A stretch of DNA of 62,060 nt from Candidatus Sulfopaludibacter sp. SbA3. Its GTDB lineage: Bacteria; Acidobacteriota; Terriglobia; Bryobacterales; Bryobacteraceae. Location: assembly GCA_945861625.1 (NCBI GenBank), contig CAMAVI010000012.1:1-62060 (forward strand), written 5' to 3'. The position numbers were made by a program, and so were the translations under genes. The notes below the pieces were generated by a model, which worked only from the letters and a program-made list of their open reading frames with translations, made no database searches and had not been told where the DNA came from. Position 1 is the stretch's first letter. The number at the start of each line of letters is the position of its first letter. Shown one piece after another: positions 1 to 62,060 of the stretch.

Positions 1-105
1 GCGGCACACCCCGACCGCTTCGTCCGCCGGCCCCCAACCCCGCTGCCACTTCCCAAGGAGGTCTGGATCAACAAACCCCTCAACTCAGACGAAAATACTC
101 ACTAA
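1..105 (+). CDS. IS transposase (integrase catalytic core type), C-terminal end only
   Basis: Frame 1 is open from the first base to TAA at 103-105 and reads HPDRFVRRPPTPLPLPKEVW near its end. The pattern HPxRFVR...PP.LP..VWIN is the usual C-terminal tail of DDE integrase-core transposases of IS3/IS481-like elements. Only 34 residues are present, so no catalytic residue can be seen. The rest of the gene lies upstream of the window. Family placement is from recall of the tail motif and is moderately sure. Confidence 0.55.
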   Translation, partial: AAHPDRFVRRPPTPLPLPKEVWINKPLNSDENTH

Positions 106-138
106 TCTCCGTTCCGGAGTGTCTCAAAGTCGTTGACA
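1..138 (+). mobile_element. 3' end of an insertion sequence (partial, runs off the window)
   Basis: The window opens inside an insertion sequence. It holds the last codons of an integrase-type transposase (stop at 103-105) and about 33 bases of non-coding end. The segment 120-138 reads, on the minus strand, TGTCAACGACTTTGAGACA, which has the TGT start expected of a terminal inverted repeat. Directly beyond it the sequence becomes the interior of a winged-helix regulator gene on the minus strand, so the boundary at about 138 is an insertion junction. The other end of the element lies outside the window, so the family (IS3- or IS481-like) is inferred only from the protein tail. Confidence 0.6.
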
Positions 139-236
139 CGCGCCGTGCGCTCCACCTTGACTGGCCGACCCTTGCGCCGGAGTTCATAGGCGCTCACGTC
201 CAACTCAAAGTCGTTAAAGTTGAGCTTCGGTGCCAA
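139..236 (-). pseudogene. N-terminal stump of a winged-helix (OmpR/CadC-type) regulator cut by an IS
   Basis: Read on the minus strand from a TTG at 236, or an in-frame ATG at 269, the sequence gives NFNDFELDVSAYELRRKGRP followed by VKVER. This is the first beta-sheet of the Trans_reg_C winged-helix domain found at the N terminus of CadC-like regulators, which in Solibacter-type genomes usually carry a TPR region. A full relative is at 21468-23381 in this window. The homology stops at about 140, where the insertion-sequence end begins, and the run-on frame ends at TAG 102-104. The gene is therefore dead, with its 3' part displaced beyond the insertion sequence or lost. Confidence 0.6.
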
Positions 237-423
237 TGAATACCTATAATGCCTGCAACAAGTATACATGGCATTCCAGAATTAGCCTCTAAGTTATGCA
301 TTCTCAAGAGCTTGCCGAAACATGAAAAATACAGACTAGCTCCAGTCCGCCTCCATTGCCGCGTCGTCGGGAAATGGCCATTATGCAGGACAAGCGAGTC
401 GACGAGATTCGCTAATCAACATA

Positions 424-873
424 ATGGAGATCAAAATTCGAATGCTAAGAATATTCTTGAGTATGGGATTGGCTGCGATGAGCCTGTCGGCCAGTGACGG
501 GGATGGCCGCAGTTGCAGCGACGAGACGCTGAAGGGAAGCTACGGGTTCATCATTGGCGGGATCAGGCCTTCCGGGCCGCCGCCCGCTCCGCTGGAGCAG
601 ATCATAGGCGTGGCACTGACGACCTTCGACGGCCATGGCAATTTCACCCAAATTGACAACATTCATGGCTCGATTAGCCCGCTGTGGCCGGATCGGCCGG
701 GGATGGGCACGTACTCGATCAAGCAGGATTGTACGGGAACGATGACGCTGCTGAACTCTGGCGGACCACCATTGGAACTGCGGATCGTTGTTGTGGATAA
801 GGGACGGGAAATCCGGGTAGCCGTCATGTCACCCGCTGCCGCTCTGGTTACAAGCAACGGCAGAAAGATTTAG
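424..873 (+). CDS. small secreted protein of unknown function
   Basis: The 149-residue product starts with a short basic region and a hydrophobic stretch (LRIFLSMGLAAMSLSAS) that looks like a signal peptide. It continues with SCSDETLKGSYGF, a motif I associate with a family of secreted proteins common in Solibacter-like acidobacteria. A second Cys at about residue 102 could form a disulfide with the first. ATG 442 is an alternative start that places GGAG at 426-429 upstream and begins right at the signal peptide. The gene stands alone between the IS-damaged regulator and the 3' end of the his operon. The function is unknown and no enzyme motif is visible. Confidence 0.65.
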   Translation: MEIKIRMLRIFLSMGLAAMSLSASDGDGRSCSDETLKGSYGFIIGGIRPSGPPPAPLEQIIGVALTTFDGHGNFTQIDNIHGSISPLWPDRPGMGTYSIKQDCTGTMTLLNSGGPPLELRIVVVDKGREIRVAVMSPAAALVTSNGRKI

Positions 874-898
874 ACATCCTTGGCTACGATGATTCCGG

Positions 899-929
899 AG
901 ATCGCAGCGGCGGAAACCTGCTGCGATCT
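899..929 (+). terminator. hairpin after the secreted-protein gene, possible terminator
   Basis: AGATCGCAGC (899-908) and GCTGCGATCT (920-929) are perfect 10-base complements with an 11-base loop, 26 bases after the stop of the upstream gene. Only TTG follows, with no real T run, so intrinsic termination is uncertain. It could instead stabilise the 3' end of the transcript. Confidence 0.35.
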
Positions 930-1263
930 TGTAGCCCGCAGAAAAGCAACCTCGAGCAGTCCAGGCACTCTCCCCAGAGGAAAGACTGATTTTGGCGCCG
1001 AAGCATTTCAGTTTGGCTGGAGCGCGTGTCGAACCGATCGTTAGAGAATCGTTGTGACTGGGCGCCCCGTTTGATGGCGAGTTCTGCTCGGATGCTCTTG
1101 TGAACGGTGGAGGGGAATCGGTTCGAGCGGACCTCGCCAGTCCGAAGCCCCACCGTGATCCGTCCGTAACGAGGGCCGTAGGAAGTTCCCAAGTCGGTGA
1201 GCTATTACGTTGTAAAGGTAGTGAAGCAGTAGTTTTTTGTAACTACTTCGCGGGCCGCTGGGC
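930..1263. other. intergenic stretch without a recognisable gene
   Basis: Open frames exist on both strands but none has a ribosome-binding site, a family motif or a convincing start. The only structure seen is a short inverted repeat, GTAGTT...AACTAC, just downstream of hisA (minus-strand sense), without a T run. It may simply be the his operon 3' flank. Confidence 0.4.
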
Positions 1264-1953
1264 CTACGACTGCGCGCGAACCATCGCCGCCAGTTCGGCG
1301 AGATCCAGGCGGCCCGTGTAGATAGCCATCCCCAGCGCCGCGTGCACATTCATCTCCAGCAGCGCGCGAACGTCGTCCAGTGTTGTAATCCCACCTGCTG
1401 CTGTGATCTCATGCCGGGTTGCCGCGCGTAGCCGGCGGAACCAGTCGAGGTCGGTCCCCTGTAGCATTCCCTCTTTATCCACGTAGGTACACAGGAATCC
1501 GCCGCAGAAGGGCTCCAGGCGCTGGATGACCTCCTCGGCAGCAAAATCAGTCGCCTCCTGCCAGCCTTTGACGACAATCTTGCCGTGCTTGGAATCGAGC
1601 GCGATGATGACGCGCTCGGGTCCGACGGCATCGGCGATGTCTTTCACCACGGGCGTGAACGCAGCCGTGCCAACAACAACGCGGTGAGCTCCTTGCTCGA
1701 TCAGACGCCGGGCGCGCTCCGGAGTGCGCACGCCTCCTCCGACGCGGCACTTGGCGCGCGAGGCCAGCAGTTCAACCAGCGCGGAATTTTCGCCCCTACC
1801 CATGGCGGCATCCAGGTCGATCACCTGGATTTCCGGAAAGGCCGCGAACTTGCGCAGCATCTCCAGCGGAGCATCGCCTTCGAGAGCCTTGTCGCGGCCC
1901 TGGACGAGCTGCACCACTTTGCCGTCCATCAAATCGATACAAGGGAGGATCAT
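1264..1953 (-). CDS. hisA: HisA, ProFAR isomerase
   Basis: This is 1-(5-phosphoribosyl)-5-[(5-phosphoribosylamino)methylideneamino]imidazole-4-carboxamide isomerase, which opens the ribose ring in histidine synthesis. The 229-residue protein is one (beta/alpha)8 barrel. The catalytic base Asp is in LPCIDLMDGKVVQL (residues 3-16), and the phosphate-binding repeats are GGGVRT and the region around AAGGITTLDD. The length is slightly below the usual 240. It is the last gene of the his operon, 25 bases after hisF, and the spacer contains half of a tandem 16-base repeat. The AGGGAGG-like signal seen at the start lies inside coding sequence on the complementary reading, so the start rests on the family N terminus. 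Confidence 0.95.
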   Translation of the reverse strand: MILPCIDLMDGKVVQLVQGRDKALEGDAPLEMLRKFAAFPEIQVIDLDAAMGRGENSALVELLASRAKCRVGGGVRTPERARRLIEQGAHRVVVGTAAFTPVVKDIADAVGPERVIIALDSKHGKIVVKGWQEATDFAAEEVIQRLEPFCGGFLCTYVDKEGMLQGTDLDWFRRLRAATRHEITAAGGITTLDDVRALLEMNVHAALGMAIYTGRLDLAELAAMVRAQS

Positions 1954-1964
1954 TGTCTTACGTC

Positions 1965-1996
1965 AACTCCGTCTTACTTCAACTCCGTCTTACTTC
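1965..1996. repeat. tandem 16-base duplication across the hisF stop codon
   Basis: AACTCCGTCTTACTTC occurs twice in direct succession (1965-1980 and 1981-1996). The hisF stop TGA (minus strand, 1979-1981) lies at the junction, so the duplication built the hisF-hisA spacer and possibly the last hisF codons. Confidence 0.8.
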
Positions 1997-2743
1997 CACT
2001 CCACGGGCGCCGAGAAACTGCTTCAAATCGCCCACCGTATAAGTCCCGTAGTGAAAGATCGATGCAGCCAGAGCGGCATCCGCACCGGCGTGTTCCAGCA
2101 CCTCAAGGAAATCTTCCGGCTTTCCGGCGCCACCGGACGCGATCACCGGGATATGCGTGGCATTGCGCACGGCAGTGGTCAGAGGGCAATCGAAGCCCGT
2201 CTGGACCCCGTCAGTGTCCATCGAAGTCAACAGAATTTCCCCCGCCCCGAGTTGCTCGCCGCGCGCGGCCCACTCGACGGCGTCGATGCCTTCATCATGA
2301 CGGCCACCCCTGGTGTAGACGTTCCAGCCGGCATCCGCTCTACGCCTGCGGGCGTCGATGGCGAGCACGACTGCCTGCGCTCCGAATTCTTCACTCAATG
2401 CCGTAATCAAATCCGGATTGCGCACCGCAGCCGTGTTGACGCTGACCTTGTCGGCTCCCGCATGCAGAATGCGGCGGGCATCATCAACCGAGCGGATACC
2501 GCCGCCCACGGTCAACGGAATGAACACCTCGCGAGCCGTGCGCGCGACTACGTCGACCATCGTGTCGCGGTCGTCGCTCGACGCCGTGATATCCAGGAAC
2601 ACCAGTTCGTCGGCGCCTTGTTCGTTGTAACGCGCGGCGAGTTCAACGGGGTCGCCCGCGTCGCGCAGATTGACGAAGTTGACACCCTTGACCACGCGGC
2701 CGCCGGTTACGTCGAGACAGGGGATAATTCGCTTGGCTAGCAC
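1979..2743 (-). CDS. hisF: HisF, imidazole glycerol phosphate synthase cyclase subunit
   Basis: HisF is the cyclase half of imidazole glycerol phosphate synthase. It uses ammonia from HisH to close the imidazole ring and release AICAR. The (beta/alpha)8 barrel starts [20 protein letters not shown] with the first catalytic Asp, and has the second half-barrel copy LAIDARR with the second catalytic Asp. I chose the GTG at 2743 because it gives the family N terminus and begins one base after the hisH stop. The longer open frame to 2773 adds an unlike extension. The product is 254 residues, the normal length. Confidence 0.95.
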
Positions 2744-2744
2744 G

Positions 2745-3341
2745 TTACCACGACTCCACAAAATTGCGCACAATCTTCAACCCCAGGTCGCCCGACTTTT
2801 CCGGATGAAACTGGACGCCGCAGACATTGTCTTGTTCGAGCACTCCTGTATACGGAACCGCGTACTCGCACACCGCCGCTGTCGCGGGGACGACGGGCGC
2901 ATAGTAGCTGTGCGCGAAGTAAACGTAAGGCTTCTCGCCGGTGCCGCGCAACAGCTTCGATTCGCGCAGCGGCTCCAAATTATTCCAACCCATGTGGGGA
3001 ATCCGCATGCCGCCCTGAAAACGCTTGACCTGGCCTTCGTATATCCCGAAGCCGTGTTCCTCCGGAGCTTCTTCGCTGCTCGTGAAGAGCGCCTGCATGC
3101 CGAGACAGATGCCAAGAAACGGAACGCCGCCGCGAATGGTTTCGACCAGGGCATCGCGTACTTTCATCTCATCCAGCGCCCGCATCATCTGGCCGAAATG
3201 CCCGACGCCGGGCAGGATCAGCTTCGTCGCGCCGCGGATGCTATCCGCATCACGGATCAGCTTATACTCCGCGCCGATCGCGCCCAGTGTGTTTTCGACG
3301 GAGCGGAGATTGCCGGCGCCGTAGTCGAAAATCGAGATCAC
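2745..3341 (-). CDS. hisH: HisH, imidazole glycerol phosphate synthase glutaminase subunit
   Basis: HisH is a class I glutamine amidotransferase that feeds ammonia to HisF. The nucleophile Cys is in GICLGMQ (about residues 77-83) and the catalytic His-Glu pair is in FHPEKS near the C terminus. The 198-residue length is normal. It overlaps hisB by 4 bases upstream and abuts hisF downstream, which suggests translational coupling of the two subunits that must assemble one to one. Confidence 0.96.
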
Positions 3342-3946
3342 AATAAACCCTTCGTGGACGGCAACTGATCTTTCAACCGCTCATCTGTCGAGCAAGCGTA
3401 CCGCATGGCGCGCGCAAAACACTTGAAGATCGCTTCGATTTTGTGATGGCTCGACCGGCCGTAGAGAACCTTGGCGTGCAGGTTCGCACCCGCGTGATTC
3501 ACGAAGCCGCCGAAAAAGTCCTCGACCAATTCGGCTTGCAGGTCGCCCACCAATCGCACGCGCACGCCGTCTTTATACGCCAACGCCGGCCGGCCACCGA
3601 GGTCGACGGCGACGACGGCGAGCGTTTCGTCCATCGGAAGCACGAAGTACCCGGCGCGATTGATCCCTTTGCGGTCGCCCAGCGCCTGCGCGAACAACTG
3701 CCCCAGCGCGATGCCCACGTCTTCCACGGTGTGGTGTTGATCGACGTCCAGATCGCCCTTGGCCGCGAGCTTCAGGTCAAAGCCTCCATGCTTGGCGAAC
3801 AACTCCAGCATGTGATCGAAAAATCGGATACCGGTAGAGATCTGGTACGTGCCCTTGCCGTCGATCACAAGGCTGCCCTGAATCTGCGTCTCTTTAGTAT
3901 TACGGTGGACCGAAGCCTTGCGGGCTTTGCTCACAATTCTTGGCAT
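3338..3946 (-). CDS. hisB: HisB, imidazoleglycerol-phosphate dehydratase
   Basis: HisB dehydrates imidazoleglycerol phosphate to imidazoleacetol phosphate using Mn. The two metal-binding repeats are visible: [16 protein letters not shown] with [14 protein letters not shown], and later [10 protein letters not shown] with [11 protein letters not shown]. The protein is monofunctional (202 residues). It lacks the N-terminal histidinol-phosphatase domain of the E. coli enzyme, so that activity must come from another protein, probably the HAD gene directly upstream. It overlaps that gene by 16 bases and hisH by 4. Confidence 0.95.
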
Positions 3947-4614
3947 AGGGCACTCTCAATCTCGTTGATGTTTTCGAGAATCGCCACGGCGTTCTCGCGC
4001 TCAAATAGCCGGACCAACTCATCGCGCTTCGTGTGAGTGTGCGCGGCGATACCGATGAACGGCACTCCGGCGGCGCGGGCGCAGCGTGCATCGTCGACAG
4101 TATCGCCGACGTACCACAGCTTCTTGCCCGGCCTCTTCTGTTGAATCGCGAAAAGCCCCTCGGGCGCGGGCTTGGCCGCGGTCACGTCATCGGCACAAAT
4201 CAGCGGATCGAACGCGATCTCCGGCGCGAAACGCCGCAGCGTGATATCGGCTTCGTAGCGCAGACGGCCGGTGAAGATCGAAAGATCATAGCTGTGGCCC
4301 AGCCGCTCCAGCAGGCCTGCCTTTGGGAACCAACTCTCGCGCTGAATCAGTCCGTTGCCGTCTTCCCCTAGAAAAAACTCGTTGAACTTTTCGACGATGG
4401 TGTCGTAATCAATCTGCTTGCCCAGATCGGACGCGATCTTCTGCGACAAAGCCCAGTCGTTATTCCAGCCGCCTTGATTCTTGTAGTCCTGGATGGTGTC
4501 GCGCGCGATGATCGTGCTGGTAAAGAATTTCACGGTCTGCACGATGGCTTCCCTGTAAGACTCGGTCACCTCCGCCAGAACACCATCCATATCGAAGACG
4601 ATTACGGTGTCCAC
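3931..4614 (-). CDS. HAD-superfamily phosphatase inside the his operon, candidate histidinol-phosphatase
   Basis: All four HAD motifs are present in the 227 residues: the nucleophile in [10 protein letters not shown] (motif I), Thr in SIFTGRLR (motif II), Lys in TAAKPAP (motif III) and the acidic pair in [12 protein letters not shown] (motif IV). The cap lies between motifs I and II, which marks subfamily IA. The gene overlaps hisC by 13 bases and hisB by 16, so it is surely co-translated with the operon. No other histidinol-phosphatase is visible and hisB is monofunctional. I infer that this enzyme dephosphorylates histidinol phosphate between the HisC and HisD steps. I recall a HAD subgroup (TIGR01548) linked to histidine genes; membership was not tested. 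Confidence 0.85.
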
Positions 4615-5678
4615 AGCGCCTCCAACTCGGCGAGGAAGCGCTCGATCTGCGCCCGGTTGCCGATGGTGACACGGACACAGCCGGGAATTTCGTAACTGCG
4701 GTCGCGAATCAGAACGCCGCGATCACGGAGAGCGTCGCGGATGGGAATCGCACGGTCCCCGGCGCGGAACAACACAAAGTTCGCCTGACTGCGAAAGAAC
4801 GGGATGCCCAGTTTTGCGAGCCCCCGATACACCAACTCGCGAGCGGCCAGAACTTCTTTCACGTAATTCGCGACGTATTCCGTGTCTTGCACGGCGGCAC
4901 GAGCGGCCAGCGCAGCCAGCATGTTTACGCTGTAGGGCGACTGCGCCTTGTGCATCCAGCGGACGTTCGCAACATTTGAAAACAGGCAGCCGCAGCGCAT
5001 GGCGGCCATGCCGTAAACCTTTGAAAAGGTCCGGCTGACGAAAAGATTCGGATAGAGCCGCAGCAGCGGCAGCGCCGTCACGCCGCAAAATTCAAAATAC
5101 GCTTCGTCCATGAGCACGGCTGCGTTCGGCGCGGCATCCAGAATCCGGCGGATATGTTCCATCGAAACTCCGGTGCCCGTCGGATTATTCGGATTGGCGA
5201 TCAGAATCGCGCGTGTCTCCGGCCGGATCGCGGCGAGAAGCTCTTCGAGCGGAAAAGCCAGGTCCTCTGGAAGGTAGTCGATCTCGCGCACTTTCGCGCC
5301 AGCAAGTTCCGCATAGAACTTGTACATCGCATACGACGGCTTCAGCAGCAGCACATCCGCGCCGTCCTCGACGAATGTATTGATCAAGACCTGAATCGCT
5401 TCGTCGGTGCCGTTGGAAAGCAATAGCTCGCCCGGCGCCACGGCAAAAAACGCCGCGAGCTCCCGCATGGCGTCGACGTATTCCGGATATACCGTGAGCG
5501 CGTCCGCCGTCAGCTTGTCCTTGAGATACGCGATCACTTTGGGCGAACAGCCGACCGTGTTCTCGTTAAAATCGAGGCGCAACTTGCCCGCACGCCCACC
5601 GGTGGGCGGATGATACGGAGCCATGCGCTCCACCGCCGCGCGCGGCTTGAGTGAGTTACTCACCACGCACCTCCCCAC
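4602..5678 (-). CDS. hisC: HisC, histidinol-phosphate aminotransferase
   Basis: HisC is a fold-type I PLP enzyme that transaminates imidazoleacetol phosphate to histidinol phosphate. LRLDFNENTVGCSP near residue 35 is the family N-terminal motif, NPNNPTGTG binds the substrate and cofactor, and the Schiff-base Lys is in SRTFSKVYGMAAMRCG. The length of 358 is normal. ATG 5678 overlaps hisD by 23 bases. GTG codons at 5666 and 5663 would give shorter overlaps and are equally possible. Confidence 0.95.
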   Translation of the reverse strand: MGRCVVSNSLKPRAAVERMAPYHPPTGGRAGKLRLDFNENTVGCSPKVIAYLKDKLTADALTVYPEYVDAMRELAAFFAVAPGELLLSNGTDEAIQVLINTFVEDGADVLLLKPSYAMYKFYAELAGAKVREIDYLPEDLAFPLEELLAAIRPETRAILIANPNNPTGTGVSMEHIRRILDAAPNAAVLMDEAYFEFCGVTALPLLRLYPNLFVSRTFSKVYGMAAMRCGCLFSNVANVRWMHKAQSPYSVNMLAALAARAAVQDTEYVANYVKEVLAARELVYRGLAKLGIPFFRSQANFVLFRAGDRAIPIRDALRDRGVLIRDRSYEIPGCVRVTIGNRAQIERFLAELEALWTP

Positions 5679-6891
5679 GTACTTCAGCCGACCGGGCGTG
5701 CGCTTCCAATCCCTCGGCGCGCGCCAGCGCCGTGATCGCAGGCGTGAGTTTTGCTAGCCCTTCAAGGCTCAACTGCTGCACGGCGATCACCTTCACGAAA
5801 TCCGCCGCCGACAGGCCGCCACGCAGACGCGCCGCGCCCGACGTGGGCAGCACGTGATTGGGACCGGATGCATAATCGCCAGCCGATTCCGGACTCGACG
5901 CGCCCACGAAGACCGCGCCGGCGTGGCGAATTTTGTCCAGCAAAGTTTCGTCATGCAGAGCCAGGTGTTCCGGCGCCAGAGCGTTCGACATTTCGACGGC
6001 CTGCTCCAGCGTTTCCAGCACGACAATCGCACCGTTGTTCTCGATGGAGGGGCGCGCGACGGCGGCAGTCGGCAGCGTCGCGAGTTGGACTTCCACTTCT
6101 TCGGCAACGGCTTCCGCCAGCGATTGTGAGGTGGTCAGCAGAATCGCCGACGCATCAACATCATGCTCAGCCTGCGCCAGCAGATCCGCCGCGATCCAGC
6201 GCGGGTCTCCATCGGCGGCAATGATCACAATTTCCGTCGGCCCCGCAACGAAGTCGATACCCGTCTCGCCGACGATCAGTTTCTTAGCGGCGGCGACATA
6301 AATATTTCCCGGCCCTACGATGCGATCAACCTTGGGCACGGTTTCGGTTCCATACGCCAACGCCGCAATCGCCTGCGCGCCGCCCATGCGGTAGAGATGC
6401 GGAAGCCCCAACCACTGCGCGATCCCCAGGATCTCCGCACTCGGATGCGGGCACGCCACGCAGATCGTCTGCACGCCGGCCACCTGCGCCGGAAGCACGG
6501 TCATCAGCAACGTCGAAGGTAACGGATAGCGCCCCGCTGGAACGTACGCTCCCATGGCATCGAGCGGGCGCACGATTTGGCCCAGTTTGCGGCCGTCGCG
6601 ATAATCCGTGAACCACTCAACCGGCAACTGAGTCTCGGCATACTCGCGGATATTCTTCGCCGCAACCTCAACGGCGCGCTGGAAAGCAGGATCCAGCGAG
6701 CCCCTGACCTCCATGCGCACGCTGGCGCCGTCGAAGCCGTCGAACTTTCGGGCGTATTCGAGCAGAGCCGCGTCTCCGCGCGCGCGGATATCGGCCAGAA
6801 TCGGGGCCACAATACGCTCGGCTTCTTCCAGGCGCACTTCCTTGCGCCGGATCAGTGAAGCCGCGTCTTTCTCTCTCAGAATCCGGATCAT
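5656..6891 (-). CDS. hisD: HisD, histidinol dehydrogenase
   Basis: HisD is a zinc enzyme that oxidises histidinol to histidine in two NAD-dependent steps, the last two of the pathway. Recognisable parts are YVPAGRYPLPSTLLM, VDRIVGPGNIYVAAAK, FVAGPTEIVI and GPNHVLPTSGAARLR. ATG 6891 was chosen because it gives the family start MIRILREKD and overlaps the hisG stop by one base (TAATG). The open frame to 7008 is an extension inside hisG. The product has 411 residues, slightly short of the usual 430. Confidence 0.95.
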   Translation of the reverse strand: MIRILREKDAASLIRRKEVRLEEAERIVAPILADIRARGDAALLEYARKFDGFDGASVRMEVRGSLDPAFQRAVEVAAKNIREYAETQLPVEWFTDYRDGRKLGQIVRPLDAMGAYVPAGRYPLPSTLLMTVLPAQVAGVQTICVACPHPSAEILGIAQWLGLPHLYRMGGAQAIAALAYGTETVPKVDRIVGPGNIYVAAAKKLIVGETGIDFVAGPTEIVIIAADGDPRWIAADLLAQAEHDVDASAILLTTSQSLAEAVAEEVEVQLATLPTAAVARPSIENNGAIVVLETLEQAVEMSNALAPEHLALHDETLLDKIRHAGAVFVGASSPESAGDYASGPNHVLPTSGAARLRGGLSAADFVKVIAVQQLSLEGLAKLTPAITALARAEGLEAHARSAEVRGEVRGE

Positions 6892-7760
6892 TACATTATG
6901 ATTTTGTTCAACGGATACTCGACGATTCCCTGCGCCCCGGCACCCTTCAGACGCGGAATAATCGTGCGCACCGTGAATTCTTCCAGGATTGTGTTGACCG
7001 CCAGCCACCCGTCTTCGCTCAGCGTCGAAATCGTCGGACGCTTCAGCGCGGGCAGCACGCTCAGCACGGCATCAAGGTTGCGCTTCTCCACATTGAGCAT
7101 CAAGCCAACCTTGCCCAGCGCGGCAATCGCACCATCCAGCAGCATCTTCATGTCTTCCAGTTTCTTGCGCTTTTCCGGATCCTGCCAGGACTTGGTATTC
7201 GCGATTAACTGCGTGTTCGATTCGAGCACGGTTTCGATAATGCGCAGCTTGTTGGCGCGCAGCGACGAGCCGGTCTCGGTGACTTCGACGATGGCATCGG
7301 CCAGCTCCGGCGGCTTTACTTCGGTCGCGCCCCAACTGAACTCGACTTTGGCGGTGACGCCGTTACGAGCCAGATAGCGCTTGGTCGCGGCGACCAGCTC
7401 CGTCGCGATGATCTTGCCTTCCAGATCCTTCACCGATTGGTAGGGCGAAGACTCGGGCACGGCCAGAACCCAACGGACTTTGCCGAAGCTCTGCTTGGCG
7501 TAGATGAGGTCGGCGACGTTCTCGACCTTGGCCTCGTTCTCTTCCACCCAATCGCGGCCCGTGAGCCCCGCGTCGAGCACACCGTCTTCCACGTAGCGCG
7601 CCATTTCCTGCGCGCGGATCAGCATGCACTCGATTTCGGGATCGTCGATCGCCGGAAAGTAGGAGCGGCTGCTGGTGGAAATCTGGAAACCCGCGCGGCG
7701 GAACAGCTCCACCGTGGCGTTTTCCAGACTCCCCTTCGGAATTCCCAGTTTCAGTTTCAT
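6891..7760 (-). CDS. hisG: HisG, ATP phosphoribosyltransferase (long form)
   Basis: HisG condenses ATP with PRPP in the first step of histidine synthesis. The start [20 protein letters not shown] and the internal [13 protein letters not shown] are typical. The 289-residue length includes the C-terminal ACT-like domain (about residues 210-289) that binds histidine in long-form enzymes, so feedback inhibition is expected and no HisZ is needed. It follows hisI by two bases. Confidence 0.95.
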
Positions 7761-7762
7761 AT

Positions 7763-8137
7763 TCAGCTCCCGTATACCTTACCCGGATCGTAGGTGCGCG
7801 CTTCGCTCACTTTCCATTCGCCGTTTTCCAGACGGCGGAAGAAGCAACTCTGATAACCTTCGTGACACACACCGGGCCCCTGCGCCTCCACTTTGACGAG
7901 GACGGTGTCCACGTCGCAGTCCGTCGAAATTTCCTTGACCACCAGACGATGCCCCGAACTCTCGCCCTTGAGCCACAGCTTGTTGCGTGAGCGGCTATAG
8001 AAGGTGGCGAAGCCGGTCTCCACTGTCTTGCGGAAGGCCTCTTCGTTCATGAAGCCGACCATGAGGACGCGGCCGGTCTGGTGATCCTGGATCACCGCCG
8101 GCAGCAGTCCGTCCAGTTTCGTGAAATCGAGTTGCAT
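7763..8137 (-). CDS. hisI: HisI, phosphoribosyl-AMP cyclohydrolase
   Basis: HisI opens the adenine ring of PR-AMP and depends on Zn and Mg. [30 protein letters not shown] and [11 protein letters not shown] are the characteristic blocks. Cys residues in DCD and [11 protein letters not shown] fit the zinc site. The protein has only the HisI domain (124 residues); a HisE pyrophosphohydrolase domain is absent. It is the first structural gene of the operon, about 25 bases downstream of the attenuator terminator. No clear Shine-Dalgarno sequence precedes it. Confidence 0.95.
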
Positions 8138-8160
8138 AGTTTGTCGCTTAAAAAGTTAGC

Positions 8161-8198
8161 CTCAAAAAGAAAGCCCGCCAGGATCAACCGGCGGGCTC
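8161..8198 (-). terminator. his attenuator terminator with competing antiterminator
   Basis: On the minus strand AGCCCGCC (8197-8190) pairs perfectly with GGCGGGCT (8179-8172) around a 10-base loop, and TTCTTTTTGAG follows: a strong intrinsic terminator before hisI. The upstream arm region GAGCCCG (8198-8192) is also complementary to CGGGCTC (8237-8231), which lies in codons 22-24 of the leader peptide. Terminator and antiterminator are mutually exclusive, as in enteric his and trp attenuators. Confidence 0.85.
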
Positions 8199-8222
8199 TC
8201 GAAAAACAAAATCGGTTTGTGC

Positions 8223-8300
8223 TTAGTAGTGAGCCCGTCGCGGCATGGGATGCCCGTGGTGGTGATGGGGTCCGTGATGATGATGCCTGACGACGAACAT
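8223..8300 (-). CDS. hisL: histidine-operon leader peptide (attenuator)
   Basis: This is a 25-codon open frame, ATG at 8300 and TAA at 8225-8223, with ten His codons. Residues 6-17 read HHHHGPHHHHGH. It lies directly upstream of an intrinsic terminator and hisI. The expected mechanism is that scarce charged tRNA-His stalls the ribosome in the His block. CGGGCTC in codons 22-24 is then free to pair with the terminator arm, and transcription goes on into the operon. A ribosome that reaches the stop covers CGGGCTC and the terminator forms. No Shine-Dalgarno sequence is visible, and the promoter places transcription start at about the ATG, so it may be translated leaderless. The peptide itself needs no further function. 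Confidence 0.88.
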   Translation of the reverse strand: MFVVRHHHHGPHHHHGHPMPRRAHY

Positions 8301-8308
8301 GAAATTCG

Positions 8309-8337
8309 AGTATAACAGATTGGCGGTGTCTTGTTTA
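8309..8337 (-). promoter_or_regulatory. predicted his operon promoter
   Basis: On the minus strand a -35 TAAACA (8337-8332, 4 of 6) and a -10 TATACT (8314-8309, 5 of 6) are separated by 17 bases. The -10 ends 8 bases before the leader ATG, so transcription should begin at or within a base or two of the start codon. The promoter overlaps the 5' region of the divergent TatA-like gene. Confidence 0.55.
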
Positions 8338-8342
8338 GGATT

Positions 8343-8576
8343 ATGATGATTACCGCAGTGAGCCATATTGGCCTTCCTGGGCTGCTAATGCTGGCAGTCG
8401 TTGCGGTACTTCTGTCCGCGGGAAAAAACTGGAAGCAAGCCGCCGAAGACCTTGCCGAGAGCATGCGCCAGCAATGGCCTGAGGAAACTTCGCGCAGCAG
8501 TACGATCCTGCTGGTTGCCATTCTCGTGGTGGTTCTCGTTTGTTCCTTGATTTCGGCCCGGATCTTGAGTTCCTAG
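8343..8576 (+). CDS. TatA-like small membrane protein with an extra C-terminal membrane segment
   Basis: The 77-residue product has an N-terminal membrane helix followed by an amphipathic stretch (IGLPGLLMLAVVAVLL, then GKNWKQAAEDLAESMRQ), the layout of TatA/MttA proteins. The usual FGxxKLP hinge is degenerate (SAGKNW). A second strongly hydrophobic helix (ILLVAILVVVLVCSLIS) occupies the C terminus, which ordinary TatA lacks. ATG 8346 is an equal start choice with AGGA just upstream; a TTG at 8331 also exists. It is divergent from the his operon and paired with a similar gene at 9069. A role in Tat export is unproven. Confidence 0.6.
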   Translation: MMITAVSHIGLPGLLMLAVVAVLLSAGKNWKQAAEDLAESMRQQWPEETSRSSTILLVAILVVVLVCSLISARILSS

Positions 8577-8626
8577 ATCTACGATGAGAGGAACTCCTGG
8601 CATCAAATACATATGCAAACAAGCGG

Positions 8627-8826
8627 ATGCCAATCAAAGTTCGCGACCTGATCAGGCCCTGGAAGGGGCTGGCTGGCGGCATACAAAAACAACAGGGGAT
8701 CATCGGATTCTTAAGAACGCGGACGGTCGCATTACCGTCGTTGCGGGGAAATTGGGGGATGATGTGCGGCCTGGAACGCTCCGTGCCATTTTGAGGCAAA
8801 CTGGTATCAAGGATCAGGACCTATGA
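8627..8826 (+). pseudogene. hicA: HicA-like toxin gene with a frameshift
   Basis: From ATG 8627 the frame reads MPIKVRDLIR, the normal HicA start, then derails at AGGCCC (8654-8659). The next frame continues without a gap as ALEGAGWRHTKTTGDHRILK to a C terminus PGTLRAILRQTGIKDQDL. Adding one G to AGGCCC would restore a single 66-codon gene with the dsRBD-like HicA fold and its active-site His in GDH. HicA is an mRNA interferase. The open frame that can be read from ATG 8584 has an unrelated N terminus. The gene overlaps hicB by ATGA. A sequencing error is possible. Confidence 0.7.
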
Positions 8827-9050
8827 CCCGTAAATATACTCTCGTGATCGAGGGCGGCAATACCGAAGGGAACAGCACTGGCTACAGCGCCTATGTCCCG
8901 GAACTTCCGACGATCCTGGTCACAGGCGCATCTATCGACGAACTTACGGCTCGTGCGTCGGAAGCCATCCGGCTGTATTGGGACACGATGCGGGCGGAGC
9001 GTTCCCCGACCTCGCAGTGGAAAGAAATTGAAGTCGAACTGGCGGTCTGA
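8823..9050 (+). CDS. hicB: HicB-like antitoxin
   Basis: The 75-residue protein has the HicB fold signature: YTLVIEGG, YSAYVPELPTILVTGASIDE and ASEAIRLYW. HicB antitoxins block HicA and repress their own operon. The usual C-terminal DNA-binding extension is missing, as in the short HicB/UPF0150 group. ATG 8823 overlaps the hicA stop by 4 bases. Because hicA appears frameshifted, the antitoxin may now be an orphan. Confidence 0.8.
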   Translation: MTRKYTLVIEGGNTEGNSTGYSAYVPELPTILVTGASIDELTARASEAIRLYWDTMRAERSPTSQWKEIEVELAV

Positions 9051-9068
9051 ATCAGCGGGAGCTACGCA

Positions 9069-9290
9069 ATGATGCGTTATGTTGGCGTCCAGGAATTAAT
9101 CGTACTTTTCCTTGTCGCGTTGCTACTCTTCGGACCAAGGGGCCCCCGTCGACTCGCCGATGATGTAGGCAAGACCCTGCAGGAATGGCGGCAATGGAAC
9201 CCACCATGGCAGCCTCGGCGAAATACGAGCGGTGATTGGGCTGCGCTGAGCGTAATCGTGCTCGTCGCCGTGGCGCTCTCTTGGCGCTGA
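9069..9290 (+). CDS. TatA/TatB-like small membrane protein with a C-terminal membrane segment
   Basis: The first half is a clear TatA/B pattern: VGVQELIVLFLVALLLFGPR gives the membrane helix and FGP hinge, and RRLADDVGKTLQEWRQW gives the amphipathic helix. The remaining residues include a second helix, LSVIVLVAVALSW, so the protein should cross the membrane twice. It lies 18 bases after hicB and is built like the gene at 8343. No tatC is nearby. It could serve as an accessory Tat component or have another membrane role. Confidence 0.7.
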   Translation: MMRYVGVQELIVLFLVALLLFGPRGPRRLADDVGKTLQEWRQWNPPWQPRRNTSGDWAALSVIVLVAVALSWR

Positions 9291-9297
9291 CCCGCCT

Positions 9298-9708
9298 TTA
9301 GATCTTGGCCTTCGGGTACCTTTTCCGCATCCACGCGACAAACGAATCCGGGGCGCGCATCGTCGACAGTCTCCCCTGGCGGACCAGCGCCCAATCGGCG
9401 AATAACCCCGATTCTTTGATCTCAGCCAGGGTGGCCGGTGGCTCGATGAGCCCCGCAAAGCGCAGATCGACCACCGCCGACTTGGGGTTGTTGGGATCGG
9501 GCCGCCCGCCGCCAACCACGTCGGCCATGCCCACCACTCCCGATTTCCCGCCACTGTGATAAATGAAGACCCGGTCCCCCGTGCGCATCTCCAGGATGGA
9601 CTTGACGGCCTGCGGGTTGGTAACCCCATCCCAAACGGTCTGTTTTTCCTGTTCGAAGTGGCCGATAGAATAAGTGTCCGGGTCGGTCTTGGCCAAGAAG
9701 TACGTCAT
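9298..9708 (-). CDS. EVE-domain protein
   Basis: The 136 residues match the EVE fold along their whole length: MTYFLAKTDPDTYSIGHF, VWDGVTNPQAVKSILEMRTG, VFIYHSGGKSGVVGMADVV and the closing FVAWMRKRYP. EVE domains are related to PUA and YTH domains and several bind modified bases in nucleic acid. The bacterial stand-alone form is widespread and its role is unsettled. A good site GGAG lies about 10 bases before the ATG. It converges on the TatA-like gene with 7 bases between stops. Confidence 0.85.
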   Translation of the reverse strand: MTYFLAKTDPDTYSIGHFEQEKQTVWDGVTNPQAVKSILEMRTGDRVFIYHSGGKSGVVGMADVVGGGRPDPNNPKSAVVDLRFAGLIEPPATLAEIKESGLFADWALVRQGRLSTMRAPDSFVAWMRKRYPKAKI

Positions 9709-9778
9709 TTTGTTTGTCTCCTGGGGGCGGCAATGATAGTACCGTTAGGACCAGAGTTTCGGTACCGTAGTAACTGGA

Positions 9779-9810
9779 TTGACACGCTCAACTTGTTGTT
9801 ATATCAAGTT
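9779..9810 (+). promoter_or_regulatory. predicted promoter and palindrome upstream of the polysaccharide export operon
   Basis: A perfect -35 TTGACA (9779-9784) lies 17 bases before TATCAA (9802-9807). A further -10-like TATACT lies at 9810-9815. The inverted repeat AACTTG (9790-9795) / CAAGTT (9805-9810) sits between the -35 and the -10 and overlaps the latter, a good position for a repressor site. It is 40 bases upstream of the GTG of the first gene. Confidence 0.45.
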
Positions 9811-9849
9811 ATACTGAAATAGTAGCCGCAGTAATGAAGGAGCAGCAAC

Positions 9850-10485
9850 GTGGTGCGAAACGGAATCTTGATCGTACTCAGCATACTGTGCGTATTGAAT
9901 CCGGCGTGGGCGCAGAATCCGCCGGCGGCGGGAGTGGGACCGGCCCGCGGCGCGCAGGCGCCGGCGACCGACGCTCCGGCGAAGCTGGAGACCGGTCCAC
10001 CTGTCGTGGATCCCAAGACCTATTCGATCGGCGTCGGTGACATACTCAATATCCGCGTGTGGCGGGAAAACGACTTTAGCGGCCCCTACCCGGTGCGTCC
10101 GGATGGCAAGATTACGATGCCGCTGGTCGGCGACATCCAGGCCGCCGGCTTGACGCCGGACCGTCTGGGAGAACAGTTGAAGCAAGCGCTGGGCGAATAC
10201 ATCAACAGCCCGGACGTCACGGTGAGTTTGCAGCAGGTCAACAGCAAGAAATTCTTCATCACCGGCGAAGTGGCGCGGCCCGGAGAATATGTCCTCTTGC
10301 AGCCGACCCGCATATTTGACGCGCTGTCGAACGCTTCCGGCTTCCGCGATTTTGCCAACAAGAAAAAGATCGTGATCGTCCGCGGAGCCGAGCGCATCCG
10401 CTTTAACTACCTGGATGTCCTCAAGGGCAAGAACCTGGAGCAAAACATTTTCCTCGAAAATGGCGATACCATAATAGTTCCGTAG
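9850..10485 (+). CDS. polysaccharide export protein, Wza/SLBB family (periplasmic)
   Basis: The 211-residue protein starts with a signal peptide (ILIVLSILCVLNPAWAQ) and a Pro/Ala-rich linker. Residues 55-140 form the Poly_export domain (YSIGVGDILNIRVWRENDF and RPDGKITMPLVGDIQAAGL). One SLBB domain follows (FFITGEVARPGEYVL). Such proteins line the outer-membrane exit channel for exopolysaccharide. There is no lipobox Cys, so it may be soluble or need a separate outer-membrane part. The GTG start has AAGGAG 8 bases upstream. It is the first of three co-directional genes. Confidence 0.88.
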   Translation: MVRNGILIVLSILCVLNPAWAQNPPAAGVGPARGAQAPATDAPAKLETGPPVVDPKTYSIGVGDILNIRVWRENDFSGPYPVRPDGKITMPLVGDIQAAGLTPDRLGEQLKQALGEYINSPDVTVSLQQVNSKKFFITGEVARPGEYVLLQPTRIFDALSNASGFRDFANKKKIVIVRGAERIRFNYLDVLKGKNLEQNIFLENGDTIIVP

Positions 10486-10510
10486 CGACTACCGCGGTCA
10501 ACTAGAACTG

Positions 10511-12160
10511 ATGCAGCCAAACGATAATTACAGCGTACTCCGCAGGGCACTGGATGTAGAGGATTATATTGACGTTGTCCGCCGCCACAAGGGGTGGATC
10601 TTCGGCCCGTTTCTGTTTACCGTGGTCGCCAGCGTGGTGGGAGCCTATCTCTATCCGGATAGCTACACTTCGCAGGCCGTGGTGAAAATTGTTCCCCAGC
10701 AGGTTCCACAGAACATGGTGCAGTCCGCCATCAATCAGCAGATGAGCGACCGCATCAACTCGATGGCGCAGACCATTTTGAGCCGTACCGTGCTCACGAC
10801 CATCATCAATACGTTCGGCCTGTATACGCGGGAGCGCAGCCGCATGCCGATCGAGGACGTGATCGAGCAGATGAAGAAGAATGTTCAGATTCTGCCGGTG
10901 GCCTCCCCCACGGCGACCAACGATCACATCCCCGCCTTTGGCGTGACCTTCTCCTATGGAAACCGCCTACTGGCACAGCGCGTGGTGCAAGATCTGGTCA
11001 GCCGGTTTATCGACGAGAATATCCGCAACCGTTCCAACGCCACGTTCCAGACGACGCAGTTCATCCGGGATCAGATGGACGACGCCAAGAAGCAGCTCGA
11101 GGACGCGGAGAATAAGCTGGCGGGCTTCCGCATGCAAAACAACGGCCGGCTGCCGGACCAGGTGGATGCCAACATGCGCTCGTTGTCGGGGCTGCAATCG
11201 GAAGCCACCTTCCTCAATAGCCAGATCAGCCGCGCCAACCAGGAAAAATTGCAGCTGGAATCCAACATCCGCATCATGAAAGACCAGATGAACACCATGA
11301 CGCGGGACCCGGCCGCTGCCGGCCTCGCCGTGGAGCGCAAGAGCGAACGGCTGCTCGAAGCCGAGCGGGAATTCCAGACCTCGGAAAGCCAGCTCAGCCA
11401 GTTGCGGCAACACTACAAGGAAAACCATCCGGATGTACAGGTGGCGCTGGGCCGGCTCGCTTCCGCTCGCAAGAGACGCGACGAAATTGCCGGCGAAGAC
11501 ACCGCGAAAAAATCGGAAACCCCGCAAGCCAAGGTGGAAGACCGCGTGGCCGCGCGCGAGGCCCGCGAGCTGGACGCCAACATCCGGCGCCTGCAAAGCG
11601 CGGTGGAAGCGCGCGATCTGGAAGTTCAAGAATACAGCAAGCAGATGAAACGCACGACCGAGAATATCAAGGCATATCAGGGGCGGATCGAAACGGTTCC
11701 GCTGGGCGAAAAGCAGTATGCCGAGCTGATGCGGGATCGCGATCTGACCAGGGAAAAGTACATCGACTTGAGCGGTAAATTGGGGAAAGCGGAAATCGCC
11801 CAGGAAATGGAAGGACGCAAGCAGGGCGAGACTCTGGAACTGTTGGATCCCGCCTCTTTGCCCACCACTCCCACCGAGCCCAAGCGTCCGCTGGTGATCG
11901 CGGCGGGAGCGGTGTTAGGCCTGCTGCTCGGCGTACTGATCGCCGGCGCCCGCGAGATGAAGGACACTTCGCTCAAGAACCTGAAGGATGTCCGGGCATA
12001 CACACAAATGGCGATCCTGGGCAGCATTCCGCTGCTGGAAAACGATTTCGTGGTGCGCCGCCGGCGCCGCCTGGCCTGGTTGGGGTGGACCACGGCATGT
12101 CTGGCGGCGGCAGTGGTCATGTCGGGCTCCGTCGTGTATTACTACGTTACTAAGGTTTGA
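10511..12160 (+). CDS. Wzz/GumC-type polysaccharide chain-length protein
   Basis: The 549 residues contain an N-terminal Wzz domain with a membrane helix (WIFGPFLFTVVASVVGAYLY), a long periplasmic coiled-coil region (about residues 170-420) and the GNVR-like segment. A helix at LVIAAGAVLGLLLGVLIAG follows, then a third hydrophobic stretch at the C terminus (TTACLAAAVVMSGSVVYYYV). It lacks a fused kinase domain; the kinase is the next gene. It should set exopolysaccharide chain length together with that kinase. Confidence 0.88.
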   Translation: MQPNDNYSVLRRALDVEDYIDVVRRHKGWIFGPFLFTVVASVVGAYLYPDSYTSQAVVKIVPQQVPQNMVQSAINQQMSDRINSMAQTILSRTVLTTIINTFGLYTRERSRMPIEDVIEQMKKNVQILPVASPTATNDHIPAFGVTFSYGNRLLAQRVVQDLVSRFIDENIRNRSNATFQTTQFIRDQMDDAKKQLEDAENKLAGFRMQNNGRLPDQVDANMRSLSGLQSEATFLNSQISRANQEKLQLESNIRIMKDQMNTMTRDPAAAGLAVERKSERLLEAEREFQTSESQLSQLRQHYKENHPDVQVALGRLASARKRRDEIAGEDTAKKSETPQAKVEDRVAAREARELDANIRRLQSAVEARDLEVQEYSKQMKRTTENIKAYQGRIETVPLGEKQYAELMRDRDLTREKYIDLSGKLGKAEIAQEMEGRKQGETLELLDPASLPTTPTEPKRPLVIAAGAVLGLLLGVLIAGAREMKDTSLKNLKDVRAYTQMAILGSIPLLENDFVVRRRRRLAWLGWTTACLAAAVVMSGSVVYYYVTKV

Positions 12161-12209
12161 TGGACTCAAAGATTCAAACCAGAATCCATGCCGTTGCGGA
12201 GAAAATGAA

Positions 12210-13136
12210 ATGAGCCGAGTCCACGAAGCGCTGCGCCGGGCTGAGCAGACTGGAGCAGTGCCGCCGCCCGTCACCCGGCCGTCGGCGCCCACCGGACACG
12301 GCATCGCTGCGCCGGCCGTGGAAGCGGAGCCGGATTTCGCGGACCTTCTCAGCCAGGTGGAGGAAGTCCCCTTCCGGGCCGCCACGGATTCGCTGCTGAT
12401 CGATGTTTCGCGTCCGCATGAGGCCCCGATGGAGGAGTTCCGGACGCTGCGCACCCGTCTCAATCACATGAAGACGCTGCAGCCGATCCACACCATCGTG
12501 GTCACCAGCGCTTCGCCCGCGGAAGGTAAATCCCTTTCCGCCGCGAACTTGGCATTGGCGCAGGCGCACCTGGCGGGCAACATGACCCTGCTCGCCGATT
12601 TCGATTTCCGCCGGCCCATCGTCCATACGCTATTTGGCGTGGACCGCAGCCCGGGCATCACGGATTACCTGGCGGGCAAGATCCCTTTGCATAAGGCCAT
12701 CCGCAAAATCAGCGGCACGAATCTGTACATCATGCCTGCCGGGGAAGCCGTCATTAATCCCCTGGAGCTCTTGAACCTGAAGGAAGTGAAGCAGATGCTG
12801 GACCAGCTGCCTTCGCTGTTCAACTGGATTGTGTTGGATAGCCCACCACTGCTGTTCGCCGCCGACGCCGCCTTGCTGGGAACCCTCTGCCATGGCACTC
12901 TGCTGGTTGTCCGCATCGGCCATACGACGATCGACTCGGTCACCCGGGCCATGCAATCGCTGTGCAATAACAACGTCCTGGGCATCGTGGTCAATGGAGC
13001 CCGCCGCGGCGAGCTGTACAGCAAGTACACCTACTATCACTCCTACTACACGCCCAAGGAGGAGGGACAACGCCACGCTGGGGTTGGTCCCGAGGACGAC
13101 GCCGGCAAGGTGGACGACGATTCAGATCGTCCGTAA
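12210..13136 (+). CDS. CpsD/CapB-type bacterial tyrosine kinase
   Basis: This 308-residue cytoplasmic P-loop protein has a Walker A in TSASPAEGKSLSA, Walker A' in TLLADFDFRRP and Walker B in IVLDSPPLLFA. A C-terminal tyrosine cluster (YSKYTYYHSYYTP) is the usual autophosphorylation site. It starts MSRVHEALRRAE, like the XrtA-associated kinases. ATG 12210 was chosen because the open frame upstream overlaps the wzz gene with unlike sequence. With the two genes before it, it forms an export module; no glycosyltransferase or exosortase is in the window. Confidence 0.88.
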   Translation: MSRVHEALRRAEQTGAVPPPVTRPSAPTGHGIAAPAVEAEPDFADLLSQVEEVPFRAATDSLLIDVSRPHEAPMEEFRTLRTRLNHMKTLQPIHTIVVTSASPAEGKSLSAANLALAQAHLAGNMTLLADFDFRRPIVHTLFGVDRSPGITDYLAGKIPLHKAIRKISGTNLYIMPAGEAVINPLELLNLKEVKQMLDQLPSLFNWIVLDSPPLLFAADAALLGTLCHGTLLVVRIGHTTIDSVTRAMQSLCNNNVLGIVVNGARRGELYSKYTYYHSYYTPKEEGQRHAGVGPEDDAGKVDDDSDRP

Positions 13137-13197
13137 CTCTTTCCCGCGGAATACTTTCAACCAAACTGTCGTGCGCGCCGGATTCGCCCGCCGCGTT

Positions 13198-13350
13198 TTG
13201 CTAGAATAGGGAGTCTACAAATGCACTGGCCCACGGGGCAGACCTTGTGCGCCTGCAAGCGATACAAGCTCGATGAAACCCCAGTGCCCCAGGCAGCGTC
13301 GAAGGTTAGACGCACAGGATAAGCGTAGTGGCGAAAGGAACCCGGACTCG
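13198..13350 (+). promoter_or_regulatory. predicted extended -10 promoter and 137-base leader of bamA
   Basis: TTTTGC then TAGAAT (13202-13207) forms an extended -10 element (TGC one base before the hexamer); the -35 is poor. Start of transcription near 13214 would leave a long 5' leader. In it GCACTGG (13223-13229) pairs with CCAGTGC (13281-13287), while GGGGCA (13235-13240) could pair with TGCCCC (13285-13290). These choices exclude each other. No known riboswitch class was recognised. Confidence 0.35.
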
Positions 13351-16305
13351 ATGATTTCGTTCAGGCAATTATGCCTGCGCTTGCTGTTGTGCGCCATACC
13401 GCTTTTCGCGCAGCAGCCGGCGGCCCAGCCTCCTAAGCCGCAACCGCCCAAGATCAATCCGTTTGAGGCGATTCCTATTGGTCCGGAAACGGCGGCTCCC
13501 AAACCCGCGCCGCCGGCCAGTTCGCCTGGGACACCCCCTGGAGCACCCTCTGGGGCGCCCTCTGGGACAACCCCCGGAGCGCCGCCGGCCGCGACTCCCC
13601 CGGCCGCGTTTGAAGACGTGATCGAAGCCATCGAGTTTCGCGGCGTGCGCCGCGTGCCGCAGGACACTCTGCGCGCCATGGTCTTCACCAAACGGGGCGA
13701 TAAATACGAAGAGGATACCATTCATCGCGACTTCATGGCGCTATGGAATACCGGCCGTTTTGACGACATTCGCGTGGAAAAAGAAGCGGGCCGCACCGGC
13801 TGGATTATCCGCTACAACATGGCCGAACGCCGTGTGATCCGCTCCATCAAGTACGACGGCAACAAGTCGGTCACCAACTCCGAAATTCTGGACCGTTTCA
13901 AGGAGCGCAAGGTCGGATTGAGCGTCGAATCGCAGTACGATCCCAACAGAGTCCAGCGCGCCAAGAACGTTCTGCAGGAATATCTGTCCGAGCGCGGCCG
14001 CCAGTTTGCCACCGTGGAACCCGAGCTGCGCCAGGTTCCTCCCTCTTCACTCGAAGTCATTTTCAAGGTGAATGAAGGTCCGAAAGTGAAGGTTGGTGCG
14101 ATCGCGTTTGAGGGGAACAAGATCTTTAGCAACAGAGTCATTACCCGCGCGATGAAGAATCTGCATCCCCTGGGCATTCCGAAATCTGTTCTTCTGGAGA
14201 ATATCTTCGCCAAGACGTACGATTCCACGAAGCTGGAAGAAGACCAGGAACGCGTCGAGATGTTTTACCGCGATAACGGCTACTTCCAGGCCCGCACCAC
14301 GGACCACACCGCCGATATCATCGACGTGGGCGGCGGCAAGTTCAAGCTGCCCTTGATTCATCCCAACCGACCGGGCAAGAAGGCCAACCTCGGCATCAAC
14401 TTGGAGGAGGGACGCCTGTTCCGGTTGAACGCCATTAATTTTTCCGGCGTGAAACTGTTCCGCACTCCCGACACTCTCATGCGCCCCATCTTCCAAATGG
14501 CGGAAGGCGACATCTTCTCCACCGCCAAGCTCCGCCGGGGATTCGAGGACCTGCGCAAGCTGTACGGCCGTTTCGGTTACATCGACTTCGTTTCCGAGCC
14601 TAATATAGAACCGCAAATCGGCACCGACAAGATCAACCTGACACTCAATTTCGACGAGGGCAAGCAGTTCTTCGTCCGCCGCATCGACTTTTCCGGCAAC
14701 ACCACCACGCGCGACAAAGTCATCCGCCGCGAATTACTGATTGACGAAGGCGACGTCTACAACACGCAGTTGTGGGAAATGAGCATTCTGCGCCTGAACC
14801 AGTTGGGCTATTTCGAAGCCCTGAAGGCGGAAAACGCCGCCGACGTCAAGCGCGACAGCAGAACCAGCACGGTGGACCTCACGCTCAAAGTCAAGGAGCG
14901 CGGCAAGAACGCGGTGAACCTGAACGGCGGCGTATCCGGCATTTCGGGCAGCTTCCTGGGATTCTCTTATTCGACCAATAACCTGATCGGGTTGGGCGAG
15001 ACATTGAGCCTTTCGACGACCATGGGCACGGTGATGCGCGACATCAGTCTTAGTTTCACCGAGCCCTATTTCCTGGACCGTCCTCTGCAATTGGGTTTCT
15101 CGATATTCATGTCGCGCTACGACTACGACCAGGCGCGGCAGGCGTCGGTGCTGGCGGGCCGCGATTTGAGCAACCTCTACAATTCGCTGGGGCAACAGAA
15201 CCTGCTGAATTACGTAAACAATTCAAAGGGCTTTACGATCTTCACCAGCTACCCGCTGCGGCGCAGCTTTGCGCGCCTGGGCCTGAGCTATGGATACACG
15301 GTGCAGAATGTGCGCACCGTTACGGAAGCCGCCAAGTCGTATTACACGTATCTTAACTTCCTGAACATCAACGGGCCGAACCAATTGGAGGGTATTCAGT
15401 CCTCCACGCTGATCCCCAGCTTCACCTACAACACGGTGAACCACCCGATCACACCCACCTCCGGCAAGAGCCTCTCGCTTTCCCTGCAGTTCGCCGGCTC
15501 CTTCCTGGGCGGTAACGTGAACCAGATTCAGCCGGTCATCGATGCGAAGTACTTCCACCGCGGCCTCGGACGCACCCACGTCGTCGGCGCCCATTTCCTG
15601 GGCCGCTACCTGACGGGGTTCAGCGGTAAGACGGCGCCGCCGTTCAACCGGTTCTTCATGGGAGGGGAATACGATGTGCGCGGCTTCCAGATCTGGGGCA
15701 TCAGCCCGATCGTATTCGTGCCCATCGAAGGAAACGCTCTGGTGCTCAACGCCGATGGCTCGCCCAAGCAGCAGCGTTTCATCGACGCCAACGGCAACCC
15801 CGGATTCACCACGGTCTCCACCAAGATTCCTTCTTACCAGGTTGTGACGCCCGGCGGCGATACGTCGCTGGTCGGCAATTTAGAGTACCGCATTCCGATC
15901 TTCGGACCGTTGACTCTGGCCGCTTTCTTTGACGTGGGTATGAACCGTTTGGTCAATACCAGCCAGCTGAAGATCAATCCAGATCGGATCAATCAGTTGA
16001 ACCGGCAATTCCCGGAGGCAAATTTCTCCGACAGAGCCGTGATCGCCGGGGGCACGCAAAAGATCCGCGCTTCGACAGGACTGGAGTTGCAGGTACTGAT
16101 GCCCGTTGTGAACGCGCCGTTCCGGGTCTACTGGGCTTACAATCCGTGGATCGTGCAACAGTTTGTTCAGGCGCCCATCGTAACCGACCGGAGCTTTTTC
16201 CCGAATCAGGCGTCGTTCCTGAACGCTTTGGCGCAAGTGGGATCCATTTTCCCGTTCCGCGAGCAGCGCTCCATGTTCCGGTTCTCGGTGGGCCGGACAT
16301 TCTAA
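13351..16305 (+). CDS. bamA: BamA, outer-membrane beta-barrel assembly protein
   Basis: The 984-residue precursor has a signal peptide (LCLRLLLCAIPLFAQ) and a Pro-rich linker rich in GAP/GTPP (about residues 25-85). POTRA domains follow (for example IEAIEFRGVRRVPQDTL, IRSIKYDGNKSVTNSEIL and FFVRRIDFSGNTTTRDKVIR). The C-terminal half is the Omp85 barrel ending FSVGRTF, with the terminal Phe needed for barrel insertion. The VRGF lock motif is seen as EYDVRGFQIWG. It is longer than E. coli BamA (810) because of the linker and loops. ATG 13351 was chosen since it begins the signal peptide and has AAAGGA upstream. skp follows. Confidence 0.95.
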   Translation: MISFRQLCLRLLLCAIPLFAQQPAAQPPKPQPPKINPFEAIPIGPETAAPKPAPPASSPGTPPGAPSGAPSGTTPGAPPAATPPAAFEDVIEAIEFRGVRRVPQDTLRAMVFTKRGDKYEEDTIHRDFMALWNTGRFDDIRVEKEAGRTGWIIRYNMAERRVIRSIKYDGNKSVTNSEILDRFKERKVGLSVESQYDPNRVQRAKNVLQEYLSERGRQFATVEPELRQVPPSSLEVIFKVNEGPKVKVGAIAFEGNKIFSNRVITRAMKNLHPLGIPKSVLLENIFAKTYDSTKLEEDQERVEMFYRDNGYFQARTTDHTADIIDVGGGKFKLPLIHPNRPGKKANLGINLEEGRLFRLNAINFSGVKLFRTPDTLMRPIFQMAEGDIFSTAKLRRGFEDLRKLYGRFGYIDFVSEPNIEPQIGTDKINLTLNFDEGKQFFVRRIDFSGNTTTRDKVIRRELLIDEGDVYNTQLWEMSILRLNQLGYFEALKAENAADVKRDSRTSTVDLTLKVKERGKNAVNLNGGVSGISGSFLGFSYSTNNLIGLGETLSLSTTMGTVMRDISLSFTEPYFLDRPLQLGFSIFMSRYDYDQARQASVLAGRDLSNLYNSLGQQNLLNYVNNSKGFTIFTSYPLRRSFARLGLSYGYTVQNVRTVTEAAKSYYTYLNFLNINGPNQLEGIQSSTLIPSFTYNTVNHPITPTSGKSLSLSLQFAGSFLGGNVNQIQPVIDAKYFHRGLGRTHVVGAHFLGRYLTGFSGKTAPPFNRFFMGGEYDVRGFQIWGISPIVFVPIEGNALVLNADGSPKQQRFIDANGNPGFTTVSTKIPSYQVVTPGGDTSLVGNLEYRIPIFGPLTLAAFFDVGMNRLVNTSQLKINPDRINQLNRQFPEANFSDRAVIAGGTQKIRASTGLELQVLMPVVNAPFRVYWAYNPWIVQQFVQAPIVTDRSFFPNQASFLNALAQVGSIFPFREQRSMFRFSVGRTF

Positions 16306-16351
16306 CGCTGCAAGCGCACGTGCTAACATGAAGGAACTGAGGAGTTTTGTC

Positions 16352-17029
16352 GTGACTAAGAATTTTTTAACGCTCATGTTATTGGGCGGCGCGATGGCGG
16401 GTGCAGCTCTGGCACAGGCCCCTGCCGCCGCGCCGGCAACAGCCTCCGCGGCGCCGACCAAGATCGCCGTGATTCAGGTTCAGGCCGCTCTCACGGCCAC
16501 CAAGGAAGGCCAAAAGGCCGCGGCGGAGTTGGAAGCCAAGATGGGCCCGCGAAAGAAAGAGTTGGATGGCAAGCAGGCGGAAATCAAGGAAATGCAGGAG
16601 CGCCTCCAGCGCGGCGGCAACACTCTTTCCGATAGCGCCAAGGAAGATCTGACCCGCAACATTGACACGAAGACCAAGAGCTTTAACCGTCAGATCGAAG
16701 ACGCCCAAGGCGAGCTTGAGCAGGAACAGCAGAAAGTAATTGGTGGATTGGGCCAGAAGATGATGGCGGTCATCGACAAATACGCCCAGCAGAACGGCTA
16801 CGCGCTCGTCCTCGACGTGAGCAGCCAGAACACGCCGGTGCTGTACGCCTCCAACTCGGTGGACATCACCAAGGAAGTGATCGATCTTTACGATAAGACC
16901 GTGTTCACTCCAACCCCGGCGGCCGCGCCACCGACGATGGCCAGACCAGCGGCGCCAGCGCCGACGCGTCCGGCGGCAGCGCCCAAGCCTATCGTGGCTC
17001 CGCTGAGCGCCCCAGTGAAGAAGCAGTAG
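16352..17029 (+). CDS. skp: Skp/OmpH-type periplasmic chaperone
   Basis: A signal peptide (FLTLMLLGGAMAGAALAQA) is followed by the OmpH domain: KIAVIQVQAALTATKEGQ, a long charged helical hairpin (about residues 60-150), and a C-terminal beta part ending YALVLDVSSQNTPVLYAS with D-ITKEVID. Skp trimers hold outer-membrane proteins in the periplasm and hand them to BamA, encoded just upstream. A Pro/Ala tail of some 40 residues is unusual. GTG 16352 has GAGGAG 7 bases upstream; ATG 16328 in the same frame is less well placed. Confidence 0.9.
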   Translation: MTKNFLTLMLLGGAMAGAALAQAPAAAPATASAAPTKIAVIQVQAALTATKEGQKAAAELEAKMGPRKKELDGKQAEIKEMQERLQRGGNTLSDSAKEDLTRNIDTKTKSFNRQIEDAQGELEQEQQKVIGGLGQKMMAVIDKYAQQNGYALVLDVSSQNTPVLYASNSVDITKEVIDLYDKTVFTPTPAAAPPTMARPAAPAPTRPAAAPKPIVAPLSAPVKKQ

Positions 17030-17052
17030 CAACTTCCCCCGTGCAAGAAATC

Positions 17053-17090
17053 ATCGCGCCAAGGGCTTCGGCTCTGGCGCGATTTTCGTT
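17053..17090 (+). terminator. intrinsic terminator between bamA-skp and the E2 gene
   Basis: ATCGCGCCA (17053-17061) and TGGCGCGAT (17075-17083) form a perfect 9-base stem with a 13-base loop, followed by TTTCGTT. On the opposite strand the T run is weaker (GATGATTTC), so it mainly ends plus-strand transcripts but could act in both directions for these convergent operons. Confidence 0.75.
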
Positions 17091-17109
17091 TCAACTCTGA
17101 TCTTGTGAT

Positions 17110-18438
17110 CTAGAGGATTTCCTCGCTCCAGCTTTCCAGCACTGACCGCACCTTCTGCATGAACTGGTCGGCCAATGCGCCGTCAATCAGGCGATGATCG
17201 AAGGTGAGCGCCAGGTATGCCACCGAGCGGATCGCGATGGCGTCGTCCACCACCACGGGAACCTTCTCGACAGCGCCCACACCCAGGATCGCGACTTGCG
17301 GCTGATTAATCACCGGCGTCGCAAACACGCTGCCGAAGCTTCCGAAGTTGGTGACGGAGAACGTGCCGCCCTGCACTTCGTCCGGACGCAGTTGGCGGGA
17401 ACGAGCGCGCGTCGCCAGGTCAGCGATGGAGCGCTGCAAGCCGACGACGTTCTTTTCATCGGCGTTGCGGACTACGGGCACGATCAGGCCGTTCTCCAAC
17501 GCAACGGCAATGCCGATATTGATGTCGCGATGGAAAATGATATTGGTGCCGTCAATCGAAGAATTCAGCAGCGGGAAACCTTGCAGCGCGGTGGTGGCGG
17601 CGCGCAGCACGAAGGGCAGAAACGTCAGACTGAAACCGTGGCGGGCCTGAAACTCGCCCTTCATGCGGTCGCGCATCTTGGCGATTCGCGTCATATCCAC
17701 CTTGTGCACCGTCGTCACGTGCGCCGAGGTGTGCTTGCTGAACACCATGTGCTCGGCGATCTTCTGCCGCATCACACTCATGGGCTCCACGCGGGCCCCC
17801 GGAGCCTCGCCGCGGAAGTGGGCCTGTTCCTGCACCGCGGGAGCCATAGACTGCGGCCGCGCGGGAGCAGGTGGAGGCGGCGGAACCTGCTGCATGACTT
17901 GGGCGGGAACCGGAGAAGGGACTGGAACGTAGTCGGCCTGCACGGGAGCGGGAGCAGCGCTTCGGGACGCGATATGGGCCTCAACATCCTGCTTGGTGAT
18001 GCGGCCACCGGCGCCGGTGCCTCGCACCTGATTGAGATCGACGTTGTTCTCCCGCGCCATTTTACGCACCAGCGGCGAAAGTGGGCCTGCCTCTTCGGCG
18101 ACAGGGACAGTGACGGGCGCGGCGACGGCGGGTGCGGAAGTGGGGGAAGCGGGAGACGCCGCAACGGCGGCGATCACGCCAGGAGCAGGGGCGCCCGCTC
18201 CGCCGGCCGCGTCGATCCTGCCCACAACCGTGTTCACGCCAACCGTGGTGCCTTCCTGAACCAGAATTTCGCCCATGATGCCGGCAACCGGCGCGGGTAT
18301 CTCCGTATCTACTTTGTCGGTTGAAATCTCAAACAGCGGCTCGTCGCGCTCGACGCGATCGCCGGGCTGCTTCAGCCACTTGGTCAGGGTTCCTTCGACA
18401 ATGCTCTCGCCCATTTGGGGCATGACGACATCGATCAT
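17110..18438 (-). CDS. dihydrolipoamide acyltransferase (E2) of a 2-oxoacid dehydrogenase complex
   Basis: E2 passes the acyl group from lipoate to CoA and forms the core of the complex. The 442 residues hold one lipoyl domain (lipoylated Lys 42 in STDKVDTEIP), a Pro/Ala linker, an E3/E1-binding domain (LSPLVRKMARENNVDLNQV) and a second linker. The catalytic domain has the His-Asp motif TFDHRLIDGALA. Start and end resemble SucB and BkdB alike, so the substrate (2-oxoglutarate or branched-chain) cannot be fixed; the fused E1 at 51866 favours the branched-chain group. It overlaps lipB by ATGA. Confidence 0.9.
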   Translation of the reverse strand: MIDVVMPQMGESIVEGTLTKWLKQPGDRVERDEPLFEISTDKVDTEIPAPVAGIMGEILVQEGTTVGVNTVVGRIDAAGGAGAPAPGVIAAVAASPASPTSAPAVAAPVTVPVAEEAGPLSPLVRKMARENNVDLNQVRGTGAGGRITKQDVEAHIASRSAAPAPVQADYVPVPSPVPAQVMQQVPPPPPAPARPQSMAPAVQEQAHFRGEAPGARVEPMSVMRQKIAEHMVFSKHTSAHVTTVHKVDMTRIAKMRDRMKGEFQARHGFSLTFLPFVLRAATTALQGFPLLNSSIDGTNIIFHRDINIGIAVALENGLIVPVVRNADEKNVVGLQRSIADLATRARSRQLRPDEVQGGTFSVTNFGSFGSVFATPVINQPQVAILGVGAVEKVPVVVDDAIAIRSVAYLALTFDHRLIDGALADQFMQKVRSVLESWSEEIL

Positions 18439-19100
18439 ATAATCTCCATTTGTAATTCAAACGTGCGGGCCAACCGGCGCGCCAGGACCGCGACAACCTG
18501 CCCGCGGCTCGCCGGGCATCCCAGCGCCCGCAGCGAAGTCACGGGCTTGGTCAGACCACACGGGACGATATACTGAAAGTAGCTCAGGTCCGTATCCAGG
18601 TTCAGCGCGAACCCATGCGAGGTGATCCAGCGGCTGATGTGCACGCCAATCGCCGCGATCTTACCGCGCGAAGTCCATACACCGGCAGCCCCCGGCTCGC
18701 GCCAGGCCGTAATCCCGAACTCGCCCAGAACATCGATGAGAATCTGCTCGAGGGCGCGAACATAAGCCGTCACATCGCGCTTCCATTCCTTCAAGTCGAC
18801 GATCGGATACCCGACGATTTGGCCGGGGCCGTGGTAGGTAACGTCTCCGCCGCGGTCCGTGTGATGGAACGCGATTCCCGCGCGCGCCAGCAACTCGGGC
18901 GATGCCAGTAAATTTTCTTCATGGCCGTTGCGCCCCATGGTCACAACATGCGGATGCTCGACAATCAAGAGCTGATCCGGAATCTCGCCGCGCTTGCGCC
19001 GCTCGACACAGTCCTGCTGCAGCGCGAAGGCTTCCGCGTAGCCCATGCGGCCCAGGTCGCGGAGTTCGCAGACGGCGGGAGCGGGTGCGTAACTAAGCAT
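18435..19100 (-). CDS. lipB: LipB, octanoyl-[acyl carrier protein]:protein octanoyltransferase
   Basis: LipB moves octanoate from ACP to the lipoyl Lys of E2-type proteins, the step before sulfur insertion by LipA. GRNGHEENLL, RGGDVTYHGPGQIVGYP, the Lys in RGKIAAIGVHISRWITSHGFA and the catalytic Cys in VPCGLTKPVTSL are all present. ATG 19100 overlaps the lpd stop by 8 bases and gives 221 residues. The open frame to 19367 is an overlap with lpd. Its place between lpd and its own substrate gene E2 makes functional sense. Confidence 0.93.
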   Translation of the reverse strand: MLSYAPAPAVCELRDLGRMGYAEAFALQQDCVERRKRGEIPDQLLIVEHPHVVTMGRNGHEENLLASPELLARAGIAFHHTDRGGDVTYHGPGQIVGYPIVDLKEWKRDVTAYVRALEQILIDVLGEFGITAWREPGAAGVWTSRGKIAAIGVHISRWITSHGFALNLDTDLSYFQYIVPCGLTKPVTSLRALGCPASRGQVVAVLARRLARTFELQMEII

Positions 19101-20487
19101 TGATCGCTTGCCCGTACACCGCGTTGAAGGCCTCGCCCATGGCTTCGTATATTGTCGGGTGGGCGTGGATGGTGTGGCGCAGCGTTTCCACCGTGGCCTC
19201 GGCTTCCATGGCCAATACGCCTTCGCCGATGAGTTCAAACGCTTCGGGCCCGATGATATGCACACCCAGAATCTCGCCGTACTTCCCGTCGCTGACAATC
19301 TTGACGAAGCCGTCGTGGCGTCCCAGAATACTAGCCTTGCTGTTGGCCGCAAAGGGGAACTTGCCAATCTTGACGTCGTAGCCTTGCACGCGCGCCTGCG
19401 CTTCCGTGAGGCCCACGCTACCGATGCCGGGTTCGGTATAAGTAGCTCCGGGGATGCGGCCTTTGTTGACCGGCGTTACGGGCTTGCCAGCGATGTGAGC
19501 CATTGCCACCATGCCTTCAGCCGTCGCGACGTGCGCTAACTGCGGTGTGCCCGCGACGATATCGCCAATGGCGTAAACTCCGGTTTCACCCGTGCGCTGG
19601 TACGGATCGACTTTAATAAATCCCCGGTCGAGCTCCACGCGCGTACCCTGAAGACCAATGTTTTCCGTATTTGGCTTGCGGCCGATGGCGACCAGGAGGC
19701 ACTCAGCTTCCACCGTTTCTTCTTTACCGTTGGCGAGCGTGGCGGTGAAGCGTACACCCTTGTCCGTTACCTGGATATTGCCGGTGCGGGCGCCGGTTTC
19801 CACACGAATACCGCTCTTCTTGAACACCCGCTCCAGTTCCTTGGAGACTTCTTCGTCCTCCACCGGAACGATACGCGGCAGCATCTCAAAAACCGAGACC
19901 TTAGAGCCAAATCGGTGAAAACAGGAAGCGAATTCGACGCCCACCGCGCCCGCGCCCAGAATCGCGATCGATTGGGGGACATACGTCAGATTCAAGATTT
20001 CAATGTTGGTCAGAATGCGCTTGGCATCCGGCTGCAAACCGGGCAGCATGCGAGCCTCCGAACCAGTGGCCAGCACGATGTTCTTCGCTTCCACGATCTG
20101 TTTGCCGGTTTCCGAAGTGACTTCAACCTTTCCGGGACCTGCCAGACGCCCATAGCCCTTGATGACGTCGACCTTGTTTTTCTTCATCAGGAACTCGACG
20201 CCCTTGGCGTGCTTGGAGACGATGTTGTTCTTGCGATTCAGAACTAGTGGGAAGTCCAGACGCGGGTTTTCGCAGTAGATGCCCTCGTCAACGGAATGCT
20301 GGAAACGATCCCAAACATCGGCCGTATGGAGGAATGCTTTCGTGGGAATGCAGCCCACGTGAAGGCAGCAGCCGCCCAGCTTGCCGTCTTTTTCGATAAT
20401 GGCTGTTTTGAGGCCGTACTGCCCCGCCCGAACAGCCGCCGAGTAACCGCCGGGACCGCTCCCGACCACGATCACATCATATGTCAT
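19093..20487 (-). CDS. lpdA: Lpd, dihydrolipoamide dehydrogenase (E3)
   Basis: This FAD enzyme reoxidises dihydrolipoamide with NAD. The 464 residues show the FAD-binding VVGSGPGGYSAAVRAGQ, the redox pair in GGCCLHVGCIPTK (Cys 41 and 46), the NAD-binding AILGAGAVGVEFA and AIGDIVAGTPQLAHVA. The C-terminal catalytic HAHPTIYE is also present. It is the first gene of the lpd-lipB-E2 set on the minus strand and can serve several complexes. Confidence 0.95.
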   Translation of the reverse strand: MTYDVIVVGSGPGGYSAAVRAGQYGLKTAIIEKDGKLGGCCLHVGCIPTKAFLHTADVWDRFQHSVDEGIYCENPRLDFPLVLNRKNNIVSKHAKGVEFLMKKNKVDVIKGYGRLAGPGKVEVTSETGKQIVEAKNIVLATGSEARMLPGLQPDAKRILTNIEILNLTYVPQSIAILGAGAVGVEFASCFHRFGSKVSVFEMLPRIVPVEDEEVSKELERVFKKSGIRVETGARTGNIQVTDKGVRFTATLANGKEETVEAECLLVAIGRKPNTENIGLQGTRVELDRGFIKVDPYQRTGETGVYAIGDIVAGTPQLAHVATAEGMVAMAHIAGKPVTPVNKGRIPGATYTEPGIGSVGLTEAQARVQGYDVKIGKFPFAANSKASILGRHDGFVKIVSDGKYGEILGVHIIGPEAFELIGEGVLAMEAEATVETLRHTIHAHPTIYEAMGEAFNAVYGQAINA

Positions 20488-20535
20488 GGGTTTTCTTTTA
20501 GTGTAGCAGGAGGGCGGAATCCGCTACGTCGGCGA

Positions 20536-21471
20536 CTAGCGCGACCGTCTGCCCGCCTGTCCGGAAACGCGGCGCTCGCACTCCGCTTTGGTCGCCGCCA
20601 GCATCAGGTCCAGCGACTCGCTAGGAAGCGCGGTCAGAACTCCGAAAATCATCGACTTCGGAACGGGCAGGATACCAATCTTACACACAAACTCCTGGAC
20701 CGAGCGGGCCAAGGTGATGGCTTCCAACTCCACATAAAGGTCTGGACCTTTCTTTCTGGCGCGCCAGTAAGTATTCATCCCCCAGAGAATTCCGTGATCG
20801 TGATACGGTTCCAGAAAATCGTCCTTTCCCGGCACGCCGCTATCGGACTCGCGAATTTCATCGGCACGCGAACGTACCAGCAGCACGGGATCGGTGCCGC
20901 TGTTCTCTTCCGAGAAACTGGCGCGCGCTCTTATCAGGAAGGAATAGTGCGAAGGAAACACAGATGCCGCCCGATAGGTGTTCTGGAATCCGAAGGTAAC
21001 GTCATAGGCATTACCCGAGGCAGAGGGGGCCGGTTGGGCCCGGCACTGGTAAATCATAGGCCGGTAGATGGAAGCGTAGCGGTCGTAATCCTGCAACACG
21101 GCCTTCAGATCCTCCATACCCGCGCCGCGTATCTGAATCGCCCCGATCCAGTGGACCACAGTCCCATTCCAATCCGCCAGCCGCTGGTTGACGGATGCGT
21201 CGACCACACTCCAGCGAACCGGCTTGCCACTTTCAATCCCGGCTGCCAATTCTTTGCGGGCAGAGCCAGGCGCCCAGGACAGCTCCTGTAGAGCGAATCG
21301 GGAAAGCATGGCCCGTTCGGCGCCATCGACGTAGTTTTCGTATTCCCGCTTGACGCGCGCATCCAGGAAGGTCGTGCAACGGGCGCCCCGGCAGACGCCT
21401 CCGGACGCCAATACCAGCGCGGCCCTTCTGGTAAGCGTTGCCATAGGTTCGCCGGTTTTCATAAAAGTCAT
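20536..21471 (-). CDS. secreted protein of unknown function, possibly START/SRPBCC-like
   Basis: The 311-residue product has an N-terminal hydrophobic segment (TRRAALVLASGGV) that could be a signal peptide. The middle, HWIGAIQIRGAGMEDLKAVLQDYDRYASIYRP, resembles the start of START/SRPBCC lipid-binding folds, followed by alternating strands. I do not recognise a named family. ATG 21471 overlaps the stop of the upstream regulator gene (ATGA), so the two are one unit and this protein may be a target or partner of that regulator. The frame upstream of 21471 overlaps coding sequence and is left out. Confidence 0.6.
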   Translation of the reverse strand: MTFMKTGEPMATLTRRAALVLASGGVCRGARCTTFLDARVKREYENYVDGAERAMLSRFALQELSWAPGSARKELAAGIESGKPVRWSVVDASVNQRLADWNGTVVHWIGAIQIRGAGMEDLKAVLQDYDRYASIYRPMIYQCRAQPAPSASGNAYDVTFGFQNTYRAASVFPSHYSFLIRARASFSEENSGTDPVLLVRSRADEIRESDSGVPGKDDFLEPYHDHGILWGMNTYWRARKKGPDLYVELEAITLARSVQEFVCKIGILPVPKSMIFGVLTALPSESLDLMLAATKAECERRVSGQAGRRSR

Positions 21472-23381
21472 CGGTGCAGGCGGGCCAGCATCCTGATGAA
21501 TTCGGCGTTTCCGGCAAGTTTGCCGACGCGTGGCTCGACGCGCAGATAAATCAGGTAATCGGAGCGCTCGCCCACCGACTTCCATCCCCACTCGAGCGTC
21601 TTTGCGGTGTCGCCCAACCCATGATGGATGGTGGCGAAGTAGAAAGCTGGCACGTACCGCTGCCTGGACATCTCCTCCAGCCGCGACATCTGTTGGCGGG
21701 CTTCCGCGGGTTTCCCGGCCGCGGCAAAGGCGCCCGCCAGACCCGCCACGGCCGTAGGGCTGTTTCCCGAAAGCGAAACGGCGCGCTGGAATTCCTCGAT
21801 GGCCTGCGGATACTTGCCAACTTGCTGGTAAGCCATTGCCAGGGTTTGATGAGCCATGGGAAAACTGGGGTCGGTTTCCACCACGGAGCGGTACTGTTCA
21901 ATGGCCTTGTCGTACTGCTGCGAGTAGTAATAGCACCATCCGATGCCGATGTTGATACTGGGAGAGAGAGGCTCGAGCCTCAGCGCTTCCTGCATTTGTT
22001 CCGTCGCCTTGGGCAGGTCCCCGGCCGCCATGAAATAGTGGCTGTACCAGTGGTGGAGCGTGGCGGAAGCGGGAGCCAGCGCCTTTGCGCGCTCGAATTC
22101 CTCGGCCGCTCCGCGCAGATCCCAGTCGTAGGACAGTTTCACATAAGCGAGAGAAACATGGGCTTCCGCGGAGCGGGGGTCGAGCTCCAACGCCTTAAGA
22201 GCGGCAGCTTTGGCCAGGGGCATGGCCTTGTTCGGCGGCATGCCGTCAATCCCGATCGAGCCCAGCAGCGAGTAGGAATCCGCCAGTCCGCTATAGGCAG
22301 GCGCATAATTTGGATCGGCGGCGATGGCCTGCTCGAAGTATTGCACCGCCCGCTTGAGCCCCTCTTCGGTCCGCCGGTTCCAGAGATACCGGCCGCGTAG
22401 ATATGCGTCCAGAGCTTCGGGGCGGATCTGGCGGGCGGGCTCCAGGCGTTGCCTTTCCTCCGCCGTGACAGTCACCTGAATCTCGCTTGCGATGGCTTCG
22501 GCGACGGCTGCTTCCAGAGCCAGCACGTCCTTCACATCCCGTTCGTAATAATTCGCCCAGGTAACGGCGTGCGTTTTCGGATCTGTTAACTGGGCGTCTA
22601 TGCGCACTCTTCCGCCCGCGCGGAGGACCGTGCCCGTCAACACCCGGTTTACCAGCCGGTCGCGGACCAGGGCATCCAAGGCGGCGGGCTCGCGCGGTCC
22701 ACCCGCAGCGGGAGCCAGCGAGATCACGCGCAGATTTCCGAGCTTGGCCAAGCCCGTGATGAGCGCCTGCGTCATGCCATCGGCGAAGTAGTCCTCCGCC
22801 GGATCGGCCTCCACGTTGCGAAACGGGAGTACGGCAAGAGCATTCGCGGGAGCCTTGGCGGATACTACCGGCGCCAGTTGATCCCGGCGCATCCAGTAGT
22901 TGGCGAGCGCCACCACCGCTGCCAGCAGGAGAACACCGGCAGGAGCGGCAACTCTCGCGCGCCAACTCGGCTTGGTAACCGGGAGCAAATCGTCCAGCGG
23001 CGGCATAAGGGCGGGAGCCGCAACCGGCTCTGCCGGCGCGGGTTCGCTGCCGCCGGTGCGGAGGGGAGCCACAAAGCGGTAGCCGCGCTTGGGAATGGTC
23101 TCAATGTAAGTCGCCTCTTCTTCGCCGGCATCGCCAAGCGCCTTGCGCAGCAGCGAAATATTGCGGGTGAGAGCCCCCTCTTCGACGAAAGTATCCGGCC
23201 AGACCGCCTTCATCAGGTCGCCCTTATCGACCATTCGTCCGGCACCGCCCAGGAGCACCAGCAAGGTCTCGACGGCCTTCGGCGGCAAGGAGATAAGCTC
23301 GGAACCACGGTGCAGAAGCCGCTCTTCCGTATCAATGCGATACGCGCCGAATTCGTACCGCTGGATTTCGGGTTCCGTCAT
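21468..23381 (-). CDS. winged-helix transcriptional regulator with membrane helix and TPR repeats
   Basis: The protein has about 637 residues. An OmpR/CadC-type winged helix comes first (YEFGAYRIDTEERLLHRGSE and ALTRNISLLRKALGD, then YIETIPKRGYRFVAPL). A membrane helix follows (VAAPAGVLLLAAVVALANYW), then a TolB-N-like domain (NALAVLPFRNV, YFADGMTQALITGLAKL) and at least six TPR repeats to the end. This layout is frequent in acidobacteria. It probably senses a periplasmic signal through the TPR part and binds DNA directly from the membrane. ATG 23381 has AGGA six bases upstream; ATG 23405 and 23453 are in frame too. Confidence 0.85.
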   Translation of the reverse strand: MTEPEIQRYEFGAYRIDTEERLLHRGSELISLPPKAVETLLVLLGGAGRMVDKGDLMKAVWPDTFVEEGALTRNISLLRKALGDAGEEEATYIETIPKRGYRFVAPLRTGGSEPAPAEPVAAPALMPPLDDLLPVTKPSWRARVAAPAGVLLLAAVVALANYWMRRDQLAPVVSAKAPANALAVLPFRNVEADPAEDYFADGMTQALITGLAKLGNLRVISLAPAAGGPREPAALDALVRDRLVNRVLTGTVLRAGGRVRIDAQLTDPKTHAVTWANYYERDVKDVLALEAAVAEAIASEIQVTVTAEERQRLEPARQIRPEALDAYLRGRYLWNRRTEEGLKRAVQYFEQAIAADPNYAPAYSGLADSYSLLGSIGIDGMPPNKAMPLAKAAALKALELDPRSAEAHVSLAYVKLSYDWDLRGAAEEFERAKALAPASATLHHWYSHYFMAAGDLPKATEQMQEALRLEPLSPSINIGIGWCYYYSQQYDKAIEQYRSVVETDPSFPMAHQTLAMAYQQVGKYPQAIEEFQRAVSLSGNSPTAVAGLAGAFAAAGKPAEARQQMSRLEEMSRQRYVPAFYFATIHHGLGDTAKTLEWGWKSVGERSDYLIYLRVEPRVGKLAGNAEFIRMLARLHR

Positions 23382-23578
23382 GCCGTCCTGGATCGATACG
23401 AGCATATCAGATCCATCCCAAGGCAAAGCCATTGAGGCACATAGAGTTATCACAACTTCATCAGAATTTTGTCAGGGATTGCGCAGGACGAATGGCGTTG
23501 GCCCAGTGCAAACTCGAATCCGGTGACGCACTCAACGGCGGAACCAAGCGGTTCCAGATGAAAAGGAGCTTCCTTCGA

Positions 23579-24052
23579 ATGAAATTCAACACACAGATTG
23601 CCTGCCTTCCCCTGGCCGCAATTCTTCTTGTTTCAAGTCTTGCTGCATCGGCTCAATCTCCGGTCCCCAACTGGGGTGGCGTCAAGGCGCTCAAGGCGGA
23701 CTCTGAAATTCGAGTGGTCGTCGGTTCCCGCACTTTCCGGGGCGAGATGCGGAGCGTAACGGATGATTCCCTGGTGGTGGCCTCCGGGAAAGGTCAGGAG
23801 ATGTTCACGCGGCAAGAGATCACGCGAGTGTCGGTGCGGAGCGGAAGCCGCCGCGGGCGACATGCGCTGATTGGTGCGGTGATTGGCGGCGCCGGCGGAG
23901 CGGTTTTTGGCGGCGGGGTCACGGCAGGGGCCGGATATCTGGGAGCCACACCTGCAGTCGCCGGCGCATTCGGCGGAGCCGGTGCGTTGGTAGGAGCCCT
24001 GGTGGGTATGGCCATTCCCAGCGGCGATTGGCGCGAGATTTACAAAAAATAG
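23579..24052 (+). CDS. secreted glycine-zipper protein of unknown function
   Basis: The 157 residues start with a signal peptide (CLPLAAILLVSSLAASAQ) and a small beta-rich part (VVVGSRTFRGEMRSVTDDSL, Sm-like in rhythm). A Gly/Ala-rich glycine-zipper segment follows (HALIGAVIGGAGGAVFGGGV onwards), ending GDWREIYKK. Such zipper segments insert in or line membranes. ATG 23579 has AAAAGGAG about 11 bases before it; ATG 23558 is an in-frame alternative. It is divergent from the TPR regulator. A broken copy of the 3' half lies just downstream. Confidence 0.65.
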   Translation: MKFNTQIACLPLAAILLVSSLAASAQSPVPNWGGVKALKADSEIRVVVGSRTFRGEMRSVTDDSLVVASGKGQEMFTRQEITRVSVRSGSRRGRHALIGAVIGGAGGAVFGGGVTAGAGYLGATPAVAGAFGGAGALVGALVGMAIPSGDWREIYKK

Positions 24053-24210
24053 GCGCGATTACGGGCGTGGCCCTTGCCAGCGGGCACTGTCCGTGCGAGG
24101 GCTTCGAAGGCATGGTTGTTGCGGCGCCCCTGGTTGGTTACGGGATGACTGGTGCAATCGTGGGTGCGGTGGTTCCCGCAGCTAGATGGCGTGAAGTTTA
24201 TAAGCAATAA
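24053..24210 (+). pseudogene. fragment of a second glycine-zipper gene
   Basis: Directly after the stop of the gene at 23579 the next frame reads IGAITGVALASG, then GYGMTGAIVGAVVPAARWRE and VYKQ. This parallels the end of the upstream protein (GALVGMAIPSGDWREIYKK). No signal peptide or N-terminal half is present, so it looks like the remaining 3' end of a tandem paralogue after a deletion. Confidence 0.5.
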
Positions 24211-24253
24211 CCAAGTTCAGAAGATGCCAATGCATTTCCAAGGAGCGAACCGT

Positions 24254-24421
24254 ATGAGCGAATCGAATTCATCCACGTCCGTGACGCCAGAGTTATGGAT
24301 GTGCGCCGCGTTGGCGATCAGCCATCCGGCCGTACGACGGGCGGGCTCTGGCCATCGGATCACATCGGAGTCCAAGCCGTGTTACACGGTATACCAATAC
24401 GGTTACGATCGGGGGCGCTAA
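24254..24421 (+). CDS. possible small open reading frame of 55 codons
   Basis: ATG 24254 is preceded by AAGGAG at a good distance (8 bases), and the frame is open for 55 codons to TAA 24419-24421. The peptide (start MSESNSSTSVTPELWMCAAL) has no recognisable family or signal. The next gene starts 9 bases after its stop. It may be a real leader-type gene or chance; the ribosome-binding site is the only support. Confidence 0.3.
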   Translation: MSESNSSTSVTPELWMCAALAISHPAVRRAGSGHRITSESKPCYTVYQYGYDRGR

Positions 24422-24429
24422 ATAAGGTC

Positions 24430-25083
24430 ATGCTTACTGGATTCCTACTGTCACTCGCCGGACTTTCTGCATCGCCGCCCGTCGAGAGCCAGCTCCTTCA
24501 GAAGTATATGGACGCCATTCACATGCAACATGAGGCGCGAAAAGAAATGGCCGCGGAGATAATCATCGAAGCCAAAATGCCCAAGCTCCACCGGCAAGCC
24601 ACGTTGCGCGCTCTGCGCATAGTGGCCCTTACAGGCGCAATTACTTACCAGATTCTGGACGCAGCGGGCGACGACATGGTAAGACGCGAAGTCATCGCCC
24701 GCTACCTCACCGCGGATAACGGGAGCCATCAGACGGAGGAACTTGCCATCACGCCGTCGCACTATCGATTCCGCCTGGCGGCAACCGTGGAACGGGCGGG
24801 CCAACGGATTCTGATCTTCCAACTCGCTCCCCGGAAAAAACAGGTGGGACTGTTCAAGGGCGAATTGTGGGTGGACGGGCAAACGGGGCTGCCCGTCCAC
24901 GAGGCGGGCCAGTTCGTCAAGAGCCCGTCCGTATTCATTAAGCGAATCGTGTTCACGCGCGATTACGAAATTCGCGATGGCCTGAACGTGCCCACCCGCA
25001 TACGCAGTACGGTGGAATCCCGAATCGCGGGCCGCGCGGAATTGGAGGTTCGTTTCTCCAAGGCAACGCAAGCTGGAAGGTAG
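24430..25083 (+). CDS. probable periplasmic protein, LolA-like in its second half
   Basis: The 217 residues start with a hydrophobic signal (MLTGFLLSLAGLSASPP). From about residue 110 the pattern LIFQLAPRKKQVGLFKGELW, then TGLPVHEAGQF and DGLNVPTRIRSTVES, resembles outer-membrane lipoprotein-sorting (LolA/LppX) folds in which a half-barrel holds lipid. The similarity is by pattern only. ATG 24430 was chosen as the start of the signal; the frame upstream has no such sequence. Confidence 0.55.
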   Translation: MLTGFLLSLAGLSASPPVESQLLQKYMDAIHMQHEARKEMAAEIIIEAKMPKLHRQATLRALRIVALTGAITYQILDAAGDDMVRREVIARYLTADNGSHQTEELAITPSHYRFRLAATVERAGQRILIFQLAPRKKQVGLFKGELWVDGQTGLPVHEAGQFVKSPSVFIKRIVFTRDYEIRDGLNVPTRIRSTVESRIAGRAELEVRFSKATQAGR

Positions 25084-25175
25084 TGCGCGCGTTTCCGCGC
25101 CCGCGGTACCAAACCTAGTGCACGCGCTCGGCGTGCCAAATGCGCATAAAATAGACAACACACTAAGGAGACGTT

Positions 25176-25988
25176 ATGAATCCAAATAAAGCGTTATGGG
25201 AGAAAGGCGATTTCACCGCGATCGCCGCATTGATGCGGGAATCGGGAGAGGGGCTGGTGCGGTCACTCGGGATAGCGCCGCCGTTGCGGGTCCTGGACCT
25301 GGGCTGCGGAGACGGGACGACCGCGGTCCCACTGGCCCGCGTGGGGGCGGACGTAACGGGAATCGACATTGCCCGGAACCTGGTGGCCGCCGGGAACAAG
25401 CGCGCGGCGGAGGCGGGTTTGCGCAATCTAAATTTTCAAGAAGGAGACGCGTGCGACCTGCAAGGCGTCGCCGACGATAGCTTCGACATGACGCTCAGTG
25501 TATTCGGAGCCATGTTCGCGCCGAAGCCCTTTGACGTCGCCAAGGAGATGGTGCGCGTCACCAAGCCGGGCGGACGGATCGTCATGGGCAACTGGATTCC
25601 CAATGACCCGACCTTCGTGTCGCAGGTGTTGCGGATCAGTTCGGCGTTTACGCCTCCGCCTCCGGAAGGCTTCATCAGTCCCATGACGTGGGGCGTGGAC
25701 GCGCATATCATCGAACGCTTTGGCCAGGCCGGTGTGCCCACGGAGAAAATATCCATGGTCCGGGACACCTTCCGCTTCATCTCACCCAGCAAGAGTCCCG
25801 CCGAGGTCATCGGATTGTTCAGAACTTTCTACGGACCCACGATGAACGCCTTCGAAGCCGCTCAAAAGAGCGGAAAGGAAGATGAGCTCCACAGCCAATT
25901 GGTGGAACTCGCGACGGCGCAGAACCAGAACTCCGACGGAGGCACGTCGATCCCCGCGACGTTCCTGCGGATTACGGTGCAAAGATAA
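25176..25988 (+). CDS. class I SAM-dependent methyltransferase
   Basis: Motif I is VLDLGCGDGTTAVPLARVGA, with the acidic residue of motif II in VTGIDIARN and the post-motifs in FQEGDAC and DMTLSVFGAMFAP; VTKPGGRIVMGNW is motif III. The order is that of UbiE/COQ5-like methyltransferases. The 270-residue length is normal and the substrate is unknown. AAGGAG lies 6 bases before the ATG. CATAAAAT upstream could be a -10 element. It stands alone between unrelated genes. Confidence 0.85.
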   Translation: MNPNKALWEKGDFTAIAALMRESGEGLVRSLGIAPPLRVLDLGCGDGTTAVPLARVGADVTGIDIARNLVAAGNKRAAEAGLRNLNFQEGDACDLQGVADDSFDMTLSVFGAMFAPKPFDVAKEMVRVTKPGGRIVMGNWIPNDPTFVSQVLRISSAFTPPPPEGFISPMTWGVDAHIIERFGQAGVPTEKISMVRDTFRFISPSKSPAEVIGLFRTFYGPTMNAFEAAQKSGKEDELHSQLVELATAQNQNSDGGTSIPATFLRITVQR

Positions 25989-26103
25989 AAGCCCGGCGGC
26001 GAGTCACCCTCTATCGGAGCATTGAAGTCCCGCCGGCTCAGTAATATAAAACCGCACGAATCCCGCGCGGATCAGCCGTCTGCGAAAAAGAGCCGACAGG
26101 CAG

Positions 26104-27042
26104 ATGGCTCAATTATTCAAAATTCTGGCGATCGACGGCGGGGGGATTCGCGGCATCATACCGGCGACGGTGTTGATGGAGATCGAGCGGCAAACCGGCA
26201 AGCGGGTCACGGAACTTTTTGACATGGTGGCGGGGACATCGACAGGCGGCGTCCTGGCCGTGGGACTAGCGATGCCTGACCAGCAGGGACGGCCAGCGTA
26301 CAGCGCCGCGGACCTGCGCGAACTGTACCTTGGCGAATCCTCGGCGATTTTTCCGCAGTCGTTCTGGAGAAAGGCCCTGCGTCCCGTGGCGGAAAAGTAT
26401 TCCTCCCGCGGCATCGAAGGTGTGCTCAAGAAATTCTTTGGCGATAGCCGGCTCCAGGACTCGCTGTGCGATTTACTGGTAACCAGCTACGAAATCCGTC
26501 TGCGCCAACCCTGGTTCTTCCGCGCCAGCCGTGCGCGACGGGATGCGAGCTATGATTTTCCGCTGTGGGAAGTGGCGCGGGCGACGTCCGCCGCGCCGAC
26601 CTACTTTCCTCCGGCTCGACTGCGAAACGGGCTGTGGACTCTGATCGACGGCGGAACCTACGCCAATAACCCGGCTCTGTGCGCCTACTCGGAGGCGCGC
26701 CAGCTTCATCCCGATGCGGAAATCCTGCTGGTTTCTCTGGGCACGGGGCGCCATGCCCAGGCGATCCGCTACCGGCCAGGGCTTCTGGGCTGGGCCAAAC
26801 CCATCCTGGACGTGGTGTTCGACGGCGTCAGCCGCACAACGGAGTATCAAATGGAACAGCTTCTCCCGCCGGTACGGGGCGTTCAGCGGTACTACCGGCT
26901 GCAGACGGGCCTGGCTGACGGTGAGGACGAAATGGACAATGCCGATCACCGCAATTTGGGGCGGCTGGTGGAACGTGCTGAAATCCTGGTCCAGGAAAAA
27001 ATGGCCCAGCTTGGTGAAATTTGCTGGCTACTGCAACGGTAA
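26104..27042 (+). CDS. patatin-like phospholipase
   Basis: The 312-residue cytoplasmic protein has the patatin catalytic set. The oxyanion loop is in IDGGGIRGIIP (about residues 11-21), the nucleophile Ser in GTSTGG (about 44-49) and the Asp of the dyad in IDGGTYANNP. It should cleave acyl chains from lipids. The family includes CapV effectors of CBASS defence, but no cyclic-nucleotide synthase is nearby, so a housekeeping lipid role is as likely. No strong ribosome-binding site is seen. Confidence 0.85.
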   Translation: MAQLFKILAIDGGGIRGIIPATVLMEIERQTGKRVTELFDMVAGTSTGGVLAVGLAMPDQQGRPAYSAADLRELYLGESSAIFPQSFWRKALRPVAEKYSSRGIEGVLKKFFGDSRLQDSLCDLLVTSYEIRLRQPWFFRASRARRDASYDFPLWEVARATSAAPTYFPPARLRNGLWTLIDGGTYANNPALCAYSEARQLHPDAEILLVSLGTGRHAQAIRYRPGLLGWAKPILDVVFDGVSRTTEYQMEQLLPPVRGVQRYYRLQTGLADGEDEMDNADHRNLGRLVERAEILVQEKMAQLGEICWLLQR

Positions 27043-27159
27043 ATTTTTCCTCTCATGAATCGCCAAGATAGCCGATACATCAAATAAAGGGAATAAAAAG
27101 CGCCTCCTCCCGGATGGAAGTTGACGTGCATGAGCAAAGTTCGCAGATAAGGAAAGCAT

Positions 27160-27264
27160 ATGATTATCGGAGCCGCCATCGCCGGGTTGTTGATCGTTTC
27201 GCTCTTGCTGGAAACGATTTCGTCGCCTCCCAAGTCTGACGACGCCCCCCACCCCGAAAAGTAA
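27160..27264 (+). CDS. small single-pass membrane protein (34 residues)
   Basis: ATG 27160 is preceded by AAGGA six bases upstream, and the product MIIGAAIAGLLIVSLLLETI plus a polar tail SSPPKSDDAPHPEK is a plain membrane helix with a charged cytoplasmic or periplasmic end. It is about the size of KdpF or other membrane-embedded regulators but matches none that I know. It lies between the patatin and aroC. Confidence 0.45.
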   Translation: MIIGAAIAGLLIVSLLLETISSPPKSDDAPHPEK

Positions 27265-27354
27265 TCGGCATGCCGGCGTCCCAAGCCGACCCATCCCCGT
27301 GACAATTTGGCGCACTCGCCCAGATTCCGAGTGTTGCTACCATAAAAGATTCCA

Positions 27355-28527
27355 ATGCTCCGCTTTGAAACCGCAGGGGAATCGCACGGGGAGTGCCTGG
27401 TTGCCACGCTGACGGGCCTGCCCGCCGGCGTTCCCATATCCTTGACCAAGATCGATCGTGAATTATGGCGCCGCCAGCAAGGTTTCGGCCGCGGCGGGCG
27501 CATGAAGATCGAGACGGATAAGGCCCATATTGTCAGCGGAGTGCGACACTCGCAGACCATTGGTTCGCCCATTGCCATCCTGCTCGAAAACAAAGACTGG
27601 AAGAACTGGACCGAAGCTCTGCCGGTGGAGACATTCGAGGGCGCCGAGGGCAAGATCAAGCCGGTAACCCGCCCGCGTCCTGGGCATGCCGATCTGGCAG
27701 GCGCGCTCAAGTACAACTTCCATGATGCCCGCTACATTTTAGAGCGTGCCAGCGCCCGCGAAACGACTTCCAGAGTAGCGGTGGGCGCACTGGCGAAGGC
27801 ATATTTGGCGGAATTCGGGATCGCCGTGCTCAGTCACGTGATCGCGGTGGGCAGCGTCTGGCTGGAACGCTCCGCCACATGGGAAGAATTGGTGGCTCTC
27901 AGCGAACGCGACGAGGTTTTGCTCGGCTGCGTGGATGCCGAAGCCGAACAGCGAATGAAGGCCGTGGTTGACGAGGCCTACAGAACTGGTGACACGGTCG
28001 GCGGGGTCTTTGAAGTGGTCGCGCGCGGCGTACCGCCGGGGCTGGGATCGCACATCTCTTGGGACACGCGGCTGGATGGGAAACTGGCGCAAGCCATCGT
28101 CTCCATGCAGGCCGTAAAAGGCGTGGAAGTGGGCTTCGCGGCGGAAGGCGCGGCGGCGTTCGGCTCCAAAGTTCAGGACACGATCCACTACAACCGCGAA
28201 AGGCAGGCGTTCACGCGCGGAGCCAATCGCGCCGGGGGCCTGGAAGGCGGCATGACTAACGGGCAGGATATCCTGGTGCGCGGGATGCTGAAACCGATTT
28301 CGACATTGCGCAGGCCGCTGGAAAGCGCGGATCTGGTGACCCACGAGGCTTCCCCCGCGGCTTACGAACGCAGCGACGTCGCGGTGGTACCCGCGGCGGG
28401 AGTGATCGGCGAGGCGATGGTCGCGCTGGTGCTGGCCGGAGCCATGATCGAAAAATTTGGCGGCGATTCGATGGTGGAAGCCAAGCGAAACTACGCAGGT
28501 TATCTCGAACAGGTGAAGAACTTCTGA
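27355..28527 (+). CDS. aroC: AroC, chorismate synthase
   Basis: AroC makes chorismate from EPSP with reduced FMN, closing the shikimate pathway. The three family signatures are visible: GESHGECLVATLTGLPAG (residues 7-24), RASARETTSRVAVGALAK and RPLESADLVTHEASPAAYER near the C terminus. The 390-residue length is normal. Its TGA overlaps the ATG of def by one base (TGATG). Confidence 0.96.
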   Translation: MLRFETAGESHGECLVATLTGLPAGVPISLTKIDRELWRRQQGFGRGGRMKIETDKAHIVSGVRHSQTIGSPIAILLENKDWKNWTEALPVETFEGAEGKIKPVTRPRPGHADLAGALKYNFHDARYILERASARETTSRVAVGALAKAYLAEFGIAVLSHVIAVGSVWLERSATWEELVALSERDEVLLGCVDAEAEQRMKAVVDEAYRTGDTVGGVFEVVARGVPPGLGSHISWDTRLDGKLAQAIVSMQAVKGVEVGFAAEGAAAFGSKVQDTIHYNRERQAFTRGANRAGGLEGGMTNGQDILVRGMLKPISTLRRPLESADLVTHEASPAAYERSDVAVVPAAGVIGEAMVALVLAGAMIEKFGGDSMVEAKRNYAGYLEQVKNF

Positions 28528-29042
28528 TGATCTACCCGATCGTGAAATACGGACATCCGGTCCTGGAGCAGCACGGCGCTGACGTCACGGCGTTCGACAC
28601 GCCGGAACTGCACAAGCTGATCGAAGACATGTTTGAGTCGATGTACGCGGCCAAAGGCGTGGGCCTCGCGGCTCCGCAGATCGGCATCGGGCAACGGTTG
28701 GCAGTGATCGACACGTCGACCGGCGAGGACCCGGCGGCGAAGATCGTACTCATCAACCCCGAGATTATTTACTTCGAGGGCTCGCAGAAAAGCGAAGAGG
28801 GGTGCCTCAGTATTCCAACTTTCCGCGAACAGGTGAACCGTCCCAGGAAAGTCACCATGCGGGCGCAGGATGCCATGGGCAAGCCATTCGAGATGACCGG
28901 CGAGGATCTGCTGGCGCGGGCGTTTCTGCACGAAACCGATCACCTGAACGGCAAACTCTATATCAGCCACGTCAGCGCGCTGAAGCGCGATTTGATCCGC
29001 CGCAAGATCCGCAAGCTGCAAAAGCTCGGCGAGTGGGATTAG
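28527..29042 (+). CDS. def: Def, peptide deformylase
   Basis: Def removes the formyl group from nascent proteins. The three metal-site motifs are present: GVGLAAPQIG (about residues 46-55), EGCLSIP with the metal Cys, and FLHETDHLNG with the HExxH-type His residues. It has 171 residues, the usual length. It is followed by fmt, the enzyme that adds the formyl group, a common pairing. Confidence 0.95.
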   Translation: MIYPIVKYGHPVLEQHGADVTAFDTPELHKLIEDMFESMYAAKGVGLAAPQIGIGQRLAVIDTSTGEDPAAKIVLINPEIIYFEGSQKSEEGCLSIPTFREQVNRPRKVTMRAQDAMGKPFEMTGEDLLARAFLHETDHLNGKLYISHVSALKRDLIRRKIRKLQKLGEWD

Positions 29043-29077
29043 ATACCGAGGGCCAAAGGCCAGGAGCCAGAACGAAG

Positions 29078-30010
29078 ATGAAGCTCGTGTTCATGGGCAC
29101 GCCGGCATTTGCGGTCCCGAGCCTGGAACGCATCGTGGAAGCGGGCCATCAGGTGATCGCGGTCTTCACCCAACCCGACCGGCCCAAGGGGCGCGGGCAA
29201 AAGGACGCGATGCCGCCCGTAAAAGAAGCGGCGCTACGGCTGGGCGTTCCTGTCTATCAACCCGAGCGGGTGCGGAGGCCGGAAGTGATCGAGCAACTGC
29301 GCGAAATGGCACCGGAGGCGATCATCGTGGTCGGCTACGGGCAGATCATTCCGAAAGCGATCCTCGACATTCCGCCGCTGGGGATCTTCAACGTGCATGC
29401 TTCCCTGCTGCCGAAATATCGCGGCGCGGCGCCGATTCAGTGGGCCATCGCAAATGGCGAACCGCGCACCGGCGTGACCATCATGCGCATCGATGAAGGC
29501 TTGGACACCGGCGACATTCTGCGTACGTGGGAAACCGAGATCGGCGCGGAAGAGAACGCCATGGAATTGGGTGCGCGCCTGGCGCGGGCCGGCGCGGAGC
29601 TTCTTGTGCAGACGCTCGCCGAGCTTTCTTCGATCCAACCCCAACCACAGGATGATTCGCAGGCGACCTACGCTCCGATTCTCAACAAGGAAGATGGCAA
29701 GATCGACTGGCAGCTTCCGGCTCGCCAGATTCTGAATCGGATTCGCGGATTTGAGCCATGGCCGGGCGGTTACGGGTTTCTGCGCGGGCAGCGTTTCCAA
29801 ATTTGCAAGGCCGTGCTGGGCGATCAGGCATTGCCGCCGGGGGCGCTACGGGTGGTGAATCGAAAGCTGTACGCTGGTTGCGGTGGGATTGGAAGCGGAG
29901 ACGGGGAATCACTGGAATTACGGGAGGTTCAGTTGGAAGGTAAGAAGCGAATGCCGGCTGCGGCGTTTCTCAATGGGTTTCCGCTGACGGGTGGCGAGGT
30001 GCTGCAATGA
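29078..30010 (+). CDS. fmt: Fmt, methionyl-tRNA formyltransferase
   Basis: Fmt formylates initiator Met-tRNA with 10-formyl-THF. VFMGTPAFAVPSLERI, the THF-binding block FNVHASLLPKYRGAAPIQWA with its catalytic Asn and His, and the C-terminal OB-like domain (RGFEPWPGGYGF) are present. ATG 29078 gives the family N terminus and 310 residues. The open frame from 28802 is a run-through of def in another frame. It overlaps argJ by ATGA. Confidence 0.95.
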   Translation: MKLVFMGTPAFAVPSLERIVEAGHQVIAVFTQPDRPKGRGQKDAMPPVKEAALRLGVPVYQPERVRRPEVIEQLREMAPEAIIVVGYGQIIPKAILDIPPLGIFNVHASLLPKYRGAAPIQWAIANGEPRTGVTIMRIDEGLDTGDILRTWETEIGAEENAMELGARLARAGAELLVQTLAELSSIQPQPQDDSQATYAPILNKEDGKIDWQLPARQILNRIRGFEPWPGGYGFLRGQRFQICKAVLGDQALPPGALRVVNRKLYAGCGGIGSGDGESLELREVQLEGKKRMPAAAFLNGFPLTGGEVLQ

Positions 30011-31176
30011 ACTTGCCGCGAGGATTTCGCTACGCGGCGGCTTACGCGGGCATCCGCAAAATGGTCAAACCGGACCTGGCCTTGATCGTATCGGACACGC
30101 CCGCCGCGGCCGCCGCTGTGTTCACGCAGAATCGCGTTGCCGCGGCGCCCGTGGTTCTGTCGCGCAAGAACTTAAAGGCATCGCGGGGCAAGGTCTGCGC
30201 GATCCTGGTTAACGCGGGCAACGCCAATTGCGCCACGCGTACGGGAGACAAAGTGGCTCTCGAAACCGTGCGTGCGGCGGCGAAAGCGCTCGGCGTGAAA
30301 TCGGAGCAGGTGTTGCCGGCCTCCACCGGCGTGATCGGCGTCGAGATGGACGCGATCAAGATCGTTGAGGCGCTCCCCAAGTTGGTTGGCGGACTCGACG
30401 CGTCGTGCTTTGATGCAGCGGCAGCAGCCATCATGACCACGGACCTGGTGCCAAAGACCGCGTTCGCCGAGATCAAGAGCGGCCGCAAGGTGGCGTTCGT
30501 GGCGGGGATGACCAAAGGCTCGGGCATGATCCAGCCCAATATGGCCACGACTCTGGGATTTGTGGTCACAGACGCGGCGGTTCCGCCGGCGATGTTGCGC
30601 TCGGCTTTGAAGCGAGCGATCGGCCGCAGTTACAACCGCATTTCGGTAGACGGGGACACCTCGACGAATGACATGGTGGCAGTGCTGGCGAATGGGGCGT
30701 CCGGCGTGAGGCCGTCAGCAAAGGCGTTCGAAGCCGCGCTCACCAGCGTCCTGGAGTCTCTGGCGCGACAAATTGCTCGCGACGGCGAAGGCGCAAGTAA
30801 GTTGGTCACTATCGACGTGGAGGGCGCGGCGAGTGAGCACGCCGCGGAGAAGATCGCACGTTCGATTGCGAATTCGCCGTTGGTCAAGACCGCGATCGCT
30901 GGCTCGGATCCCAACTGGGGCCGCATCATTTGCGCCGCCGGCTACTCTGGCGCGGCCTTCGATCCGCGCAAGGTTGACATCGACATGCAAGGCATTCCGG
31001 TGTGCCGCGGCGGCTTGGCCGCTGATTTTTCCGAAGCGGTATTGAAAGCCAAGCTGGACGAAAAGGATTGCCATATTCGATTTTCGATTCGTGGCAAGGG
31101 GCGTGGCCGGGCGCGTTTCTGGACCTGCGATTTCACCTACGATTACATCCGCATCAACGCCAGTTACCGGACCTGA
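30007..31176 (+). CDS. argJ: ArgJ, glutamate N-acetyltransferase
   Basis: ArgJ recycles the acetyl group from acetylornithine to glutamate in arginine synthesis. The proenzyme cuts itself before the Thr nucleophile, visible in KGSGMIQPNMATTLGF (about residues 177-192). VNAGNANCATG-like text (VNAGNANCATRTGDKVA), DGDTSTNDM and GSDPNWGRI are further family blocks. The 389-residue length fits. Whether it also makes acetylglutamate from acetyl-CoA cannot be read from sequence. No other arg gene is nearby. Confidence 0.95.
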   Translation: MNLPRGFRYAAAYAGIRKMVKPDLALIVSDTPAAAAAVFTQNRVAAAPVVLSRKNLKASRGKVCAILVNAGNANCATRTGDKVALETVRAAAKALGVKSEQVLPASTGVIGVEMDAIKIVEALPKLVGGLDASCFDAAAAAIMTTDLVPKTAFAEIKSGRKVAFVAGMTKGSGMIQPNMATTLGFVVTDAAVPPAMLRSALKRAIGRSYNRISVDGDTSTNDMVAVLANGASGVRPSAKAFEAALTSVLESLARQIARDGEGASKLVTIDVEGAASEHAAEKIARSIANSPLVKTAIAGSDPNWGRIICAAGYSGAAFDPRKVDIDMQGIPVCRGGLAADFSEAVLKAKLDEKDCHIRFSIRGKGRGRARFWTCDFTYDYIRINASYRT

Positions 31177-31191
31177 GGTTGAATCTAAGAA

Positions 31192-31599
31192 ATGACACGT
31201 CTCGCGCCGTTACTCCTGTTCACAAGCCTTGCCTTCGCCGAGCCGCCGGCGGATGTCCGGGACTTCTTCCGCGCGGCGGCAGAAGCACTGGTGAACGACG
31301 ACGCCTCGGCGTTCATGGCAAGGTTTGACCGTGACATGCCGCGGCACGCCACGCTGCGCAGCGAGATCGAAGGCCTGCTCGCCGCCTACGACGTGGGTTC
31401 GAGCATCGAAGTCGTGAATGATGAAGGCGACAACCAGAAACGGACGCTGGAACTCGACTGGCTGCTGGTCACCAGCGAAAAAGCCGCGAATCACGGCACC
31501 GGTATTTCACGCCGTCAGATCGTAAAATGCCGCATCGAGCGCCGCGGGAAACAGTGGAAGATCACCGCGTTCGAACCGGTGGAGTTCTTCAGGTACTAG
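31192..31599 (+). CDS. small secreted protein, NTF2/SnoaL-like
   Basis: The 135 residues begin with a signal peptide (RLAPLLLFTSLAFAE). DVRDFFRAAAEALVNDDASA, FMARFD and the late WKITAFEPVEFF follow the helix-then-sheet pattern of NTF2-like folds. No catalytic residue is evident. It begins 15 bases after argJ and overlaps the 3' end of hom by 4 bases in convergent orientation. Confidence 0.6.
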   Translation: MTRLAPLLLFTSLAFAEPPADVRDFFRAAAEALVNDDASAFMARFDRDMPRHATLRSEIEGLLAAYDVGSSIEVVNDEGDNQKRTLELDWLLVTSEKAANHGTGISRRQIVKCRIERRGKQWKITAFEPVEFFRY

Positions 31600-32900
31600 A
31601 GCGACGTCTCCATCGGCATCGCGAGCGGCGGTTCCGTAAAGAAATCAAGTTTTTCCATGCTTGCCAAGGCCGAGCGGATGGAGGCTTCCGTGGTCGGCTC
31701 CACCGTGATCACGAAGGGCAGGTTGTTGGCGTTGGCTTCGGGCAACTGCAACACGGCTTCGATGGAAATGTGCTCGGCGGCCAGTGCGGCAGCCAACTGG
31801 GCGATGATGCCGGGGCGGTCCTTCACGCGGAAGCGCAGGTAGTACGCCGCGCTGTTGAGCGTGATCGGAATCGGACAGTATTCGCCGAGACGCGCGTGCG
31901 CGAAGGGCGACACACGCTCGGGGCTTCCGGAGCGGATCTCGCGAGCCACGCGCATCAGGTCGCTCACCACGGCGACTCCAGTGGGATGCGCGCCTGCTCC
32001 ACGTCCGTAATAAAACGTGTCGGCGCCGTAACGCCCGCGCACCCAGATGGCATTGTAAGCGCCGCGCACGCCGGCTAAGATCGTCGACTGCGGAATCAGC
32101 GAAGGGCGCACGGATAGCAGCAAGCCTTCCTTTGTTTGCCGGGCGGCACACACCAGCCGGATGGTGTGGTGCAGCATGTGAGCGTAGCCGAAATCGATGG
32201 GTGAAATGCGGCGGATGCCTTCGGTGTAAATATCCGCCGGTACAATGCGCTCGCCGAAAGCCAGCGCGGACAAGATCACCAGCTTGGAGCGCGCGTCGAA
32301 GCCGTCCACATCAGCCGATGGGTCAGCCTCGGCGTAGCCTGCCGCCTGCGCTTCTTTCAACACGTCTTCAAAGCTGGCGCCGCGCTGCTCGATCTCGGTC
32401 AGGATGTAGTTGCAGGTGCCGTTCAGAATTCCGTAGAGCGTGGTGATTCGGTCTCCGGAAATTCCCTCGCGCAATACAGCGTGGATCGGAATGCCGCCGG
32501 CGACGCTGGCTTCCATGGCCAGGTTGATCCCCGCTGCAATTGCACGATCCCAGAGTTCCGCGCCCGAGGCGGCCATCAATTCTTTGTTGGCCGTGACCAC
32601 GGACTTGCCGTTGGCGGCTGCAGCCTCGATGATTTCACGCGCCACGCCGGTCCCGCCAATCAACTCCGCCACAATGTGGACGTCCGGGTGGTTCACCACT
32701 TCGCGCCAATCCGCTGTACGCAGAGGAGCGCCCAGAGCCGCGGGAATCTGTCTGCCGGCGACGCCGCGGCTGCACACTGCCGTCACGCGCAGAGGGAATC
32801 CCAGTTTGAGCGCGATCTGGTCCGCGTTCTCGGCAAGAATATCCAACGTGCCTGAGCCGACATTGCCGAGACCGATGACTCCTATATTGACTGGCTGCAT
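31596..32900 (-). CDS. hom: homoserine dehydrogenase with ACT domain
   Basis: The enzyme reduces aspartate semialdehyde to homoserine for threonine and methionine. The NAD(P)-binding GVIGLGNVGSGTLDIL starts the protein. VTANKELMAASG, YGILNGTCNYILTEIEQRG and YAEADPSADVDGFDARSKLV are the catalytic blocks with the conserved Lys and Glu-Asp residues. An ACT domain (about residues 350-430, YYLRFRVKDRPGIIAQLA) suggests feedback control. The length of 434 is normal. Confidence 0.95.
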   Translation of the reverse strand: MQPVNIGVIGLGNVGSGTLDILAENADQIALKLGFPLRVTAVCSRGVAGRQIPAALGAPLRTADWREVVNHPDVHIVAELIGGTGVAREIIEAAAANGKSVVTANKELMAASGAELWDRAIAAGINLAMEASVAGGIPIHAVLREGISGDRITTLYGILNGTCNYILTEIEQRGASFEDVLKEAQAAGYAEADPSADVDGFDARSKLVILSALAFGERIVPADIYTEGIRRISPIDFGYAHMLHHTIRLVCAARQTKEGLLLSVRPSLIPQSTILAGVRGAYNAIWVRGRYGADTFYYGRGAGAHPTGVAVVSDLMRVAREIRSGSPERVSPFAHARLGEYCPIPITLNSAAYYLRFRVKDRPGIIAQLAAALAAEHISIEAVLQLPEANANNLPFVITVEPTTEASIRSALASMEKLDFFTEPPLAMPMETSL

Positions 32901-32918
32901 AAGGAAGGGTGGTTCCTT

Positions 32919-33515
32919 CTATTTGACCACTAAGCTGAAATCAATCACCAGCACGAGTCCTGCGGGTTCCACACGCACGCCAGTGATGTCGAAGCGCGTC
33001 AACTCGCGAGCGAATGGCGGCGGATCGCTTCCCGCCGCGGCCGGCTGCTCGATGAGGCGGCGCGCCTGGTCGCGGATTTCAATCTTGAAGTCCTTGGCGA
33101 AACTCGCCGAGAGCGCCTGCCGGACTCTCCGGATGTAATATGTATCGCGTGGAACAGTCAGGCTCACTTTGGTCAGGGCCAGTGCGCCGTCCCGCACGAT
33201 GGGCGTCGCGTTCATCGTGAAATCGAAGGAGTCACCGAGGCCGACGCAGCGTCCAAACATATCCAGCGCGGAGCGGCCGCTGAAGCGAGCCGTGATTTGC
33301 AGCCTGCCATCCGCCGAGCCCACGCGCGGAGACTCAAGGAAAGCGAACGTGCACTTGGTGGCTCGGTTGCCGCGCACGTAGAGGCGGCCTTCCTGCGTGA
33401 AGAACTGGCGCGCGATGACCCGCTCAACAGCCGCATAACGCAGCTCGAGTTCAGCCGCGTAGGCCGGAGCCGCCCCGAGAAGTACCAAGGCGGCACGGAA
33501 GAGGTGGGAATACAT
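32919..33515 (-). CDS. secreted protein of unknown function
   Basis: The 198-residue protein has a signal peptide (RAALVLLGAAPAYA). A region that may form a lipid-binding or beta-rich domain follows: RYAAVERVIARQFFTQEGRL, then YVRGN and CTFAFLESPRV. Two Cys residues lie 48 residues apart. I do not recognise a named family. It lies 18 bases upstream of hom and may share its transcript. Confidence 0.6.
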   Translation of the reverse strand: MYSHLFRAALVLLGAAPAYAAELELRYAAVERVIARQFFTQEGRLYVRGNRATKCTFAFLESPRVGSADGRLQITARFSGRSALDMFGRCVGLGDSFDFTMNATPIVRDGALALTKVSLTVPRDTYYIRRVRQALSASFAKDFKIEIRDQARRLIEQPAAAGSDPPPFARELTRFDITGVRVEPAGLVLVIDFSLVVK

Positions 33516-33592
33516 GCGATGTGTACCATTCTAGAGACCGAGCGAGCGCCGCGGATAAGCGCCGTGTTACGCTGAAACCGTTTACCTCCACT

Positions 33593-34144
33593 ATGGCTGT
33601 GACCCGCGAAAAATCCCAACTGATGAGCGCTTCCGAGATCGACCGCACGTTGGTCCGTCTGGCGCACGAAGTCCTCGAACAGACCAAGGATCTGAACAAG
33701 CTCGCATTGATCGGCATCCGGCGCCGGGGAGTGCCTTTGGCCGAACGCCTGGCGCAAAAGATCGAGGCCCTGGAGCACCGCGCGATTCCGACCGGAATCC
33801 TGGATATCAATCTTTATCGCGACGATCTGTCGACGGTTGCACAGCAACCTGTTGTCAACGCCACGGACATCCCGTTTTCAGTGACCGGTAAAGACATCAT
33901 TTTGGTGGACGATGTCCTCTACACAGGACGCACGGTACGCGCCGCCATGGACGCGATGTTTGACCAGGGCCGTCCCGATAGCGTGCACTTACTGGTGTTG
34001 ATCGATCGCGGGTGGCGCGAACTGCCGGTGGAAGCCCGCTTCGTGGGACGCATGGTTCAAACTGATGCCAATGAGATCATCGAAGTGAAATTTCAGGAGA
34101 TCGATGGGATGGAGAAAGTGCTCCTGGTGGAGAAGGTGGCATAG
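33593..34144 (+). CDS. pyrR: PyrR, pyrimidine regulator / uracil phosphoribosyltransferase
   Basis: PyrR binds pyr mRNA in many bacteria and has some uracil phosphoribosyltransferase activity. The PRPP-binding loop is IILVDDVLYTGRTVRAAMDA, with DINLYRDDLS and VLIDRGWRELPVEA as typical blocks. ATG 33593 gives the family N terminus and 183 residues. It leads pyrB-pyrC, which suggests control of these genes. The 77 bases upstream show no terminator or clear PyrR-binding loop, so the mode of control is open. Confidence 0.93.
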   Translation: MAVTREKSQLMSASEIDRTLVRLAHEVLEQTKDLNKLALIGIRRRGVPLAERLAQKIEALEHRAIPTGILDINLYRDDLSTVAQQPVVNATDIPFSVTGKDIILVDDVLYTGRTVRAAMDAMFDQGRPDSVHLLVLIDRGWRELPVEARFVGRMVQTDANEIIEVKFQEIDGMEKVLLVEKVA

Positions 34145-34156
34145 GAAAGCGCGCCG

Positions 34157-35065
34157 ATGAAAGGGCTTCTGGGCATTGAAGACCTGACGCGGGAGGAAGC
34201 GCAGGCAATTTTGGACCGGGCGCGCGATTTTCAAACACCTCTGGGCGAGCGTCCCCGGCGCTTTGATCTCTTGAAGGGGCGCATGGTGGTGAACCTGTTC
34301 TTTGAGGCCTCCACGCGCACGCGCACCAGCTTCGAACTCGCGGCGAAGCGCCTGAGCGCGGATGCGGTGTCGATCACCGCGCAAGCGTCGAGTGTATCCA
34401 AGGGCGAATCCCTCGTCGACACGCTCAACACGCTGGGAGCAATGCGGCCGGACGCCATCATCATGCGTCACGCGGCGTCGGGTGCTCCGCACTTCTTACA
34501 GCGGCACTTGGGAATTCCAATTATCAACGCGGGCGACGGTACGCACGAGCATCCCACCCAAGCTTTGCTCGACGCGCGTACGATTTTGGATCACGGCAAG
34601 AACTTGGGGAAATTGCGCGTGGCCATTATCGGCGACATCGCACATAGCCGCGTGGCGCGGTCCAACGTGTATTTGTTGTCCAAATACGGCGCGAATATCG
34701 TGTTGTGCGGTCCGGCTTCCCTGCTCCCCCAGGAACTGCGTTTGCTCGCGCCCGGCGTCACGCTGACCACGGATATGAACGAAGCGATTCGCGACGCCGA
34801 CGTCGTCATGATGCTGCGCGTGCAACTGGAGCGCCAGCATGAAGCGGCGTTTCCGGCCGGCGAATATTTTTCGTTCTATGGACTGCGTCCGGAGCACATG
34901 AAACTCGCCAAACCGGATGCGATCGTGATGCACCCGGGCCCCATCAATCGAGGCCGCGAGATTTCTTCGGAAGTGGCGGATTCCCAGCGCTCAGCGATTC
35001 TGAATCAGGTAGAGAACGGAATTTCGGTGAGGATGGCAGTTCTGGAACGCGTGTTGAACGGATAG
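34157..35065 (+). CDS. pyrB: PyrB, aspartate carbamoyltransferase catalytic chain
   Basis: PyrB joins carbamoyl phosphate and aspartate, the committed step of pyrimidine synthesis. The carbamoyl-phosphate loop FEASTRTRTSFELAAKRL, the HPTQALLDARTI block and the aspartate-binding MLRVQLERQ are present. The 302-residue length is normal. No pyrI is beside it. It lies 12 bases after pyrR and 3 before pyrC. Confidence 0.95.
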   Translation: MKGLLGIEDLTREEAQAILDRARDFQTPLGERPRRFDLLKGRMVVNLFFEASTRTRTSFELAAKRLSADAVSITAQASSVSKGESLVDTLNTLGAMRPDAIIMRHAASGAPHFLQRHLGIPIINAGDGTHEHPTQALLDARTILDHGKNLGKLRVAIIGDIAHSRVARSNVYLLSKYGANIVLCGPASLLPQELRLLAPGVTLTTDMNEAIRDADVVMMLRVQLERQHEAAFPAGEYFSFYGLRPEHMKLAKPDAIVMHPGPINRGREISSEVADSQRSAILNQVENGISVRMAVLERVLNG

Positions 35066-35068
35066 CTC

Positions 35069-36352
35069 ATGGCATCGCTGCTCATTAAGAACGGAAGAGT
35101 GATTGACCCGGCATCGCGGCACGATGGCGTGGCCGATGTGTGGATCGAAGACGCTGTGATCAAGGGCGTCGGCGCCGGGCTCACAGCGGCGGGCGCGGAG
35201 GTTTTCGATGCGACCGGACTGGTGGTTGCGCCAGGTTTCATTGACATGCATGTCCATCTGCGCGAGCCCGGATTCGAGCACGCCGAAACGATAGAAACGG
35301 GAGCGCGCGCGGCGGCAGCGGGGGGCTTTACGTCAATCTGCCCGATGCCCAACACCGCTCCGGTGAATGATAGCCCAACGGTCACCACCTATATCATTGA
35401 AAAGGCCCGGCGGCACGCCATCGTGAACGTTTTCCCCATCGGAGCGATCACCAAAGGTAGCTTGGGTGAAGAACTCGCCGCCATTGGTTCCATGCGGAAG
35501 GCTGGCGCGGTGGCGATTTCCGACGACGGGCGTCCCGTGATGAACGCGCGTCTGATGCGCAGGGCCATGGAGTTCGCGCGCAGCTTCGGGATTCCGGTGA
35601 TCAATCATTGCGAGGATCTGCACTTGAGCGCGGGCGGCGACATGCATGAGGGGGCCGAGTCCGTGCGGCTTGGCTTACGCGGCATTCCGGGATGTTCGGA
35701 AGACGTGATGGTGGCGCGCGATATTCTGCTGGCGGAGGTGACCGGCGCTCGCTATCATGTGGCGCACATATCCTCCAAGCATTCCGTCGCGATGGTGGCC
35801 TTCGCGAAGATGAAGAAGCTGGCCGTGACGGCGGAAGTAACGCCGCACCATCTGGCGATCGCCGACAGCGACATGATCCCCTACGACAGCAACTTCAAGA
35901 TGAAGCCCCCGCTGCGCTCCGCGAACGACGTCAGTGCCGTAGTGGAGGGCATTGTGAACGGCGCGATTGACGCCATCGCGACGGATCACGCTCCGCATGC
36001 CGGCAGCGAGAAGATGCAGGAGTTTGAACGGTGCCCGTTCGGCATCCTGGGCTTTGAAACCGCACTGGGTCTGTCTCTGGAACGCCTGGTCCACACGCGG
36101 AAGATCAGCGTCGCGCAACTGATCCCGCTGTTCACGACGAATCCGGCCCGGATTCTGGGCATTAACCGGGGGACGCTCGCGCAAGGCGCCCCGGGCGACG
36201 TGACCGTCTTCTCGACGGACCGGCAGTGGACTTACGACGTAAACAAGTCGTTTTCCAAGAGCCGCAATTCGCCCTTCGATGGGACTACCTTCCACGGCGG
36301 CCCGGTGGCGACGGTCGTAAATGGGAGTATCGTGTGGAGAGTAGACGAGTAG
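35069..36352 (+). CDS. pyrC: PyrC, dihydroorotase (class I)
   Basis: PyrC closes carbamoyl aspartate to dihydroorotate. The zinc-binding HVHLREPGFEHAETIETG, the later His residues in INHCEDLHLS and VAHIS, and the catalytic Asp in IATDHAPHAGSEK mark a class I enzyme of 427 residues. All metal ligands I can place are kept, so it should be active and not a PyrC-like scaffold. Confidence 0.95.
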   Translation: MASLLIKNGRVIDPASRHDGVADVWIEDAVIKGVGAGLTAAGAEVFDATGLVVAPGFIDMHVHLREPGFEHAETIETGARAAAAGGFTSICPMPNTAPVNDSPTVTTYIIEKARRHAIVNVFPIGAITKGSLGEELAAIGSMRKAGAVAISDDGRPVMNARLMRRAMEFARSFGIPVINHCEDLHLSAGGDMHEGAESVRLGLRGIPGCSEDVMVARDILLAEVTGARYHVAHISSKHSVAMVAFAKMKKLAVTAEVTPHHLAIADSDMIPYDSNFKMKPPLRSANDVSAVVEGIVNGAIDAIATDHAPHAGSEKMQEFERCPFGILGFETALGLSLERLVHTRKISVAQLIPLFTTNPARILGINRGTLAQGAPGDVTVFSTDRQWTYDVNKSFSKSRNSPFDGTTFHGGPVATVVNGSIVWRVDE

Positions 36353-36359
36353 CCCGTGC

Positions 36360-36375
36360 TCCCATAAATATGGGA
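36360..36375. promoter_or_regulatory. palindromic operator candidate of vapBC
   Basis: TCCCATA and TATGGGA form a perfect 7-base inverted repeat around AA, ending 10 bases before the vapB GTG. VapBC complexes normally repress their own operon by binding such a palindrome. It also contains an AT-rich -10-like core. Confidence 0.5.
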
Positions 36376-36385
36376 AGATGAAGTT

Positions 36386-36637
36386 GTGAAGACCACGCTG
36401 GAAATCCCCGACCCGATTTTTCGGAAAGCGAAAATGAAGGCCGCTGAACGGGGCATCCCGTTGCGGCAGTTCGTCACCGAGGCGGTTGAAGAGAAACTCG
36501 CGGCGGCTCCGGCATCCCATAAAAAGCCGTGGATGAAGTTTGCTGGCGGATTGCGCCATCTGCACAATGAAACGGTCCGTATCAATAAGCTGATCGAAGA
36601 GGAATTCGAGCAGATCGAGCCTGAGGACCGGCTTTGA
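36386..36637 (+). CDS. vapB: VapB-type antitoxin
   Basis: The 83-residue protein starts MKTTLEIPDPIFRKAKMKAA, the ribbon-helix-helix pattern of VapB-like antitoxins, with a C-terminal acidic tail (IEEEFEQIEPEDRL) that would wrap the toxin. The GTG start lies just after a palindrome. Its TGA overlaps the TTG of vapC. It sits between pyrC and a DUF971 gene as a small insertion. Confidence 0.8.
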   Translation: MKTTLEIPDPIFRKAKMKAAERGIPLRQFVTEAVEEKLAAAPASHKKPWMKFAGGLRHLHNETVRINKLIEEEFEQIEPEDRL

Positions 36638-37011
36638 TTCTAGACACGAATGCGTTGTCGGCGTTTGCCGACAACATTCCCAGTGCGGTTAAGGCTGTTT
36701 CCGCGGCGGGGTTGTTGGCAGTCCCGGTCGTGGTATTGGGCGAGTACCGGTACGGCATCGCCCACTCCAGGCGGGAGCGTAATTATGAGCAATGGCTTCG
36801 ACCGTTTCTCGAGACTTGCCAGATTCTGGAAATCACCGAGGAAACTATCCCGTGGTATGTCGGCGTTCGCGCCGAACTCCGCCACTTAGGCAAACCCATC
36901 CCATCCAACGACGTTTGGATCGCAGCTCTATCCCGCCAACATGTGCTCCCCGTGCTGAGCCGCGACACCCATTTCGATCGCGTCAAGGACTTGCGGCGCT
37001 TATCGTGGTGA
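36634..37011 (+). CDS. vapC: VapC toxin, PIN-domain ribonuclease
   Basis: The 125-residue PIN domain has the acidic active-site set: Asp in ILDTNALSAFAD, Glu in VVLGEYRYGI, Asp in PSNDVWIAALS and Asp in LSRDTHFDRV. VapC toxins cut tRNA or rRNA. The start codon is TTG in the sequence TTGA shared with the vapB stop. It overlaps the convergent DUF971 gene by 12 bases. Confidence 0.87.
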   Translation: MILDTNALSAFADNIPSAVKAVSAAGLLAVPVVVLGEYRYGIAHSRRERNYEQWLRPFLETCQILEITEETIPWYVGVRAELRHLGKPIPSNDVWIAALSRQHVLPVLSRDTHFDRVKDLRRLSW

Positions 37012-37392
37012 AGGGGCGCTCAGTTCCCGCTTTGCCCGGCAGTCATCGCACGGGCAAATCGTTCGCAGGTGATCAAAAGAGTAGATGCCGGTGTTGTGGC
37101 CGTCGGACCAGTCGATGCGGATGGCGTATCCGCCCACGGCCTCCACGCTGAGCATCCTCAAGGTAGGTTTGTACATGGGGAAGGGTTCATTCGCTCCGCC
37201 GCCTCCACCGTTCGCTCCGTAATTGGATTTTTGCGGCACCGTGCCGTGTGCTCCCGTGCAGGTAGCGCAGGGGCATTCGTCGCGCAGATAGGCCAGGCCG
37301 TACTCGCTGAAATGCCGGTCCTTCCAATCGATTTTGATGCCTTTGGACTTGGAAATAGCGATGTGTTCGGGTTCTTGGGGCGGCAGACTCAC
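37000..37392 (-). CDS. DUF971 (gamma-butyrobetaine hydroxylase-like N-terminal) domain protein
   Basis: The 130 residues follow the DUF971 pattern: ISKSKGIKIDWKDRH, YLRDECPCATC with three Cys, IRIDWSDGHNTGIYSFDHLR and the late CPCDDCR. In eukaryotic hydroxylases this domain binds zinc through such Cys/His residues, so metal binding is likely. The stand-alone bacterial form is often near Fe-S or redox genes; its role is not settled. A Gly/Asn-rich insert splits the middle. It overlaps relA by 4 bases. Confidence 0.8.
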   Translation of the reverse strand: MSLPPQEPEHIAISKSKGIKIDWKDRHFSEYGLAYLRDECPCATCTGAHGTVPQKSNYGANGGGGGANEPFPMYKPTLRMLSVEAVGGYAIRIDWSDGHNTGIYSFDHLRTICPCDDCRAKRELSAPSPR

Positions 37393-39641
37393 TGATTCAC
37401 TCTCTCAATATCGCGAACGCCGGGAATGCGGCGGATGGCGGAAACAACTCGCTCTAACTGTTTCTTATCCTTCACTTCGACGGTCACATCCATGATGGCA
37501 CCGTCGGCGGCGCGCTCGTCGTCGCTGCGCGCTTCCAGGCTTCGGATGTCCGTCTGTTCACTGAACAGCGCGGTGGTCAATTGGCTCAACATCCCCGGCC
37601 GGTCTTCGGTATGAATGAGCAGTTTCACCTGGAACGTTTCCTTGGCCGCGCGGGCCCACTCCACGTCGATTTTACGCTCCACTTCATACATCAGATTCTG
37701 CACGTTGGAGCAGTTCCGCGAGTGCACGGCTACGCCCTTGCCACGCGTCACGTAACCCACGATCGCCTCCCCGCGGATCGGGTTACAGCACTTGGCGCGA
37801 TACACCAGCAACTCGTCCATCCCTTTCACTCGGATGACCAAATCCGGATCGGTCGGGGCGGTGGAGTGATCTGGAGTGTATGCGGGAGCCGGAGTTGCCT
37901 CGGGAACTTCAGGCCCCACTTGATCGGGCGCCAACTTCTGCAAGACCTGACGGGGAGAATACTTCCCGTATCCAAGCGCGGCGTGCAAATCCTCAATCTT
38001 GCCACAGCCGTACTCGGCGGCGACGGATTCAATCTGCGCCTTGGAGATGCGGCTCATCGCCACCCCCAACCGGCGGGCTTCGCGCTCCAGGTACTTCTCT
38101 CCGATTTCGATGGCCTTGGCGCGCTCCGTGGTGTTGATGACGTGCTTGATCTTGTTGCGCGCGCGGGGGGTCTTGACCAGCGCCAGCCAGTCCTTGCTGG
38201 GCAAGTGTCCGGCTTGCGTTAGAATCTCAACCACGTCGCCATTGCGCAGCCCATACTTCAGTTGCACGATGCGGCCGTTGACCTTGGCACCCGTGCACGT
38301 GTTGCCCACGTCGGAGTGGATGGCGTAGGCGAAGTCGATCGGAGTGGCATCGCGCGGGAGGATAATCACACGGCCCTTGGGCGTGAAGGTGTAGACTTCC
38401 TCCGGGTAGAGGTCCACCTTGAGCGTGGACATGAACTCCGTGGGATCGTGCATCTCACGCTGCCATTCGACCAACTGGCGGAGCCAGGCCATGCGTTGAT
38501 CGTCGTCAGCGGGCCCACGACGGCCTTCCTTATATTTCCAGTGGGCCGCGATGCCTTCTTCGGCAACCCGGTGCATTTCGTCGGTACGGATCTGCACTTC
38601 AAAATGCCGCCCGCCGGGGCCCATGACCGAAGTATGGAGCGACTGATACAGGTTGGGGCGCGGAATGGCGATGAAGTCCTTGATGCGGCCGGGAATCGGA
38701 TGCCATTCGTTATGGATGACGCCCAACGCCGCATAGCAATTCTTGACGGAATCCGTAATGATGCGCACAGCCAGAAGATCGTAGACCTGATCCAGCGTGA
38801 TCTTCTGTCTTTTCAATTTCTGAAAAACCGAGTAAGCCCGTTTGAGGCGGCCATCCACGCGCGCCGGGATGCCTTCGCGCGCGAGCAGTAATTCGACGGT
38901 GTGCTTAATCTCCTTGAGAAACCCTTCGTTGGCGTCGTGCTGGGACTCAAAGTCCTTGAGCAGGCTGGCGGCGGCTTCCGGCTCCAGGTAGTGAAACGCC
39001 AGGTCCTCCAATTCGCCGCGGATCTTACCCATTCCGAGACGGTGTGCAATGGGCGCGTAGATCTCCATGGTTTCGGTGGCGATGCGTTCTTGTTTTTCGC
39101 GCGGCAGCGAACCCAACGTACGCATGTTATGCAACCGGTCCGCCAGCTTCACCAAGACAACGCGGATATCGTTCACCATGGCCAGCAGCATCTTGCGGAC
39201 GCTTTCCGCCTGGCGTTCTTCCCGGTTCGCGAGATTCAGCTTGCTCAGTTTGGTGACGCCATCCACACAGCGGGCGACGTCCTCGCCGAATTCGCGTTTT
39301 ACCTCGGCGATGGTGGCAATGGTGTCTTCGACAACGTCGTGCAGCAAACCGGTCTGCAAACAGACCGTATCCATGTTCATCTCCGCTAGCTGCCGCGTGA
39401 CCAGGACCGGATGGATCATGAACGGTTCGCCGGAGACCCGTTTTTGATTGCGGTGGCGTTCGGATGCGAACTGGAAGGCCTTCCGAAGGGGCGCCAGATT
39501 CTCATGAGGACGGAGTTCGAGGATGCGGGCCTCAAGCTCCTGGTAGAGGCATTCCACTTCTCCAGGCTCAGGCGCCCCAACAGGCGGAACGGCCACGGAC
39601 GCGGGAAGGACAGCGGCCTGAGGAGGTTCCGGCATGCTCAT
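37389..39641 (-). CDS. rel: RelA/SpoT-type (p)ppGpp synthetase-hydrolase
   Basis: The 750-residue protein makes and breaks the alarmone (p)ppGpp. The HD hydrolase domain has HDVVEDTIATIAEVKREFG and KLADRLHNMRTLG. The synthetase domain has RLKRAYSVFQKLKRQ and GRIKDFIAIPRPNLYQSLHT. A TGS domain (VYTFTPKGRVIILPRDATP), a helical and zinc-finger region (RAKCCNPIRGEAIVGYVTRG) and a C-terminal ACT domain follow. The intact HD motif points to a bifunctional enzyme. It follows the TPR lipoprotein gene across a terminator. Confidence 0.95.
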   Translation of the reverse strand: MSMPEPPQAAVLPASVAVPPVGAPEPGEVECLYQELEARILELRPHENLAPLRKAFQFASERHRNQKRVSGEPFMIHPVLVTRQLAEMNMDTVCLQTGLLHDVVEDTIATIAEVKREFGEDVARCVDGVTKLSKLNLANREERQAESVRKMLLAMVNDIRVVLVKLADRLHNMRTLGSLPREKQERIATETMEIYAPIAHRLGMGKIRGELEDLAFHYLEPEAAASLLKDFESQHDANEGFLKEIKHTVELLLAREGIPARVDGRLKRAYSVFQKLKRQKITLDQVYDLLAVRIITDSVKNCYAALGVIHNEWHPIPGRIKDFIAIPRPNLYQSLHTSVMGPGGRHFEVQIRTDEMHRVAEEGIAAHWKYKEGRRGPADDDQRMAWLRQLVEWQREMHDPTEFMSTLKVDLYPEEVYTFTPKGRVIILPRDATPIDFAYAIHSDVGNTCTGAKVNGRIVQLKYGLRNGDVVEILTQAGHLPSKDWLALVKTPRARNKIKHVINTTERAKAIEIGEKYLEREARRLGVAMSRISKAQIESVAAEYGCGKIEDLHAALGYGKYSPRQVLQKLAPDQVGPEVPEATPAPAYTPDHSTAPTDPDLVIRVKGMDELLVYRAKCCNPIRGEAIVGYVTRGKGVAVHSRNCSNVQNLMYEVERKIDVEWARAAKETFQVKLLIHTEDRPGMLSQLTTALFSEQTDIRSLEARSDDERAADGAIMDVTVEVKDKKQLERVVSAIRRIPGVRDIERVNQ

Positions 39642-39672
39642 CTATTAGTGTAGCGGCAGTCTAGAGGACGAT

Positions 39673-39714
39673 GAAAATAGAAAAGGACAGTACACCTGCT
39701 CTGGTGCACTGTCC
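39673..39714 (-). terminator. intrinsic terminator after the TPR lipoprotein gene
   Basis: On the minus strand GGACAGTGCACC (39714-39703) pairs with GGTGTACTGTCC (39696-39685) as a 12-base stem with one G-U pair and a 6-base loop, followed by TTTTCTATTTT. It ends the tonB-exbBD transcript before relA. Confidence 0.85.
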
Positions 39715-39736
39715 CAAGCTTCTAAAGTACTGGGCG

Positions 39737-40588
39737 CTAATCCTGGATGATACCGCCCGAAGTCTTCTTCTCGGCACGTTCCTGCTTAAGCTTCTTAGTG
39801 TCCAGAGCCTTCTGGAGCCAAGAATCGGCCTCTTCGATCTGCTTCTTGTAGGCGTCTTTGTCGTCGGCAAGATCGGCGCGTTCGCGAATCAGGAGGTTTT
39901 TGTAAGCCATGGCATCGTCACTTTCCTTGTCGATTTCCAGGGCCTTGTCCAGATTCTTGATGCCGTCCTCGATCGTCGGCATATACTTGGCGGTGAGTTC
40001 AGCCTTAGTCTTCTTGTCCTTCAGCGGACCGGGCTCGTCCGGCTTCATGCTTGCGTTGACGCGCGCGGTCATGAGGGCCGGATAAAATTTCTTCTGAGCG
40101 ATGGCGCCCAGGCTGTAGTAACCATCGCGGTTCTTGGCATCCGCCGTGACCAGTTTGGTGTACCAGCTGGCGGCTTCGTCCAGCTTGCCCATCTTCTGCT
40201 CCAGCGGAAGCGGGTCCGCTTCGTTGAAGGCCAGAGAAGCCAGTGAGGCCAGAGCGACGCCATTGTTGGGGTCCTTATCCAGAACCTTGCCGAATTCCTC
40301 TTTCGCCTTGGTGGAAAACTGGAGGTTCTCCGGCGATATAGCGCCGGGGATCCACTGCATCATGTACGCGGTTGCCAGGTACACACGGGCGTTGGGATTT
40401 TCGGGGTCCAGATTGATCGCTTCCTGGAATAAATCCACAGCCACGGAATACTTCGCGTTCTTATACGCGGTGACGCCCTTATTTAGGTTGTCACGCGACT
40501 TTAGCTTGCTACAGCCGGTGCCTATGAGTGTCAAAGCGCCGATGACAAGCAGGGCGCCGAGGAGAGTGGGTTTGCGCATTCTCATCAT
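39737..40588 (-). CDS. TPR-repeat lipoprotein
   Basis: The 283 residues begin with a lipoprotein signal (LLGALLVIGALTLIGTGCSK, lipid on the Cys). TPR repeats follow: LNKGVTAYKNAKYSVAVDLF with EAINLDPENPNARVYLA, and KEEFGKVLDKDPNNGVALA. It ends in a charged tail (KKLKQERAEKK). It lies 10 bases after exbD, as the last gene of the tonB-exbBD set, so it may be a periplasmic scaffold of that system. Confidence 0.75.
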   Translation of the reverse strand: MMRMRKPTLLGALLVIGALTLIGTGCSKLKSRDNLNKGVTAYKNAKYSVAVDLFQEAINLDPENPNARVYLATAYMMQWIPGAISPENLQFSTKAKEEFGKVLDKDPNNGVALASLASLAFNEADPLPLEQKMGKLDEAASWYTKLVTADAKNRDGYYSLGAIAQKKFYPALMTARVNASMKPDEPGPLKDKKTKAELTAKYMPTIEDGIKNLDKALEIDKESDDAMAYKNLLIRERADLADDKDAYKKQIEEADSWLQKALDTKKLKQERAEKKTSGGIIQD

Positions 40589-40598
40589 TCTCCTTTGT

Positions 40599-41030
40599 CT
40601 ACTGACCTAATTCAGTCTTGGGGGTCATCAGCCCGACCTTGTCAATGGCCGCGCCCTTGGCGATGTCGATCGCATGGGCGACAGTTTGATAGTCCAAATC
40701 GGGGTCGCCCTTCACGAACACGACACGCTCGGCGCGGGTCTTAAAAACCTCGGTCAGACGGGCTTCGAGCTGGTCGACGTTGATAGGGTCCTGGTTGAGG
40801 TGCATGGTCCGGTCCTTATCGATGACGATCACAACCGTACGGTCCTGCCCAGGAGGCGGCGGAGGCGTGTTCGGAGGCGGCGGCTGAGGCGCCAAGGCTT
40901 CCAAGCCGTGCGGCGTCAACGGCGTAATCACCATGAAGATGATCAGTAGCACCAACAGTACATCGATCAGGGGCGTCATATTAATATCTGCACGGGGACC
41001 TTGATTAGCTCCCCCCACTGCCATTGACAT
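40599..41030 (-). CDS. exbD: ExbD/TolR-type proton-channel subunit (second copy)
   Basis: The 143-residue protein has one membrane helix with the proton-carrying Asp in NMTPLIDVLLVLLIIFMVIT, then a Pro-rich linker (PPPPNTPPPPP) and a periplasmic domain ending DYQTVAHAIDIAKGAAIDKV. It works with ExbB to power TonB. It lies 35 bases after another exbD; the pair may form mixed dimers. Confidence 0.9.
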   Translation of the reverse strand: MSMAVGGANQGPRADINMTPLIDVLLVLLIIFMVITPLTPHGLEALAPQPPPPNTPPPPPGQDRTVVIVIDKDRTMHLNQDPINVDQLEARLTEVFKTRAERVVFVKGDPDLDYQTVAHAIDIAKGAAIDKVGLMTPKTELGQ

Positions 41031-41065
41031 AAAAAATCTCCTTGATTACTGCTAAAACACTTGCC

Positions 41066-41503
41066 TTACGGAGCGACCTTCCTGTCGCCGCCCACCTGTT
41101 CGGTCAACAGACCCAACTGATCCACACCCGCGGCGCGCAGGTTATCCACAACGTCGGTTACCCGCTCGTACTTGGCGCGCATGTCAGCCTTGATGTAGAC
41201 CGTCTTATCCAACCGGTTCGTCAACAAATCGCGGATACGGCCGGGTACTTCATCCATGGTAATCTGCTTGTTGCCAGGGCTCAAGTAGATCTTGCCATCG
41301 CGCGTTACCGCCAGCAATATCGCGTCTTCCTTGTCGGCGTCTTTCATGGCGATCGGGTGGCTGGTCTTCACCAATTCCACGGCGGCGCCCTTGGTCAACA
41401 TCGGCGTGATCACCATGAAGATGATCAACAGCACGAGCATCACGTCCACCATGGGAGTCACGTTAATATCAGAGGTTACTTCCGGTGCCTTTGGTTTTTT
41501 CAT
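41066..41503 (-). CDS. exbD: ExbD/TolR-type proton-channel subunit (first copy)
   Basis: The 145-residue product shows INVTPMVDVMLVLLIIFMVI with the functional Asp, followed by the periplasmic domain (YIKADMRAKYERVTDVVDNL). ATG 41503 has GAGGAG about 10 bases upstream and starts MKKPKAPEVTSDINVTPM, like other ExbD proteins. The open frame to 41596 lies in the 138-base gap after exbB and has no family support. Confidence 0.9.
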   Translation of the reverse strand: MKKPKAPEVTSDINVTPMVDVMLVLLIIFMVITPMLTKGAAVELVKTSHPIAMKDADKEDAILLAVTRDGKIYLSPGNKQITMDEVPGRIRDLLTNRLDKTVYIKADMRAKYERVTDVVDNLRAAGVDQLGLLTEQVGGDRKVAP

Positions 41504-41641
41504 AAACGGCTCCTCAAATTTCTGCCCTTCCGGGATCGCTCCCGAGGGCTGCTTCCTCCCAGCAGACGCCGCCGGCCCTGGGGCCAGACGGCGCATGCCG
41601 GAGGAATTTCAACTCGCGGAAAACGTACCTGCGGGGCCGGA

Positions 41642-42379
41642 CTACTTGCCTGCGCCAGCCTTCTGGGTGCGCTTGATGAAGTAATCAACCAACTCAGAGC
41701 TGGAGTTACTCATCTCCACGTCGAACGCTTCCACGCGGCCCGAGAAGTAGTTGTACGCCCACACCGCGGGCAGCGCGACGAACAGACCCACGGCGGTGGT
41801 GACCAGCGCTTCGGAAATACCGCCCGCGACGGCGCCCAGACCCGTGGACTTCTCGCTCGAAATTCCCTTAAACGCGTTAATGATGCCGACCACGGTACCG
41901 AACAGACCCACGAAAGGTCCGGTGGAGCCGATGGTGGCCAAACCGGAAACACCGCGCTTCAATTCAGCATGCACGATCGCCTCGGCGCGTTCCAGAGCGC
42001 GGGAGGAAGCCGCGATCTCTTCACCGGAAATATCCGAACTCATCTGATGGGCACGGAACTCCTGCAATCCAGCTACAACAACCTTGGCCAGGTGGCTCTT
42101 GGGGAAACGGTCGGCAATTTTGATGGCTTCATCGAGCTTACCTTCGCGCAACGCGCCGGCCACGGCCGGAGCGAACTGCCGGGACTGGCCGCGAGCCGCG
42201 TTGAAGGCGAGCGCGCGATCAATCATGACACCGATCGACCAGGCCGACATGACAAACAACAGAACGACGACAAAACGGGCCAAAAAGCCCATCTGATTCC
42301 ACATCGAGCGCGGATCGAAGCTGACTCCAGCGCTCTCTTGAAGAAGCATCAACGCCCAAACTTGCAATTGTAAAACCAT
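41642..42379 (-). CDS. exbB: ExbB/TolQ-type proton-channel subunit
   Basis: The 245 residues carry three membrane helices: FVVVLLFVMSAWSIGVMIDR, GLATIGSTGPFVGLFGTVVG and ALVTTAVGLFVALPAVWAYN. The conserved Thr/Pro-Gly core of the MotA/TolQ/ExbB domain lies in the second. It forms the pentameric part of the TonB motor with ExbD. It follows tonB and precedes two exbD copies in the same direction. Confidence 0.93.
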   Translation of the reverse strand: MVLQLQVWALMLLQESAGVSFDPRSMWNQMGFLARFVVVLLFVMSAWSIGVMIDRALAFNAARGQSRQFAPAVAGALREGKLDEAIKIADRFPKSHLAKVVVAGLQEFRAHQMSSDISGEEIAASSRALERAEAIVHAELKRGVSGLATIGSTGPFVGLFGTVVGIINAFKGISSEKSTGLGAVAGGISEALVTTAVGLFVALPAVWAYNYFSGRVEAFDVEMSNSSSELVDYFIKRTQKAGAGK

Positions 42380-42436
42380 ATTTTCTCCTGCGAGTTGAAA
42401 TTTAAAAGCGGAGAGTTAAAACGCCCCGCTTCGGAC

Positions 42437-43183
42437 CTACTGACTCAGAGTGAAGTTGACGTCAATCTGAGTAATGACTTCCACCGGTTCGCCATTCAGC
42501 AAAGTCGGCTTGTAAACCCACTGCTTCACCGCATCGGTCGCCGATGCAACCAGCATCGGGTGACCGCTGACTAATTGAAGATTTTGGATGGTACCTTCTT
42601 TCGCGATAACCGCGGTGAAGCGTACGGTTCCTTGAATTCGCGCGGACTTGGCCAACGGCGGATACGCCGGCGTAATGCGCTTGAGCAAGTTCGCGGCCTG
42701 CACGTTACCACCCACGCGCAACGGCTCTCTCCGGGTTTCGACAACCTTCACCGGAGGGGGAGGCGGAGGAGGCGGAGGCGCCCCACCCAATCCACCCAAT
42801 CCGAAGTCACCGCCGATACCACCCGGAATGCCGGTCGCCAGGGACGCCTGCGATGCGCTGGGCGGAAGGGCGTCTTCCTGAATGATCGCGACGTTCTTGG
42901 GAATCTCACGCGGCGCGGTCAGGCGGCCGGCGTCGAACTGGCGCGGCGCGACCTTAATGATCTTTATGGGAGTAGGCGGAGGAGGAGGCGGTGGCGGTGG
43001 TGGCGGCGGCGGCGCCGTCAGCATGCTGGTCAACTGTGCCTGGGGAAGCACATCCGTGTAAATCAACGGGATCAGAATCATGACCCCTGTCAGCAGGAAC
43101 TGGAATCCGAATGACAACGCCACCGTCCAGCTCTTGTGTGTCTTGCCGACACCGTCTACGAAGGTCTGATCGAACATATTCAT
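42437..43183 (-). CDS. tonB: TonB-family energy transducer
   Basis: The 248-residue protein has one N-terminal membrane helix (FGFQFLLTGVMILIPLIY), a run of twelve prolines with TPIKIIKV, a second Gly/Pro-rich stretch, and the C-terminal TonB domain (KRITPAYPPLAKSARIQGTV, VVSGHP-like LVSGHPMLVASATDAV, VKQWVYKPTLLNGEPV). It spans the periplasm and drives outer-membrane receptors. The C-terminal domain is complete. exbB follows 57 bases later. Confidence 0.93.
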   Translation of the reverse strand: MNMFDQTFVDGVGKTHKSWTVALSFGFQFLLTGVMILIPLIYTDVLPQAQLTSMLTAPPPPPPPPPPPPPTPIKIIKVAPRQFDAGRLTAPREIPKNVAIIQEDALPPSASQASLATGIPGGIGGDFGLGGLGGAPPPPPPPPPVKVVETRREPLRVGGNVQAANLLKRITPAYPPLAKSARIQGTVRFTAVIAKEGTIQNLQLVSGHPMLVASATDAVKQWVYKPTLLNGEPVEVITQIDVNFTLSQ

Positions 43184-43210
43184 CTTCTGTACCCTTTCCG
43201 CGCTACGATC

Positions 43211-44422
43211 CTATCCGCGCACCGCTTTGCGAGTCCCGGCCGGACGCGACGAAACTTCTTTTACCGGAGGAGCCGGCGTACTCGACTTTCTGGAATCCAA
43301 GAAGTTCTGCCAGAATACCAGAATTGGGCTGGCAACGAAAATCGATGAGTACGTGCCCACAATAATTCCCACCACCAAGGCGAAAGCAAAGTTATTCAGC
43401 ACCTGCCCGCCAAATAAGAATAACGACAATGCCGTCAGTAATGTCAAGCCGCTGGTCAGAATAGTCCGGCTCAGCGTTTGATTGACGCTCATGTTGATGA
43501 GATTCGTCATCGACTCCCGCCGCATCAGCCGCAGATTTTCGCGGATGCGGTCGAATACCACGATCGTGTCATTCATCGAATAACCCACCAGCGTCAACAG
43601 CGCCGCCACCACCGTCAAGGAAATCTGCCGGTCGAACAGCGAGAAAAGACCGATGGTAATGATGGTGTCGTGAAACACGGCCACCACGGCGGCCACGCCG
43701 TAAATCCATTCGAAACGGAAGGCGATGTAGACCAGCATGCCGGCCAACGCCAACAACGTGGCCCGGATTGCCTGCCCCTGCAGATCCTTGCCGATCTTGG
43801 GGCCGACCACGTCGGCCGACAAAACCGTAAACGGCCCGAGAGCGCACTGCTGTTTAACCGCCTGCAGAACTTGCGAACTGACGCCCTGCACGCCCGCTAA
43901 CTGGTCGAGGGACGTCAGGATACCGCCTTTGGTGGCGCGGAATGCCTGGATGTTCTTCACCACGTCCTGCAGTTCCTGCTCGGACAGCGCCACACTCGCC
44001 TGCAAAAGCGGTTCCCGTAGACGTTCAGCCAACTGGCCGACGGAGGAGTTATTCAGATCCAGCTTGCCATCCGGAGCGGCAAACGTAGCCCGCAGCACGT
44101 CTTCAATAATCTGGCGGTTGGCGTTCAGTTCCTTTTCATCGCGGATTTCGGTGCCCACGATAACCTCGGGCTGCCCCGTCACCTGCTGAACTGAAATTTC
44201 ACCCTGGATCTTGCTCTCCAGCGCTGAACGGATTTTCTCCACTGGCGGTTCCTGATTAAAGCGCAGGTACATCTGCGCCCCGCCTTTGAAGTCGATCCCA
44301 TAGTTGGGACCGCCCTTCATCGCCAGACTGGCCAAACCGGCTACGGTCAACACCAGCGAGGCGATGATGAAGGGCCATTTCTTGCCCAGGAAGTCAAAAT
44401 TCGTGTTCTTAAATAATTCCAT
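43211..44422 (-). CDS. secF: SecF, protein translocase subunit
   Basis: SecF works with SecD to pull secreted proteins through SecYEG using the proton gradient. FLGKKWPFIIASLVLTVAGL is the first helix, GIDFKGGAQMYLRF the family motif, and DTIITIGLFSL, GYSMNDTIVVFDRIRENLR and the last helices the conserved channel. With 403 residues it is longer than E. coli SecF (323). The extra sequence is in the first periplasmic domain (about residues 95-190). It lies after secD across a 165-base gap. Confidence 0.94.
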   Translation of the reverse strand: MELFKNTNFDFLGKKWPFIIASLVLTVAGLASLAMKGGPNYGIDFKGGAQMYLRFNQEPPVEKIRSALESKIQGEISVQQVTGQPEVIVGTEIRDEKELNANRQIIEDVLRATFAAPDGKLDLNNSSVGQLAERLREPLLQASVALSEQELQDVVKNIQAFRATKGGILTSLDQLAGVQGVSSQVLQAVKQQCALGPFTVLSADVVGPKIGKDLQGQAIRATLLALAGMLVYIAFRFEWIYGVAAVVAVFHDTIITIGLFSLFDRQISLTVVAALLTLVGYSMNDTIVVFDRIRENLRLMRRESMTNLINMSVNQTLSRTILTSGLTLLTALSLFLFGGQVLNNFAFALVVGIIVGTYSSIFVASPILVFWQNFLDSRKSSTPAPPVKEVSSRPAGTRKAVRG

Positions 44423-44538
44423 CGACCCTATGACCGTTAGACAGTCTACAACCAGTTGCTACAGACACCGCCGGTACCCGGAAAGTTCCATCCGAAGTGC
44501 GACGCGGTCTTCTAAACTAGCACAAATCTCCTCAGCGT

Positions 44539-44568
44539 CCAAGCCTGACCGCGCCAAGCCTGACCGCG
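44539..44568. repeat. tandem 15-base repeat between secD and secF
   Basis: CCAAGCCTGACCGCG occurs twice in succession (44539-44553, 44554-44568) in the 165-base spacer. No promoter or gene was recognised in this spacer. Confidence 0.75.
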
Positions 44569-44587
44569 CCGGCCTCAAGAACAGCCC

Positions 44588-46207
44588 CTAAATACTGATC
44601 GCCACGGTCTGTTTCTGCCGCCCCAGCTCCCAATCGAAGATCGTCTTGGAAACAAAAACGGCCGTAAATATATTGGCAATCAAACCAATCACCAGCGTGA
44701 CCGCAAAACCCTTTACCGGACCGGTTCCGAACAGGAACAGGAAGGCGCAGGAAACTACCGTAGTCACGTGAGTATCGATGATGGTCAGAAATGCTTTACT
44801 GAACCCGGCGTCCACGGCCGCAATCACGGCTTTACCCGTCCGCAGTTCCTCGCGAATTCTCTCAAAGATCAGCACATTCGAGTCGACGGCCATACCGATG
44901 GTCAGAATCACACCGGCAATGCCCGGCAACGTCAAAACCGCGTCGAAGTAACTCAAGGCGGCAATCAAAATGATGGCGTTTAAAATCAGCGCGAGCGTGG
45001 CATTGATTCCGCTCTTTTTGTAATACACAAGCATGACCAGCACTACGGCAATGACACCCGCGATACCCGCGTAGATGCCCGACCGGATAGAATCGGCGCC
45101 CAGCGAGGGACCCACGGTGCGTTCTTCCAGGTACTCGACGCTCGCCGGCAGCGAACCCGCGCGCAGGTTCAGCGCCAGATCGGCGGCGTCGTCATGGGTG
45201 CCAATACCCGTGATCACGCCGTTGTCGCTAATTCTGGCCTGGATGGTCGGCGCACTCAGCACATTCTTGTCTAGGACGATCGCCAACTGCTTGCCGATAT
45301 TGGCGCCGGTGAAGCGCTCAAACCGTTTCGCCGCATCCTGGGTCAGCACAAACTGCGTCTCCCAGCGGCCGTTTTGATCCTGCTGCGGCCGGGCATCGCG
45401 AAGGTCGCGGCCGGTCACCACCGGGGTGCGCCCCAAAATATAGGCTCCCGCGGGGCTTCCGCCGCGCGCCGCACTGGTGAGAACCTGGCTGTTGAGCGGA
45501 AGCACGCCGCCCTTGCTCGACAAGGCGTCGTCACGCGAAGAATACGGGCCACCCACCACATCGTACAGCTCCAGAATCGCCGCGGTCTTCAGAATCAGCT
45601 TCACGCGAGCCGGATCGTCCACGCCCGGAAGCTGCACCAGTAATTCCGCCTCCGCATCGCTGCGGCCGCGCTGCTGCACGCTGGATTCCGCCAATCCCAG
45701 CGCATTGATCTTCTTCTCGATGGTATTCATGCTCTGGGTGAGCGTATCCTGGCGCAGCTTGATGGCCTCGCTGGTCTTCATGTTCAAGCGGTGGTCGGTC
45801 TGATTGACGCCGGTGAGGTTCCATACGCCGCCGAAATTGTCGTTCACCAGAGCGCGGAAGTCGCCGGCGCTGGTGGCCGGGACACCTTTGATATCGATCT
45901 GAATGGTGCCGGCGGCCTTAATCGTCGGCGGATCGTTGCGCAGCATTTCCGCGAACTGGATCTGTTTGCCGTTCAACTGATCCTTAAGGCGCTGGATGAC
46001 GCTGTCGGCTTCCGCCTTAAAGGCGTCCTGAATCTGCACCTGGAGGACGAGCTGGCTGCCCCCTTTTAGGTCCAGGCCAAGATGGATGTTCTGGTTCCAG
46101 TTCGCCACCAGTTGCTCCGTGGACGTCGGCAGACCGATGATGCCGTAGACGCATACCAGGAGAATCACGACGATCGACAGGGTCTTGAGCTTGAGATTGC
46201 TTGTCAT
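44588..46207 (-). CDS. secD: SecD, protein translocase subunit
   Basis: The 539-residue protein has the SecD signature: an N-terminal helix, LGLDLKGGSQLVLQV, a large periplasmic domain, and the six-helix channel part with SIRSGIYAGIAGVIAVVLVM, GMAVDSNVLIFERIREELRT and the proton-pathway Asp. It lies between yajC and secF, the common arrangement. The length is between short and long SecD forms. Confidence 0.95.
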   Translation of the reverse strand: MTSNLKLKTLSIVVILLVCVYGIIGLPTSTEQLVANWNQNIHLGLDLKGGSQLVLQVQIQDAFKAEADSVIQRLKDQLNGKQIQFAEMLRNDPPTIKAAGTIQIDIKGVPATSAGDFRALVNDNFGGVWNLTGVNQTDHRLNMKTSEAIKLRQDTLTQSMNTIEKKINALGLAESSVQQRGRSDAEAELLVQLPGVDDPARVKLILKTAAILELYDVVGGPYSSRDDALSSKGGVLPLNSQVLTSAARGGSPAGAYILGRTPVVTGRDLRDARPQQDQNGRWETQFVLTQDAAKRFERFTGANIGKQLAIVLDKNVLSAPTIQARISDNGVITGIGTHDDAADLALNLRAGSLPASVEYLEERTVGPSLGADSIRSGIYAGIAGVIAVVLVMLVYYKKSGINATLALILNAIILIAALSYFDAVLTLPGIAGVILTIGMAVDSNVLIFERIREELRTGKAVIAAVDAGFSKAFLTIIDTHVTTVVSCAFLFLFGTGPVKGFAVTLVIGLIANIFTAVFVSKTIFDWELGRQKQTVAISI

Positions 46208-46225
46208 AAGTGACTTCTTGTGAGG

Positions 46226-46549
46226 TTACTTCTTTTCTTCACCCGCTGCTTCGGTTTTTACGAGACTCGACACGGCGCTGCGGGAAACCTGCAGCTTGAT
46301 GTTATCCGGTTTCACCCGAACCACCAGGAGGTCGCCGGAAATACTCACGATCGTACCAACAATTCCGCCCGTCGTCACCACCTCCGCGCCGGCTTCCAGA
46401 CTTGCCAGCATCTGCGCCTGCTGCTTCTTCTGGCGCTGCATGGGCATGAACACCAGAAAATAGAAAATCGCCACGATAAATACGAGCGGCAAAAAGCTCA
46501 TCACCGGATTGGCGGCGGGCTGCTGCAGTAGGATGATGGCGAGTGGCAT
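46226..46549 (-). CDS. yajC: YajC, Sec translocase accessory subunit
   Basis: The 107 residues have one membrane helix (VMSFLPLVFIVAIFYFLVFM) followed by PMQRQKKQQAQMLASLEAGA, EVVTTGGIVGTIVSI and a charged end, all typical. YajC associates with SecDF in the inner membrane. The gene sits between tgt and secD, the order also found in E. coli. Confidence 0.94.
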   Translation of the reverse strand: MPLAIILLQQPAANPVMSFLPLVFIVAIFYFLVFMPMQRQKKQQAQMLASLEAGAEVVTTGGIVGTIVSISGDLLVVRVKPDNIKLQVSRSAVSSLVKTEAAGEEKK

Positions 46550-46587
46550 TGGAGACTACGGTATTCAGACCTATCGCGAAAGACCCT

Positions 46588-47718
46588 TTACTGAACTTGT
46601 TCCGCAGCGCTTGCGCGCGCGGCTTTCAGGAGCGCGGGGAACTTCCCAAGTAATATAGCCTGCCTGATCTCCCGCATGATGTCAAGATAACGGCGCAGAT
46701 TGTGCAAAGTGGCCAAAGTACAAAAGCTGATTTCTCCGGCCAGGAACAAATGGCGAAGATAGGCCCGCGAAAAATTCCGGCAAGTGTAACATTCGCAGGC
46801 TTCATCGATGGGTCCGGGATCGTCCTTGTACTGAGACTGTTTGATCACAACACGCCCGAAACTGGTGAAAAAGTACCCGTTACGGGCATTGCGCGAAGGT
46901 AGTACGCAATCCATCATGTCGACGCCGCGCGCGACGTATTCGGGGAGCTCCCCGGGCATGCCCACACCCATAACGTAGCGGGGGCGGTCCGCCGGGAGCA
47001 GAGGCGCGGTGATTTCGGCCATCTCCAGGCTCAGCGGGCGGGGCTCGCCCACTGACAAGCCGCCGATCGCGTACCCGTCGGCATTCAGTTCCAGAAGCTG
47101 ATCGGCGCAAGCCCGCCGCAAGTCCGCATACATGGAACCCTGGACAATCGGAAAACACCGGCGCTGACCGTCGTCGCCATGGCGGCGGTAATGCGCATAC
47201 GCGGTTTTCGCCCAGCGGACTGTGCGCGCCGTGGAAACCCGCGCGGCCTCGTGGCTGGCCGGATATTCCAGGCACTCGTCGAGCACCATCATGATGTCGC
47301 TGCCCAAGGCCAGTTGCACGTTGACGGTCGACTCCGGCGTAAACATGTGGCGATCGCCGTTGAGATGCGATTGGAACTCGACGCCTTCTTCGGTGATCTT
47401 GCGCAGTCCGCTGAGGCTGAACACCTGGAAGCCGCCGGAATCGGTGAGAATCGCCCGCGGCCAGTTCATGAACTTGTGCAGTCCGCCCAGCTTGCGGATG
47501 GTCTCGTGCCCTGGCCGCAAATATAAATGGTAAGTATTGCCCAGGATGATCTTGGCATCCAGGTCATTCACCAGGTCGCGCGGCAGCAGGCTTTTGACGG
47601 TGGCCTGCGTCCCCACCGGCATGAATACGGGGGTTTCGATGTCGCCGTGCGCGGTATGCAGGATGCCCGCGCGCGCCCCGGTCTCGGGACAAGTTGCCTG
47701 GAGTTCAAAGGAAAGCAC
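46588..47718 (-). CDS. tgt: Tgt, queuine tRNA-ribosyltransferase
   Basis: Tgt swaps guanine 34 of tRNAs with GUN anticodons for a queuine precursor. The substrate Asp block is ILTDSGGFQVFSLSGLRKI. The nucleophile Asp is in VARGVDMMDCVLPSRNARNG, and the zinc site is CECYTCRNFSRAYLRHLF with a His further on. The 376-residue length is normal. It leads the tgt-yajC-secD-secF block. Confidence 0.95.
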   Translation of the reverse strand: MLSFELQATCPETGARAGILHTAHGDIETPVFMPVGTQATVKSLLPRDLVNDLDAKIILGNTYHLYLRPGHETIRKLGGLHKFMNWPRAILTDSGGFQVFSLSGLRKITEEGVEFQSHLNGDRHMFTPESTVNVQLALGSDIMMVLDECLEYPASHEAARVSTARTVRWAKTAYAHYRRHGDDGQRRCFPIVQGSMYADLRRACADQLLELNADGYAIGGLSVGEPRPLSLEMAEITAPLLPADRPRYVMGVGMPGELPEYVARGVDMMDCVLPSRNARNGYFFTSFGRVVIKQSQYKDDPGPIDEACECYTCRNFSRAYLRHLFLAGEISFCTLATLHNLRRYLDIMREIRQAILLGKFPALLKAARASAAEQVQ

Positions 47719-47761
47719 TGAGTTCTATTGTAGGAAAAGCGGCGATGTATTCATCGAGGGT

Positions 47762-48181
47762 TCAAGCGAACAACGCGGCGAATTCGCGCGCGGAAACGAT
47801 CCGCGTGGCTTTGTGGCGGCCGAGGGCCAGCAGGCCGCTCTTGTCGCCCGTCACGAGATAATTGGCCTTGCCGCCTTCGGACATGGCCAGCAGAAAATCG
47901 TCAGTGGGATCGGGAGAGCGTTCCACGCGCGGCAGGGGATCGACGTCCTCGGCGAGCTTCCTGACCTGGTTGACCAGACGGCCGGCCTTATGCGGCTTGA
48001 TGCGTTCGGACACGCGGGGCTTTTCGAGCGTGGAGCGCAGCTCGTCGAGATGCGCCGCGCAGGTCAGCAGCGTAAACTTCCCGTCCAGCCAGATTCTGAT
48101 AATGGCGGCAGGCTTGGCGGCCGGAGCAAGGAGTGCGGACACGACGATGTTGGTATCGAGTACCACGCGCATCATACTCAC
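47762..48181 (-). CDS. PIN-domain toxin (COG1569-like)
   Basis: The 139 residues start RVVLDTNIVVSALLAP, with a later Glu in HLDELRSTLEKPRVSERI and acidic residues in DPTDDFLLAMSEGGKANYLV and TGDKSGLL, the PIN active-site set. This subgroup is usually the toxin of a two-gene module. The antitoxin gene ends 6 bases upstream. It differs from the VapC at 36634 and is not a copy of it. Confidence 0.82.
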   Translation of the reverse strand: MSMMRVVLDTNIVVSALLAPAAKPAAIIRIWLDGKFTLLTCAAHLDELRSTLEKPRVSERIKPHKAGRLVNQVRKLAEDVDPLPRVERSPDPTDDFLLAMSEGGKANYLVTGDKSGLLALGRHKATRIVSAREFAALFA

Positions 48182-48187
48182 TGCTCT

Positions 48188-48460
48188 TCAGGCCCGGTCG
48201 GTTTTCTTCTTGGCGTGGCGTTCCGCGCGGACTTCGCTGACGGCTTCATCCACGATGCGCTGGACTTCGTCCGGATCGGCATCGGCATTGCGCTCCCAGA
48301 TGTCCTGGATGGTGCACTGAAGCACGCGCCGGTTAACGGCATCCTCGACGAATTTCGAGAGATCGCCTTTTTTCATGCCCTGGGTGCCCAGGAATGTGCG
48401 CAGGCTCAGATCGGTATCTTTCGAGATCTTGAGGCTCCAGCGGACGGCTTGTTCTGCCAT
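48188..48460 (-). CDS. ribbon-helix-helix antitoxin, partner of the PIN toxin
   Basis: The 90-residue protein shows VRWSLKISKDTDLSLRTFLG followed by MKKGDLSKFVEDAVNRRVL, the strand then helix pattern of ribbon-helix-helix antitoxins, and an acidic/basic C-terminal tail. ATG 48460 gives this N terminus with AGGTG six bases upstream. A TTG at 48496 would add 12 residues. It is directly upstream of the toxin gene in the same direction. Confidence 0.75.
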   Translation of the reverse strand: MAEQAVRWSLKISKDTDLSLRTFLGTQGMKKGDLSKFVEDAVNRRVLQCTIQDIWERNADADPDEVQRIVDEAVSEVRAERHAKKKTDRA

Positions 48461-48574
48461 TTTTACACCTATACCCTCAAGTACATAGACGCTCAAACGT
48501 TTATATATTCATTTTAGGACGAACTGCGGCTGAGGGCAAGGACGTTATCACACTCGAAAACAGAACGGCAAGGG

Positions 48575-48600
48575 TTTGTTCTTGTCGTTTGTTCTTGTCG
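48575..48600. repeat. tandem 13-base repeat
   Basis: TTTGTTCTTGTCG occurs twice in a row (48575-48587 and 48588-48600) in the gap between the divergent antitoxin gene and the membrane-protein gene. It lies just upstream of a promoter-like sequence. Confidence 0.75.
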
Positions 48601-48617
48601 GAGCCGGGAGGTCGGCA

Positions 48618-48646
48618 TTGACAGCAGTTCAACCTATCCATAGATT
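48618..48646 (+). promoter_or_regulatory. predicted promoter of the membrane-protein gene
   Basis: A perfect -35 TTGACA (48618-48623) and TAGATT (48641-48646, 4 of 6) are 17 bases apart. The GTG start lies only 9 bases after the -10, so the transcript would have almost no leader. Confidence 0.45.
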
Positions 48647-48655
48647 GAGAGTACT

Positions 48656-49180
48656 GTGGATACGTGGAACGACGCACAGAAGCTTGAAGCGGACTTGCTC
48701 AAGAATGATCTTGATGTTTACCGCCGACTTGAAAATTGGGGCGCAACTCTGTTCCTCGGCGGCCTGGCACTTCTCGGGAAGCAATTTGTGGAGTGGGAAC
48801 GGACTGGCGACCTGACGAAGAGGATCGTCTTCCATGGCACGGAGTTCCTGCTGCCAGCAGGAATCGGGCTTGTAGCTTTCGCGTTCCTTCGTATAGTAAA
48901 CGCCCGAAGCCACGCGGCCGTGACAGCTCTCTTCAAACTCGCCGGAAGGGATCGTCCGCGGAAATTTGGAGGTCTGAGTTGGTTCATCGCGCTCATGCCG
49001 CTCACGTTCGGATCGGCGATCTCATGTTCCTTAGCTTGTTCCGGTGATCGGGGAGCGAACTTACCCTGGCTTGTAGTTGGCGCGGATTTGGCGGCTTTGG
49101 CCATTGGAGCTTTCTACGACTATCGCCTGAGGTATCACACCAAAGCCAAACCAACTCGTGTAGGCAGTTATAGTATCTAG
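48656..49180 (+). CDS. membrane protein of unknown function
   Basis: The 174 residues have a charged, probably cytoplasmic N-terminal helix (DAQKLEADLLKNDLDVYRRL) and about four membrane segments: ATLFLGGLALLG, LLPAGIGLVAFAFLRIV, LSWFIALMPLTFGSAISCSL and LPWLVVGADLAALAIGAFYD. I do not recognise the family. The GTG start fits the promoter upstream. It lies in an accessory island beside toxin-antitoxin genes, so it may be a cargo gene. Confidence 0.6.
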   Translation: MDTWNDAQKLEADLLKNDLDVYRRLENWGATLFLGGLALLGKQFVEWERTGDLTKRIVFHGTEFLLPAGIGLVAFAFLRIVNARSHAAVTALFKLAGRDRPRKFGGLSWFIALMPLTFGSAISCSLACSGDRGANLPWLVVGADLAALAIGAFYDYRLRYHTKAKPTRVGSYSI

Positions 49181-49358
49181 CGGGGTTGGCGCCTCGACTA
49201 AGGGCGCACCTTCTTCCGCCGTGAGTATTACTTCCACGTAGGCGACGGGTCCGCCTTGCGGTCGTGACGATGGAGGCGGGCATCCATACCGGCTCGTAAG
49301 TGACTTCGAGCAACAGGCCGTTCCAGTTGGAGCAGTGAATTACATGCGGGCGCTTCAG
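49181..49358 (-). pseudogene. decayed small gene, frameshifted
   Basis: On the minus strand, after GGAGG (49371-49367), a frame without an ATG reads KRPHVIHCSNWNGLLLEVTY then EPVWMPASIVT. After a shift of one base near 49260 it continues GGPVAYVEVILTAEEGAPLV. The two halves together resemble a small protein family I recall from plasmids and integrated elements, often near genes like the one at 49401. The missing start and the frameshift mark it as dead. The assignment is tentative. Confidence 0.35.
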
Positions 49359-49400
49359 GGCGTTTTCCTCCGATTGGGGTTGAGGGAAAGAGGCGGGTGC

Positions 49401-49643
49401 TTACGCGCCCTCTCCCGGTGCCGGTTGCTGGGGCAGCTCCGTTTGAGCGGCCGTTTTCGCCTTGGGCGGGAAGGCCGCGTAGCGTTTGCCGCCAATCAGG
49501 ATGATGAAGCCCTTGCCTTTCTTGGGGACGAAAGCCGCGCCTGCGGGCTTGCCGCCTTTCTCGCCATTGCCGGCGTTCTCGAAGATGTAGAAGTCGGGAA
49601 CCTGTTTCGCCTTGGCCGTCTGGTTTTCGGTAGTGGTTGTCAT
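49401..49643 (-). CDS. small accessory protein of unknown function (80 residues)
   Basis: The product starts MTTTTENQTAKAKQ and has a compact core FYIFENAGNGEKGG and KGKGFIILIGGKRYAAF, with a Pro/Ala tail. ATG 49643 has AAGGAG 9 bases upstream, a strong site. Similar short proteins with a GKGF.....R core are, as I recall, frequent on plasmids and integrative elements, without known function. The frame upstream of 49643 contains other signals and is left out. Confidence 0.6.
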   Translation of the reverse strand: MTTTTENQTAKAKQVPDFYIFENAGNGEKGGKPAGAAFVPKKGKGFIILIGGKRYAAFPPKAKTAAQTELPQQPAPGEGA

Positions 49644-49711
49644 GGTCGTATCTCCTTCGTTTGAATTACCCTCTCGCACTTGCTCCCGATGGGCCATGTC
49701 GCCAGGGCGCA

Positions 49712-49770
49712 GCGTCAACAGGAAAATTTGGGGGAGACCTTCAGGGAGAACCGAGGCTTCCTGTTGACGC
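49712..49770. repeat. 13-base perfect inverted repeat between divergent genes
   Basis: GCGTCAACAGGAA (49712-49724) and TTCCTGTTGACGC (49758-49770) are exact reverse complements separated by 33 bases. Each arm contains CTGTTGACG reading outward, so the arms could be two sites for one dimeric protein or hold outward -35 elements. It lies in the 262-base gap between the 80-residue gene and higB, where no other gene was seen. Confidence 0.7.
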
Positions 49771-49905
49771 GAGGAGCGCACGCCGATCGCAGGGGGCGAA
49801 CGATAACCGAGAGGGATGCAAACGGCTGAAGGAGAAAACGGGGAAACCGGAGCGGGAACAGGTCCAAGGCGAAGGTTCTTGAAGTATGGCACCAAGTGCT
49901 ATAAA

Positions 49906-50310
49906 ATGGAATCTAGGCGCCGTGTGCGAATTTTCACATCCAGGTGGTTTCAACGCTTTGCCAGGAAGGAAGTGATTGCGGATGCGGCCTTGCGCGAGGC
50001 GGTGGCTCGGGCCGACAAAGGCCAGATCGACGCCGACCTTGGCGGTGAGGTCATCAAACAGCGGATCGCCAGACCGGGGCAGGGAAAATCGAAAGGCTAC
50101 CGGACCATCATCCTGTTCCGTCGCGGTGCTTCGTATGAAAAGGGCAGAGCATTTTTCGTTTACGGGTTCTCCAAGAGCCAGCGGGCGAACATCGATGACG
50201 ATGAGGAGCAACAATTCAAGGAAGCCGCGAAGCACGTACTGGCGTTGACGGAGAAGCACCTCGCGGAGTTGTTGAAGAGAGGCGATTTTATGGAGGTGAA
50301 AAGCGAATGA
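49906..50310 (+). CDS. higB: HigB/RelE-family toxin
   Basis: The core RIFTSRWFQRFARKEVI, then LREAVARADKGQIDADLGGE, VIKQRIARPGQGKSKGYRTI and FFVYGFSKSQRANID follows the RelE/HigB-like toxin group COG4737. These are ribosome-dependent or free mRNA nucleases. ATG 49906 gives 134 residues. GTG 49921, five codons on, would give the family start VRIF and is the likelier start, because a TATAAA box abuts the ATG. The XRE antitoxin follows with ATGA overlap. Confidence 0.82.
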   Translation: MESRRRVRIFTSRWFQRFARKEVIADAALREAVARADKGQIDADLGGEVIKQRIARPGQGKSKGYRTIILFRRGASYEKGRAFFVYGFSKSQRANIDDDEEQQFKEAAKHVLALTEKHLAELLKRGDFMEVKSE

Positions 50311-50624
50311 GCAAAAAATATCGAAGTGATGCGATGGCGGCTATCCATGAAACCATGGAAGCCTTGCACGACGCCGGGGCCATCGGCAAGCAGACGATGC
50401 GGCGTTTCGACGATGCCTGCCTTACGCCGATCCGGCCATTGAAGCCGAAGGAGATCAAGGCGATTCGAGAGAAAGAACATGTCAGCCAAACGGTTTTCGC
50501 CAACTACCTGAACGTGACCAGCAGTTTGGTCAGCAAGTGGGAACGCGGCGAAAAGCGGCCCTCCGGGGCCTCGCTCAAGCTGCTATCGCTGGTCGAGAAG
50601 AATGGGCTTGCCGCCGTTGCTTAG
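50307..50624 (+). CDS. higA: HigA-type XRE antitoxin
   Basis: The 105-residue protein has a helix-turn-helix of the Cro/CI type at PKEIKAIREKEHVSQTVFAN and YLNVTSSLVSKWERGEKRPS (about residues 48-86). The N-terminal part probably binds the toxin. It overlaps higB by 4 bases, with the toxin first, the HigBA order. Beyond its stop lies a recombinase remnant on the other strand. Confidence 0.87.
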   Translation: MSKKYRSDAMAAIHETMEALHDAGAIGKQTMRRFDDACLTPIRPLKPKEIKAIREKEHVSQTVFANYLNVTSSLVSKWERGEKRPSGASLKLLSLVEKNGLAAVA

Positions 50625-50712
50625 CCGCAATGCGCTCTACCTCGTCGAGTGAAACCTGGTCGTTGCACCGGTCGTAGAGACCGGTGGTGCGGGCGCTCTC
50701 GTGGTTCGCTCG
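50625..50712 (-). pseudogene. C-terminal stump of a tyrosine recombinase (phage-type integrase)
   Basis: On the minus strand the segment reads RANHESARTTGLYDRCNDQV followed by SLDEVERIA. This is the end of many tyrosine recombinases: the box after the conserved HxxR, the catalytic Tyr in TGLYDR, and DEVERI as the tail. Upstream of Arg the similarity stops near 50712, where the promoter region of the VWFA gene begins, so only about 29 codons survive. It marks the edge of a former mobile element. Confidence 0.6.
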
Positions 50713-50770
50713 ACCCCAGATATCGCAAAGTGTAACCCAAAGGATTGGCGGATACGTCGGAGATAACAGG

Positions 50771-51823
50771 ATGCTGCATCCCCTTTCCCGGCGCGAATGG
50801 CTCGCGGCGGCCGTCGGCCTGCCGGCCGCAGCCCGACTCTGGGCGCAAGACGGAGTCACATTTTCGACCGCCGTCAACGTCATCAATGTTCTGGCAACGG
50901 TCCGCAATGGAAAAGGGGAATTCGTCCGCGACCTGACTGTCAACGATTTCACGCTGGAAGAGGACGGCCGCCCCCAAACCATCCGCTATTTTTCCAAGGA
51001 AACCAACCTGCCGCTGACGGTGGGGCTGCTCATCGACGTCAGCGCCAGCCAGTGGAGAGTGCTGCCGGAAGAGCGCCGCGCCAGCCGCGCGTTCCTCCGT
51101 CAGGTATTGCGCGAGGAAAGGGACTCCGCCTTCCTGATCCAGTTCGCGCGGGATGTGGAGTTGGTCAAAGACCTGACCTCCTCCCGCCCGGAGCTCGAAG
51201 CCGCCCTGGAAACGCTGAGCGAGCCTGGGCTGCGCCGTCCCCGAACCAGTCTTCCGGGTGGCGGGCCTTCCGGCAATGGAGGCCCTCCCCTGGGAGGACG
51301 CCGGCGCTTTGGCGGCACCGCGCTTCACGACGCCGCGTATCTGGCCTGCGATGAAATCCTCAAGAAGCAAAGCGGCCGCAAAGCCGTGATCGTGCTCTCC
51401 GACGGCATCGACAATTCCAGCAAAGTCGGCCTGGAGGAAGCCGTGGAGTCCGCCCAGCGCTCCGACACGCTGGTGTACTCCATCCTGTTTGCCGACCGCA
51501 TGGGGGCGGGGTTCGGGCGCGCCCCCGTGTATGGGAGGCGCGTGCGCGTCGGCAGGAAAAGGGCGCCGTCGGTCTCGCGACTGGATGGCAAGGGCATCCT
51601 CCAACGCATGTCCAAGCAAACCGGCGGCAGCTTTTTCGAGGTATCCAGTAAACACCCTCTCGAGGAAATCTATAAGCGGATCGAAGAAGAACTGCGCAAT
51701 CAGTACAGTCTGGGCTACACCTCCGACCGGCCCAGTGAAGGCGGTTACCGCAAGATCCGCCTCGCCACGAAGCAAAAAGGCCTGACCGTGCAGACTCGTG
51801 AAGGTTACTACGCCGGTGGCTAG
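50771..51823 (+). CDS. VWFA-related acidobacterial-domain protein (secreted)
   Basis: The 350-residue product has a signal region (SRREWLAAAVGLPAAARLWA) and then VNVINVLATVRNGKGEFVRD and LTVNDFTLEEDGRPQTIRYF. A von Willebrand A fold follows, with the MIDAS-like VGLLIDVSASQWRV (Asp-x-Ser-x-Ser) and VIVLSDGIDNSS. It ends YSLGYTSDRPSEGGYRKIRL. This is the pattern of TIGR03436, largely confined to Acidobacteria. It may bind metal and partner proteins outside the cell. ATG 50771 has GGAG upstream. It is one of the best taxonomic pointers here. Confidence 0.85.
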   Translation: MLHPLSRREWLAAAVGLPAAARLWAQDGVTFSTAVNVINVLATVRNGKGEFVRDLTVNDFTLEEDGRPQTIRYFSKETNLPLTVGLLIDVSASQWRVLPEERRASRAFLRQVLREERDSAFLIQFARDVELVKDLTSSRPELEAALETLSEPGLRRPRTSLPGGGPSGNGGPPLGGRRRFGGTALHDAAYLACDEILKKQSGRKAVIVLSDGIDNSSKVGLEEAVESAQRSDTLVYSILFADRMGAGFGRAPVYGRRVRVGRKRAPSVSRLDGKGILQRMSKQTGGSFFEVSSKHPLEEIYKRIEEELRNQYSLGYTSDRPSEGGYRKIRLATKQKGLTVQTREGYYAGG

Positions 51824-51865
51824 ACGGAAACGCCCGTCGCGCTGCTAAACTTGTTAGGGAATTTT

Positions 51866-53980
51866 ATGTTGACGAGTGCGGCGCCGGGCCGGTCGACTTC
51901 AGACCTTGAACTTCGCCAGCTTTCTACCCGCCTGGAAGCCCCTGATCTGATCCGCGCCTACCGCACCATGTGCATGTCCCGGCGCATCGATGACCGGGAA
52001 GTGCTTCTCAAGCGGCAAAATAAGATATTCTTCCAGATCAGCGGCGCCGGACACGAGGCCATCCAAACCGCCGTGGGCATGGCCATGGAGCCCGGCCACG
52101 ACTGGTTCTTCCCCTATTACCGCGACCGCGCGTTGGCTCTGGCGCTGGGGATGACCGCCGAAGATATGTTTTTGCAAGCAGTCGGCGCGGGCAGCGATCC
52201 GTCCTCGGGCGGCCGCCAGATGCCGTCGCACTGGAGCTCGACCAGGCTGCACATCGTCTCCGCGTCCTCGGCAACGGGAACGCAATTGTTGCCGGCCGTG
52301 GGCTGTGCGCACGCCAACCGGTATTTGGATCCGGCTTCCGACGCGGTCGCGCTCACCAGTTTGGGCGATGGCGCTACCAGCGAAGGCGAATTTTGGGAGG
52401 CCATCAACGCCGCCTGCCTGGAATCGCTGCCCGTTCTGTTCTTGATCCAGGACAACGGCTTCGCGATTTCGGTTCCAGTGGAGCACCAGACTCCCGGCGG
52501 CGACATATCCCGGCTGGTCTCAGGCCACCCCAATCTGGGTGTGTTCCGCTGCGACGGGACGGATTTCCCGGCATCCTTCGCAGCCGCCGCCGAAGCGGTG
52601 AACTACTGCCGCCGTGAGCGCAAGCCGGCATTTCTGCACGCGCACTGCACGCGTCCGTATTCGCACTCGCTTTCCGACGATGAAAAGCTGTACAAGACCG
52701 CAGCCGAGCGCGCCGACGAAACCCGCCGCGATCCGCTGATGCTGTTTGCGGATTATCTGGTGGCCGGCGGCATTCTAAACCGCTCCGGCCTGGACCAGAT
52801 CCTGCAAGAGGTGGATCTGGAGGTCCAGCATGCCACCGAACTTGCGCTGAAAGCAGCACCGCCGCCCAAGGGCTCGGCTCTGCACTACTTGTATTCGGAT
52901 AAAGCCGATCCCACCTCGCAGGCGTTCGACACCCCGCCGCGGTGCGCGGGTGATCCCCGCACCATGGTGGATACCATCACGGCCACCATCAGCGAAGAAA
53001 TGGCGCGCGACCGGAACATCGTGGTTTTCGGCGAGGACGTGGCCGATTGCAGCCGTGAACAGAATCTAAAAGAAGTCAAAGGCAAGGGCGGCGTCTTCAA
53101 GGCCACGCAAGGCTTGCAGACACAGTACGGTTCCACACGCGTATTCAACACACCCATCGCGGAGGCGGCCATCGTGGGCCGCGCCACGGGCATGGCCATG
53201 CGCGGATTGAAACCCGTCGTCGAAATTCAATTTTTCGACTACATCTGGCCGGCCATGATGCAGATCCGCGGTGAATTGGCGTCGTTGCGCTGGCGGTCCA
53301 ACAACGCCTGGACGTCGCCGCTGGTGATCCGCGCGGCCATCGGCGGCTATTTGAACGGCGGCGCGATTTACCACAGCCAATGCGGCGAGTCCGTATTCAC
53401 GCACATCCCAGGCATTCACGTGGTGTTTCCTTCGAACGCGCTGGACGCCTGCGGCTTGCTGCGCACGGCGATCCGCTGCGACGATCCGGTGCTGTTTTTG
53501 GAACACAAACGCCTGTACCGCGAACCGTACAACCGTACGCAGCATCCGGGTCCGGATTTCCTGATCCCCTTCGGCAAAGCCAAGATCGTCAAGCCGGGCG
53601 CGAACCTGACCATCGTCACCTACGGCGCGCTGGTGCAGAAGTCGCTGCAAGCCGCCGTTCAGATCGAGCAGCAGAACCCGCGCGTGTCGATTGAGGTGAT
53701 CGACCTGCGCACGCTCAACCCTTATGATTGGGCGGCGATTCGCGAGTCCGTGCAGAAGACCAGCCGCGTAATGATCGCGCATGAAGACACGCTTTCCTGG
53801 GGCTTCGGAGCCGAGATTTCCGCGCGCGTCGCCAGTGAACTCTTCAGCATGCTGGACGCGCCTGTAGGCCGCATCGGCGCGCTGGACACCTGGGTCGGCT
53901 ACGCCCCGACGCTCGAAAACGAAATTCTCCCGCAGGTGGAAAACGTCGTCGAAGAAGCCACCAGAATCCTCGCTTACTAA
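51866..53980 (+). CDS. fused alpha-beta E1 of a 2-oxoacid (probably branched-chain) dehydrogenase
   Basis: The 704-residue protein joins both E1 chains. Residues 25-335 are the alpha part with the thiamine diphosphate motif [20 protein letters not shown] to QDN (167-197). Residues 370-704 are the beta part ([45 protein letters not shown], the C-terminal transketolase domain). It decarboxylates the oxoacid and loads E2 lipoate. The likely partners E2 and Lpd lie 31-34 kb away. ATG 51866 was preferred to the TTG at 51851. Similarity to acetoin or pyruvate E1 cannot be excluded. Confidence 0.88.
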
Positions 53981-54022
53981 GAGATCATACGCCACGACCA
54001 TACGGGACAGGGAGATTACTCA

Positions 54023-55006
54023 ATGCAGTTAGGCATGATCGGCCTGGGAAAGATGGGCGCCAATATGGTGCGGCGCCTCCTGCGCAATGGGCACGAATGC
54101 GTGGTCTTTGACCGCAATCCAGACAGCGTACACGCACTCGAAAAGGAAGGCGCGACCGGAGCCAGTTCGTTGGAAGATCTGGCGGTCAAACTTGCCCAGC
54201 CGCGCGCCGTGTGGATCATGGTGCCGGCGGGCGAAGCGACAGAACAGACCGTGACCGCGCTCGCGGATCTGTTCACAACCGGCGACACGATCATCGACGG
54301 CGGCAACTCTTATTTCAAAGACGACGTGCGCCGCTCGCAGACGCTGGCCGCCAACGGCATCCATTACGTCGACGTGGGAACCAGCGGCGGACTCTGGGGC
54401 CTCGAGCGCGGATACTGCCTGATGCTGGGCGGCCCGCGCGACACGGTCGAGCGGCTCTATCCGATTTTCCGTGCGCTGGCGCCCGGGCGCGGCGACATTC
54501 CGGCTACGCCTGAAAGACAAGGCATGACCGGAACCGCGGAAGAAGGCTATCTCTATTGCGGGCCATCCGGCGCGGGGCACTTCGTCAAGATGATCCACAA
54601 CGGCATCGAGTACGGAATCATGCAGGCCTACGCGGAAGGCTTTGAGATCCTCACCGAAGCGGGCGGCAAGCAGTTGCCCGAAGCGCAGCGCTATGACCTG
54701 AACGTCGCCGACATCGCCGAACTCTGGCGGCGGGGCAGCGTGGTCGGCTCCTGGCTGCTCGATTTAGCGGCGATGGCTCTGGCGGAAGATCCCAAACTCG
54801 ACCGTTACAGCGGGTTCGTGGAAGATTCCGGCGAAGGGCGTTGGGCCATCCAGGCGGCCATCGACGAAGCCGTTTCCACCGACGTATTGGCAGCAGCCCT
54901 GTTCCGTCGTTTCCGCTCGCGCAAGGAACACACCTTCGCGGAAAAGACGCTTTCGGCGATGCGGCAAAAATTCGGCGGGCACCTCGAGCAACCCGCCAAA
55001 GGCTGA
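54023..55006 (+). CDS. gnd: 6-phosphogluconate dehydrogenase, short decarboxylating type (GndA/YqeC group)
   Basis: The 327-residue enzyme oxidises 6-phosphogluconate to ribulose 5-phosphate and CO2. [20 protein letters not shown] binds the cofactor, and [29 protein letters not shown] and [20 protein letters not shown] are the active-site blocks with the catalytic Lys and Glu. It is shorter than the classic 470-residue enzyme, like the GndA/YqeC group, which often uses NAD. It is followed by zwf 10 bases on. Confidence 0.93.
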
Positions 55007-55016
55007 AGGAGACGCG

Positions 55017-56546
55017 ATGGCTCTTGTGACCCATGCTTCCACTGAAAGTGGTCCGCCGCCGGCAGTCCCATGTATTCTTGTGGTCTTCGGCGCAACCGGA
55101 GATCTGACCAAGCGTAAGCTGATTCCCGCGCTTTACAACCTGCTCAAGGGTGGCCTCTTGCCGAAGGAGTTCGCGGTTATCGGCCTGGGCACTACGGATA
55201 TCGACACCGACGAGTTCCGCCGCCGGATCAGCACAGAGATTTCCGCTTTCGCTACGGCCCCTCTGGAGCCGGAGGCGTGGAACTGGCTGGCGGAAAGAAT
55301 CTACTACGTCCCGGGCGATTTCACCACCAGCGCGCCGTACGAGCGGCTGCAGCCGGTCCTGGCGGAGGCCGACCGCAAACACGGCACGCAAGGCAACTAC
55401 TTGTTCTACCTGGCGACGATTCCAAAGTTGTTCTGCAAGATTGTCGAGCTACTGGGAGCCGCCAATCTGACCCAACAAGAAAACGGCCGCTGGCGCCGAG
55501 TGATCGTCGAAAAGCCATTCGGCAGCGACCTGAATTCGGCGCGCGCCCTGAACCGCGATATCCGCAAGATCCTGGACGAAAATCAGATTTACCGCATCGA
55601 TCATTATCTGGGCAAGGAAACCGTCCAAAATCTCTTGGTATTCCGCTTCAGTAACGGAATCTTCGAACCCATCTGGAACCGCCGCTACATCGATCATGTC
55701 CAGATCACAGTGGCCGAAACGGTGGGCGTGGAGGAGCGCGGGCGCTACTACGAAGAAGCCGGTGCGTTGCGCGACATGGTCGCCAACCACATTTTCCAAC
55801 TCATCGCGCTGACGGCCATGGAGCCTCCTGGGTCGTTCGACGCCGACGCCGTGCGCGACGAAAAGGTCAAACTGCTGAGGGCGATTCAACCCATGACGCC
55901 GGAGGACATTCTGTCGCGCTCGATTCGCGGACAGTACGGTGCTGGCCTGATCGATGGCCAGTCTGTCCGCGGATATCGCCTGGAGCCGAAGGTTTCCGAA
56001 AACTCCTCCACCGAAACGTTTATAGCGCTGAAGGTGGCGATCGACAACTGGCGCTGGGCGGAAGTTCCGTTTTACATCCGTACCGGCAAACGCATGCCGC
56101 GCCACGCCACGGAGATCACCGTGCAATTCAAGCGCGCCCCGTTCCAGTTATTTCGCAGGACCGAAGTGGACCGGCTCCACTCCAATCAGCTCGTGATCCG
56201 CATCCAGCCCGATGAAGGAATCTCTCTCGAATTTGGCGCCAAGATTCCAGGATCCTCCCTACGCATCGGCACGGTGGCGATGGATTTCGAATATACCAAG
56301 TATTTTGGCAACAAGCCCAGCACCGGCTACGAGACGATGCTGTACGAGGCCATGCAGGGCGACCTCACGTTGTTCAACCGTTTCGACGGCGTGGAAACCA
56401 GTTGGGCCATGCTGACGCCGATTCTGGATCTTTGGAAAGCGCTTCCGCCGCGCAGCTTCCCCAATTACCCGGCGGGTACGTGGGGTCCGCCCGAGTCGCA
56501 AGCGTTGATCGAGCGCGACGGCCGGCACTGGCGCATCATCAAGTGA
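55017..56546 (+). CDS. zwf: Zwf, glucose-6-phosphate dehydrogenase
   Basis: Zwf makes 6-phosphogluconolactone and NADPH. The cofactor loop is [20 protein letters not shown] (about residues 22-41), the substrate site [20 protein letters not shown] with catalytic His, and [16 protein letters not shown] precedes it. The 509-residue length is normal. Its last codons overlap the GTG of pgl (GTGA). Confidence 0.96.
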
Positions 56547-57319
56547 CCAAGGTCGAAGTATTCCCGAACGCGGCTGCACTCAACAACGAGGCGGCAGAGC
56601 AGATCGCGCGCCGCGCCCAGGAGGCGGTTCGCCGCAACGGACACTGTTCCATCGTTTTATCCGGCGGCTCGACTCCGCGTGCGCTGTATTCGCTTCTGGC
56701 GACGGAATACGGCGAGCAGATTCCCTGGGCCGCTTGCCATTTCTTCTGGGGAGACGAGCGCAGCGTGCCTCCCGATCATCCGGAGAGCAATTATCGCATG
56801 GCGATGGAGGCAATACTATCGCGCGTGCCCGTACCTGCGGAGAATATCCACCGTGTTCGCGCGGAAGATCCGGATGCGCAGCGCGCGGCGGAGCAGTATG
56901 CCGACGAGATCCGCGCGTTCTTTGGAACTGTGAGTGGCCAGTTTCCGAGTTTCGATATCGTACTGCTCGGATTGGGTCCCGACGGACACACCGCGTCACT
57001 GTTCCCTGGAACGGCAGCTTTACAGGAAAAAGAGAAGTTGGTCGTCACCAATTGGGTGGAGAAGTTCGGAGCTTTCCGCATCACCATGTCCGCCCCGCTG
57101 CTCAATCACGCCGCCTGCGTTCTGTTTCTGGTGCAAGGAGCCGAGAAGGCAGAGGCCGTGTGCTCTGTTCTGCATGGCGCATATCAGCCGGAAAAGCATC
57201 CGGCGCAGTTGATTCGGCCTGCGAACGGACAGTTGCTTTGGATGGTGGATGAAGCGGCGGGGAAGCTTTGCCGAGTTGGCGGTGACTTGGTCCGTAATTG
57301 TCGTTCACTTCTCCGTTAG
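56543..57319 (+). CDS. pgl: Pgl, 6-phosphogluconolactonase
   Basis: Pgl hydrolyses the lactone made by Zwf. [38 protein letters not shown] and [17 protein letters not shown] are the family motifs. The GTG at 56543, inside the zwf stop, gives 258 residues and the normal N terminus. The open frame from 56402 is a zwf overlap. With gnd and zwf it completes the oxidative pentose phosphate branch in three adjacent genes. Confidence 0.94.
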
Positions 57320-57399
57320 AATGAACCAGACGACGGTACGGCCCGTCTGCGAAAGATTCCGAATCATTGTTATGCGCGAGAGCGAATAAAGGAGAGGAC

Positions 57400-58026
57400 A
57401 TGGCAACAACGGTAACGATGACGCGCTGGTCTCTCAAAGGCCAGGGCTACGAATTTTGCAACTGTGATTTCGGCTGCGGATGCAATTTTGGCGGCTTCCC
57501 AAACTCGAAGGATGGAAGCTGCCGTGCGTTCGTCGGGATGGCCATTGAGAGCGGCTCGTGCGGCAGCGTCGATCTTTCTGGTGTGAAGTGCGCGGCGATT
57601 GTTGCCTGGCCGAAGGCCATTCACGAGGGCCACGGCCAGTGCGTTTTTGTAGTGGAGCCAACCGCTACTGACCAGCAAGTCGAAGCCTTAGGTCAAATTT
57701 TCACCGGGAAACTGGGGGGCATGCCCTGGGAGCTTCTGGGTCCCACTTTTGAAGTCACTGGACTGGTGACGGCCAGGATTTCCATTGAGGGGAGCGGCCC
57801 CAAGAGCGTCTTCACAGCCGAGGGCGTCGGCGAGGGCCGTGGCGATACTTTTAAGAACCCCGTAACCGGCGAAGATCATTTGGCCAATATCGATCTTCCG
57901 GATGGGTTCATATGGAAGAAGGGGCAATGTGGCCAAGGGACTTTCCGGGCAAGCGCGAGCGGCGTGTCCGTGGGGGCTGAGAAATCCAACTGGATTCTTT
58001 ATAACTTCGACTGGGCCAACGGATAA
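57400..58026 (+). CDS. DUF1326 domain protein
   Basis: The 208-residue cytoplasmic protein has a Cys cluster near the N terminus, GYEFCNCDFGCGCNFGGFP, and further Cys in GSCRAF and VKCAA. This is the DUF1326 pattern; the cluster may bind metal. AAAGGAG lies 6 bases before the ATG. It is paired with a DUF2182 membrane protein 10 bases downstream, a link seen in many genomes. The function is not established. Confidence 0.85.
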   Translation: MATTVTMTRWSLKGQGYEFCNCDFGCGCNFGGFPNSKDGSCRAFVGMAIESGSCGSVDLSGVKCAAIVAWPKAIHEGHGQCVFVVEPTATDQQVEALGQIFTGKLGGMPWELLGPTFEVTGLVTARISIEGSGPKSVFTAEGVGEGRGDTFKNPVTGEDHLANIDLPDGFIWKKGQCGQGTFRASASGVSVGAEKSNWILYNFDWANG

Positions 58027-58036
58027 TCGTTTGACG

Positions 58037-58783
58037 ATGATCCTTCGACGGGAGCGGCTGATTCTCGCCGGCTGCCTGGCCGCCGTAGTGCTCGCTGCGT
58101 GGGCATACCTGGTTCACTCGAAGGGCGCGATGGCGGATATGGAGATGCCCGGCATGATTATGCCGTGGGACGGATTTGCCGTCCTCCTTCTCTTCGTTAT
58201 GTGGGCCGTGATGATGGTCGCCATGATGTTGCCATCGGCGGCGCCCATAATTCTGGCATTTCTCGATGTGAACCACCGCCGGGAGACGACCGCCCAACCC
58301 CTGGTACCAGTCGGCATCTTTGTGGCTGGCTACCTGGCGGTCTGGACTGCATACTCAGCGGTGGCCACACTGGCCCAGTGGGCGCTGCACAAGGCGGCGC
58401 TCCTCTCGCCCGCGATGGCGGCGACCAGTCCCGTGCTGAACGGTGGGCTGCTCCTCGCGGCGGGCGTTTTCCAATGGACTCCGCTCAAACGCGCGTGCTT
58501 GACGAGTTGCCGCTCGCCCCTATCCTTTCTCATGAGTGAATGGCGCGACGGCAGGGCGGGCGCCTTCGTCATGGGGTTACGGCATGGTTCCTATTGCTTA
58601 GGATGTTGCTGGATGCTGATGGCGCTGCTCTTCGTAGCGGGCGTCATGAATTTATTCTGGGTCATCGTGATTGCGCTCTTCGTGATGGCCGAGAAGATTC
58701 TCGTGCGGGGGGAACTGTTCAGTAACCTCGCCGGCGCAGCGCTGGTGATCGCTGGCTTCGTGCTCATGGCGCGGCTTTGGTAA
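58037..58783 (+). CDS. DUF2182 predicted metal-binding membrane protein
   Basis: The 248 residues include about six membrane helices. MADMEMPGMIMPWDGFAVLL is a Met-rich stretch, the WAVMMVAMMLPSAAP motif follows, and Cys residues (LKRACLTSCRSP and SYCLGCCWMLMAL) look like metal ligands. DUF2182 proteins are predicted metal-binding membrane proteins. The start is ATG 58037; a TTG at 58031 is in frame. It probably works with the DUF1326 protein upstream. Confidence 0.85.
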   Translation: MILRRERLILAGCLAAVVLAAWAYLVHSKGAMADMEMPGMIMPWDGFAVLLLFVMWAVMMVAMMLPSAAPIILAFLDVNHRRETTAQPLVPVGIFVAGYLAVWTAYSAVATLAQWALHKAALLSPAMAATSPVLNGGLLLAAGVFQWTPLKRACLTSCRSPLSFLMSEWRDGRAGAFVMGLRHGSYCLGCCWMLMALLFVAGVMNLFWVIVIALFVMAEKILVRGELFSNLAGAALVIAGFVLMARLW

Positions 58784-58801
58784 ATCTACAACGCAAGACT
58801 C

Positions 58802-59674
58802 TTACGCCACCGCATCCGCCGCATGGAACGAGCTGCGCACCAGAGGGCCGCTTTCGACGTGCTTGAAACCCATCTGGTAGCCCAGGCGTTTGAGCTCGGC
58901 GAATTCGTCCGGCGTGACGTGACGGATGACCGGCAGGTGCTTCAGCGAAGGCCGCAGGTATTGGCCCAGCGTGAGAATGTCGACGTTGCTCGCGCGGAGG
59001 TCGCGCATCACCTGGTGCACTTCCTCCATGGTCTCGCCCAAGCCCAGCATCAAGCCCGATTTCGTTGGAATCTCCGGCCGTTGCTGTTTCGCGTACGCTA
59101 ACATGTCGAGCGAACGCTCATAGCGCGCGCCTAACCGGACCTGGCGATAGAGACGCGGTACGGTCTCTGTATTGTGGTTCAGAACATCGGGAGAAGCCGC
59201 CAGCACAATGTCCATCGCCGTGTGCGAGCCTTGGAAATCCGGCGTCAGTACTTCAATGCCGCATTCAGGAAGCCGCGCGCGGATGGCCTCGATGGTGAGA
59301 GCGAATAGCTCGGCGCCGCCGTCCTTGCGGTCGTCGCGATTCACGCTGGTAATCACGGCGAACTTCAGGTCGAGCGCGGCGCAAGCTTCCGCTACGCGTC
59401 GCGGTTCGTCGTAATCGACCGCCAGCGGCGCGCCCTTCTGCACGGCGCAAAAACCGCAGCGGCGCGTGCACACATTGCCCAGAATCATGAAGGTGGCCGT
59501 GCGGCGGTTCCAGCAATCGCCGATATTCGGGCACGCGGCGCTTTCGCACACCGTATGCAGCCCTAGCTTCCGCACCAGTTTTTTTAGATTCTGGTAATTT
59601 TCCCCGACGGGGGCCGGAGCGCGGAGCCACTCCGGGCGCGGAGTTCGAGGTTTCGTTTCGATACCGACCAGCAC
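58802..59674 (-). CDS. lipA: LipA, lipoyl synthase
   Basis: LipA is a radical SAM enzyme that adds two sulfur atoms to protein-bound octanoate. Both Fe-S sites are visible: CESAACPNIGDCW (auxiliary cluster) and CTRRCGFCAV (CxxxCxxC, SAM cluster); RSS is seen at the C-terminal end as VRSSFHA. The 290-residue length is normal. The GTG start overlaps the ftcD stop (TAGTG). It completes the LipB reaction for E2. Confidence 0.95.
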   Translation of the reverse strand: MLVGIETKPRTPRPEWLRAPAPVGENYQNLKKLVRKLGLHTVCESAACPNIGDCWNRRTATFMILGNVCTRRCGFCAVQKGAPLAVDYDEPRRVAEACAALDLKFAVITSVNRDDRKDGGAELFALTIEAIRARLPECGIEVLTPDFQGSHTAMDIVLAASPDVLNHNTETVPRLYRQVRLGARYERSLDMLAYAKQQRPEIPTKSGLMLGLGETMEEVHQVMRDLRASNVDILTLGQYLRPSLKHLPVIRHVTPDEFAELKRLGYQMGFKHVESGPLVRSSFHAADAVA

Positions 59675-60549
59675 TACTTCGAGTGTAGCAACTGCGCGAT
59701 CCGGTTCTCGATAATTCGCGAGTCGTCGAACCCGCGCGCGCGGCGGAAGAACGCGGGCGCTTGGTCATACGCCGCTTGCGGGAGGAAGCCGATCAGCTCG
59801 CTTTCAGCGATGGACGTTCCTAGGCGCGCGGCTTCCCGTTCGACCCTTTCATATAACGTGTCCAACGGAATTTCCGCGAAATTCATCAGATTCATGGAAA
59901 CCTGGGCACAGTCGAGCGTCTTCAGATGCAGCCCCATGGCTTTGACGAACGGGAATCCACCGGAAGACTCGCGAATCTTGACGGCGATGGCTTTGGCCGC
60001 GGCGGCGTCGGGCGTCGCCAGGTTGATGTTGTAGGCGATCAGAAAGTTGCGCGCGCCTATGACGGCGGCTCCGGCGGTCGGATGTTCGGCGATGTCGCCC
60101 ACATCCGGAGGCAGACCGTCAAAGCCGATGCGACGCACTTTCTCCAAGCGCTTGCGTCCCGGCTGCAGCGCCGCCGCCTCATAGAAGTAAACCGGAACGC
60201 CGAAGCGCCGCCAGATTTCAGCACCCGCCCGATACGCATAGGCGACGCAATCGGCCAGAGTCGCGCCGGCGAGCGGAATGAAGGGCACCACGTCGGCGGC
60301 GCCTACGCGAGGGTGAACGCCCACATGCTCCCGCAGGTCCACCAACTCGGCGGCCTTCCCTACACCGCGGATCGCTCCGTGGATCACGGCCTCGGCTTCG
60401 CCCGCAAATGTAACCACGCTGCGGTGATGGTCGTGGTCGGATTCGTATCCCAACAGCGCCACGCCATCCACCGCCGCGATCGCCCGCGCGATTTCCGCGA
60501 CCACACCGGGGTCGCGGCCTTCGGAGAAATTAGGGACACATTCGATCAC
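59674..60549 (-). CDS. ftcD: glutamate formimidoyltransferase
   Basis: The 291 residues start with GTG and read IECVPNFSEGRDPGVVAEIA, followed by HHRSVVTFAG, GVHPRVGAADVVPFIPL and MGLHLKTLDCAQVSMNL, the formiminotransferase domain. It moves the formimino group of formiminoglutamate to THF in histidine breakdown. The cyclodeaminase domain is absent, so this is the single-domain form. No hut genes are near; it overlaps lipA by one base. The frame upstream of 60549 is not supported. Confidence 0.88.
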   Translation of the reverse strand: MIECVPNFSEGRDPGVVAEIARAIAAVDGVALLGYESDHDHHRSVVTFAGEAEAVIHGAIRGVGKAAELVDLREHVGVHPRVGAADVVPFIPLAGATLADCVAYAYRAGAEIWRRFGVPVYFYEAAALQPGRKRLEKVRRIGFDGLPPDVGDIAEHPTAGAAVIGARNFLIAYNINLATPDAAAAKAIAVKIRESSGGFPFVKAMGLHLKTLDCAQVSMNLMNFAEIPLDTLYERVEREAARLGTSIAESELIGFLPQAAYDQAPAFFRRARGFDDSRIIENRIAQLLHSK

Positions 60550-60568
60550 GTGTGTACGATCATAAGGA

Positions 60569-61405
60569 GTGCAGAAGCCGGAAGACAACCGCAAGAAAAC
60601 TCTTGACCGCGTAATTTCGCAAGCAGGCTTGGGCTCTCGCACCGAAGCCCGCAGTTGGATCGGCGCGGGCCGCGTAACCGTCAACGGCAAGAAGGTGCAG
60701 ACTCCGGATGTCTGGGTCGACCCGGATCGCGACCAAGTATCTGTCGATGGCCGGCCTCTGCAAGCGGCCGCGAAGCAATATCTACTGCTGTACAAACCCA
60801 AAGGCTATCTCACTACTTATAAGGACCCGGAAGGCCGCCGCACGATATATGACCTGCTTGAGGGTATCGACGAGCGCGTCTTCCCGGTCGGCCGCCTGGA
60901 TCAGGACACCACTGGACTACTCATCCTGACGAACGACGGCGAGTTCGGCGACTACATCACCAGTCCGGAATCGAAGGTGCCGAAAACGTACCTGGTGAAA
61001 TCGTCGCAGCGGTTAAGCGACGAACAACTGGATCAGTTGCGCAAAGGCGTCGTACTCTCCGATGGCCCCACGCGCCCCGCCATCGTCAACCGCGTCCGCG
61101 ATTCCGAGAAATACACGTTCTTTGAAATCACCATCACCGAAGGCCGCAACCGTCAGGTCCGGCGGATGGTGGAAGTCCTGGGCGCCAAAGTACTGAAACT
61201 GGTGCGCACGCGCATCGGGCTGATTGCGATCGGGGATCTTGAAATCGGCAAGTACCGGCCTCTGCTGCCGCCCGAAATCGCGGTACTCAGGAAGCCTTCG
61301 CGTTCTTCGAAGCGGGGGCATCGGGATGATCCGCCGGGTGCTTCGCGAAGCGGAACATCAGCACGCCCGGCAAATGCATCTCGCCGCCGCGGCCGTAACG
61401 GTTAA
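60569..61405 (+). CDS. RsuA/RluB-family pseudouridine synthase
   Basis: The 278 residues have an S4 domain (LDRVISQAGLGSRTEARSWI, then VTVNGKK) followed by the synthase domain with the catalytic Asp in FPVGRLDQDTTGLLILTNDG. RNRQVRRMVEVLGAKVLKL is also typical. Targets are 23S (RluB-like) or 16S rRNA. A basic Arg/Ser/Gly tail of about 40 residues follows the usual end. The start is GTG 60569; AAGGAG lies too close to it, so the exact start is unsure. It is divergent from ftcD. Confidence 0.9.
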   Translation: MQKPEDNRKKTLDRVISQAGLGSRTEARSWIGAGRVTVNGKKVQTPDVWVDPDRDQVSVDGRPLQAAAKQYLLLYKPKGYLTTYKDPEGRRTIYDLLEGIDERVFPVGRLDQDTTGLLILTNDGEFGDYITSPESKVPKTYLVKSSQRLSDEQLDQLRKGVVLSDGPTRPAIVNRVRDSEKYTFFEITITEGRNRQVRRMVEVLGAKVLKLVRTRIGLIAIGDLEIGKYRPLLPPEIAVLRKPSRSSKRGHRDDPPGASRSGTSARPANASRRRGRNG

Positions 61406-61649
61406 GCACGTACGCCGCAAGGTGCAGCGTCACGCCGACCGCGACCCAGACCTGCCAATGAGATAGCGCGCCGGCCAAGCCGAATTCATGGGTCACTCCT
61501 ATGTCCGAGCTGAGCCTCCAGAACCCCAGCACGTAAGCCATTAAGGATGCGGGAGTCAGCAAGGCGGCGCAGGCGAGCGCCAAATGGCGGTTCTTTCCGG
61601 GAACGTTCCGGATGCCGCGGCCCTGCCCCAGTTGAATGCGAACAATCAT
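61287..61649 (-). CDS. small membrane protein of unknown function
   Basis: The 120 residues have two or three hydrophobic segments: LALACAALLTPASLMAYVLG and WQVWVAVGVTLHLAAYVLN, between charged ends. The C terminus overlaps the 3' end of the pseudouridine synthase gene by 119 bases on the opposite strand, which makes one of the two C-terminal tails doubtful. ATG 61649 is used; 61667 adds 6 residues. I do not recognise a family. Confidence 0.5.
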   Translation of the reverse strand: MIVRIQLGQGRGIRNVPGKNRHLALACAALLTPASLMAYVLGFWRLSSDIGVTHEFGLAGALSHWQVWVAVGVTLHLAAYVLNRYGRGGEMHLPGVLMFRFAKHPADHPDAPASKNAKAS

Positions 61650-61694
61650 GTAACAGTTCGTCTTCATCCTTAGTCTATCAGTTGGCTGAGGCGG

Positions 61695-61928
61695 CTCCCC
61701 GCAGTGTTTCTGAGGTGTAACACAAATCGTGCGCGGGGAGTGATAGAGTAGTTAGCCACAGACAGTAGGACAGCGGACTGCTCGCGGGTGTTTGGGTACT
61801 GGGTGAACCGCACCGTTCGCAGGAACGCACAGCCAGCAAGGAGACGGGCGATGCGGCTAGGAAAGTTTTGGGCTGCCGGATGGTTGGCGGCATCGGGGAT
61901 CACTTTCCAGTACCTAGCAGTCTGTGGC
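61695..61928. ncRNA. candidate structured RNA region
   Basis: The intergenic stretch is unusually self-complementary. CTCCCCGC (61695-61702) pairs with GCGGGGAG (61733-61740), enclosing GTGTT/AACAC. Then GCCACAGA (61755-61762) pairs with TCTGTGGC (61921-61928), CTGCT (61778-61782) with AGCAG (61916-61920), and GGTACTGG (61795-61802) with CCAGTACC (61907-61914). GTGA (61803-61806) also pairs with TCAC (61900-61903). Inside lie hairpins such as CGTTC/GAACG and TGCCG/CGGCA, and CGATGC/GCATCG. The long-range stems nest in order and are compatible. Strand is undecided; the plus strand is assumed for the pairing. No known Rfam class was recognised. Confidence 0.4.
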
Positions 61929-61946
61929 AGAAGTCCAAAAACTTGA
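61851..61946 (+). CDS. possible 31-codon small membrane peptide
   Basis: AAGGAG lies 8 bases before ATG 61851 and the frame reads MRLGKFWAAGWLAASGITFQ before a Cys and a short tail. It resembles the hydrophobic start of a lipoprotein that stops early. It overlaps the structured region above, so only one of the two readings may be real. Beyond 61946 no gene is seen to the window end. Confidence 0.3.
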   Translation: MRLGKFWAAGWLAASGITFQYLAVCGRSPKT

Positions 61947-62060
61947 GCCTGCCTGAAATGCACCGGGAGAGTCCGGAAATTCAAAACGGAGTTTACGGGA
62001 CGCGGTGAATTCAGTCCACACCGCCCAGCATGCCGTCCAGGCGATCCGTACAAGCAAAAA

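Follow-up and report, generated by a model that had tools for sequence, protein, structure and literature searches.

A predicted ribosome-mediated attenuator with a probably leaderless leader upstream of the his operon in Acidobacteriota

Attenuators of amino acid operons in enteric bacteria come in a trp layout, built from the pairings 1:2, 2:3 and 3:4, and a longer his layout. The enteric his attenuator (hisL; RF00514 His_leader) shares its logic with the element described here, since in both a leader peptide with a run of His codons, alternative hairpins and an intrinsic terminator stand before the his operon. The two differ in that the first gene here is hisI and not hisG, in that the leader here is apparently leaderless, and in that its pairs are 1:2, 2:3 and 3:4, as in trp, and not those of the longer enteric his layout. 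A leaderless attenuator has been described in Sinorhizobium meliloti, where the 5′ end of the trpL leader RNA is the ATG of the leader ORF and, in the part of the report available, the RNA is called leaderless (PMC7298713). That system resembles ours, in which the leader RNA is probably leaderless too, and differs in sensing Trp codons, in belonging to an alphaproteobacterium and in preceding trpE(G). For ilvBNC of Corynebacterium glutamicum, the available text argues that a hairpin, H1, blocks leaderless initiation and so lets the terminator form (PMC11857589); H1 is much like the 1:2 hairpin found here, in a system for branched-chain amino acids in Actinobacteria.

Outside the Proteobacteria, His-leader attenuators have also been predicted in Firmicutes, namely in his operons of the Bacillus cereus group, some Eubacteriales and Erysipelotrichales and at hisZ and a second hisS of bacilli (PMC9413887, PMC2965389). 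These belong to another phylum, and the available portions of the two reports mention no leaderless start. Histidine operons of Actinobacteria are stated, in the excerpt available, to be preceded by no conserved RNA structure (PMC1262725). Among the matches listed in our search of the open literature, titles and the beginnings of abstracts held no report of a his attenuator in Acidobacteria; the surveys by Lopatovskaya et al. 2010 or Vitreschak et al. 2004 may contain an earlier prediction. The mechanism of attenuation and leaderless attenuators elsewhere are already known. New are the phylum, for which we found no report, the lack of a match to a known RNA family and the apparently leaderless layout, while the logic is shared with the known kind.

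The leader and switch upstream of hisI

We analysed a stretch of 62,060 nucleotides from Candidatus Sulfopaludibacter sp. SbA3, referred to as the window, in which eight his genes and a HAD hydrolase gene lie downstream of the attenuator, all in one direction. The first operon gene is hisI (7763..8137, minus strand, start at 8137), which scored above the NF000768 cut-off. NCBIfam scans identified the rest of the operon as hisG, hisD, hisC, the HAD hydrolase gene, hisB, hisH, hisF and hisA (1264..7760, minus strand), with the hisA call below its curated NCBIfam cut-off. The HAD-family hydrolase between hisC and hisB (3931-4614, minus strand) scored above the TIGR01549 and Pfam HAD_2 cut-offs and below that of TIGR01548, its best model, and its position in the his operon makes it a candidate histidinol-phosphate phosphatase.

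All parts of the attenuator sit on the minus strand upstream of hisI, as confirmed by rechecking letters and coordinates. The leader peptide ORF, MFVVRHHHHGPHHHHGHPMPRRAHY, occupies 8300-8223 and comprises 25 codons plus a stop, from the ATG at 8300-8298 to the TAA at 8225-8223. Ten of its codons are His codons, and they include two runs of four (8285-8274 and 8267-8256, together spanning 8256..8285), which makes it the leader richest in His codons among the 84 ATG-started leaders of the family sample described below (the next has nine). A longer ORF of 47 codons begins upstream of the predicted promoter, so that 8300 is the likely leader start. The peptide had no Pfam match.

Beyond the leader stop, strands 3 and 4 form a terminator hairpin at 8200-8169 (minus strand; 13 pairs, loop of 6), followed by a T run at 8168-8164. 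Strand 2 (8231..8246, minus strand) lies in the final leader codons and contains CGGGCTC at 8237-8231, which is complementary to GAGCCCG at 8198-8192 in strand 3 and forms the antiterminator. Within the leader, CGGGCTC covers nucleotides 64-70, 3′ of the His runs and just 5′ of the stop (nucleotides 76-78). Strand 1 (8283..8298, minus strand), supported by the minimum free energy fold and by coevolution, pairs as 8298-8283 with 8246-8233 in a 1:2 hairpin that competes for strand 2 and extends to the G of the leader AUG. The fold of nucleotides 8310-8150 was better than that of all 200 dinucleotide shuffles (z = −3.5).

An earlier note, made from the letters of this stretch, had proposed a 25-codon leader with ten His codons, an intrinsic terminator and a 7-base antiterminator pairing between 8231-8237 and 8192-8198, in attenuator order before hisI and with CGGGCTC in the last leader codons. 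Each of these parts was recovered at its proposed place and in that order, on the minus strand, which the note had left unstated; the −10 box abutting the ATG and the 1:2 hairpin are added here. The element therefore combines a leader rich in codons for the product of the operon, an intrinsic terminator, an antiterminator at the leader end, formed with the 5′ arm of the terminator, and a protecting 1:2 hairpin. Searches for a known RNA family gave no Rfam match at gathering score in the window and 12 low-threshold matches in the element, all far below gathering; RF00514 itself matched neither at gathering in the window nor at E values up to 10 in 8130-8360.

Conservation of the parts and coevolution of the pairings

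HisI was found in 186 of 200 genomes of the family Bryobacteraceae, and we compared 90 hisI upstream regions including that of the window, 30 from the best HisI matches and 60 picked by hand for genus spread among the matches listed. A leader was counted as His-rich when a sense ORF had 3 or more His within 10 codons and ended more than 30 nt upstream of hisI. Such an ORF was present in 87/90 regions, against 14/90 on the reverse strand, and with a stricter requirement of at least 5 His the counts were 73/90 and 1/90; the reverse-strand counts carry no position rule and are therefore a generous control. The family leaders have medians of 5 His in 22 codons, with the first His at codon 8, and a median of 28 nt separates the terminator from the start of the leader stop codon, counted at its first base. 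His number, His spacing and most other leader residues vary across the family; A-R directly precedes a His in 33/84 leaders, and R-R falls within the final eight residues in 49/84, where its codons lie in strand 2.

A rule for hairpins followed by a T-rich tail gave calls in 85/90 family regions, some of the calls being weak and that of L004 looking spurious, and four of the five misses still show a hairpin with an interrupted tail. Three of the 90 regions (L041, L045 and L064) lack the His-rich leader, and all three retain the TATACT box. Their remains differ, in that L041 has a short ORF carrying two His only, L064 has its promoter joined directly to the terminator with the ORF absent, and L045 has neither leader nor hairpin with T run. 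The earlier note had held that relatives without the His codons, the terminator or the antiterminator would count against the proposal; the parts were instead retained at the rates given above, and the antiterminator pairing coevolves, as follows.

Coevolution was assessed by comparing the pairing energy of each locus's own strands with that of strands swapped between loci, after removal of row and column means, over 20000 permutations. We preferred this design to a count of column covariation because the position of strand 2 varies with respect to the stop, so that an alignment would have had to be fitted to the structure. The family set comprised 79 of the 90 loci, after leaving out three without a leader, three with a GTG start, four without a hairpin call and L004 (weak). 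The set from outside the family comprised 17 of 23 loci, after leaving out three without a hairpin call together with L178, L198 and L206, whose hairpins are weak or distant. In 77/79 family loci, strand 2 ended no more than 11 nt before and 8 nt after the first base of the stop, position +8 also being where the search region ended.

Over the 96 loci, the 2:3 pairing averaged −17.7 kcal/mol for own strands and −16.0 kcal/mol for swapped strands, and none of the 20000 permutations was as good. The signal persisted with one locus per distinct strand 3 (n = 83, z = −7.5) and in the 79 family loci (z = −5.7), where an untranscribed upstream piece replacing strand 2 gave z = −0.7 (p = 0.25). It was also present outside the family, in the 17 loci together (p = 5e−5) and in two subsets, one of 8 loci (p = 0.003) and one of 9 (p = 0.004). 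Three of the 17 loci, L205, L176 and L207, have 90, 70 and 54 of the 95 non-cognate strands pairing better than their own. For the 1:2 pairing, again none of the 20000 permutations was as good over the 96 loci, and the family loci gave z = −6.5, against z = 0.7 (p = 0.76) for the untranscribed control.

Taken locus by locus, the antiterminator is modest. Its mean z was −1.4 against dinucleotide shuffles (below −1 in 51/79 loci and below −2 in 19/79) and −0.7 against synonymous recoding (below −1 in 29/79), and the window antiterminator alone reached −1.6 and −0.9, respectively; its strength comes from the comparison between loci. These cumulative results indicate that the mutually exclusive 1:2 and 2:3 pairings have coevolved, and that the combination of His leader, terminator and antiterminator before hisI is real and not a product of chance.

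Across the phylum, whose members live mainly in soil, HisI was matched in 126 of 198 genomes, 124 of them outside the family, of which we took 40, picked by hand for family spread and contig size. hisI was followed by hisG in 21 of these 40 loci, and a His-rich leader stood just before hisI in 20 of the 21, L185 being the single locus without one; the 20 belong to six families (f2, f14, f23, f32, f45 and f57). In the 19 loci without the hisI-hisG arrangement, a His leader was seen in only 3, although five of the 19 (L189, L193, L199, L208 and L209) showed hisI alone, with the start of the his operon out of view. Those with other gene orders have a His-run ORF about 0.1 kb upstream of a hisG match (L206), about 0.2 kb upstream of a hisD match (L207) and about 0.9 kb upstream of a hisG match (L198). 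L207 carries a terminator and an antiterminator of different letters (CCCTCCG with CGGAGGG), for which many foreign strands nevertheless pair better still, and L206 and L198 show no convincing terminator near the leader. Among the outside loci, L174, L180 and L184 gave no hairpin call, and those of L178 and L206 were weak.

A predicted promoter abutting the leader start codon

The promoter scan of the window placed an extended −10 element, TGTTATACT, at 8309..8317 (minus strand), in agreement with the family profile TGnTATACT, and a −35-like hexamer, TAAACA, at 8332..8337 (minus strand), 17 nt upstream of the −10 box; the two hexamers together score 9/12 matches. A divergent 81-codon ORF with hydrophobic stretches (8331-8576, plus strand) overlaps the −35 region of the his promoter, and its family matches were all below cut-off.

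To place the −10 box across loci, we used 107 leaders, 84 from among the 90 family loci and 23 from outside the family. For two of the outside leaders, L181 and L191, the start used was TTG or GTG, and in L181 an in-frame ATG stands two codons further upstream. Aligned at the ATG, the 84 family leaders show the extended −10 TGnTATACT and TTC or TTT directly before the ATG. A TA...T hexamer ends 8-11 nt upstream of the start in 98/107 leaders (78/84 in the family and 20/23 outside), compared with 0 to 8 of 107 in ten windows of equal width further upstream, and a stricter −10 pattern was found in 72/107 leaders at this position and in 0 to 5 in the upstream windows. The TG of the extended element is present in 70/84 family leaders, and TTGAC occurs at the right −35 spacing in 15/23 outside loci and 1/84 family loci. 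A Shine-Dalgarno-like motif precedes the leader in 5/107 cases, where shuffling predicts 7.6, and hence shows no enrichment; before hisI it was seen in 16/90, for an expectation of 9.3.

According to the available part of a previous survey, a TANNNT about 10-12 nt before a start codon most probably marks a leaderless gene, and 9.7-19.4% of genes were classed as leaderless in three Acidobacteria genomes (PMC3160421). The his leaders fit this pattern, with the −10 box some 10 nt upstream of the start codon, and show no Shine-Dalgarno enrichment. From the −10 spacing, transcription is predicted to start at the leader ATG or within about 3 nt of it, and the leader mRNA is probably leaderless, because the −10 box abuts the ATG without Shine-Dalgarno enrichment. 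For a phylum in which, on these three genomes, leaderless genes are predicted at such a rate, the locus would add an apparently leaderless attenuator layout.

Proposed mechanism, alternatives and further leaders

We consider it very likely that a ribosome-mediated transcription attenuator, with a probably leaderless leader, controls the his operon. Comparison across loci establishes the parts, their order and conservation, the position of the predicted promoter and the coevolution of the 1:2 and 2:3 pairings, and from these we infer leaderless initiation, stalling and read-through. In the proposed mechanism, transcription would begin on the leader AUG or right beside it, and the bare 5′ end would be loaded with a 70S ribosome. 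With ample charged His-tRNA, the ribosome would translate all the His codons, reach the stop and cover strand 2; after its release, strand 2 could refold with strand 1, and strand 3, left free, would pair with strand 4 and end transcription. With scarce charged His-tRNA, the ribosome would stall in the His codons, 5′ of strand 2, so that strands 2 and 3 could pair, no terminator would form and hisIGDC-HAD-BHFA would be transcribed. Assuming a ribosome footprint of the size generally known, a stall in the first His run would cover strand 1 and leave strand 2 for strand 3, while a stall in the second run would leave strand 2 free with strand 1 only partly covered, in which case antitermination would rest on the ribosome separating the two. 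Since the 1:2 hairpin reaches the AUG, it may in addition impede the loading of a new ribosome if the RNA is leaderless, by analogy with H1 of C. glutamicum ilvBNC. The locus makes testable the question of how a ribosome would load on nascent leaderless RNA in time to control a terminator that starts about 100 nt from the start codon.

Three other explanations were weighed against this mechanism. Attenuation could be real and the leader RNA could have a normal 5′ UTR, transcribed from a true promoter further upstream, with the TATACT box unused. The poor −35 match in the family fits such an arrangement, and the transcription start near the ATG is itself a prediction, but an unused box would hardly keep a constant spacing to the ATG in 98/107 leaders, against 0 to 8 across ten upstream windows, nor would one expect the extended TG in 70/84 family leaders, the correctly spaced TTGAC in 15/23 outside loci and the lack of Shine-Dalgarno enrichment; we regard this as improbable. 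Less probable again is that the element acts mainly through hisI translation, Rho or a trans-acting regulator and not through ribosome-controlled intrinsic termination. Interrupted T runs in a few loci would suit that explanation, against which the conserved hairpin and T run sit before hisI and not across its start, and no Rfam family, riboswitches and T-boxes included, reached gathering score in the window.

The least probable of the three, to which we give very little credence, is that the product of the His-rich ORF is a small metal-binding peptide that has its own function, the hairpin behind the ORF being an ordinary terminator. His richness is typical of such peptides, a terminator does follow the ORF, and there are recurring residues, the A-R before His in 33/84 leaders and the R-R near the end in 49/84. 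His number and spacing nevertheless vary, as do most other residues, the R-R codons fall within strand 2, strands 1, 2 and 3 coevolve as RNA, a His-run ORF also lies upstream of his genes in three loci with other gene orders (L206, L207 and L198), and the peptide of the window matched no Pfam family. The ribosome-mediated attenuator with its probably leaderless leader is accordingly the explanation we prefer.

Other leaders of this design were sought in the source genome. Four consecutive His codons occur in 60 places; of the 30 examined, only the two in the his leader belong to a short ORF whose start directly adjoins a −10 box. A search for TGNTATACT-N6-10-ATG gave 7 matches, against 1 in the backward control. 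One match besides the his leader starts MRLSANSFRFSYWYFTV; behind it come a terminator and a complementary strand, and then a DAHP synthase gene. This second, apparently leaderless attenuator, with Phe, Tyr and Trp codons, lies at about 1183-1335 on the minus strand of contig C35 (locus L253). When 41 genomes, the source genome included, were searched at DAHP synthase loci, a fixed rule found a short aromatic-rich ORF behind a −10 box in 21/30 loci, and inspection by eye revealed an aromatic-rich ORF at different spacing in L261, L265, L280, L282 and L283.

That leaderless ribosome-mediated attenuation is a design in general use among Acidobacteriota, for histidine and the aromatic amino acids at least, seems to us about as likely as not. 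Such a design would fit promoter, start codon, sensor codons and switch into about 150-175 nt, and its 1:2 hairpin would then also govern ribosome loading, which would make initiation itself part of the switch. The rule for the leaderless type, which covers that type only, gave no convincing candidate at ilvB, trpE or two HMGL-like genes of the source genome. At ilvB (L212, contig C75), inspection by eye showed a leader-like ORF with much Val, Ile and Leu, and behind it a hairpin and a T run; the ORF's −10-like box lies further from the ATG, so that this leader would have a 5′ UTR.
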